This document shows, piece after piece, positions 1 through 33,617 of a stretch of 33,617 bases of DNA. Made by a program: the position numbers and the translations under genes. The notes beneath the pieces were generated by a model, which saw nothing but the letters and a program-made list of their open reading frames with translations, was not told the origin of the DNA and made no database searches. Every line of letters begins with the position of its first letter. The stretch's first letter is position 1. Origin of the DNA: an uncultured Pelagibacteraceae bacterium (GTDB taxonomy: Bacteria > Pseudomonadota > Alphaproteobacteria > Pelagibacterales > Pelagibacteraceae); assembly GCA_902596045.1 (NCBI GenBank), contig CACJSJ010000011.1, forward strand, positions 1 through 33,617, in the 5' to 3' direction.

Positions 1-1074
1 GACTTATCAGGCTTATATTTTGCTACATTAGATAAATACTTATTTATCGGAATAAATAATTTTGGATTAAAATTATCAGTTTTACATTGGATTAATGATG
101 CATTAATGGCCATATTCTTTTTTTTTGTTACTTTAGAAATTAAAAGAGAATTTTTACAAGGTGAGCTATCTAATATTAAACAAGCTTTACTACCAATAAT
201 AGCTGCTGTTGGAGGAATGTTAGTTCCAGCATTATTTTATGTTTTCATAAATTTAGGTGATAGTGAAACTTTAAATGGATGGGCAATTCCATCAGCCACA
301 GATATTGCTTTTTCCTTAGGAGTCTTATCTTTGCTGGGTAAAAGAGTTCCTTTATCATTAAAAGTGTTTTTAACTGCATTAGCTATAATTGATGATTTAG
401 GAGCAATAGTAATTATTGCCCTATTCTACTCTGGAGATTTGAGCATTAAGTATTTAACCTTAATGCTATTGGCTTTTATTATTTTGTTATTAATTAACAA
501 ATTTAATATTAAAAAGTTTTTACCTTATCTGGTTGTTGGACTTTTTCTTTGGGACTTTACTCATAACTCAGGTATCCATGCTACTATTGCAGGTGTTTTG
601 TTAGCTATGACAATTCCTCATAGAAAAAAAGAAAAAGATTTTTCTTTATTAATAAAAATAGAACATGGAATTAGTCCTTATGTTGCTTTTGGAATAATGC
701 CTCTATTTGCATTTGCAAATGCTGGGGTATCTTTAGATGGGTTATCTTTTGCTTCGTTATTAGATAAGGTTCCCCTTGGTATCGTGTTAGGACTATTCTT
801 AGGTAAACAACTGGGGGTCTTTGTGTTTTCTTATGTATCGATAAAATTAAAAGTAGCTCAAATGCCAAACGACACAAGTTGGTACAATTTTTATGGTGTG
901 GGAGTTCTCACTGGGATTGGTTTCACAATGAGTTTGTTTGTTGGAAATTTAGCTTTTGCTGAAAACATCCAATATATGGATGGTGTGAAAATTGGAGTAC
1001 TAACCGGGTCCTTATTATCCACTTTATTTGGTTATTTTTTGATATTACTTACTCCAAATAAACCCAAGAAATGA
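1..1074 (+). CDS. nhaA: Na+/H+ antiporter NhaA (5' end outside window)
   Basis: Inner-membrane electrogenic Na+/H+ antiporter used for pH and sodium homeostasis. The reading frame is open from base 1, so the start lies upstream. The first in-frame Met (position 106) is internal: it sits inside the conserved NhaA stretch HWINDALMAIFFFF, followed by LEIKRE. The conserved ATDIAF segment (about bases 298-315) and the paired aspartates of AIIDDLGAI (about 382-408) match the transport aspartates of the family (D133 and D163/D164 in E. coli). Multiple hydrophobic helices run to the C-terminus, and 357 residues are visible, close to full family length. Its stop overlaps the start of the next gene in an ATGA junction, so the two are probably co-transcribed. 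Confidence 0.96.
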   Translation, partial: DLSGLYFATLDKYLFIGINNFGLKLSVLHWINDALMAIFFFFVTLEIKREFLQGELSNIKQALLPIIAAVGGMLVPALFYVFINLGDSETLNGWAIPSATDIAFSLGVLSLLGKRVPLSLKVFLTALAIIDDLGAIVIIALFYSGDLSIKYLTLMLLAFIILLLINKFNIKKFLPYLVVGLFLWDFTHNSGIHATIAGVLLAMTIPHRKKEKDFSLLIKIEHGISPYVAFGIMPLFAFANAGVSLDGLSFASLLDKVPLGIVLGLFLGKQLGVFVFSYVSIKLKVAQMPNDTSWYNFYGVGVLTGIGFTMSLFVGNLAFAENIQYMDGVKIGVLTGSLLSTLFGYFLILLTPNKPKK

Positions 1075-1613
1075 GAAAAGTAATATTTCTATTATCTATA
1101 ATTATGTTTTTTTTTAAAACTTCAGCAACTGCAAACTATGAAAAAAAAATTTATGATTTCAGTATAGAAAGTATAACTGGTGAGAAAATAGATTTTAAAG
1201 ATTACAAAAATAAAGTTATCTTAGTTGTGAATACAGCTAGTTATTGTGGTTTCACAAAACAATATGATGAATTACAGGAGTTGTGGGATTTATATAAAGA
1301 AAAAGGTTTGATAGTTCTTGGTGTTCCATCTAATTCATTTAATCAAGAAAAAAGTAATAATGCAGATATAAAAGAATTTTGTGAAGTAAATTTTAATATT
1401 AACTTTCCATTGACAACTATAACAGAGGTTAAAGGTAAAAATGCTCATGAAATTTTCAAATGGGCAAAAGAAAATCATGGCAAATCAGCTGTTCCCAAGT
1501 GGAATTTTTACAAAATATTAATTAATAAATCTGGTAAAGTAGAAGATACTTTTTCATCATTTACAGAACCTATGTCAAAAAAGTTAATAAATAAGATAGA
1601 AGAAATTTTATAA
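1071..1613 (+). CDS. Exported glutathione peroxidase family protein
   Basis: Thiol peroxidase of the glutathione peroxidase family (BtuE-like) that reduces hydroperoxides. An N-terminal hydrophobic segment (about residues 3-20, ending SATA) looks like a signal peptide, which places the enzyme in the periplasm. The peroxidatic residue is Cys59 in TASYCGFT, not selenocysteine. Gln92 (NQE) and Trp144-Asn145 (KWNF) complete the usual catalytic tetrad. Cys104 in IKEFC is at the position of the resolving cysteine of thioredoxin-dependent members, so thioredoxin rather than glutathione is the likelier reductant (inference). 180 aa is normal once the signal peptide is counted. The start overlaps the nhaA stop (ATGA), and the 3' end interlocks with the convergent MBL gene. 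Confidence 0.92.
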   Translation: MRKVIFLLSIIMFFFKTSATANYEKKIYDFSIESITGEKIDFKDYKNKVILVVNTASYCGFTKQYDELQELWDLYKEKGLIVLGVPSNSFNQEKSNNADIKEFCEVNFNINFPLTTITEVKGKNAHEIFKWAKENHGKSAVPKWNFYKILINKSGKVEDTFSSFTEPMSKKLINKIEEIL

Positions 1614-2378
1614 ATTTATAGTTAAACCATCAAAAGCTGGAATAACTTTCTTAGGTAAAACCTTTTTTAAATAATCGTAATCTAAAACAGGTGAAAGATT
1701 AGTTAAAATTGCTTTTTTGGGATTTAGTTTAAAAATTAAATCTAAACTTTCTTCAAGATTTAAATGTGATGGATGATGATTAATCCATAAGCAATCTAAA
1801 ACTAAATAATTAAGATTTTTTAGATGTTTAAAATCTTTTTCAAATATTTGGTTAACATCACTTATATATGCAAGTTTTTTATCTATTATATAACAAATAC
1901 TATTAACTTTACCGTGTTTAACTTTTATAGGTTTAATTGAAATTTTCTTACGTCCATCTTTTAAAGTTAAATTATCATTTACAGACATTAATTTTAAAGT
2001 AGCAGGATATTCTTTTGAATAATTAGTAAAACAATATTTAAAATTATTTAATAAATACTTTTTAGTTGGTTTATCTGCATATACTGGAATAGGTTTTCTA
2101 TTAAGAATGTAAAAAACTCTTAAATCATTAATGCCGTGTGTTTGATCGGCATGCATATGAGAGTAAAAAACTTTATCTATTTTTTTAATTTTGTTATTAA
2201 TTAGTTGTTGTCTAATATCTGGAGATGTATCAATTAATACATTTTCATCTTTTGTTTTAATTAAAGCTGAACATCTTGTTCGATAATTTTTTTTATTATT
2301 TGGATTACAATTTCCGAAAAATCCATCTGGCCTAGGTACTCCCATAGAACTTCCACAACCTAAAATTATAAATTTCAT
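1608..2378 (-). CDS. MBL-fold metallo-hydrolase (PhnP-like)
   Basis: Metallo-beta-lactamase-fold hydrolase of the group that commonly follows tatD in alphaproteobacteria. The opening LGCGSSMGVPRP and the RTRCSALI strand resemble PhnP-type phosphodiesterases. The metal motif HxHxDxxH is complete as His74, His76, Asp78 and His81 (SHMHADQTH). Further likely ligands are the His in KVKHGKV, the Asp in AYISDVN and the His cluster HHPSHLN. The substrate cannot be told from sequence; a cyclic or phosphodiester substrate is plausible from the family. It is the last gene of the long minus-strand operon, 6 bases after tatD, and its TAA overlaps the convergent peroxidase stop. Confidence 0.88.
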   Translation of the reverse strand: MKFIILGCGSSMGVPRPDGFFGNCNPNNKKNYRTRCSALIKTKDENVLIDTSPDIRQQLINNKIKKIDKVFYSHMHADQTHGINDLRVFYILNRKPIPVYADKPTKKYLLNNFKYCFTNYSKEYPATLKLMSVNDNLTLKDGRKKISIKPIKVKHGKVNSICYIIDKKLAYISDVNQIFEKDFKHLKNLNYLVLDCLWINHHPSHLNLEESLDLIFKLNPKKAILTNLSPVLDYDYLKKVLPKKVIPAFDGLTINL

Positions 2379-2384
2379 TAAATA

Positions 2385-3143
2385 TTAATTGAAAAGTTTA
2401 TTAAAATTAGAAGTAGTGCTTTTTACCAATTCAGAAATTGGAATATCCTTAATTACAGCAAGTTTTTCAGCAGTAAATTTAACAAAAGATGGTTCATTTT
2501 TTTTTCCTCTATTTGGAACTGGTGCTAAATATGGACTATCAGTTTCAATTAAAGTTTTTTCTAAAGGAATAGATTTAAATGTTTCTTGTAAGTCAGTAGA
2601 ATTTTTGAATGTAATAATTCCACTAGCAGAAAAATATGCATTTAAATCCAGTAAATTTTCTGCAAATTTTTTTGAACCCGTGAAACAATGCATTAATATT
2701 TTTAAATCATGTTTTTTGTATTCATTAAAAATCTCTAACATTTCATCTTCAGCATTTCTTGAATGAATAATTAAAGGAATTTTTAACTCAATAGATGCCT
2801 CAATGTGTTCCTTAAAACTATTTATTTGATCTTTTTTATCACTAAAATTGTAGTAAAAATCTAATCCAGTTTCACCAATTCCTATAATTTTTTCGTTCGC
2901 ATTAATTTCATCAATAATTAATTTTTTTGTAACCTTATCATTTTTTGCTTCATGAGGGTGAATGCCATAGGTTCCAAAAATTATATCATCTTTTTTAACT
3001 AATTGCTTAATCTTAACAAAACTTTCAAAAGTTGTACAAATAGTTAATAATTTTTCTATCCCAGCTTCTTTTGATCTTTTTAAAATATTTTCTAAATCAT
3101 TAAAAAGCGGTTCGTGATCTAAGTGACAGTGAGAATCAATCAT
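2385..3143 (-). CDS. tatD: TatD family metal-dependent hydrolase
   Basis: TatD-type (YcfH-like) metal-dependent hydrolase of the amidohydrolase fold; family members act as deoxyribonucleases. All metal ligands can be picked out: His5 and His7 (DSHCHLDH), Glu91 (GETGLD), His127 (LIIHSR), His152 (LMHCFTGS) and Asp202 (ETDSPYLAP). 252 aa is typical. The start codon lies inside the 3' end of metG (8-base overlap), indicating translational coupling. Placement after metG and before an MBL hydrolase is the standard alphaproteobacterial arrangement. There is no signal peptide, so it is cytoplasmic. Confidence 0.95.
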   Translation of the reverse strand: MIDSHCHLDHEPLFNDLENILKRSKEAGIEKLLTICTTFESFVKIKQLVKKDDIIFGTYGIHPHEAKNDKVTKKLIIDEINANEKIIGIGETGLDFYYNFSDKKDQINSFKEHIEASIELKIPLIIHSRNAEDEMLEIFNEYKKHDLKILMHCFTGSKKFAENLLDLNAYFSASGIITFKNSTDLQETFKSIPLEKTLIETDSPYLAPVPNRGKKNEPSFVKFTAEKLAVIKDIPISELVKSTTSNFNKLFN

Positions 3144-4677
3144 GATTTTTTTCTATTTTTTTGAAAAGAATATCAATTTTTTTGATTTTTTCACCTCCTT
3201 TGAGATAATTGTGGTTTTCGATAGAAGATAATTCAATTTTTTTTTCTTCTATGGAAAAAATTTTTAATGCCTTTAAAGATGACTCAGGAATTATTGGATA
3301 AAGCATATAGCATATTTTTCTTATTATTTCTAATGAAGTGTAAACAATTGTATTAAGCCTTAAAATATCGTCTTTTTTTTTCCATGGCTCTTCATCATTA
3401 AAATATTTATTAGCATCAAATAATGAATTTACGATAAAATCAATATAAAAATTAATATCTTGTTTATCAATTTTATCTCTAATTAAATTTAAATTAGTTT
3501 TAAACTTATTTAAAATCTTTAAATCATTTTGATTAAACTCAATTGTTTTAGGGATTGTGCCTTCACAATTTTTGATAGCAAATGCTGTCACTCTTTGACA
3601 AAGATTTCCAAAATTGTTTGCTAAATCACTGTTAATACAATCTTCTAACTTTTCTTGTGAAATATTGCCATCATTACCAAACGAGACTTCTTTAATTAAA
3701 TAATATCTTAATGGATCTAAACCGTATTGATCAATAATTTCAATTGGATCTAAAATATTTCCTTTAGATTTAGACATTTTTTCTTCACCAGATAATATCC
3801 AACCATGGCCATAAACTTTTTTGGGTAAAGGTAACTTAGCTGCAAGTAAAAAAGCTGGCCAATAAACAGCATGGAATCTTAAGATATCTTTACCAATTAA
3901 ATGAACAGTTGCGGGCCAGAAGGTTTTGTATTTTTGATTTTTTGTGTCAGGATAATTTAATGCGCTTATATAATTGGTCAATGCATCTAACCATACATAA
4001 ATAACATGTTCAGTATTATTGGGAACTGGTATTCCCCATGAAAAGCTTTTTCTACTAACTGATAGATCTTTAAGACCACCTTTAACAAAACTTATAACCT
4101 CATTTCTTCTTGATTTAGGTAATATAAAATCAGAATTTTTTTCATAATAATCTAATAATTTTTTTTCCCATTTAGAAAGTCTAAAAAAATAAGATTCCTC
4201 ATCCATCCATTCAACTGGTGATTTAGATGATATTGAAATTTTTTTTCCATCAACTTCTTCAATTTCTTCTTCAGTGTAGAAAGCTTCATCAGAAACAGAA
4301 TACCATCCAGAATATTTTGAAAGATAAATATCGTCATTTTTTTCAAGTTCATTCCATAAATTTTGAACTGATTTTATGTGACGTTCCTCAGTAGTTCTTA
4401 TAAAATCTGTATTAGTTAAATTTAAAGTTTTTGAAAGGTTTCTAAAGGTTTTACTTATTTCATCACAAAATGCTAAAGGCTCTAGACCTTTATTTTCTGC
4501 TGCTCTTTGAATTTTAAGACCATGTTCATCAGTACCTGTTAAAAAACTTACATTAAATCCATCTATTCTTTTGAATCTTGCAAAGAAGTCAGCAATAATG
4601 CTTGAATAAGCATGACCCATATGTGGTTTTGCTGAAGGATAATATATTGGTGTTGTTATATAAAAATTTTTATCCAT
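3136..4677 (-). CDS. metG: Methionyl-tRNA synthetase
   Basis: Class I aminoacyl-tRNA synthetase that charges tRNA-Met. The HIGH-type motif is His19-Met-Gly-His22 and the KMSKS loop is intact at residues 300-304 (EEKMSKSKGN). The connective-peptide region (about 120-160, GWYSVSDEAFYTEEE) lacks the paired Cys-x2-Cys knuckles of zinc-binding MetRS forms, so this is the zinc-free type. At 513 aa it also lacks the C-terminal Trbp111-like tRNA-binding domain found in longer MetRS. It overlaps holB upstream (8 bases) and tatD downstream (8 bases). Confidence 0.97.
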   Translation of the reverse strand: MDKNFYITTPIYYPSAKPHMGHAYSSIIADFFARFKRIDGFNVSFLTGTDEHGLKIQRAAENKGLEPLAFCDEISKTFRNLSKTLNLTNTDFIRTTEERHIKSVQNLWNELEKNDDIYLSKYSGWYSVSDEAFYTEEEIEEVDGKKISISSKSPVEWMDEESYFFRLSKWEKKLLDYYEKNSDFILPKSRRNEVISFVKGGLKDLSVSRKSFSWGIPVPNNTEHVIYVWLDALTNYISALNYPDTKNQKYKTFWPATVHLIGKDILRFHAVYWPAFLLAAKLPLPKKVYGHGWILSGEEKMSKSKGNILDPIEIIDQYGLDPLRYYLIKEVSFGNDGNISQEKLEDCINSDLANNFGNLCQRVTAFAIKNCEGTIPKTIEFNQNDLKILNKFKTNLNLIRDKIDKQDINFYIDFIVNSLFDANKYFNDEEPWKKKDDILRLNTIVYTSLEIIRKICYMLYPIIPESSLKALKIFSIEEKKIELSSIENHNYLKGGEKIKKIDILFKKIEKNHD

Positions 4678-5602
4678 CTAAAATTTGTTCTTCAAATTCC
4701 ATAAATAAAGATTCTTCATCTAAATTAAAATTTTTTGTGTCAGATATTTTTTTTAGGAAATAACTATATTTTTCATAAATTTTTTTAGAAACAGATAAAT
4801 TTGACTTTCTAAAATAAAATTCCACTAAATTGAATATCATATTTTTCATAAATAGATCTTTTTTGTAATGATTTTCTTTAATTATAATTTTAAGAAAACT
4901 TCTTAAATCAAGATTTGATAAATCATAATTATATTGTTCAGCAAATTTTACTAGATAATAAATATTACCAGGTGTAAAATAATAACTAATAAGGTCCTTA
5001 TTAATCAAATTTTCCAAACTATCATTTAAAAGTTGATTGGAAATCTGTAAACATTCTTTATTAGTGAGATGTATCTTATAATTAATACATCTAGATAATA
5101 ATGTAGGGAGAACTCGTATATTATTATTTATTAAAATAAAATGAACATTGTAATTTGGTTCCTCAAGTACTTTTAACAAAGCATTAATAGAGTTAGTGTT
5201 TAAAAACTCAATATTATCAATTAAAACAAATCTTGTTTTATTATTAAAAGATGATTTGTTTAAATTCCTAATTAAATCCCTTATTTGATTGATATCAATA
5301 AGCTTTTTATCAGAATTAATATCAATAATAATTAAATTAGAATTTGATCCATTAAGAATAGTTTTAAAAGTAGAGCTATTATTATTTATTTCAAAATTAC
5401 TAAGATCGTATTTTTGATCTTCATTTTTAGACAATACGTAATTAATAAAATGATATGCTAAAGTAGATTTGCCAATACCCTTTAGTCCACTTAATAAAAG
5501 TTTATTTGGATAAATATTATTTTTATATAACCTTACTAATTCTAAAAAATGGTTATCCAGACCAAAAAGTTTTTGTTGATTTATTGGTTCTATTATATTC
5601 AT
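4670..5602 (-). CDS. holB: DNA polymerase III subunit delta'
   Basis: Delta' subunit of the clamp loader, an AAA+ family protein that helps load the beta sliding clamp. A Walker A-like loop GLKGIGKS is at residues 39-46. The conserved NALLKVLEEP segment and the LLSRC motif carrying the SRC trigger residues are also present. The Cys-rich zinc module seen in E. coli delta' is not apparent. 310 aa is slightly short for the family. It overlaps tmk (ATGA) and metG. The gene order tmk-holB-metG-tatD is conserved across bacteria and supports the call. Confidence 0.93.
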   Translation of the reverse strand: MNIIEPINQQKLFGLDNHFLELVRLYKNNIYPNKLLLSGLKGIGKSTLAYHFINYVLSKNEDQKYDLSNFEINNNSSTFKTILNGSNSNLIIIDINSDKKLIDINQIRDLIRNLNKSSFNNKTRFVLIDNIEFLNTNSINALLKVLEEPNYNVHFILINNNIRVLPTLLSRCINYKIHLTNKECLQISNQLLNDSLENLINKDLISYYFTPGNIYYLVKFAEQYNYDLSNLDLRSFLKIIIKENHYKKDLFMKNMIFNLVEFYFRKSNLSVSKKIYEKYSYFLKKISDTKNFNLDEESLFMEFEEQILDG

Positions 5603-6210
5603 ATTAATTTCTTAATTGATTGTATAATTAGATTTTCGTTAATCTTAATATCAAGATTGGAATTTATAATCTTATATTTTTTTTTATTTTTATTCGCTAT
5701 TTTCAAAAAGCCCTTTTGAACATTTTGATAAAATCTACTACTAAATTTGTCATATCTATTGAGTGATTTCCTTAACTTGAGTCTTTTAATCATATTTTTG
5801 TAATTAACAATATTTAAGAATGTATAATCAACTTTAAATTTTTTTAATAGATGGTTATTGATAAAGTTAATTAATTTGAGATCAACACCAAAACCATAAT
5901 GTTGATAAGCTATTGTGGAATCTGTGAACCTATCAATTAGAATTATCTTTTTTTTATAATATTTTTTTATTAATTCTATATTTTCACTTCGAGCAGCTAA
6001 ATAAAGTAATAAATCTGTAATTTTGTTAAAATTTGACTTTTTATCCAAAATAAGTTTTCTAATTTTTTCTGAATTAATATTTCCGCCGGGTTCCCTTAAT
6101 TTAATAAAAGCAATTTTATTTTTTTTTAAATATTTTGAAATAACTGAAATATGATGACTTTTGCCACTACCCTCTATTCCTTCAAAAACAATTACAGGCT
6201 TTTTAGACAT
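5599..6210 (-). CDS. tmk: Thymidylate kinase
   Basis: Phosphorylates dTMP to dTDP with ATP in the cytoplasm. The P-loop is GIEGSGKS at residues 11-18. The DR[FY] substrate motif reads DRFTDSTIAYQHYGFG, and a LID-like region with several Arg/Lys residues follows (LRKSLNRYDKFSSR). 203 aa is the usual length. The protein is strongly Lys/Asn/Ile-rich, like its neighbours. It overlaps holB by 4 bases and the carboxypeptidase gene by 8 bases, so it is cotranscribed. Confidence 0.95.
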   Translation of the reverse strand: MSKKPVIVFEGIEGSGKSHHISVISKYLKKNKIAFIKLREPGGNINSEKIRKLILDKKSNFNKITDLLLYLAARSENIELIKKYYKKKIILIDRFTDSTIAYQHYGFGVDLKLINFINNHLLKKFKVDYTFLNIVNYKNMIKRLKLRKSLNRYDKFSSRFYQNVQKGFLKIANKNKKKYKIINSNLDIKINENLIIQSIKKLI

Positions 6211-7354
6211 CGCCCCAGATTAAATAATTCAAAGATTTAATTAATCTAGTAAAAATATTAACTTTTTCTATATTTGTAGCCGCTAATAGATTGTATTCAC
6301 CAACTAATTCATCATCATATACAACTCTGAATTTTCCAATTATATCATCTTTTTTTATTGGAGCTTCAACAGGTCCTTCATACTTTAATGCAACTTTTAA
6401 TAGTTTCTTCTTAGCCTTTTTTATAGTTTTATAAATATCTTCATTAACGTAAACATCTAATTGTTTTTGTTTACCAAGCCATACATCAATTTTATCAATT
6501 GGTTTATTAGAATTATTAATTTCAACTAAATCAAAATTAGTTAATCCATAAGTTAAAAGTTTAGAACTTTCACGTGATCTAGAATTTTTAGTTTCAAAAC
6601 CACTACCAACAGCAATTAATCTTCTTCCCTTTCTTTCTAAAGATGCAGCAAGGGAATATTTTTCAACTGCCAAATAACCTGTTTTAATTCCATCTGCACC
6701 AATATTCTTATAAAGAAGAGGATTTCTATTGCCTTGAGTGATTGGGTCACCCCCTGTTCTATCCCATGTAAACTCTTTGTTTGCAAACCATTTATAATAT
6801 TCTGGATGTTCTTTAATTAAGTAATTTGACATCGTTAAAATATCTCTAACAGTTGAATAATTATCTGGGTCATTAATACCAGATGAATTAGAAAAATTTG
6901 TATTCTCCATACCTAATTCTTTTGCTTTAGCTGTCATTAAGATTGCAAATTCCTCTTCAGTACCAGCAATTCCTTCAGCTAGCGCAATACATGCATCATT
7001 ACCTGATGCCGTTATTATACCATGAAGTAAATTTTCTACAGATACTTCATCACCAACCATGATGAACATTGATGAAAAACCAGCTGTAGATAATCGCCAA
7101 GCTTTTTCTGAAACAATAAATTTATCCTCTAGGCTTAAGTCTCCCAATTTTATAAGATCAAAGGCTATTATTGATGTCATGATTTTAGTCATAGAAGCAG
7201 GGTAAATAGATCGATCAGGTTCTTTTTCGAATAAAATTTCACCTGATAAAAAATCCTGCAATATTGCAGTTCTTGCTTTAATTTCAATATTTGAATATGA
7301 GTTAGATATAAAGCCTAAAGTAAATAATATATAAAAAAATATAATTCTAAACAT
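6203..7354 (-). CDS. D-alanyl-D-alanine carboxypeptidase (S11, PBP5/6 type)
   Basis: Low-molecular-weight penicillin-binding protein that trims the terminal D-Ala of peptidoglycan stem peptides. The N-terminal signal peptide covers about residues 1-21. All three active-site motifs are present: Ser54-x-x-Lys57 (YPASMTK), Ser117-Gly-Asn119 (ASGNDAC) and Lys224-Thr-Gly226 (IKTGY). A C-terminal PBP5-like beta domain follows (about 275-365), with a final hydrophobic and amphipathic stretch for membrane association. Length 383 aa is typical of DacA/DacC. It sits between the RlpA-like gene and tmk with overlaps on both sides. Confidence 0.95.
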   Translation of the reverse strand: MFRIIFFYILFTLGFISNSYSNIEIKARTAILQDFLSGEILFEKEPDRSIYPASMTKIMTSIIAFDLIKLGDLSLEDKFIVSEKAWRLSTAGFSSMFIMVGDEVSVENLLHGIITASGNDACIALAEGIAGTEEEFAILMTAKAKELGMENTNFSNSSGINDPDNYSTVRDILTMSNYLIKEHPEYYKWFANKEFTWDRTGGDPITQGNRNPLLYKNIGADGIKTGYLAVEKYSLAASLERKGRRLIAVGSGFETKNSRSRESSKLLTYGLTNFDLVEINNSNKPIDKIDVWLGKQKQLDVYVNEDIYKTIKKAKKKLLKVALKYEGPVEAPIKKDDIIGKFRVVYDDELVGEYNLLAATNIEKVNIFTRLIKSLNYLIWGDV

Positions 7355-8099
7355 CTTTAAGTATTTCTAAATTTTCAAAATTAAGTGAATTCATTTTTTC
7401 AAAAGATTCTTTTAAAGAGTTTATATCATTAAAAGGACCTAATAATACCCTGTAATTTGTTTTTGAAAGTTTAATCAAATTAATTTTTTTAATTGATGTC
7501 TCTTCCCTTATTCTATCAATCATTAAATTTGCTGTTTTTTTGTAGTAAAAATCCGCAACTTTTATAGAATATAAAAATTCATTTTTTGAAATTTTTTTAG
7601 CTTGATTATTCGAAGTATTGTTTAAATTACTAATTTTAATTCCATCAATCGGCGCTTTTTCTGCTACTTCCTTTTCTTCCTCAAAGATCTTTGCTTTTTT
7701 AGCAACGAATGTTGAATTTTTAGAGATCAAGGTTAACTCAATATAGGGTTCTTTGGGATCGAGCTCTAAAGTTTCAGCTATTCTGTTAGTTATAATTGAA
7801 TTATAAAAATTTGAAAATTTTACTCTATTAGATTTTACTTCAGCTATTAAAGATTTTCCATTTAATGGATTTGAAATTTTTACAAAAGATTTACTCTTGA
7901 GACTTTTATGAAAAATAAACAAGGATCTATTTTCTAGTTTTTTTAAATTTAAGTCATCACTATAAATTAATGAAAATCCGGTGTTTTTATATTTTTTTTC
8001 AGGTTTAAAATTTACTTCAGAAGATTTATTTAAAGTATATTGCTCACAACTAGTTAATAAAAAAAAAATTATCGGAATAATTAAAATTTTAAATTTCAT
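7347..8099 (-). CDS. RlpA-like SPOR-domain lipoprotein, degenerate barrel
   Basis: Outer-membrane or periplasmic lipoprotein related to the septal-ring lytic transglycosylase RlpA. A lipobox LLTSC gives lipidated Cys18. Residues about 40-125 resemble the double-psi beta-barrel domain: FVKISNPLNGKSLIAEV matches the family's VRVTNLxNGRSVxVRV strand. However, the catalytic NDRGPF/IDLS region is replaced by KSNRVKFSNFYNSI, and the upstream WYG...GExT segment is missing. Residues about 174-250 form a SPOR domain (FLYSIKVADFY; YRVLLGPFND) that in relatives binds denuded septal glycan. Family membership is inferred from order (mltB-rlpA-dac) and this partial match; enzymatic activity is doubtful. 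Confidence 0.72.
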   Translation of the reverse strand: MKFKILIIPIIFFLLTSCEQYTLNKSSEVNFKPEKKYKNTGFSLIYSDDLNLKKLENRSLFIFHKSLKSKSFVKISNPLNGKSLIAEVKSNRVKFSNFYNSIITNRIAETLELDPKEPYIELTLISKNSTFVAKKAKIFEEEKEVAEKAPIDGIKISNLNNTSNNQAKKISKNEFLYSIKVADFYYKKTANLMIDRIREETSIKKINLIKLSKTNYRVLLGPFNDINSLKESFEKMNSLNFENLEILKDV

Positions 8100-9090
8100 T
8101 TTTTAATTTATTTTTTAATGTGCATACAGCTAAAGCAAACCTAAGAGATCTATTCCATTTTAAAATAATTTCATAATTATCAAATACAATATATGCAGGA
8201 TTTAATGTTTCTGCATTAGGAATAATATCTTTATCAGGAGTTATTATAGCAATTTCTAAATTCTTATCTAATTTTTCTAATTCAGTGTTATCTTTAATAT
8301 ATTTTTTAAAATAATTTATTTTTTTTTTACTATGAATCTTTTTCGCAGAAACATTTAAATATTTTTTTGGGATATTGTTGTTTAATTCAATTTTATAAAA
8401 ACAGGGTTTATCTTTTTTCCATCCAATTTTTTTTAGGTAATTAGCAGCAGATGGGTATGCATCTTCACTATTTTTTAAGTCAATATACATATCGTTATTA
8501 TGATCAAGAGCGTAATTTTTAATTGTACTTGGCATAAATTGAAAAAAACCAAATGCACCTGCCCATGAACCATACAACGTTTTATAACTAATTTGATTAG
8601 TTTCAATTAGCCTTAATAAAATAATTAGTTCATTTGTAAAAAATTCTGATCTTCTTTTATCAAAACTTAATGTGGCTAAAGAAGATAATATATCCATTTT
8701 ACCAACATAGGTGCCAAAATTAGTTTCAATACCCATCAAAGATAAAAGTAATTCTTTTTCAATGTTAAATTCAGACTCTACTTTGTCTATTAATACTCGA
8801 TTGTTTTTATAAAAATTAATACCACTATTTAGTTTTGTTTTAGATGTTCGTTTTTTAATATAGGTTTTTGTGTCTTCATAAAATTCAGGTTGAAAACGAT
8901 CATATTCTAATACTTTTGGTAAAAATTTTACATTAGCCATAGCAATATTAAAAGTGGCTTCTGAAATATTATTAGATAAGGCTCTTTCTTTAAATTTTAC
9001 TTTCCAATTATTAAAGTCCTCAATATTATTTGCAAAGCTATTTGTGGATATAAAAAATAAAATTAGAAAAAAAATTTTAATTAGTTTCAT
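8089..9090 (-). CDS. Lytic murein transglycosylase (MltB family)
   Basis: Cleaves the MurNAc-GlcNAc bond of peptidoglycan to form 1,6-anhydro-muropeptides, which feed the NagZ recycling route also encoded in this window. An N-terminal signal peptide (about 1-20, ending SFANN) has no lipobox cysteine, so the form is soluble periplasmic. The catalytic glutamate is Glu122 in LMGIETNFG. The family hallmark GSWAGAFGFFQFMPST is at residues 174-189. 333 aa is normal for the soluble alphaproteobacterial type. Its start overlaps the rarD stop by 14 bases, with an AAAGGA ribosome-binding site five bases before the ATG. Confidence 0.93.
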   Translation of the reverse strand: MKLIKIFFLILFFISTNSFANNIEDFNNWKVKFKERALSNNISEATFNIAMANVKFLPKVLEYDRFQPEFYEDTKTYIKKRTSKTKLNSGINFYKNNRVLIDKVESEFNIEKELLLSLMGIETNFGTYVGKMDILSSLATLSFDKRRSEFFTNELIILLRLIETNQISYKTLYGSWAGAFGFFQFMPSTIKNYALDHNNDMYIDLKNSEDAYPSAANYLKKIGWKKDKPCFYKIELNNNIPKKYLNVSAKKIHSKKKINYFKKYIKDNTELEKLDKNLEIAIITPDKDIIPNAETLNPAYIVFDNYEIILKWNRSLRFALAVCTLKNKLKNEI

Positions 9091-9955
9091 AAAGATCCTT
9101 TAGATATATAATTACAGCAATCCAAATAATAATAAAACTTACAAATTTTATAATTGAAAAGTCCTCATTGTAATAAAAATAACCTAAAATGAACTGTAAA
9201 GTTGGTGTTATATAAAAAATCATACCTGTTGGTCCTAGTCCTATGAGTTCAACACCCCTGACATATAGGAATAAAGGAATCACTGTCATGGGTCCAGCTA
9301 AAATTAGAAATAAGCTTAAACCTGGATTTGAAAAGCCGAAATCGTTTACTCCTGCTTTTGTTATGAGGTAAAAAGCTGCTAAAGCAAAGGGTAGAATATA
9401 TAAACTTTCAATTAATAAACCTATATCAGTATCTACATCTATTTTTTTTCTAATAAGATTATAAAAAGCCCAACTAAATGCTACAATCAATCCAACCCAT
9501 GGTAAACTTTTTAAATTAAAAAAAATTAAGATTAAAATTGATATTGAAACCAAGATAATTGAAAAAATTCTTTTTTTATTTAATTTTTCTTTAAAAAAGA
9601 TATATCCTAATAAAACACTTATAATCGGCATAATAAAATAACCAAAACTAGCATCTATAATTCTTTCTGTTGCCACTGCATATATCCAAACAGCCCAATT
9701 AATAAAAATTAAAAAACCAGAAATAAATAACCCAAATAAATAATTTTTATTTTTAATAATTTTTTTAAAAAGACTCCATTTTGAAAAAAATGTAGTAGTC
9801 AAAAGCAACATTACGGCAGTCCATAAACATCTATGAACAACTAATTCAATATGACCTATGAAGGATACATAATGAAAATATATAACACCTATAAAACCCC
9901 ACCAAAAAGATCCTAGAGATGTTAATAAAAGGCCTTTATTAAATTGATTTTTCAT
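9077..9955 (-). CDS. rarD: RarD/EamA-family transporter
   Basis: Integral membrane protein of the drug/metabolite transporter superfamily, RarD subgroup. About ten hydrophobic helices make up nearly the whole 292 residues. Recognisable RarD stretches are SFWWGFIGVIYFHYV at the N-terminus, HRCLWTAV near residue 45 and GLGPTGMIFYITPTLQF near the C-terminus. The substrate is not defined for the family. It is the promoter-proximal gene of the nine-gene minus-strand cluster that ends at 1608; the promoter should lie in the 58 bases before it. Confidence 0.9.
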   Translation of the reverse strand: MKNQFNKGLLLTSLGSFWWGFIGVIYFHYVSFIGHIELVVHRCLWTAVMLLLTTTFFSKWSLFKKIIKNKNYLFGLFISGFLIFINWAVWIYAVATERIIDASFGYFIMPIISVLLGYIFFKEKLNKKRIFSIILVSISILILIFFNLKSLPWVGLIVAFSWAFYNLIRKKIDVDTDIGLLIESLYILPFALAAFYLITKAGVNDFGFSNPGLSLFLILAGPMTVIPLFLYVRGVELIGLGPTGMIFYITPTLQFILGYFYYNEDFSIIKFVSFIIIWIAVIIYLKDLYETN

Positions 9956-9976
9956 AGTTTTAATAAGTGAACTTAA

Positions 9977-9994
9977 ATATTTATATATAAATAT
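9977..9994. repeat. 18-bp perfect AT palindrome
   Basis: ATATTTATATATAAATAT is its own reverse complement. It sits in the 58-base gap between the epimerase stop and the rarD start, 22 bases upstream of the rarD ATG on the minus strand. It could be an operator or a promoter-melting element of the rarD operon, or a weak hairpin after the sugar genes. In such AT-rich DNA chance is a real alternative. Confidence 0.4.
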
Positions 9995-10013
9995 AAAACT
10001 AAAATAATGATAA

Positions 10014-10982
10014 TTAATAATCTTTAAAAAAGTTAATGTTAGATTTGTACCAGCTTAAAGTTTTTCTCAAACCATTTTCTAAATTAGTTTTTTGTTTCCA
10101 TTTAAGTTCTTTACAAATTTTATTATAATTAAGTTTTTGACTTAATATTTCTTTTTTAGATGAATTAAGTATTTTTATTTTAATGTCATTCTTATTTATT
10201 ATTTTTGAAATTTTATTTATCATTTTAAAAACATTCATATTATATTTAGAGCCTACATTATATATTCTGAGGTTTTGTTTGCCTTTAGTCAAAGATTTCA
10301 TTGTAAGATAATAAGCATTTACTGCATCATCTATGTACAGATAATCTCTAACAAGTTTACCACTAGATCTTATTTTAAAGATTTTTTTTTTGATAACAGA
10401 AATTATAAAACCATTAATTAATCTATTCCTATTTAAGTCACCGGGTCCATATAAATTGGCACAACGTAATATTCCAATTTTTAAATTATATGTTTTGGCA
10501 TAAGATTGACAAATCAAATCTGCACATGATTTAGATACGTCATAAGGAAATATTGAGTTGAGACAAGTATCTTCTGTATAACTTTTCTTACCTACTTCCC
10601 CATATGCTTTATCAGAAGAACTATATATAAATATAATTTTTTTATTGATATTATTTATAATATTAAGGAAATTTAGAGTTCCATTAATATTATTGTCATA
10701 TGTGTAACCAGGATTTTTTAGAGCCTCTAAAACTTGCGTTACAGCTCCGGTATGAAAAATAATATCTATTTTTTTGTTTAATATAATTTTTTTGATTAAA
10801 TCTTTATTTAGATAATCGCCCAAAAAAACTCTGTCCTTTTTAATGTTTAAATAATTTTTTTTTAGAAAATTTCTTTTTTTATCAAGTATGAAAACGTTAT
10901 ATTTTTTTTTGTTTAAGAAATTATAAAGATTACTTCCTAATAATCCAAAACCACCGGTAATAAGTATATTTTTTGTTTTCAT
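10014..10982 (-). CDS. NAD-dependent sugar epimerase/dehydratase (CDP-glucose 4,6-dehydratase-like)
   Basis: Extended short-chain dehydrogenase acting on a nucleotide sugar. The NAD-binding glycines GxxGxxG are Gly10, Gly13 and Gly16. The catalytic Tyr147-x3-Lys151 lies in PYDVSK, with the serine cluster SSSDKAYG at 121-128. The stretches PYDVSKSCADL and RCANLYGPGDLNRNRLI resemble CDP-glucose 4,6-dehydratase (RfbG) more than GalE or RmlB, which fits the upstream nucleotidyltransferase. Likely role: making a deoxysugar for surface polysaccharide (inference). Its start overlaps the nucleotidyltransferase stop (ATGA). The coding sequence is even richer in A/T and Lys/Asn/Ile than the flanking core genes, hinting at acquisition. 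Confidence 0.8.
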   Translation of the reverse strand: MKTKNILITGGFGLLGSNLYNFLNKKKYNVFILDKKRNFLKKNYLNIKKDRVFLGDYLNKDLIKKIILNKKIDIIFHTGAVTQVLEALKNPGYTYDNNINGTLNFLNIINNINKKIIFIYSSSDKAYGEVGKKSYTEDTCLNSIFPYDVSKSCADLICQSYAKTYNLKIGILRCANLYGPGDLNRNRLINGFIISVIKKKIFKIRSSGKLVRDYLYIDDAVNAYYLTMKSLTKGKQNLRIYNVGSKYNMNVFKMINKISKIINKNDIKIKILNSSKKEILSQKLNYNKICKELKWKQKTNLENGLRKTLSWYKSNINFFKDY

Positions 10983-11758
10983 AGATTTTTAAAAAAATTT
11001 TTATTTTTTTTGAATAACTTTTTTATATCAAGTAAATCTTTTTGTGTATTAACAGTAAAGTGAAATTCTTTATGCATATAAGATGCTAATTGTAACTTTT
11101 TAGATAATTTTGGAAGAAACTGAGTTTCTAAATCATCTTTTTTATTAAAAGTAGAACTAGAAAATAAATTTTTTTTAAAAAAATAAAAACCGATATTGAT
11201 TGGATTATTCATAATTGGTTTTTCAATAAAACTTGTTATTCTATTTTTTTTATCAATTTTTAAATGTCCATAAGGTGATCTTTCATTAAAGGATGTTAAT
11301 ACAGCTAATATATTCTTTTTTTTGAATAAGGTCAGTTGTTTTTTAAAATTAATATTTGCAAAAATATCTCCATAACAAACTCCAAATAATTTACTTTTAT
11401 TTAGGAATTTTAATGATTTAATAATTCTGTTTAATTTATTTGTACTTACACCTGCATCAAACAATATGATATTTAACTTTTCTTTTGATAAATCATAATT
11501 TGCACTCTTTATGATATTTAGATTATATCTTTTGATATTTTTTTTGTTATTAAAAAAATTTATAAAAAATTTTTTTTTATAACCGAGAGGTAATATAAAA
11601 AAATTAAAACCATTTTTAAAATAATACAGCATAACTTCGACAATAATGGGATGTTTTGAAACTTTTGATAGTTGTTTTGGAGAATTTGATTTTCCTATGA
11701 ACCTCTCTCCTTTTCCGCCAGATAATACTATGATTGGAATTTGTTTATGACTTTGCAT
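10979..11758 (-). CDS. Sugar-1-phosphate nucleotidyltransferase (RfbF-like)
   Basis: Nucleotidyltransferase that activates a sugar 1-phosphate with an NTP. The signature loop reads LSGGKGER at residues 12-19, followed by PKQ at 27-29; the later motifs CYGDIF and FIEKP mark the metal- and sugar-binding positions. The pattern GFNFFILPLGYKKKFF and the later DAGVSTNKLNRI resemble glucose-1-phosphate cytidylyltransferase (RfbF), which works directly before the dehydratase encoded next. It is the first gene of a two-gene operon, divergent from the Rieske gene. Alternatives are other NTP-transferases of the same fold; CTP use is inferred, not seen. Confidence 0.76.
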   Translation of the reverse strand: MQSHKQIPIIVLSGGKGERFIGKSNSPKQLSKVSKHPIIVEVMLYYFKNGFNFFILPLGYKKKFFINFFNNKKNIKRYNLNIIKSANYDLSKEKLNIILFDAGVSTNKLNRIIKSLKFLNKSKLFGVCYGDIFANINFKKQLTLFKKKNILAVLTSFNERSPYGHLKIDKKNRITSFIEKPIMNNPINIGFYFFKKNLFSSSTFNKKDDLETQFLPKLSKKLQLASYMHKEFHFTVNTQKDLLDIKKLFKKNKNFFKNL

Positions 11759-11845
11759 CTAAAAATAAATACAATTAAATATAGATAAGTAAATAAAATT
11801 TTTATTCATAAAATAACATAGGATAAATAGACTATTTTATAGTTG

Positions 11846-11863
11846 AATTAAATCATTTTAATT
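11846..11863. repeat. AT-rich inverted repeat in divergent spacer
   Basis: The arms AATTAAA and TTTAATT are perfect 7-base inverted repeats around TCAT. They lie in the 175-base spacer (11759-11933) between the nucleotidyltransferase start and the Rieske start. I see no RNA gene or ORF of substance in this spacer, so it should hold both divergent promoters. Low complexity makes a chance origin possible. Confidence 0.3.
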
Positions 11864-11874
11864 ATAAAAATAAA

Positions 11875-11925
11875 TTGATGAATATAAGTATATGAAAGAT
11901 TCATATAAATCGATTTAATCATCAA
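11875..11925. promoter_or_regulatory. Nested inverted repeats upstream of the Rieske operon (candidate operator)
   Basis: The inner repeat TATATGAA-AGA-TTCATATA (11889-11907) is perfect over 8 bases per arm. It is flanked by a second perfect pair, TTGATGA (11875-11881) and TCATCAA (11919-11925), with nearly the same centre. A further 10-base palindrome AAATCGATTT lies at 11907-11916. The block ends 8 bases before the Rieske ATG. Its symmetry suggests binding of a dimeric regulator, or an mRNA leader hairpin; neither is proven. Confidence 0.45.
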
Positions 11926-11933
11926 AAAAGTTT

Positions 11934-12254
11934 ATGAAAAAAATTAAAGTAGGAACAATAGAAGATTTAAAAAAAAATAATCAATTTTCAAAATGGATTG
12001 ATGATCATGATGTTTTGGTTTTTTTTCATAATAATAAAATAAGAGCATTTTCTAATATATGCCCCCACTTTGGTGGGCCTATTGGCTATCATGAAATTAA
12101 AAAAAATAAATCAGGGGATAATGTTTTTACTTGTCTTTGGCATAATTTAGAGTTCAAAGTTGAAGATGGAAAATGTGTACAACACAAAAATTTAGAATTG
12201 AGAGAATATGATGTTTTGGTTGAAGGAGATGACATACTGGTATATTTAAACTAA
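11934..12254 (+). CDS. Rieske [2Fe-2S] protein, stand-alone domain
   Basis: Small (106 aa) soluble Rieske iron-sulfur protein. The two cluster-binding boxes are Cys43-Pro-His45 and Cys67-Leu-Trp-His70, separated by 21 residues; this is a little longer than in typical oxygenase Rieske domains because of a Lys-rich insert (about 53-62). There is no signal or membrane anchor, so it is cytoplasmic and unlike the bc1-complex Rieske protein. The next gene starts two bases after its stop and carries the iron-site motif of Rieske oxygenase catalytic domains. The pair therefore looks like one oxygenase alpha subunit encoded by two genes. A ferredoxin role for another oxygenase is the alternative. Confidence 0.9.
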   Translation: MKKIKVGTIEDLKKNNQFSKWIDDHDVLVFFHNNKIRAFSNICPHFGGPIGYHEIKKNKSGDNVFTCLWHNLEFKVEDGKCVQHKNLELREYDVLVEGDDILVYLN

Positions 12255-12256
12255 AA

Positions 12257-12898
12257 ATGAAAAAAATATATTTAACATCAGTTTCAGAAGCTTTTGCTGA
12301 ATATCCTAAAAATTTACTTTTATGGAATTATTGGGATCATGAACATGTTGTTGGGACTCACTTTCTTCATTATAGGAAAGTTAAAATTTTATATGAAGAT
12401 GAAAAAGTTTGCTATTCTGAGAGAGAAGCAAAAATGCCCTTCATTCCATTTTATTTAAATGAAAAATCACTAGCTGTACTTGAAAATGAAAATAGAATGA
12501 TAAGTTGGCATAGTGCAATATTTGATCTTATTCGTTTAAAACAAATTTTTCAGTTTGAGGAAGTTGGTCAAAAATGTAAAGTGATAAGATCTGATTTTTT
12601 AGAAGTTCCTAATTTTTTAAGTTTTTTACAACCAATGTTTAACAAGATTATGAAAAAATGGTTTATTGAAGTTTGGAATGAAGATATGCCAATGCGTGAA
12701 AGAAGATTTAAAGTTTGGAAATTAGGCTTTAAAGATTTTAAAGGTGTAGATTATATAAATGATAAAAATTTAAATAAAAATATTAATGTTAGTAGACCTT
12801 ATGCATTAAAATTACCTTTGCCTAAAATTACAAAAATAAAAGATGAAGGGAGTTTTAGAAAGTTTAAAAAAAGTAAACACCTTGGGTATGGACTGTAA
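12257..12898 (+). CDS. Putative Rieske oxygenase catalytic-domain protein (mononuclear iron)
   Basis: 213-residue protein that lacks a Rieske domain but shows the motif of ring-hydroxylating oxygenase alpha-subunit catalytic domains: Asp27-x2-His30-x4-His35 (WDHEHVVGTH), the exact spacing of D205/H208/H213 in naphthalene dioxygenase. A later EDMPMRE (Glu142-Asp143) resembles the family's ED-x2-x-E segment, which gives the third iron ligand (Asp143 here). The sequence before the motif, NLLLWNYWD, resembles the NWKLxxENxxD entry strand. The domain is shorter than usual. Substrate unknown; hydroxylation or demethylation of a small molecule is an inference. Translational coupling to the Rieske gene is likely, with a two-base gap. 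Confidence 0.72.
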   Translation: MKKIYLTSVSEAFAEYPKNLLLWNYWDHEHVVGTHFLHYRKVKILYEDEKVCYSEREAKMPFIPFYLNEKSLAVLENENRMISWHSAIFDLIRLKQIFQFEEVGQKCKVIRSDFLEVPNFLSFLQPMFNKIMKKWFIEVWNEDMPMRERRFKVWKLGFKDFKGVDYINDKNLNKNINVSRPYALKLPLPKITKIKDEGSFRKFKKSKHLGYGL

Positions 12899-12958
12899 CT
12901 TCTCTCTATCAATAAAATTAGACTTAATTATCAAATTTCATTAAATAGACTTTGTTTT

Positions 12959-12987
12959 TTGTTGAATTTAAATATTTTACTTATAAA
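12959..12987 (+). promoter_or_regulatory. Likely promoter of tRNA-Ser
   Basis: TTGTTG (12959-12964) and TATAAA (12982-12987) are separated by 17 bases, a good sigma70-type pair. The predicted start is about 5 bases before the mature tRNA 5' end at 12998. The 99-base gap after the catalytic-domain gene holds nothing else I can support. Confidence 0.55.
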
Positions 12988-12997
12988 ACCTTGCTAC

Positions 12998-13087
12998 GGA
13001 GAGATGGCTGAGCGGTTGAAAGCACCGGTCTTGAAAACCGGCAAAGGGGCAACTCTTTCCTGGGTTCGAATCCCAGTCTCTCCGCCA
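12998..13087 (+). tRNA. tRNA-Ser(UGA)
   Basis: Class II tRNA of 90 bases including an encoded CCA. The acceptor stem GGAGAGA pairs with TCTCTCC (13077-13083), followed by discriminator G and CCA. The anticodon stem CCGGT/ACCGG encloses CTTGAAA, giving anticodon TGA at 13032-13034. A long variable arm (AAAG...CTTT) and the T-loop GGTTCGAATCC confirm serine. The CCA ends directly against the last base of the convergent sdhE gene. A run of six T (13091-13096) just after it might act in termination. Confidence 0.97.
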
Positions 13088-13351
13088 TTATTTTTTATAC
13101 TCGTAATCTTTAAATAACTTAAAAATTTCAGATTTTATAATATCTGTTTTAAAAGGAAGACCATTATAAAATTTATACAATGTATCGTCATCAACATCTA
13201 AAAATTTTTCTAATTCATTTAGCTGAATTTCGTTAAATTCATCAATATTAGATTGAACAAAACTTCCTATTAATTTATCCATTTCTTTAGTACCTCGATA
13301 CTGAGATCTATAAATTAATCTTTTTTTTAAATTAGTTATTTCGTTATTCAT
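13088..13351 (-). CDS. sdhE: FAD assembly factor SdhE
   Basis: Small (87 aa) chaperone that promotes covalent FAD attachment to the succinate dehydrogenase flavoprotein. The hallmark RGxxEMD is present as Arg19-Gly20-x2-Glu23-Met24-Asp25 (YRGTKEMD), and the C-terminal helical part LNELEKFLDVDDDTLYKFYNG is typical of the YgfY/SDHAF2 fold. The neighbour recG, divergent, is the usual alphaproteobacterial companion. Only 22 bases separate its ATG from that of recG, and its stop directly abuts the tRNA-Ser 3' end. Confidence 0.92.
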   Translation of the reverse strand: MNNEITNLKKRLIYRSQYRGTKEMDKLIGSFVQSNIDEFNEIQLNELEKFLDVDDDTLYKFYNGLPFKTDIIKSEIFKLFKDYEYKK

Positions 13352-13373
13352 TAATTATTTATAATAATATGAA
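13352..13373. promoter_or_regulatory. 22-base divergent spacer between sdhE and recG with -10-like boxes
   Basis: The whole divergent spacer contains TATAAT on the plus strand (13360-13365), about 8 bases before the recG ATG, and TATAAA on the minus strand (13363-13358), about 7 bases before the sdhE ATG. If these are used, both transcripts would start at or next to the start codon (leaderless). Clear -35 boxes are not evident and would lie inside the opposite coding regions. Confidence 0.4.
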
Positions 13374-15422
13374 ATGAGTATTAATACATATAAATATTTA
13401 TTATCAGATCTTAAAAACCTTAAAGGTGTCGGGTCAAAAACTTACAGCATACTTAAAAAGAAAAAAATTAGTAATATATTTGATCTACTATGGCGATTAC
13501 CTAAATCTTATACAGATAGAACTAAATCTACTAAAATTTGTGATCTTAAAATCGGTGATATTCAAACAATAACTTTAGTCCCATATAAATATAATTTTCC
13601 AAGAATAAGAAATCTACCTAATAGAATATATTGTAAAGATGAAACAGGTGAAATGGATTGTGTTTTTTTCAATAGTTATGAAGGATATATAAAAAAAATT
13701 TTACCTTTAAATAAAGAAGTAACTGTAAGTGGAAAAGTTGGACGATTTCAAAACAAATACCAAATTATAAACCCAAAATATATTTCAGAAAATGCGTCGC
13801 TAATAAAAGATAAACACAAAAAATACTCTTTAACAGATGGGATTTCAGAAAAAGTATATAACAGAATTATAAATCAAATATTATCTAATATTCCAAAATT
13901 AGAGGAATGGCATGAGGAAAATATTCTTAAAAAATTTGATAATATCTCTTGGAACAATTCTATTATTGAACTTCATAAACCAGAAAATATTGGAAAATAT
14001 CAATCTAATTTTTATCAAAGATTAGCATATGATGAAATTTTAGCATCCTTTATGGTGCATTCAGAAATTAGAAAGAAGATAAAGAAAATAAAAAAACAAA
14101 AAAAGGTTTTTAATCATATTGACCAAAATTCTTTATTTTCTAAATTAGATTTTGATTTAACTAATGATCAAAAAACATCTCTTATCGAAATAAATCAAGA
14201 CCTCAAATCTAATCAAAAAATGTTTAGATTGCTTCAAGGTGATGTTGGAAGTGGTAAGACAATAGTAGCATTAACTGCAGCTTACAATGTTATTAAATCA
14301 GGATTTCAAGTTGCAGTAATGGCACCAACTGAAATACTTGCTAGACAACATTTTCAACTTGCTAAAAATATTTTTGATAAAAAGATAAGAATAGAGATTC
14401 TTTCTAGTAAATCTGAGTATAAAGAAAAAAAAAGAATTCTAAAAAAATTATCTAATAATGAAGCAGATATAGTATTTGGCACCCATGCAATATTTCAAAA
14501 AAAAGTTATTTTTAATAATCTTGGTTTAATAATTATTGATGAACAACATAAGTTTGGTGTTAATCAAAGAAAAAAACTTTCGGATAAAGGAGGTGATAAT
14601 TGTGATGTTTTATTAATGACAGCAACGCCGATACCAAGAACATTAACAATGACAATTTATGGAGATATGGATTTGTCTATTATAAGAGAAAAGCCCAAAT
14701 CAAGAAAAGAAGTTAAAACATATAGTAAATTAGAAAATAAAATTAGCGATGTATTAAGATTTATTAAAAAAGAAATAAATAATCAAAATCAAATTTTTTG
14801 GGTATGTCCACTAATTGAAGAGTCCAAAAAACTAGATCATTCATCAGCTGTAGAAAAATATAATTATTTAAAAAAAAAATTTCCTGACCAGGTTGCATTA
14901 TTACATGGTAAAACTGGTATTGAAGAAAAAGAAAAAATATTAAACAAATTTTTAAATCAGAAAATTAAGATATTGGTATCAACTACTATAATAGAAGTTG
15001 GTATAGATTTTCCGAATGCGAATGTAATAGTAATAGAAAATGCAAATAAATTTGGGCTCTCTCAACTTCATCAATTACGAGGAAGAGTTGGAAGAGGTCA
15101 GAAACAATCAACTTGTATATTAATGTTTAAGTCGTCTTTAACAGAAAATGCAAAAAAACGACTTAATATATTAAAAAATTCAACAGATGGATTTGTAATT
15201 TCAGAGGAAGATATGAAATTGAGAGGTTTTGGTGACATTCTTGGATTTAAACAAAGTGGAATTAAAATGTTTAGATTGGCAGATCCAATACATAATAATG
15301 ATCTCTTCGAGCTCGCTGAAAAAGAAATAAAAAAAATGGAAAAAAATGAGGTTGATATAAATAAATATAAAACTTTAATAAAATTATACGATCAAGCAGA
15401 TGTTATAAATGATATTGTTTAA
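13374..15422 (+). CDS. recG: ATP-dependent DNA helicase RecG
   Basis: Superfamily 2 helicase that remodels stalled forks and Holliday junctions. The N-terminal wedge/OB domain spans roughly residues 1-200 (LKNLKGVGSKTYSILKK; LPKSYTDR). Helicase motif I is GDVGSGKT at 289-296 and motif II is DEQH at 389-392. The motif III TATPIPRT and the motif VI stretch QLRGRVGRG are both intact. The C-terminal part ends with the RecG-type FGDILGFKQSG. 682 aa is full length. The first ATG is used. Its TAA shares the palindrome TTAA with the stop of the convergent DUF502 gene. Confidence 0.97.
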   Translation: MSINTYKYLLSDLKNLKGVGSKTYSILKKKKISNIFDLLWRLPKSYTDRTKSTKICDLKIGDIQTITLVPYKYNFPRIRNLPNRIYCKDETGEMDCVFFNSYEGYIKKILPLNKEVTVSGKVGRFQNKYQIINPKYISENASLIKDKHKKYSLTDGISEKVYNRIINQILSNIPKLEEWHEENILKKFDNISWNNSIIELHKPENIGKYQSNFYQRLAYDEILASFMVHSEIRKKIKKIKKQKKVFNHIDQNSLFSKLDFDLTNDQKTSLIEINQDLKSNQKMFRLLQGDVGSGKTIVALTAAYNVIKSGFQVAVMAPTEILARQHFQLAKNIFDKKIRIEILSSKSEYKEKKRILKKLSNNEADIVFGTHAIFQKKVIFNNLGLIIIDEQHKFGVNQRKKLSDKGGDNCDVLLMTATPIPRTLTMTIYGDMDLSIIREKPKSRKEVKTYSKLENKISDVLRFIKKEINNQNQIFWVCPLIEESKKLDHSSAVEKYNYLKKKFPDQVALLHGKTGIEEKEKILNKFLNQKIKILVSTTIIEVGIDFPNANVIVIENANKFGLSQLHQLRGRVGRGQKQSTCILMFKSSLTENAKKRLNILKNSTDGFVISEEDMKLRGFGDILGFKQSGIKMFRLADPIHNNDLFELAEKEIKKMEKNEVDINKYKTLIKLYDQADVINDIV

Positions 15423-16036
15423 TTTTTTCCAGATGATGTACCAGCAGAAACAATAAATTTTGACGCTTCTTCAAAAGTCATATTTAAATATATAACCTCA
15501 TCTATTGGAAACATTAACAAAAAACCACTTGTAGGATTTGGGGTGGTTGGAACAAATACGTTAATAAGTTTTTGTTTGGTTTTAACAGCCATTTCACCAG
15601 TATTTTCTTTTGTAGCAAATCCTACAGCCCAAACGCCTTTTCTAGGATATTCAATTAATACAACACTTTTTTTATCACTATCTTTATTAGAAAAGGTTTC
15701 AGTCATTTGAGAAATGGCTGTGTAAATTGTTCTTAACAATGGAATTCTTTTGAACAAATCATCAATGAGTTTTAATATCTTTTTACCAAAAAAAGATAAA
15801 GAGAGACCGCCAACAAATGTAATAAATAAAATAGAAATTATAATCTCTATTCCTGGAATAGAGTAAGGTAAATAATTATTTGGATTTATATTTTGGGGAA
15901 TTACTTTTGATGAGAGGCTAATCAAAAATTTACTTAAATAGAGAGTAAAACCAATAGGAATTAAGACAACTACACCAGCAATAAAATAATTTCTTAAAAT
16001 TAATCCTAATGATTTTCTTTTAGACTTTTTATTCAT
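15419..16036 (-). CDS. DUF502 family membrane protein
   Basis: Member of the DUF502 family, which has no assigned biochemical function. Two transmembrane helices are visible at about residues 14-37 and 61-84, followed by a soluble domain with the family's recognisable stretches RIPLLRTIYTAISQM, VLIEYPRKGVWAVGF and VFVPTTPNPTSGFLLM. The N-terminus is Lys/Arg-rich, so it is predicted to be cytoplasmic. 205 aa is typical. Location beside recG is common in alphaproteobacteria. A 25-codon hydrophobic ORF ends immediately before its ATG (TAAATG). Confidence 0.88.
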   Translation of the reverse strand: MNKKSKRKSLGLILRNYFIAGVVVLIPIGFTLYLSKFLISLSSKVIPQNINPNNYLPYSIPGIEIIISILFITFVGGLSLSFFGKKILKLIDDLFKRIPLLRTIYTAISQMTETFSNKDSDKKSVVLIEYPRKGVWAVGFATKENTGEMAVKTKQKLINVFVPTTPNPTSGFLLMFPIDEVIYLNMTFEEASKFIVSAGTSSGKN

Positions 16037-16114
16037 TTAATTAAAACTTGAGTATATAACAAAAGATATAGCTATTATAAAAAAAAAAACTAAAATTTTA
16101 TTATTTAGATTCAT
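16037..16114 (-). CDS. Possible 25-residue single-pass membrane peptide
   Basis: An ATG at 16114-16112 opens a 25-codon frame ending in TAA at 16039-16037. The peptide has a short polar start (MNLNNK) followed by about 17 hydrophobic residues (ILVFFFIIAISFVIY), the profile of a single transmembrane helix. The stop is directly followed by the DUF502 ATG, as in a coupled operon. A TATAAT (16128-16123, minus strand) lies 8 bases upstream. It fills most of an otherwise empty 110-base divergent gap. A run of 11 T inside the ORF and AT bias mean chance remains possible. Confidence 0.35.
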   Translation of the reverse strand: MNLNNKILVFFFIIAISFVIYSSFN

Positions 16115-16146
16115 GTTATTTTATTATAATATCAATCTTATTAAAA

Positions 16147-16971
16147 ATGGATAGAAGAAAATTCTTATCATATGTAGGTTGTGGATGTTGTGGGTTTGTT
16201 TTAAATGCTTGTTCAACCGCACCAATAACAGAAAGACGTCAATTAAAAATAATACCTGAGGCTAAATTAAATGCGCAAGCGGCTGCAATCTATGAAAAAG
16301 TTAAAGAAAAAGAAAAACTAAGTAAAGATATAAAAACATTAAATGAAATCAAAAATATTGGTAGTAGGATGGAAGATTCTATTAGTGAATATTTTTATAA
16401 AGAAAAATTAAATGACCCAACTGTAAATTTTGATTGGGAATACATATTAATTGATAATAAAAAAGTTAGAAATGCATGGTGTATGCCAGGTGGAAAAATT
16501 GCCGTTTACACTGGAATTTTAGATGTAACAAAAAATACTAATGGACTTGCTGCTATTATGGGTCATGAAATTGCTCATGCCGTAGCTAAGCATTCTGTTG
16601 AAAGAGCTAGTAGAGGTACATTATTAAATATTAGTACACAAATAATAGATATAGCTAGTGGAGGTAAATTATCTACTGTAAATCGAACTACTGGAATGAA
16701 TACAGTCGGTTTATTATCTCAACTTGGTATAATGAATCCATTCAGTAGAAAACAAGAAAGTGAAGCTGATTATTTAGGAATGATTTTTTCATCTTTATCT
16801 GGTTACGATATTAGAGAAACTGTTAAAATTTGGAAAAGAATGAAAGAGTTTAACAAAGGTAAAGAGCCAGCAGAATTTATGAGCACTCATCCATCTGCTG
16901 ATAATCGTATTAAAAAAATTAATGAATGGACTAACAATATTATTTTAGATTATCCTCCGATTAAAAGTTAA
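16147..16971 (+). CDS. M48-family metalloprotease, Tat-type lipoprotein
   Basis: Zinc metalloprotease of the M48 family (Oma1/BepA/LoiP-like), probably acting on envelope proteins. The zinc motif is His140-Glu141-x2-His144 (GHEIAHAVAKHS), with the third ligand in ESEAD (204-208). The N-terminus MDRRKFLSYVG has the twin-arginine pattern, followed by a Cys-rich segment CGCC and a lipobox VLNAC with lipidated Cys22. It should therefore be exported by Tat, whose subunits are encoded at 30-31 kb, and anchored as a lipoprotein. 274 aa; no TPR domain, unlike BepA. No Shine-Dalgarno sequence precedes the ATG. Confidence 0.9.
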   Translation: MDRRKFLSYVGCGCCGFVLNACSTAPITERRQLKIIPEAKLNAQAAAIYEKVKEKEKLSKDIKTLNEIKNIGSRMEDSISEYFYKEKLNDPTVNFDWEYILIDNKKVRNAWCMPGGKIAVYTGILDVTKNTNGLAAIMGHEIAHAVAKHSVERASRGTLLNISTQIIDIASGGKLSTVNRTTGMNTVGLLSQLGIMNPFSRKQESEADYLGMIFSSLSGYDIRETVKIWKRMKEFNKGKEPAEFMSTHPSADNRIKKINEWTNNIILDYPPIKS

Positions 16972-16987
16972 TCAAACGAACAAATAG

Positions 16988-17063
<76 letters not shown>

Positions 17064-17149
17064 ACAAAATATTCAAAATAGAATAATTGTTATATATAGA
17101 ATTATTATGATTTTTCAAACGTCAAATTGAACTAAAAAATGTATATCTT

Positions 17150-18262
17150 CTACAACTTATCAATGTATTTATCGTGAAATTGATCAAAAGTACCCTCTGA
17201 AATATTTTTCCTAATTGCTGACATTAATTCTTGATAAAAGTTTATATTATGAAGTGTCAACAACATTGATGCTAAAATTTCATTGGTATTAAATAAATGG
17301 TTTAAATAATTCTTTGAATATTTATTTAAGTTTAAGTTTTTACAGTTTAAGTCTAATGGATCATTGTCTCTTTGATATTTATTATTTTTAATATTTACTC
17401 TACCATTCCATGTGAATGCTAAACCTGTTCTCCCAGATCTTGTTGGTAAAACACAGTCAAACATATCTATACCTCTTTTGACGGCACCTAAAATATCTGA
17501 CGGAGTTCCTACGCCCATTAAATAATGAGGTTTTTCTTCAGGAAGCGATCCTTTAATATTGTCCAAGACAGTAAACATTTCTTCTTGAGACTCTCCTACT
17601 GCTAAACCACCCATTGCATATCCATCAAAACCAATTTTCATTAATTCTCTTAATGACTCTTTTCTTAAATCATTAAAAAGACCTCCTTGAATAATACCAA
17701 AGAGAGCTTTGTGAGGATTTTTTCCAAAAGCTTTTTTTGATCTTTTCGCCCAATAAACCGATAGGTCCATTGATTTCTTAATTAGATCATAGTCATCTGA
17801 TTTTCGAGGACATTCATCCATTATCATTACTATATCGGAGTTAAGACCAAGTTGAATTCTTATGCTTTCTTCAGGGCTTAAAAAAAATTTTTTTCCATCT
17901 ACGTGAGAACTAAATATAGCTCCTTTTTCTCTATCAATTTTGTTAAGTTTGGAAAGAGACATTACTTGAAAACCACCTGAGTCCGTTAGTATGGGTAAAT
18001 TACAATTCATAAAATTATGCAACCCCCCTGCGGACTTAATTCTTTCGACTCCAGGTCTAATCATTAAATGATAAGTATTTGATAATATGATTTCTGAACC
18101 AGTCTTTTTTATATCATCAATAGTACAGGCTTTAACTGTTGCTTGAGTTCCAACAGGCATAAAGGCCGGTGTGTTGATTTTACCTCGATGAGTTTCTATC
18201 AGGCCTCTTCTTGCAAAATTATCTTTATTTAAAATTTTAAAGGCAAAATTTTTTAATGCCAT
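17150..18262 (-). CDS. tgt: tRNA-guanine(34) transglycosylase, degenerate zinc site
   Basis: Exchanges guanine 34 for the queuosine precursor in tRNAs with GUN anticodons. Catalytic aspartates are present: Asp94 in LTDSGGFQV and the nucleophile Asp269 in FDCVLPTRSGRTG. GIIQGG and AMGGLAVGE are typical. The structural zinc site is not normal: the usual Cys-x-Cys-x2-Cys...His reads Cys307-Lys-Asn309-Leu-Asn-Leu312...His338, so two ligands are lost although the spacing is kept. I chose the ATG at 18262 over the TTG one codon upstream. 370 aa. It follows ppi by 8 bases; queA, which often sits here in alphaproteobacteria, is absent. Confidence 0.94.
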   Translation of the reverse strand: MALKNFAFKILNKDNFARRGLIETHRGKINTPAFMPVGTQATVKACTIDDIKKTGSEIILSNTYHLMIRPGVERIKSAGGLHNFMNCNLPILTDSGGFQVMSLSKLNKIDREKGAIFSSHVDGKKFFLSPEESIRIQLGLNSDIVMIMDECPRKSDDYDLIKKSMDLSVYWAKRSKKAFGKNPHKALFGIIQGGLFNDLRKESLRELMKIGFDGYAMGGLAVGESQEEMFTVLDNIKGSLPEEKPHYLMGVGTPSDILGAVKRGIDMFDCVLPTRSGRTGLAFTWNGRVNIKNNKYQRDNDPLDLNCKNLNLNKYSKNYLNHLFNTNEILASMLLTLHNINFYQELMSAIRKNISEGTFDQFHDKYIDKL

Positions 18263-18270
18263 CAAGTAGA

Positions 18271-18831
18271 TTATTGTGATTTAAAACTAATGATCTTATC
18301 TGGTTCAGATACTGATCCATTGTTATTTTCATCACCTCTTTTGATCATGTCTACAAATTCCATTCCTTCTATAACTTTTCCAAAAACAGTATATTGTCTA
18401 TCTAAAAATGGTGCTGGTTTAAAACATATGAAAAATTGACTATTAGCACTATCAGGGTCAGAAGATCTAGCCATAGATAAAGTTCCCCTGTCATGTGGTA
18501 AGCTACTAAATTCTTGTTTCAGATCAGGTAAATCTGATCCTCCCATACCAGCCCTTCTTAAATCATAATCACCAGATCCAGAATTACCAAATTTTACATC
18601 TCCGGTTTGCGCCATAAATCCATCTATAACTCTGTGAAATACAACATTATCATATTTTCCATTGTCAGCTAATTCTTTAATTCTTTTTACATGATTAGGA
18701 GCAACATCTTGAAATAATTCAATTTTTACATCTCCGTCTTTCAATTTTAAAATCATTATATTTTCCTCTGCTATTGATTGATTAGTAATTAAAAAAAATA
18801 AAATTAATATATTAATTATACATTTATTCAT
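18271..18831 (-). CDS. Cyclophilin-type peptidyl-prolyl cis-trans isomerase, exported
   Basis: Catalyses proline isomerisation during protein folding. A signal peptide (about residues 4-21, IINILILFFLITNQSIA) places it in the periplasm. Cyclophilin active-site stretches are present: FHRVIDGFMAQTGD (the catalytic Arg), NSQFFICF and FLDRQYTVFGKVIEGM. Like other bacterial forms it starts its domain with LKDGDVKIELF. 186 aa. Its start overlaps the coaD stop by 8 bases. The ssb-gyrA-coaD-ppi-tgt order is a common alphaproteobacterial cluster. Confidence 0.94.
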   Translation of the reverse strand: MNKCIINILILFFLITNQSIAEENIMILKLKDGDVKIELFQDVAPNHVKRIKELADNGKYDNVVFHRVIDGFMAQTGDVKFGNSGSGDYDLRRAGMGGSDLPDLKQEFSSLPHDRGTLSMARSSDPDSANSQFFICFKPAPFLDRQYTVFGKVIEGMEFVDMIKRGDENNNGSVSEPDKIISFKSQ

Positions 18832-19318
18832 ATTTATTTTTTAAAGATTTAATTGTACTTTTAGTAGTAAATTTTCTTATATCACCGTTTAATTTAACAA
18901 TTTCTTTAACAAATTTTGATGAAATAATTTGATTTTCAACGTCCGACATTAAAAAAATAGTTTCTATATTGTTATTAAGCTTTCTATTCATACCAGCTAA
19001 CTGAAACTCATACTCAAAATCAGATACAGCTCTTAGGCCTCTTAGTATTACGTTAGCCTTGTACTTTTTGCATAAATCTGTTGTTAAAGAACTAAAAGAA
19101 ACAACTAAAATTTTCTTTTTATTAAGTTTAAGATCTTTAAATAAAGCTTTATTGACAATCTCCATTCTTTCTTCGGAACTAAATAAATAATTTTTATTAC
19201 TTACATTTGAAACACCTACAATTATCTTATCAAATAGTTTAAGAGATTTTTTGATTACATCTATATGACCGTAGGTAATTGGATCAAATGTTCCGGGGTA
19301 TATAGCTATTTTATTCAT
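18824..19318 (-). CDS. coaD: Phosphopantetheine adenylyltransferase
   Basis: Fourth step of coenzyme A synthesis: 4'-phosphopantetheine plus ATP gives dephospho-CoA. The nucleotidyltransferase motif TxGH is at residues 15-18 (YPGTFDPITYGH). The LRGLRAVSDFEYE substrate loop and the ISSKFVKE variant of the ISSTxVRE motif are present. 164 aa is standard. Its ATG shares one base with the gyrA stop (TAATG), so translation is coupled. Confidence 0.97.
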   Translation of the reverse strand: MNKIAIYPGTFDPITYGHIDVIKKSLKLFDKIIVGVSNVSNKNYLFSSEERMEIVNKALFKDLKLNKKKILVVSFSSLTTDLCKKYKANVILRGLRAVSDFEYEFQLAGMNRKLNNNIETIFLMSDVENQIISSKFVKEIVKLNGDIRKFTTKSTIKSLKNKYE

Positions 19319-21897
19319 TAAATTAAATTATCATCAATTTTAATTGCAGAGACAACTTTTTCATCGCCAGAAAGTTTGATAATTCGCACTCCTTGTGTGT
19401 TTCTACCCGCAGTTCTTATCTCTTTTACAGCTACTCTTATAACTCTTCCTTTATTTGTTGAAATTAGTATTTCATCGCCATCATAAACAGGAAACGAAGA
19501 TGTTATATTTCCATTTCTTGGCGAATTTATAATTCCTATAATACCTTTCCCACCACGATTTGTAACTCTGTAATCAAAATGAGAAGTTTTTTTTCCATAA
19601 CCATTTTCACTAATTGATAAGACAAATTTTTCTTTTGCTTTTAATTCAGATATCTCAGCCTTATTTTTTTTACCATTCTTTTTAATTTTATCATTATCTA
19701 GAACAGATATAGACACTATTTCGTCATTTGTTGCTAATTCTATTCCTTTAATACCTTTGGAAGATCTCCCCTTAAAAACTCTTAATTTTTTTGCCTCAAA
19801 TCTAATGCACTTACCAAATTTAGTACTTAAAATTATATCTTTATCATCTTGACAAATTTTAACCCCAACAATTTTATCATTATTATCAAGTTTCATGGCA
19901 ATTTTTCCAGAGGCATTTATTAAAGAAAAATCTTCTAAACTATTTTTTCTAACTTTACCTTTAGCTGTAGCGAAAATAATTTGATAATTTTTTGACTCTG
20001 TTTCATTTTCAGGCATAGGCATTATAGAACTGATTGCCTGATGACTTTTTAACGGCAATATATTAAATAAGGATTTACCTTTTGAAGATGAAGATCCTTC
20101 TGGGATTTTCCATGCTTTAACTTTGTATACTAGACCTTCTGTTGAAAAAAAAAGAACTGATGTGTGAGTATTTACAGATAATGTTTGAATTACAGAATCT
20201 TGATCTCTTGTAGTTATGCCTGATTTGCCCTTACCACCTCTTTTTTGTTGTTTAACACCATCTAACGAGCCTCTTTTAATATATCCTTGAAGTGTAACAG
20301 TAATAATAACTGATTGTTTCTGAATTGTTTCTTCTATGTCATAATTTAGAATTGCATCGATTATTTTTGTTCGTCTAGGAACTGCAAATTTTTCTTTAAT
20401 ATTTTTAAGCTCGTCACTAATAACTCTTAATAATTCTTTTTTAGAAGAAATAATTTTTTTATATTTGGTAATTAATTCTGCTAATTTTTTAATTTCGGCT
20501 TCAATTTCATTTATACCTATTGCAGTTAATTTTTGAAGTCTGAGTTCCAATATAGCTAACACTTGTGGTTCAGATAAAGAATAAAGATTTTTACCTTTTT
20601 TTCCTTCAACTAATGAAATTAACTTTTGAGATTTATTAATTTTCCATTTAGTTTTTAGTATTGCTTGTTTTGCATCATCTGGTGTCTTTGATGATCTTAT
20701 AATTCTTATAATCTTATCTAAATTTTCAACTGATACTGATAGACCAATTAAAATATGTGCTCTTTCCTCTGCTTTTTGAAGATCAAATTTTGTTTTTTTA
20801 ATAACGACATCTTCTCTAAAAGATAAAAAGTCCGCTAGAAAATCTTTTAATGTACAAGTTTTAGGTTTACCTTCTACTATTGCTAAAGTATTGAAACCAA
20901 AAGAACTTTCAATTTGAGTATTTTTATAAAGTTGTCTTTTTATAGTTTCAGGTTCAACCCCATTTCTTAAATCAATTGCAACTCTAATACCTTCTCTATT
21001 TGACTCATCTCTAATATCTTTAATTCCCTCAATTTTTTTTTCTCTCACTAACTGAGCTATTCTTTCATTTAAAACAGATTTATTTACTTGATAAGGAATT
21101 GATGAAATTATTAGTCTTTCTCTTCCATTTTTTAGACCTTCAACTGAAACTTCACCCCTGATTTTAAAAGAACCTCTTCCATTTTTGTATCCTTGTTTGA
21201 TTATGTCTTTGCCAATAATAATTCCACCAGTAGGAAAATCAGGACCAGGTATATGTTTCATTAAATCTTTAATCTTAATATCATTGTTATCAATGAGGGC
21301 CAAAGTTCCATCAATGATTTCACCTAAATTATGAGGGGGTATACTTGTCGCCATACCAACCGCGATACCACCAGCTCCATTAACTAAAAGATTTGGATAT
21401 TGGGCTGGTAGAACTGTCGGTTCTTTTTCTGTTTCATCGTAATTACTTTTGAAAGTAATAGTATTTTTTTCAATATCTTCGATAAGAAATTGAGAAACTT
21501 TTGATAATCTGGTTTCAGTATACCTCATTGCAGCTGCAGGATCTCCGTCAATTGAACCGAAATTTCCTTGTCCTTGTACTAAAGGTAAGCTCATTGAAAA
21601 ATCTTGAACCATTCTAACAAGAGCATCATAAACAGATTGGTCACCATGCGGATGGTATTTACCAATTACATCCCCAACTATTCTTGCAGATTTTCTAAAT
21701 TGTTTTGACCAGTCATAACCACCTTTATACATTGCATATAAAATTCTACGATGAACAGGTTTTAATCCATCTCTAATATCAGGAAGAGCTCGACTTACTA
21801 TAACACTCATTGCATATGATAAGTAAGATGAGCTCATCTCATCATGCATTGAGATTAATTTAATGTTATCTTCTTTTGGTACTTCAGTTTTTTGCAT
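19318..21897 (-). CDS. gyrA: DNA gyrase subunit A
   Basis: DNA-cleaving subunit of gyrase. The catalytic tyrosine is Tyr126 ([12 protein letters not shown]). The QRDR segment reads [11 protein letters not shown]: the position of the quinolone-contacting Ser83 (E. coli) is Gln87 here, while the Asp87 equivalent (Asp91) is kept. The C-terminal wrapping domain carries the GyrA box QKRGGKG, which supports gyrase rather than topoisomerase IV ParC. A Lys-rich insert lies in the C-terminal domain (about [19 protein letters not shown]). 859 aa. Five bases after ssb and coupled to coaD. Confidence 0.97.
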
Positions 21898-21902
21898 ATT
21901 TA

Positions 21903-22355
21903 CTAAAACGGAATCTCGTCATCCATGTCGTTAGATACCTGAGAAGAGTCTTCAATATTATTTTGTTGAGTTGTATCGTTCTGAATACCTCCCCCAGTGT
22001 TTCCACCACCAAGCATAGTTAAAGAAGAATTGTAACCTTGAATAACAATTTCAGTTGAATACTTATCTTGACCAGATTGTTCATCTTTCCATTTTCTAGT
22101 TGTTAATTGACCTTCAACATAAATCTGAGCACCTTTTTTAAGATACTGTTGAACTACATTTACCAAGCCCTCATTAAATACAACTATACGGTGCCATTCA
22201 GTTTTCTCTTTCTTTTCACCAGTACTTTTGTCTTTCCAAGATTGACTCGTAGCTAAGCTAAGTCTAGCTACACTTTTACCATTAACCATTTGTTTGATCT
22301 CAGGATCTGCGCCCAAACGACCAATTAATAATACTTTATTTAAACTTCCAGCCAT
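21903..22355 (-). CDS. ssb: Single-stranded DNA-binding protein
   Basis: Binds single-stranded DNA during replication, repair and recombination. The N-terminal OB fold covers about residues 1-112 ([36 protein letters not shown]). A Gly/Asn/Gln-rich linker follows, and the acidic interaction tail ends DDEIPF, the canonical C-terminal peptide. 150 aa. First gene of the ssb-gyrA-coaD-ppi-tgt group and divergent from uvrA, an arrangement also known in E. coli. Confidence 0.97.
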
Positions 22356-22443
22356 AATATTTAATATTTGTTAAATTAATTAATTAGATTTATACCACAA
22401 TTCTTGTGAATATTAATTTTATTAACTCAAAGCAACAAAAATT
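22356..22443. promoter_or_regulatory. ssb-uvrA divergent promoter region with inverted repeat
   Basis: The 88-base spacer contains CACAA-TTC-TTGTG (22396-22408), a perfect 5-base inverted repeat overlapping a second one, ATTC-TTGT-GAAT (22400-22411). A plausible uvrA promoter is TTGTTA (22368-22373), a 17-base spacer and TATACC (22391-22396). A plausible ssb -10 is TATAAA (22394-22389, minus strand). The inverted repeat would then lie at the uvrA start and between the ssb promoter elements. Operator function, for example SOS control, is only a suggestion. Confidence 0.4.
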
Positions 22444-25296
22444 ATGATTAAAAAGATAGTTATTAAAGGGGCCAAAGAGCATAATTTAAAAAATGTTTCG
22501 CTAGAAATCCCAAAAGATCAATTTGTTGTAATAACTGGCCTATCTGGTTCAGGAAAATCTTCCTTAGCTTTTGATACAATCTACGCAGAAGGTCAAAGAA
22601 GATATGTAGAGAGCTTATCAGCTTACGCAAGACAGTTTTTAGATAAGATGAAAAAACCAAACGTTGATCTTATCGAAGGTTTAAGTCCAGCAATTGCAAT
22701 TGAACAAAAAAATACATCAAAAAATCCAAGATCAACAGTAGCAACTGTAACAGAAATTTACGATTATATGAGAGTATTATATGCTAGAGCAGGTATTCCC
22801 TTTTCACCGTTTACTGGTAAAGCGATTACATCTCAAACTATTACACAAATAGTTGATTTGATTAAAAAGTTACCAAAAAAATCTACAATTTATATATATG
22901 GTCCAGTTGTTAGAGGTCGTAAGGGAGAATATAAAAAAGATATTTTAAGTTATAAACGAAGAGGTTTTAGAAAAATTAAAATTGATAATATTCTATATGA
23001 TATAGAAAAATTACCTAATTTAGATAAAAAACTCAAACATGATATATCAGTTCTTGTTGATAGAATTGTTTTAAATTCTGATTTAGGGAATAGGTTAGCT
23101 GAGAGTGTTGAAACAGCTATAAATTTATCGAATGGATTAGTTTTCGTAGAATTTGAAGATGAAACTTTGCCTAAAAATCTGAGAAAAATAGAAAAATTGA
23201 TTTATTCAACTAAATTTGCTTGTCCAGAAAGTGGTTTTACGATTGAAGAAATTGAACCAAGACTTTTTTCTTTTAATAGTCCGTATGGTGCTTGTGAGGA
23301 ATGTGAGGGTATTGGAATGAAATTAAATGTTGATCCCAATTTAGTTATACCAGATGAAAGAAAAAGTATTGCAGATGGTGCAATTGAACCTTGGGCTAAA
23401 TCTACAACTTTGTACTATGCACAAACACTAGCATCTCTTGCTAAACATTATGATTTTTCTATAGATGATAAATGGAAAAAACTACCAAAAAAGATTAAAG
23501 ATGTAATTTTATATGGATCAGATGAAGAAGAAATCAAATTTAACTATGATGATGGTTATGAAAAATATTCTCATAAAAAAACTTTTGAAGGAGTAATTAA
23601 TAATTTAGAGAGAAGATTTTTAGAGTCTGACAGTGAGTGGAAAAGAGAAGCAATTGCTGAATATCAATCAGACTCGGCCTGTGAGAGTTGCAACGGAAAG
23701 AGGCTTAAAGAAGAAGCTTTATGTGTTAAAATTAACAATCATAATATTAGTGAAGTAACTCAAAAATCAATATTAGACGCTGCTCAATGGTTCAAAGATT
23801 TAGAAAAAAATTTAGATAAAAGACAATTTAAAATTGCTGAACATGTATTGAAGGAGATTAATGAAAGATTGAACTTTTTATTAAATGTTGGTCTCGACTA
23901 TCTAACATTAGATAGAGAGTCTGGCACTCTTTCAGGAGGTGAGGCGCAAAGAATTAGATTAGCTTCACAAATTGGTTCTGGTTTAACTGGTGTTTTGTAT
24001 GTACTTGATGAACCATCAATTGGGTTGCATCAGAAAGACAATGTTAAACTTATTAATGCTCTTAAAAGATTAAGAGATCTTGGTAACACCGTTATAGTTG
24101 TTGAACATGATACTGAGACAATGGAGAATGCAGATCATATAATTGATTTAGGCCCTGAGGCTGGTAAAAACGGAGGTCAAGTAACTGCTCAAGGAACTTA
24201 TGATGAAATTAAAAAAGATAAAAATAGTATAACTGGACAATACTTATCTAATAAGAAAAAAATAGAAATTCCATCAGCAAGGAGACTTGCAAAAAATGGA
24301 AGATTTGTTGAAATTAATGGTGCAAGTGGAAATAATTTAAATAATGTTAATCTTAAAATACCTACAGGAAGTTTTACTTGTGTTACTGGAGTTTCTGGAA
24401 GCGGAAAATCAACTTTAATATTACAAACATTATATCATGCTCTAAATCTTACTCTTAATAACAAAGCTAGAAAAGCTCCAAAAGCTTTTAAAAATTATAA
24501 AGGTGTTGAATTAATAGATAAGATTATTGATATAGACCAAACACCTATCGGAAGAACGCCAAGATCTAACCCAGCAACTTATACAGGTGCTTTTGGACCG
24601 ATTAGAGATTGGTTTACAAGTTTACCTGAGTCTAAAACCAGAGGTTATAAACCAGGAAGATTTTCATTCAATGTAAAAGGTGGGAGATGTGAGGCTTGTG
24701 AAGGTGATGGTGTAATTACTTATGAAATGCATTTTTTGCCTGATGTATATATACAATGTGATGAATGTAAGGGTACTAGATATAATAGAGAAACTTTAGA
24801 AATTAAATTTAAAGGTAAAAGTATCGCTGATGTTTTAAGCATGACTGTAGATGAGGGTTGTGATTATTTTGAAAATATATCTAATATAAGAACAAAACTT
24901 CTTACTCTCAAAAAAGTTGGCTTAGGTTATATTAAGATTGGTCAACAGGCGACAACTCTTTCTGGTGGTGAAGCGCAAAGGATCAAGCTAGCTAAAGAAC
25001 TTTCAAAAAGATCTACGGGAAGAACTATGTATATATTAGATGAACCAACAACTGGTCTTCACCAACATGATATTAAAAAATTATTAGAAATTCTTCATAC
25101 CTTTGTTAAACTTGGAAATACAGTAGTTGTTATTGAACATAATTTAGATGTAATAAAAACAGCTGATTATATTGTTGATATGGGTCCTGAAGGTGGAGTA
25201 AAAGGTGGAAATATCATCGCAGAAGGTAAACCTGAGGAAATATGCAAAATTTCAGGTAGCTATACTGGTCAGTTTTTAAAGCCGTTATTAAAATAA
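22444..25296 (+). CDS. uvrA: Excinuclease ABC subunit A
   Basis: Damage-recognition ATPase of nucleotide excision repair. It has two ABC modules: Walker A loops GLSGSGKSS at 32-40 and GVSGSGKST near 649, and ABC signatures LSGGEAQRI near 497 and 839. The C-terminal zinc module CEAC...CDEC is intact. The N-terminal one reads Cys260-Pro-Glu-Ser263...Cys284-x2-Cys287, so one expected cysteine is Ser. 950 aa is full length. Divergent from ssb. Confidence 0.98.
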
Positions 25297-25343
25297 TTAA
25301 AAATAATATTAAATATTATAAATTTAGTGTATAAATATTAACC

Positions 25344-25946
25344 ATGGGTAATTTACTTTCATCTTTATCTAAAACAATTCACGCATCATTAGCTTTAGCA
25401 ATTATACTTTTTTTAGCTTTGTTTTATTTAAACGACGGCTTCGCTATTGATACAATTTTTTGGAGCTGGCTGTTTAGATACATTCATGTACTTGTAGCAA
25501 TAATGTGGATTGGTTTGTTATGGTATTTTAATTTTGTTCAAATACCAAATATGAGTAAAATTCCAGATGAGCAAAAACCAGCCATCGGCAAAGTAATAGC
25601 ACCTGCTGCTTTATTTTATTTTAGATGGGCTGCAGCATTTACAGTTTTATCAGGATTAATTTTAGCATTACTAAATGGTTACTTGCATGATGCTATGACA
25701 CTTAGCATTGGATCTGGCATACCAAAACATACAGCTATTGGTATTGGCATGTGGCTTGGGGTTATAATGGCTTTTAATGTTTGGTTTGTAATTTGGCCAA
25801 ATCAAAAAAGAGCATTAGGTATTGTCGAATGTGAACCAGAGCTTAAGGCTAAATCAGCTAGAACTGCTATGTTATTCTCTAGAACAAATACTTTGCTTTC
25901 ATTACCAATGTTACTTACTATGGTGATGGCTCAAAATCTTTATTAA
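25344..25946 (+). CDS. PuuD-like membrane protein without cytochrome c domain
   Basis: 200-residue integral membrane protein resembling the membrane part of the urate hydroxylase PuuD family. About five hydrophobic helices are visible (near 13-30, 44-66, 86-110, 129-151 and 180-196). Recognisable stretches are RYIHVLVAIMWIGLLWYFNFVQIP and FNVWFVIWPNQ. His48, His114 and His129 are candidate haem or metal ligands. PuuD proteins are much longer and end in a cytochrome c domain; no CxxCH occurs here, so a urate-oxidising role is doubtful. It starts 47 bases after uvrA, and its stop shares TTAA with the convergent secF stop. Confidence 0.75.
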   Translation: MGNLLSSLSKTIHASLALAIILFLALFYLNDGFAIDTIFWSWLFRYIHVLVAIMWIGLLWYFNFVQIPNMSKIPDEQKPAIGKVIAPAALFYFRWAAAFTVLSGLILALLNGYLHDAMTLSIGSGIPKHTAIGIGMWLGVIMAFNVWFVIWPNQKRALGIVECEPELKAKSARTAMLFSRTNTLLSLPMLLTMVMAQNLY

Positions 25947-26833
25947 TTTTTTTCGTCTTCTTTAAGAATCGTTTTTTGTGATACATTTAATCTAACTAAT
26001 ACTGAGTTAGCAATATATATAGATGAATAAGTTCCAAATACTACACCAAAAATCATTGCTAAAGAAAAACCTTTTAAAATTTCACCTCCAAAGAAGAAAA
26101 TAGATAACAAAGCTAATAAGGTTGTTATTGATGTTATCAATGTTCTAGACAATGTTTCATTAATTGAAATGTTTGTTAATTCAAAAATTTTAATATCAGA
26201 ATATTTTCTTAAATTTTCTCTTACTCTATCAAATATAACAACTGTATCATTCATTGAATAACCAACTATAGTTAAAACAGCAGCGATTATTGAAAGGTTA
26301 ATTTCTAAATTTAAAAGAGAAAATAATCCAAGAGTTACTATTACGTCATGAAATAATGCTAAAATAGCTCCTAAGCTAAATTGCCATTCAAATCTTATCC
26401 AAATATAGATAAGCATTACTGCTAATGAAATGCTTATTGCTATAATTCCAGATTTTAATAATTCTGCACTTACTTTAGGTCCAACGTTTTCAACTCTTCT
26501 GAAATCAAAGTTATTTCCAAATGATTTATCTAAACTAGATCTGATCTCTTCAATAATATTTTTTTTATTATTTTTATTTTCGAATTTAATTAAATAATCT
26601 TGATCATTACCAAACTTTTTAACTGACACATCCCCCAAATCCATTTGTTTTAAATTATCTCTTAAACTCGAAACATTAATTTTTGTATCACTCGACCTTA
26701 ATTCAATTAAAGTTCCACCTTTAAAGTCAATACCAAAATTTAAACCTTTAAAAATTAATAATATTAATGAGAGAATTATTAATAATGAAGATAAAATATT
26801 AAATTGAGTATAAAACCTGTTAAATTTAATCAT
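25943..26833 (-). CDS. secF: Protein translocase subunit SecF
   Basis: Inner-membrane partner of SecD that uses the proton motive force to complete Sec-dependent export. It has the RND-like layout: the N-terminal helix, a periplasmic domain beginning GIDFKGGTLIELR, then five further helices. The conserved TM4-TM5 region reads VGYSMNDTVVIFDRVREN. 296 aa is typical. Its ATG directly follows the secD stop (secD ends at 26834), so the two are coupled. Confidence 0.97.
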   Translation of the reverse strand: MIKFNRFYTQFNILSSLLIILSLILLIFKGLNFGIDFKGGTLIELRSSDTKINVSSLRDNLKQMDLGDVSVKKFGNDQDYLIKFENKNNKKNIIEEIRSSLDKSFGNNFDFRRVENVGPKVSAELLKSGIIAISISLAVMLIYIWIRFEWQFSLGAILALFHDVIVTLGLFSLLNLEINLSIIAAVLTIVGYSMNDTVVIFDRVRENLRKYSDIKIFELTNISINETLSRTLITSITTLLALLSIFFFGGEILKGFSLAMIFGVVFGTYSSIYIANSVLVRLNVSQKTILKEDEKN

Positions 26834-28387
26834 CTAAATTAAGGCCTCTTTATCTTTATTTTTTGTAACATAAATTGAAGTAAATAATCTAGCTATGAAA
26901 TAAACAGAAAATAGTGTTGTAAATATTCCAACACCTAAGGTAACTGAAAATCCTTTTATAGGTCCAGATCCCATAAAAAATAATATTATGGCTGCTAATA
27001 AGGTCGTTATATTTGCATCTAATATAGCAGTCCTAGATTTTACATAACCGCTATCAAAAGCAATTATATTGTTTTTTTCATTTTTTAATTCTTCTTTAAT
27101 TCTTTCAAAAATTAAAACATTTGCATCTACAGCCATACCAACAGTTAAAATTATTCCAGCAATACCTGGTAAAGTTAAAGTAGCTTCAAATAGTGTAAGA
27201 ATGCCTAAGAGTATTAATAGATTAATTATAAGAGTAACATTTGTTATTAAGCCAAAAGTTTTATATTTTATAAATATAAATATTATTACAAGCAAAAAAC
27301 CTATAATAAGAGCAATCATTCCTGCATCAATAGAATCTTGCCCTAAATCAGGCCCAACTGTTCTTTCTTCAATTATATTTAAAGGAGCTGGTAAAGCTCC
27401 AGATCTTAACAATAAAGATAAATCTGTTGCTGATTGAAATGTAAAACCACCACTAATTTGACCACTACCACTTGCAATGGTGTCTCTTATGACTGGTGCA
27501 CTTATAATTTTTCCATCTAAAATTATTGCTAATTGTCTACCAATATTTGCTGAGGTAGCTTTACCAAATCTTTTAGCTCCCACTCTATCTAATGTAAATG
27601 ATACAACTGTTTCATTAGTTTGACTATCCATTCTTGGTTGTGCGTCTAATAAATTATCACCACTTAAAATAATTCTTTTACTTACAAAATCTTCATCTAA
27701 GCCATTTTCATGTTTTAATTTTTCTACTCCAAAAGAGTCTTGATTATCATTAGACACAAATCTAAAAGTTAAATTTGCAGTTTTACCTAACAAAGATTTT
27801 ATTCTTTTTGGATCATCTAATCCAGGTAACTCAACTAATACACGGTCATTACCTCGTTTTAAGATATTAGGTTCATTAGTTCCTATTTCGTCTATTCTTC
27901 TACGTACAATTTCTAATGCCTGATCTTGAGATGAGTTTTTTAGCTCCACAAGGCCTTGTTTAGAAAAATTAAGTTCAAGGGAATTTCCTAAGTCTACTAG
28001 ATCAAATTGATGAGACTTAAATCTTGGATAATATGGATTTATTTCACTATTTTCATTATTAAATTCATCAATTACACTTTGTTTAAATTGTTCTTCAACT
28101 GTGAATGAAATTTTTTGATTTGATAGATTTAAATTACCAATTCGAATACCCTTGTCTTTAAAATATGTTCTTATCGTGCTTGTTGTATTTTGAAGTTTTT
28201 GTTCTATTACAGGAGAATTATCAATTTCTAGTAAAAGATATGAGCCTCCTTGTAAATCTAAACCGAGGTTGATTTTTTTATCAAAAAATCTTTTATCGGG
28301 ACTAAATAAATTATTAGATGCAACAAAGATAAAAAATAAGCATATAAAAGAAATAGATATAATTCTTAATTTAGAAAAATATAACAC
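26834..28387 (-). CDS. secD: Protein translocase subunit SecD
   Basis: Inner-membrane SecDF component. After an N-terminal helix comes the family signature LGLDLQGGSYLLLEID, a large P1 periplasmic domain, and a C-terminal block of helices with VGMAVDANVLIFERIKEE. 517 aa is usual for separate SecD proteins. The start is a GTG at 28387; no closer in-frame ATG would keep the first helix. It follows yajC by 15 bases, and no Shine-Dalgarno sequence is evident. Confidence 0.96.
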   Translation of the reverse strand: MLYFSKLRIISISFICLFFIFVASNNLFSPDKRFFDKKINLGLDLQGGSYLLLEIDNSPVIEQKLQNTTSTIRTYFKDKGIRIGNLNLSNQKISFTVEEQFKQSVIDEFNNENSEINPYYPRFKSHQFDLVDLGNSLELNFSKQGLVELKNSSQDQALEIVRRRIDEIGTNEPNILKRGNDRVLVELPGLDDPKRIKSLLGKTANLTFRFVSNDNQDSFGVEKLKHENGLDEDFVSKRIILSGDNLLDAQPRMDSQTNETVVSFTLDRVGAKRFGKATSANIGRQLAIILDGKIISAPVIRDTIASGSGQISGGFTFQSATDLSLLLRSGALPAPLNIIEERTVGPDLGQDSIDAGMIALIIGFLLVIIFIFIKYKTFGLITNVTLIINLLILLGILTLFEATLTLPGIAGIILTVGMAVDANVLIFERIKEELKNEKNNIIAFDSGYVKSRTAILDANITTLLAAIILFFMGSGPIKGFSVTLGVGIFTTLFSVYFIARLFTSIYVTKNKDKEALI

Positions 28388-28402
28388 TTTTAAAAAAACT
28401 GA

Positions 28403-28693
28403 TTATTTTTTAATTTCTTGAGTATTGTTTGCAAGACTTTGAATACCTGTACCTCTCACAACTTCAACAGTAACATTCTCAGCAATTTCTACCTCAACTT
28501 TGTCATTATCAATGACTCTAGTGATAGTTCCTGTAATACCGCCTGAAGTTACAACTTTATCTCCTCTTTTAAGTCCTTCAACCATTGCCTTGTGTTCTTT
28601 AACTTTTTTTTGTTGAGGCCTTATTAGAAAAAAATAAAAAATAACAAATATTAAAATTAAAGGTATAAACTGACCTATTCCTGAACCTTCCAT
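28403..28693 (-). CDS. yajC: Preprotein translocase subunit YajC
   Basis: Small auxiliary subunit of the SecDF complex. One N-terminal transmembrane helix (about residues 8-24) is followed by the family signature RPQQKKVKEHKAMVEGLKRGDKVVTSGG. 96 aa is typical. It has one of the few clear ribosome-binding sites in the window and a possible promoter in the spacer after serS, so it may start a yajC-secD-secF operon. Confidence 0.97.
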   Translation of the reverse strand: MEGSGIGQFIPLILIFVIFYFFLIRPQQKKVKEHKAMVEGLKRGDKVVTSGGITGTITRVIDNDKVEVEIAENVTVEVVRGTGIQSLANNTQEIKK

Positions 28694-28697
28694 AAAA

Positions 28698-28704
28698 CTC
28701 CTTT
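28698..28704 (-). promoter_or_regulatory. Ribosome-binding site of yajC
   Basis: AAAGGAG on the minus strand lies 4 bases before the yajC ATG. It stands out because most genes in this window have no recognisable Shine-Dalgarno sequence. Confidence 0.7.
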
Positions 28705-28717
28705 ATTAAGCTGATTT

Positions 28718-28744
28718 TTTATACCAATTGAGAAATTAAAACAA
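28718..28744 (-). promoter_or_regulatory. Possible promoter of yajC-secD-secF
   Basis: On the minus strand TTGTTT (28744-28739) is followed after 15 bases by TATAAA (28723-28718), in the 53-base gap between serS and yajC. The spacing is shorter than optimal, so this is tentative. Confidence 0.35.
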
Positions 28745-28746
28745 CT

Positions 28747-30006
28747 TTAATTGGAAGAAATTTTTTCCAAATTATTCATGTAAGGTCTTAGTTTTTCTGG
28801 AATAACTATTGAGCCATCTTTTTGTTGATAGTTTTCCATAACTGCTATCAAAGTTCTACCAACGGCTAAGCCACTTCCATTAAGGGTACCAACATAAACT
28901 GTTTCTTTATTTTGATTTTTGTATCTAGCCTTCATTCTAATAGCTTGGAAAGTAGAGCAAGAAGAACATGACGAAATCTCTCTATATTTATTTTCTGAAG
29001 GAATCCAAACTTCAATGTCATATGTTTTTTCAGCACTAAAACCCATATCACCTGCACATAAAATCATTTTCCGGTAGGGTAAGCCTAAATCATCTAAAAT
29101 TCCTGTTGCACATTTTGTCATTCTTTCTAATTCTTCAGGACATTTTTCTTTCTCAACAATGCTTACCATTTCTACTTTATAAAATTGATGTTGACGGATC
29201 ATACCCTTTGTATCCTTGCCATAACTACCAGCTTCTTTTCTAAAACAAGGAGTGGAAGCAACAAATCTTAAAGGTAAATCTTTTAAATCTAAAATTTGAT
29301 CTTTGACAATATTAGTTAAAATAACTTCAGCAGTTGGAATTAAAAATTTTCTATCTGAACCCTTTTCTAATTTAATTTCAAACTGATCATTTTCAAACTT
29401 TGGTAATTGACCTGTTCCAAACATAGAGTTTTCAGATGCCATTAATGGTGGTGAAATTTCTTTATATTCATTATTCATAATATGTCTATCAAGCATAAAA
29501 TTTGATAAAGCTCTTTCTAATAAGGCTAATTTGTCTTTTACAAAAACAAACCTTGAGCCTGTTGTTTTTGTTGCCAGATCAAAATCTAACATTCCAAGTT
29601 TTTCACCCAGTTCATAATGAGTTTTTGGTTTAAAATCGAATTTTAAAATCTTACCAAATTTAGCTATTTCAATATTATCATTTTCATCTTTTCCATTAGG
29701 TACATCTTTATGTGGCACATTTGGAATATTTGATAGGATTTTGTCTAATTGATTTTTAACAATTTTTTGTTCTTCAGAAATTTGGTCTAGTTCATTTGAA
29801 ATTTCTTTTGATTTATTGAATAAGCTTTTATCTTTTAATTTTGATATATCTTTTTTTTCTTTTTCAAAACCTTCTTTTTTTTGAATAAGTTCTCTATTTT
29901 TTTCATCTAATTTTTTTAAATTTTCAAAATCAACATTTATATTACGATTTAATAATTTTTTTTTAAAACTTTCAAAATCTTTTCTTATTTCTTTTAGATT
30001 ATGCAT
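28747..30006 (-). CDS. serS: Seryl-tRNA synthetase
   Basis: Class II aminoacyl-tRNA synthetase that charges tRNA-Ser, one of whose substrates is encoded at 12998-13087. The N-terminal long coiled-coil arm (about residues 1-105, Lys/Glu-rich) contacts the tRNA variable arm. Motif 2 lies in [20 protein letters not shown] with HQFYKVEMV following, and motif 3 in [18 protein letters not shown]. 419 aa. Its start overlaps the tatC stop by 8 bases. Confidence 0.97.
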
Positions 30007-30769
30007 CGTTTTTTTCTAAATTCTTATTTTCTATAAATTTTACAGAAAAAATAGATAATTCATATAGAATTAATAATGGTATTGCTAAACCAATTTGGGT
30101 AATAGGGTCTGGTGGTGTTAATAAGGCTGCTGCTGCAAAAATTATAACAACTACATATTTTCTTCTAGTTTTTAAGAATTCAGAATCAACTACTCCAACT
30201 CTAGCTAATAAACTTAAAACAACAGGTAATTGAAAACTGATACCAAATGCAAATATCAATTTCATTACTAAAGAAAGATATTCATTTACTTTGGCCTCTA
30301 ATTGAATGGGCAAATTTGTTGATAAACCTGAGCTTTCAAATGATAAAAAAAACTTAATAGCTAACGGCATAATCAGATAATAAACAAGCATGCCCCCTAA
30401 AAAAAATAATATTGGTGTTAATATCAAATATGGAAGAATTGCTGTTTTTTCATGTTTATAAAGTCCAGGTGCAATGAATTTCCAAATTTGTATTAGAATA
30501 AAAGGACATGTTATAAAAAAGGCTGCAAAAAATGATACCTTTAAATATGTAAGAAAAGTTTCTTGTAATGCTGTAAATATAAGTCTTCTATCTGTCCCGT
30601 CATCTTTTACAGCTTGGGCAAATGGATCTACTAAAAAACCGTATAGATGTTCAGCAAATAAATAACAAAATAGAAAAAAAACTATTAAAAAAATGAAACT
30701 ATGAATCAATCTTTTTCTAAGTTCAGCTAAATGGCTTATAAATCCGCTTTCTTGATCTTCATTAGGCAT
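29999..30769 (-). CDS. tatC: Sec-independent translocase subunit TatC
   Basis: Six-helix receptor of the twin-arginine translocase, which binds the RR signal. The N-terminus [13 protein letters not shown] carries the conserved HLxELRxR of TatC. The first periplasmic loop includes the conserved ...[17 protein letters not shown] stretch with its acidic residue, and the Phe/Pro segment APGLYKHEK is present. 256 aa. Overlaps tatB (8 bases) and serS. A Tat substrate candidate in this window is the M48 protease. Confidence 0.97.
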
Positions 30770-30983
30770 CTTTATCTTCTTTTTTTGTATCTTCTTTTTT
30801 TTGAATATTATTATCTTCTAAATCAATGTTAGAAACTTCATTTTGAATATTATTTATATATTTTTTAGTGGTCCCCACCCAGGAACCAACTTTTTTTAAC
30901 ATGACAGGAAAATCCTTTGGACCTAAAACAATTATTGCTATAGCAGCAACAATTAATATCTCAAACCAACCAATAGTAGGCAT
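30762..30983 (-). CDS. tatB: Sec-independent translocase subunit TatB
   Basis: Tat component that forms the receptor complex with TatC. The N-terminal helix GWFEILIVAAIAIIVLGPKDFP contains the conserved Glu8 and the Gly-Pro hinge of TatB. An amphipathic helix follows, then a short acidic/Lys tail. At 73 aa it is much shorter than the usual 100-170 aa, in line with genome reduction. The gene starts 5 bases after tatA. Confidence 0.93.
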   Translation of the reverse strand: MPTIGWFEILIVAAIAIIVLGPKDFPVMLKKVGSWVGTTKKYINNIQNEVSNIDLEDNNIQKKEDTKKEDKDA

Positions 30984-30988
30984 GTGAT

Positions 30989-31189
30989 TTAATCTTTATT
31001 TTCTGAATCTTGTTTATTTTCGGAAATATTTTTAGGATCTGAGTCATCTGTTACATCAGATGCCATACCTTTTTTAAAACTTTTTATTCCTTTAGCAACA
31101 TCACCCATTAAGCTAGATATTTTACCTCTTCCAAAAAGTAAAACCACTAAAATTACTACAACTGCAATTTGCCAAATTCCTATACTCAT
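30989..31189 (-). CDS. tatA: Sec-independent translocase subunit TatA
   Basis: Pore-forming Tat component. A short N-terminal helix ([18 protein letters not shown]) leads through the Phe-Gly hinge into the amphipathic helix [22 protein letters not shown], the typical alphaproteobacterial TatA pattern. 66 aa with an acidic C-terminal tail. 44 bases after scpB. Confidence 0.95.
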
Positions 31190-31233
31190 AAGAATATTTA
31201 TAACCTGTTTATAAAAATTTTGAAAGTGACTTT

Positions 31234-31935
31234 TTATTTATTATCTTTATTTTCAAGAGTGCTATTTAACATTTCGTCAATATTTGAATAAATATCCTCT
31301 TTTTTTTCATCTTGCTTTTCCTTATAGAATTTTCCAGAACCAAATATAGCATTATCTACACTAGTAGTATCGATTAAGCCTGCTGCGCCAAGCTCATCAA
31401 CAGTCGGTAAATCAGATAATTTTTGTAAGTTAAAATGGCTTAAAAAATCCTCTGTAGTTACATACTGAATAGGTTTTCCTGGAATATCTTTTCGCCCACC
31501 TGGTTTGACCCAATTAAGTTCCATCAAAATATCTAGTGTGTTTGTTCCAAAAGCAACACCCCTTATTTCTTCTATTTCAGCCCTTGTAACAGGTTGGTGA
31601 TAAACTATAATTGATAAGGTTTCTATAGCAGCCTTAGATAATTTTTTTTCAACTGTTTTTTCTTGAGTCATCAAATTTGATAAATTTGGAGATGTTCTAA
31701 AAGACCATTTTTTAGAAATACAAATTAGATTTATTCCCCGATTTGAATATTCTCTTTGTAATTTTTCTAAAGATTTTTCAATATTAACTTTTTTTGAAAG
31801 TTTGCTCTCTATAGTATCAACATCTAAAGGTTCTGCTGCTGCAAAAATTATTGCTTCTATTTCTTTTTCTATAGATGTCAATTTGGAAGGGAAATTAACT
31901 ACATTATCATTTTTTGCTATTTTTTTTTTATTCAT
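31234..31935 (-). CDS. scpB: Segregation and condensation protein B
   Basis: Kleisin-associated winged-helix subunit of the SMC-ScpA-ScpB condensin. Recognisable stretches are [38 protein letters not shown] (here [18 protein letters not shown]) and [14 protein letters not shown]. 233 aa. The start overlaps scpA by 4 bases. The first codons contain a run of ten A, giving a Lys-rich N-terminus. Confidence 0.95.
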
Positions 31936-32672
31936 AAATTTTCTTTTATATAGATATCATCAAATAGTTTATCTTGTTTTATTTTAAGATTACTTTCTTT
32001 AGCAAGTTCTAAAGAACCAGCAAAAATTCCAGCCTTACCAGTTTTTCTGTATTTTTTGCCTTTTTTAAAATTATAAGGTATCAATTCATCTAAATTTTTC
32101 CAATTCATTAATTTTCCAAAAAAGTCTTTTATAGTTTTAATTCCATCTTCTGTAGTAAAAACTGGCAACTTGGGAATATTTATTTTTTGAAAATCTTTTG
32201 TCATAATAATTGTTGAATAAGATTTAAGTAGTTCAAACAAATTTATTTTATACTCACCACTATATATTGACCTTATATTACCTTTCATGCCTCTAGTTCT
32301 AATTTCACGTCCAAGTCTTTTTCTTTTAAGCATTTGGTCAGATAATAAACGAATTAATTCTAATTTTTTTAATTGAAGTTTAAGTTTTTCTGCTACTTCT
32401 TGTACTTTAAATTCTTCATCGGGAGTACCTGGTAATAATAATTTAGATTTTAAATAAGCTAACCATGTAGCCATTAAAAGATATTCAGAAGCAATTTCAA
32501 GGTTTAGATCTTTTTTATTTGAAATATAATCATGAAATTGATCTGCCAATTTAGTTATTGAAATTTCTTCAAGATTAACCTTTTGGGCTTTGGCTAAATC
32601 CAAAAGAACATCAAGCGAACCATTATAGTTATCAACATCCACATTAAATAAAGAAGAGTTAGATTCGATCAT
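31932..32672 (-). CDS. scpA: Segregation and condensation protein A
   Basis: Kleisin subunit that bridges SMC heads during chromosome compaction. The N-terminal domain reads FNVDVDNYNGSLDVLLDLAKAQKVNLEEISI, with EYLLMATWLAYLKSKLLLP following, both typical of ScpA. The C-terminal winged-helix region ends near residue 246. 246 aa is typical. It starts 9 bases after nagZ and is coupled to scpB. Confidence 0.95.
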   Translation of the reverse strand: MIESNSSLFNVDVDNYNGSLDVLLDLAKAQKVNLEEISITKLADQFHDYISNKKDLNLEIASEYLLMATWLAYLKSKLLLPGTPDEEFKVQEVAEKLKLQLKKLELIRLLSDQMLKRKRLGREIRTRGMKGNIRSIYSGEYKINLFELLKSYSTIIMTKDFQKINIPKLPVFTTEDGIKTIKDFFGKLMNWKNLDELIPYNFKKGKKYRKTGKAGIFAGSLELAKESNLKIKQDKLFDDIYIKENL

Positions 32673-32681
32673 CTAATAATA

Positions 32682-33617
32682 TTAGCTTAAATTTTTATAA
32701 AATTCTGATGTTTTTTTTAATATAAATGAGTTTAGTTTAGGTGAATTCTCAGCGACAATACTCATTTCTTTTAAGTTTCCATTACAATGCAATGCTAAAT
32801 TACAACCTGCATCAAAAGCTTTGATAGTATTTTGCTTTAGTGGATACTTTAAACTTTTCATAGAAAGATCATCTGAAATCAATATGTTTTTAAATTTAAT
32901 CTGATTTCTAATAATTTTTATAATTTTTTTTGAGTGCGTTACGGTATTGATAGGATCAATTTTTTTAAAAATAACATGGGCAGTCATTGCAAATAGTGAG
33001 TTTTTTGATTTAAATATTTTAAAATCTCTTTTATTTAAATAATTTTCAGATTTATTAATTATTGGAGTAAAATTATGACTATCTACCTTTGCTAAACCAT
33101 GTCCAGGAATGTGTTTTATAACAGTCCCAATTGAATTATTTTTGAAACTTTTAATACATATATCGCCAATTTGTGAGACTATTTTTGGATTTTTCGAATA
33201 AGAACGATCCCCTATTATACTTGAACTTCCTTTGTATCTTAAATCTAATACAGGGACTGTGTTGATGTTTATCCCCATTCTAATAAGAAGATTACTAGTT
33301 TGGTCAATATATAATTTATAAATAAGATTGAATTGTTGTTTATTTTTAATGAACAATTGACCAAAATATTCTGAAGTTAGACTATCTAGTGAAATAAATT
33401 TTTCTAATCGATTGACCCTACCACCTTCTTGATCAATCATAATTGGATATTTTTTATCTCTAAAAATTTTTCTAATATGTTTTGTTAAATCTTTTACTTG
33501 ATTAATGTTTTTAAGGTTTCTAGAAAATAGAATTATACCCCAAGGTTTATGTCGGTTTAGAAATTTAATTTCTTGTTTGCTAAGCTTAACTCCTTTAATT
33601 CCTGTTATAAATGATTT
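32682..33617 (-). CDS. nagZ: Beta-N-acetylhexosaminidase NagZ (5' end outside window)
   Basis: Cytoplasmic family 3 glycosidase that removes GlcNAc from anhydro-muropeptides in peptidoglycan recycling. The frame stays open to the window edge: translation of 33441-33617 gives NagZ-like sequence including PWGIILFSRN, so the Met in MIDQEGGRV (33440) is internal and the true start lies just outside. The active-site loop KHIPGHGLAKVDSH and the nucleophile region ISDDLSMKSL are intact. 311 residues are visible. It heads the nagZ-scpA-scpB-tat cluster. Confidence 0.94.
   Translation of the reverse strand, partial: KSFITGIKGVKLSKQEIKFLNRHKPWGIILFSRNLKNINQVKDLTKHIRKIFRDKKYPIMIDQEGGRVNRLEKFISLDSLTSEYFGQLFIKNKQQFNLIYKLYIDQTSNLLIRMGININTVPVLDLRYKGSSSIIGDRSYSKNPKIVSQIGDICIKSFKNNSIGTVIKHIPGHGLAKVDSHNFTPIINKSENYLNKRDFKIFKSKNSLFAMTAHVIFKKIDPINTVTHSKKIIKIIRNQIKFKNILISDDLSMKSLKYPLKQNTIKAFDAGCNLALHCNGNLKEMSIVAENSPKLNSFILKKTSEFYKNLS

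What the first reader, a model, noticed from the sequence alone, without database searches (positions are those of the whole stretch)
11934..12898. Rieske oxygenase alpha subunit apparently split into two genes
A 106-aa Rieske protein (C43-x-H45, C67-x2-H70) is followed after two bases by a 213-aa protein with Asp27-x2-His30-x4-His35 and a later EDMPMRE. That matches the bridging Asp, the two His ligands and the third-ligand region of Rieske oxygenase catalytic domains. In known alpha subunits both domains are on one chain, and the Asp relays electrons from the Rieske cluster of the next subunit. Here the electron-transfer and catalytic halves would have to assemble from separate proteins. Substrate unknown. 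Upstream of the second ATG its frame is open only back to a TGA at 12230.
Basis: partly seen in the sequence, partly recalled or inferred. Interest (0 to 1): 0.68.

Follow-up and report, generated by a model that had tools for sequence, protein, structure and literature searches.

The report
Two-gene and permuted Rieske oxygenase family
Two adjacent genes in a marine bacterium encode the two halves of an oxygen-using iron enzyme that is normally one protein; distant relatives keep the halves separate, or join them in the opposite order, and most copies sit among genes for building cell-surface sugars.

Summary
Confirmed and extended. Window 11934-12254 encodes a 106-aa Rieske protein. Window 12257-12898 encodes a 213-aa protein that no Pfam or NCBIfam model recognises; it is predicted to fold as an SRPBCC/helix-grip domain and carries the Rieske-oxygenase iron-site motif Asp-x2-His-x4-His ... 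Glu-Asp. The split is not a sequencing error: in 16 of 16 readable further loci (Pelagibacterales, a picocyanobacterium, Bacteroidota, Myxococcota, Nitrospinota) the two genes are separate and adjacent, in all three relative frames, with gaps up to 11 nt or overlaps up to 17 nt. The cluster and iron ligands stay invariant. Two more distant relatives (a congener and a picocyanobacterial relative) encode one chain in REVERSED order, catalytic domain first and Rieske last, which links the halves functionally. The family is rare and accessory. Here it sits in a 3-kb four-gene cassette with two nucleotide-sugar genes, inserted between rarD and tRNA-Ser; elsewhere it mostly lies in surface-glycan loci, often beside a zinc-ribbon methyltransferase. 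Best reading: a two-subunit Rieske oxygenase oxidising a sugar in surface-glycan synthesis. The two-protein active site is well supported by sequence; assembly, electron donor and substrate are inferred. Closest precedent: caffeine demethylase NdmC/NdmD.

The parts
11934..12254 (+). Rieske [2Fe-2S] protein, 106 aa (C43-x-H45 ... C67-x2-H70)
12257..12898 (+). Catalytic SRPBCC-fold protein, 213 aa, with predicted mononuclear iron site D27 (bridge), H30, H35, D143; no Pfam/NCBIfam match
12335..12361 (+). Codons for D27-x2-H30-x4-H35
   Evidence: sequence; invariance
12680..12685 (+). Codons for E142-D143, predicted third iron ligand on the long C-terminal helix (119-155)
10979..11758 (-). Sugar-1-phosphate nucleotidylyltransferase; best relative glucose-1-phosphate cytidylyltransferase, below family cut-off; part of the same inserted cassette
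10014..10982 (-). NDP-sugar 4,6-dehydratase/epimerase family protein (reads SSDKAYG ... YDVSK at the active-site region); part of the same cassette
9956..12997 (.). Inserted cassette of about 3.0 kb between rarD and tRNA-Ser(TGA); six congeners have only 69-92 bp here
12998..13087 (+). tRNA-Ser (TGA), boundary of the insert

Best explanation
The two genes encode one Rieske non-heme iron oxygenase made of two polypeptides. The small Rieske protein takes single electrons from a general cellular reductase or ferredoxin (none is encoded in the window) and docks against the SRPBCC protein. Its cluster histidine pairs through Asp27 with the iron held by His30, His35 and Asp143; the electron crosses to the iron, O2 is activated, and a substrate in the SRPBCC pocket is hydroxylated or otherwise oxidised. 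In ordinary Rieske oxygenases the working electron-transfer pair already lies on two different chains (about 12 A between neighbouring subunits against about 45 A within a chain), so cutting or permuting the covalent link need not disturb the working interface. The genomic setting (nucleotide-sugar genes in the same cassette here; glycosyltransferases, sugar epimerases, sugar C-methyltransferases and a zinc-ribbon methyltransferase elsewhere) points to a sugar on the way to a surface glycan as substrate. SHOWN by sequence: two conserved adjacent genes, invariant ligands, permuted fusions, glycan context. PREDICTED by model: SRPBCC fold. INFERRED: complex formation, electron route, O2 chemistry, substrate.
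For: Rieske match 53.5 bits. Second protein predicted as a helix-grip fold with a long C-terminal helix, pLDDT 74; PDB fold matches are Bet v1/ARO-CYC proteins plus the Rieske oxygenases GxtA and KshA. Read-through of L002, where the Rieske TAA is followed directly and in frame by ATG: all 50 best PDB matches are Rieske oxygenases or their complexes (KshA5 3e-12, GxtA, SxtT, dicamba monooxygenase, NdmA/B, CntA, CARDO). hhalign of the family with 24 fused Rieske oxygenases: in the best-scoring alignment D27/H30/H35 and D143 fall on the E/H/H and D of the oxygenase encoded elsewhere in the same genome; 0 of 200 column shuffles reach that score (22.2 against mean 11.5, s.d. 2.1). Split with adjacency in 16 of 16 readable further loci, three relative frames. 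Distances of the two proteins co-vary (Mantel r 0.92; 0.83 after thinning; 0/5000 permutations). Reverse-order fusions in two genomes: family-profile E 1.9e-14 and 3.7e-9, 27% identical to each other. Glycan context. 12 A and 45 A and the bridging Asp: PMC12445004; CntA bridging Glu205 and His208/His213/Asp323: PMC7948474.
Against: No biochemical data. The catalytic protein matches no Rieske-oxygenase catalytic family in Pfam/NCBIfam, and its best profile comparison with them is weak (hhalign E 0.009, probability 4.5%). A fold search with the catalytic protein alone ranks other SRPBCC proteins above Rieske oxygenases. In the read-through model the relative placement of the two domains does not match the within-chain arrangement of known alpha subunits (TM about 0.35, rmsd about 20 A over about 290 columns), so the quaternary arrangement is unknown. 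No dedicated reductase was found in the window. The Rieske match of one permuted protein (L107) is below the Pfam cut-off (13.9 bits against 20.3), although all four ligands are present.
Confidence: 0.77

Rival explanations
1. The SRPBCC protein is a mononuclear iron oxygenase without its own Rieske domain, and the small protein is a Rieske-type ferredoxin that visits it transiently rather than a fixed subunit.
For: The Rieske protein alone resembles Rieske ferredoxins and NirD as much as alpha-subunit Rieske domains (NirD 52 bits; T4moC-type ferredoxins and phthalate dioxygenase alpha among the best PDB matches).
Against: Known Rieske ferredoxins feed a second Rieske cluster in the oxygenase; none exists here. 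Strict one-to-one adjacency, co-divergence and two fusions with the catalytic domain fit a dedicated partner better. The difference from the main explanation is one of affinity.
Confidence: 0.16
2. The SRPBCC protein is not an oxygenase: a lipid- or polyketide-binding SRPBCC protein (START/aromatase-cyclase type) that happens to lie beside a Rieske protein.
For: Best single-domain fold matches are Bet v1, norcoclaurine synthase and ARO/CYC proteins; no Pfam oxygenase match.
Against: Exact D-x2-H-x4-H spacing and a later ED, invariant over five phylum-level groups and kept in permuted fusions; no metal-independent role explains that invariance.
Confidence: 0.05
3. A sequencing or assembly error, or a decaying gene, broke one ordinary alpha-subunit gene into two.
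For: Two bases between stop and start; decay does occur in the family (L106 has a remnant with seven stops).
Against: All other readable loci in the same order are split, with varied gaps, overlaps and frames; each half has intact ligands and its own start.
Confidence: 0.01
4. The pair is a split Rieske oxygenase but works outside glycan synthesis (for example on a lipid or a nutrient), its neighbours merely reflecting variable genomic islands where many genes accumulate.
For: Surface-glycan islands collect unrelated genes; a few loci (L033, L036) have housekeeping genes on at least one side.
Against: In the window the pair arrived with only two other genes, both nucleotide-sugar enzymes; the zinc-ribbon methyltransferase neighbour recurs in L001-L004 and both permuted loci.
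Confidence: 0.22

Closest known systems
NdmC/NdmD/NdmE (7-methylxanthine N7-demethylase, Pseudomonas putida CBB5; PMC4408171)
   Same: The catalytic non-heme iron protein lacks a Rieske cluster, which is supplied by another polypeptide.
   Different: There the Rieske domain is fused to the NADH reductase NdmD and a GST-like NdmE is required. Here the Rieske protein is free-standing (106 aa) and no reductase or GST-like gene was found in the window. No sequence relation was tested.
Single-chain alpha3 Rieske oxygenases (KshA, GxtA/SxtT, dicamba monooxygenase, CntA)
   Same: Rieske ligands C-x-H/C-x2-H; carboxylate-x2-His-x4-His and a later Asp on the C-terminal helix; SRPBCC fold; best PDB matches of the read-through model.
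   Different: One chain, Rieske first, about 106-129 residues from the first Rieske Cys to the bridging residue in the 24 fused proteins examined. Here two chains, or one chain in reverse order.
Three-component Rieske dioxygenase ferredoxins (T4moC, CarAc, BphA3 type)
   Same: Free-standing Rieske protein of about 105 aa beside an oxygenase gene.
   Different: Those deliver electrons to a second Rieske cluster (or, for T4moC, a diiron site) in the oxygenase; a second Rieske cluster is absent here.

Membership tests
Rieske non-heme iron oxygenases | Rieske cluster ligands C-x-H and C-x2-H | tested here: met
   PF00355 53.5 bits; ligands invariant
Rieske non-heme iron oxygenases | Catalytic 2-His-1-carboxylate motif with bridging carboxylate, D/E-x2-H-x4-H plus later Asp | tested here: met
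   Invariant in all homologues; aligned with the iron ligands of a fused oxygenase
Rieske non-heme iron oxygenases | SRPBCC/helix-grip catalytic fold | tested here: met
   AlphaFold2 model and Foldseek; predicted only
Rieske non-heme iron oxygenases | Significant match to a known catalytic-domain profile family (Pfam/NCBIfam) | tested here: not met
   No oxygenase match for any member at E 0.1 in Pfam; none for the window protein in NCBIfam
Rieske non-heme iron oxygenases | Rieske and catalytic domains on one chain, Rieske N-terminal | tested here: not met
   Two ORFs in 17 of 17 readable loci including the window; reversed order in L107 and L111
Rieske non-heme iron oxygenases | C3 assembly with about 12 A between Rieske cluster and neighbouring iron | not testable with these tools
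   No multimer prediction or coordinates
Rieske non-heme iron oxygenases | Reductase-dependent O2 activation on a substrate | not testable with these tools
   Needs biochemistry
NdmCDE-type split Rieske oxygenase | Catalytic protein without own Rieske domain | tested here: met
   213-aa ORF without cluster motif
NdmCDE-type split Rieske oxygenase | Rieske domain fused to the reductase | tested here: not met
   106-aa free-standing ORF
NdmCDE-type split Rieske oxygenase | GST-like partner NdmE | tested here: inconclusive
   None among the window genes scanned; other loci not checked for it specifically

The most novel reading that the evidence does not exclude
A deep, previously unnamed branch of Rieske oxygenases whose electron-transfer and catalytic modules are separable and permutable (two chains, or catalytic-then-Rieske in one chain) and which oxidise sugars during surface-glycan synthesis in marine and other environmental bacteria.
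Probability: 0.5. Interest if true: 0.74.

Novelty: new variant of a known kind. Interest (0 to 1): 0.64.

Why it matters
In known Rieske oxygenases the Rieske cluster and the iron it serves sit on different chains, yet the two domains are almost always tethered. A natural family that lives untethered, or tethered in reverse, would allow a direct test of whether the tether matters for gating electron transfer, and would let each half be titrated, swapped or reduced separately. It would also suggest a class of oxygen-dependent sugar modification in surface glycans. The catalytic protein has no Pfam or NCBIfam model, so current annotation misses it.

Tried and rejected
Sequencing error or pseudogene: rejected by the conserved split. 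Programmed frameshift or stop read-through: rejected because the frame relation differs between loci (0, +1, +2) and distances run from +11 nt to overlaps of 17 nt. Same-order single-chain relatives: none found among the fetched loci. Viral, phage and plasmid carriage: no relatives. Sequence match of the catalytic profile to any solved structure: none up to E 10. Intact copies elsewhere are rare: among sampled genomes apart from the centre, 0 of 397 Pseudomonadota, 0 of 344 in the Bacteroidota search, 0 of 188 in the Myxococcota search, 0 of 76 in the Nitrospinota search, and 3 of 196 in the same family. Insertion repeats flanking the cassette: only low-complexity AT-rich matches. Literature: no paper found describing a Rieske oxygenase in O-antigen synthesis or one with a C-terminal Rieske domain; the library is open-access only, so this is weak evidence of absence.

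Full report
THE OBSERVATION. The two ORFs are as described. The first is a 106-aa Rieske protein (PF00355, 53.5 bits against a cut-off of 20.3). The second, 213 aa, starts two bases after the Rieske stop, and its frame is open only from 12233. It matches no family in Pfam or NCBIfam. It contains D27-x2-H30-x4-H35 and E142-D143.

CONSERVED SPLIT. A scan of about 85,000 species genomes with short exact peptide patterns of the second protein found 15 loci. They are labelled Pelagibacterales/Pelagibacteraceae, Synechococcaceae, Bacteroidetes, Myxococcales and Nitrospina. Whole-genome searches added two more (L044, L045). Of these 17 further loci, one (L005) has N bases in the upstream region; in all 16 others a separate Rieske ORF lies directly upstream on the same strand. 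In L011 the Rieske ORF runs off the contig start but its C-terminal part is present. For the loci measured, the distance from Rieske stop to the start of the catalytic ORF runs from +11 to -17 nt and the relative frame is 0, +1 or +2. This excludes an error in the window and speaks against programmed recoding.

WHICH RESIDUES ARE KEPT. Over 17 catalytic proteins (24-66% identity to the window protein) the invariant positions include D27, H30, H35, E142 and D143. L044 and L045 read WNHWDQDHINY(T/V)H: neighbours change, the three motif residues do not. Over the Rieske proteins C43, H45, C67 and H70 are invariant. The distance matrices of the two proteins correlate (Mantel r 0.92, thinned set 0.83, 0 of 5000 permutations), as expected for a dedicated pair inherited together.

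FOLD AND RELATION TO RIESKE OXYGENASES. AlphaFold2 of the catalytic protein gives a helix-grip fold with H30/H35 in a short helix region after the first strand and D143 on the long C-terminal helix (pLDDT 74, pTM 0.70). Foldseek against the PDB finds SRPBCC proteins, with the Rieske oxygenases GxtA and KshA at E about 4e-5. In L002 and L003 the Rieske TAA is followed directly and in frame by the catalytic ATG, so reading that one stop as a residue gives a joined chain for folding. Its model (pLDDT 81, pTM 0.65) has only Rieske oxygenases and their complexes among its 50 best PDB matches (best KshA5, 3e-12). Both domains align in order over about 290 columns, but TM is about 0.35 and rmsd about 20 A: each domain matches, their relative placement does not. 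That placement is therefore not interpreted. A profile comparison with 24 fused Rieske oxygenases collected from alphaproteobacterial genomes is weak in absolute terms (best E 0.009, probability 4.5%). Its best-scoring alignment is nevertheless co-linear with D27/H30/H35 and D143 on the corresponding ligands of the oxygenase encoded elsewhere in the same genome (that protein), and its score exceeds all 200 column-shuffled controls.

PERMUTED FUSIONS. The last two genome searches found two relatives in single frames of 328 and 320 codons: L111 in a genome of the same genus (family-profile E 1.9e-14) and L107 in a genome of the picocyanobacterial family (E 3.7e-9). Both have the catalytic domain FIRST (WNYKDVHHLNIVH, WNYSDVPHFQFIH, later DD or ED) and the Rieske domain LAST (CSHEGA...CPWH, CEHEGA...CPWH). 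They are 27% identical over 287 residues. The Rieske domain of L111 passes the Pfam cut-off (23.2 bits); that of L107 does not (13.9 bits), though its four ligands are present. Aligned with the split family, the invariant columns shrink to W23 N24 D27 H30 H35 F65 D143 R150 and C43 H45 G47 C67 W69 H70, which include every predicted metal-site residue. The fusions are independent evidence that the two split proteins act together, and show that the usual Rieske-then-catalytic order is not required in this lineage.

GENOMIC SETTING. In six congeners rarD and tRNA-Ser(TGA) are 69-92 bp apart; in the window they are 3042 bp apart. The insert holds exactly four genes: a nucleotidylyltransferase whose best relative is glucose-1-phosphate cytidylyltransferase, a dehydratase/epimerase-family protein reading SSDKAYG and YDVSK, and the Rieske pair. 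Around the pair in other genomes, among 82 neighbouring proteins, the commonest Pfam families are glycosyltransferase 2 (14), methyltransferases, NAD-dependent epimerases (7), radical SAM (5), asparagine synthase (4) and DegT aminotransferases (3). Sugar C-methyltransferases occur near the pair in L038 and L044, with a homologue in L041. A zinc-ribbon methyltransferase directly adjoins or overlaps the oxygenase genes in L001-L004 and both permuted loci (similarity). L112 also has an N-acetyl sugar amidotransferase with HisF/HisH-type partners. Not every locus is equally clear: L033 and L036 have housekeeping genes on at least one side.

MECHANISM. In known alpha subunits the cluster and the iron it serves are about 12 A apart across a subunit interface and about 45 A apart within a chain, linked by a bridging carboxylate (PMC12445004; CntA E205 with His208, His213, Asp323, PMC7948474). 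The covalent link between the domains is thus not the electron path, and both a split and a permutation can preserve the working interface. I infer that the Rieske protein docks on the SRPBCC protein so that His70 meets Asp27. The electron source is unknown: the window genes scanned include no ferredoxin reductase, and the genome has only two other Rieske proteins, one fused oxygenase and one bc1-type protein. The substrate is inferred, from context only, to be a nucleotide- or lipid-linked sugar.

COMPARISON AND NOVELTY. [quoted passage not shown] The present family differs in having a free-standing Rieske partner, in having permuted single-chain relatives, and in genomic setting. No publication on it was found in the open-access library. 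I rate it a new variant of a known kind.

LIMITS. The genome scan relied on exact peptide patterns, so divergent members, including possible same-order fusions, could be missed. The permuted forms rest on two sequences. Taxon labels of single-cell and metagenome assemblies are taken as given.

Noticed in passing
L111:1375-2355 (+) and L107:1054-1980 (-): Single-chain relatives with reversed domain order: catalytic domain first, Rieske domain last. Both genes overlap a neighbouring zinc-ribbon methyltransferase gene by a few bases.
   Followed up: partly
window 9956-12997: A 3.0-kb four-gene cassette is inserted between rarD and tRNA-Ser(TGA); six congeners have 69-92 bp there. No clear flanking repeat was found.
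   Followed up: partly
L106 around 1480-1790 (-): Decayed remnant of the catalytic gene (seven stops) in a picocyanobacterial glycan island that also holds a CDP-glucose 4,6-dehydratase, a glucose-1-phosphate cytidylyltransferase and an RfbH-like protein (L114).
   Followed up: partly
L046:727-2019 (-), genome contig C15: The same genome has an ordinary fused Rieske oxygenase (E-x2-H-x4-H bridge motif, later ED) encoded divergently from a metF-like gene and an aminomethyltransferase-like gene (both named by eye only).
   Followed up: no
window 25344-25946: 200-aa ORF whose C-terminal part matches the N-terminal domain family of urate oxidase (PF06181, 51 bits) only over 64 residues.
   Followed up: no
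window 7347-8099 (-): 250-aa conserved ORF between the dacC-like and mltB-like genes with no Pfam or NCBIfam match, present in congeners at about 40-55% identity.
   Followed up: no
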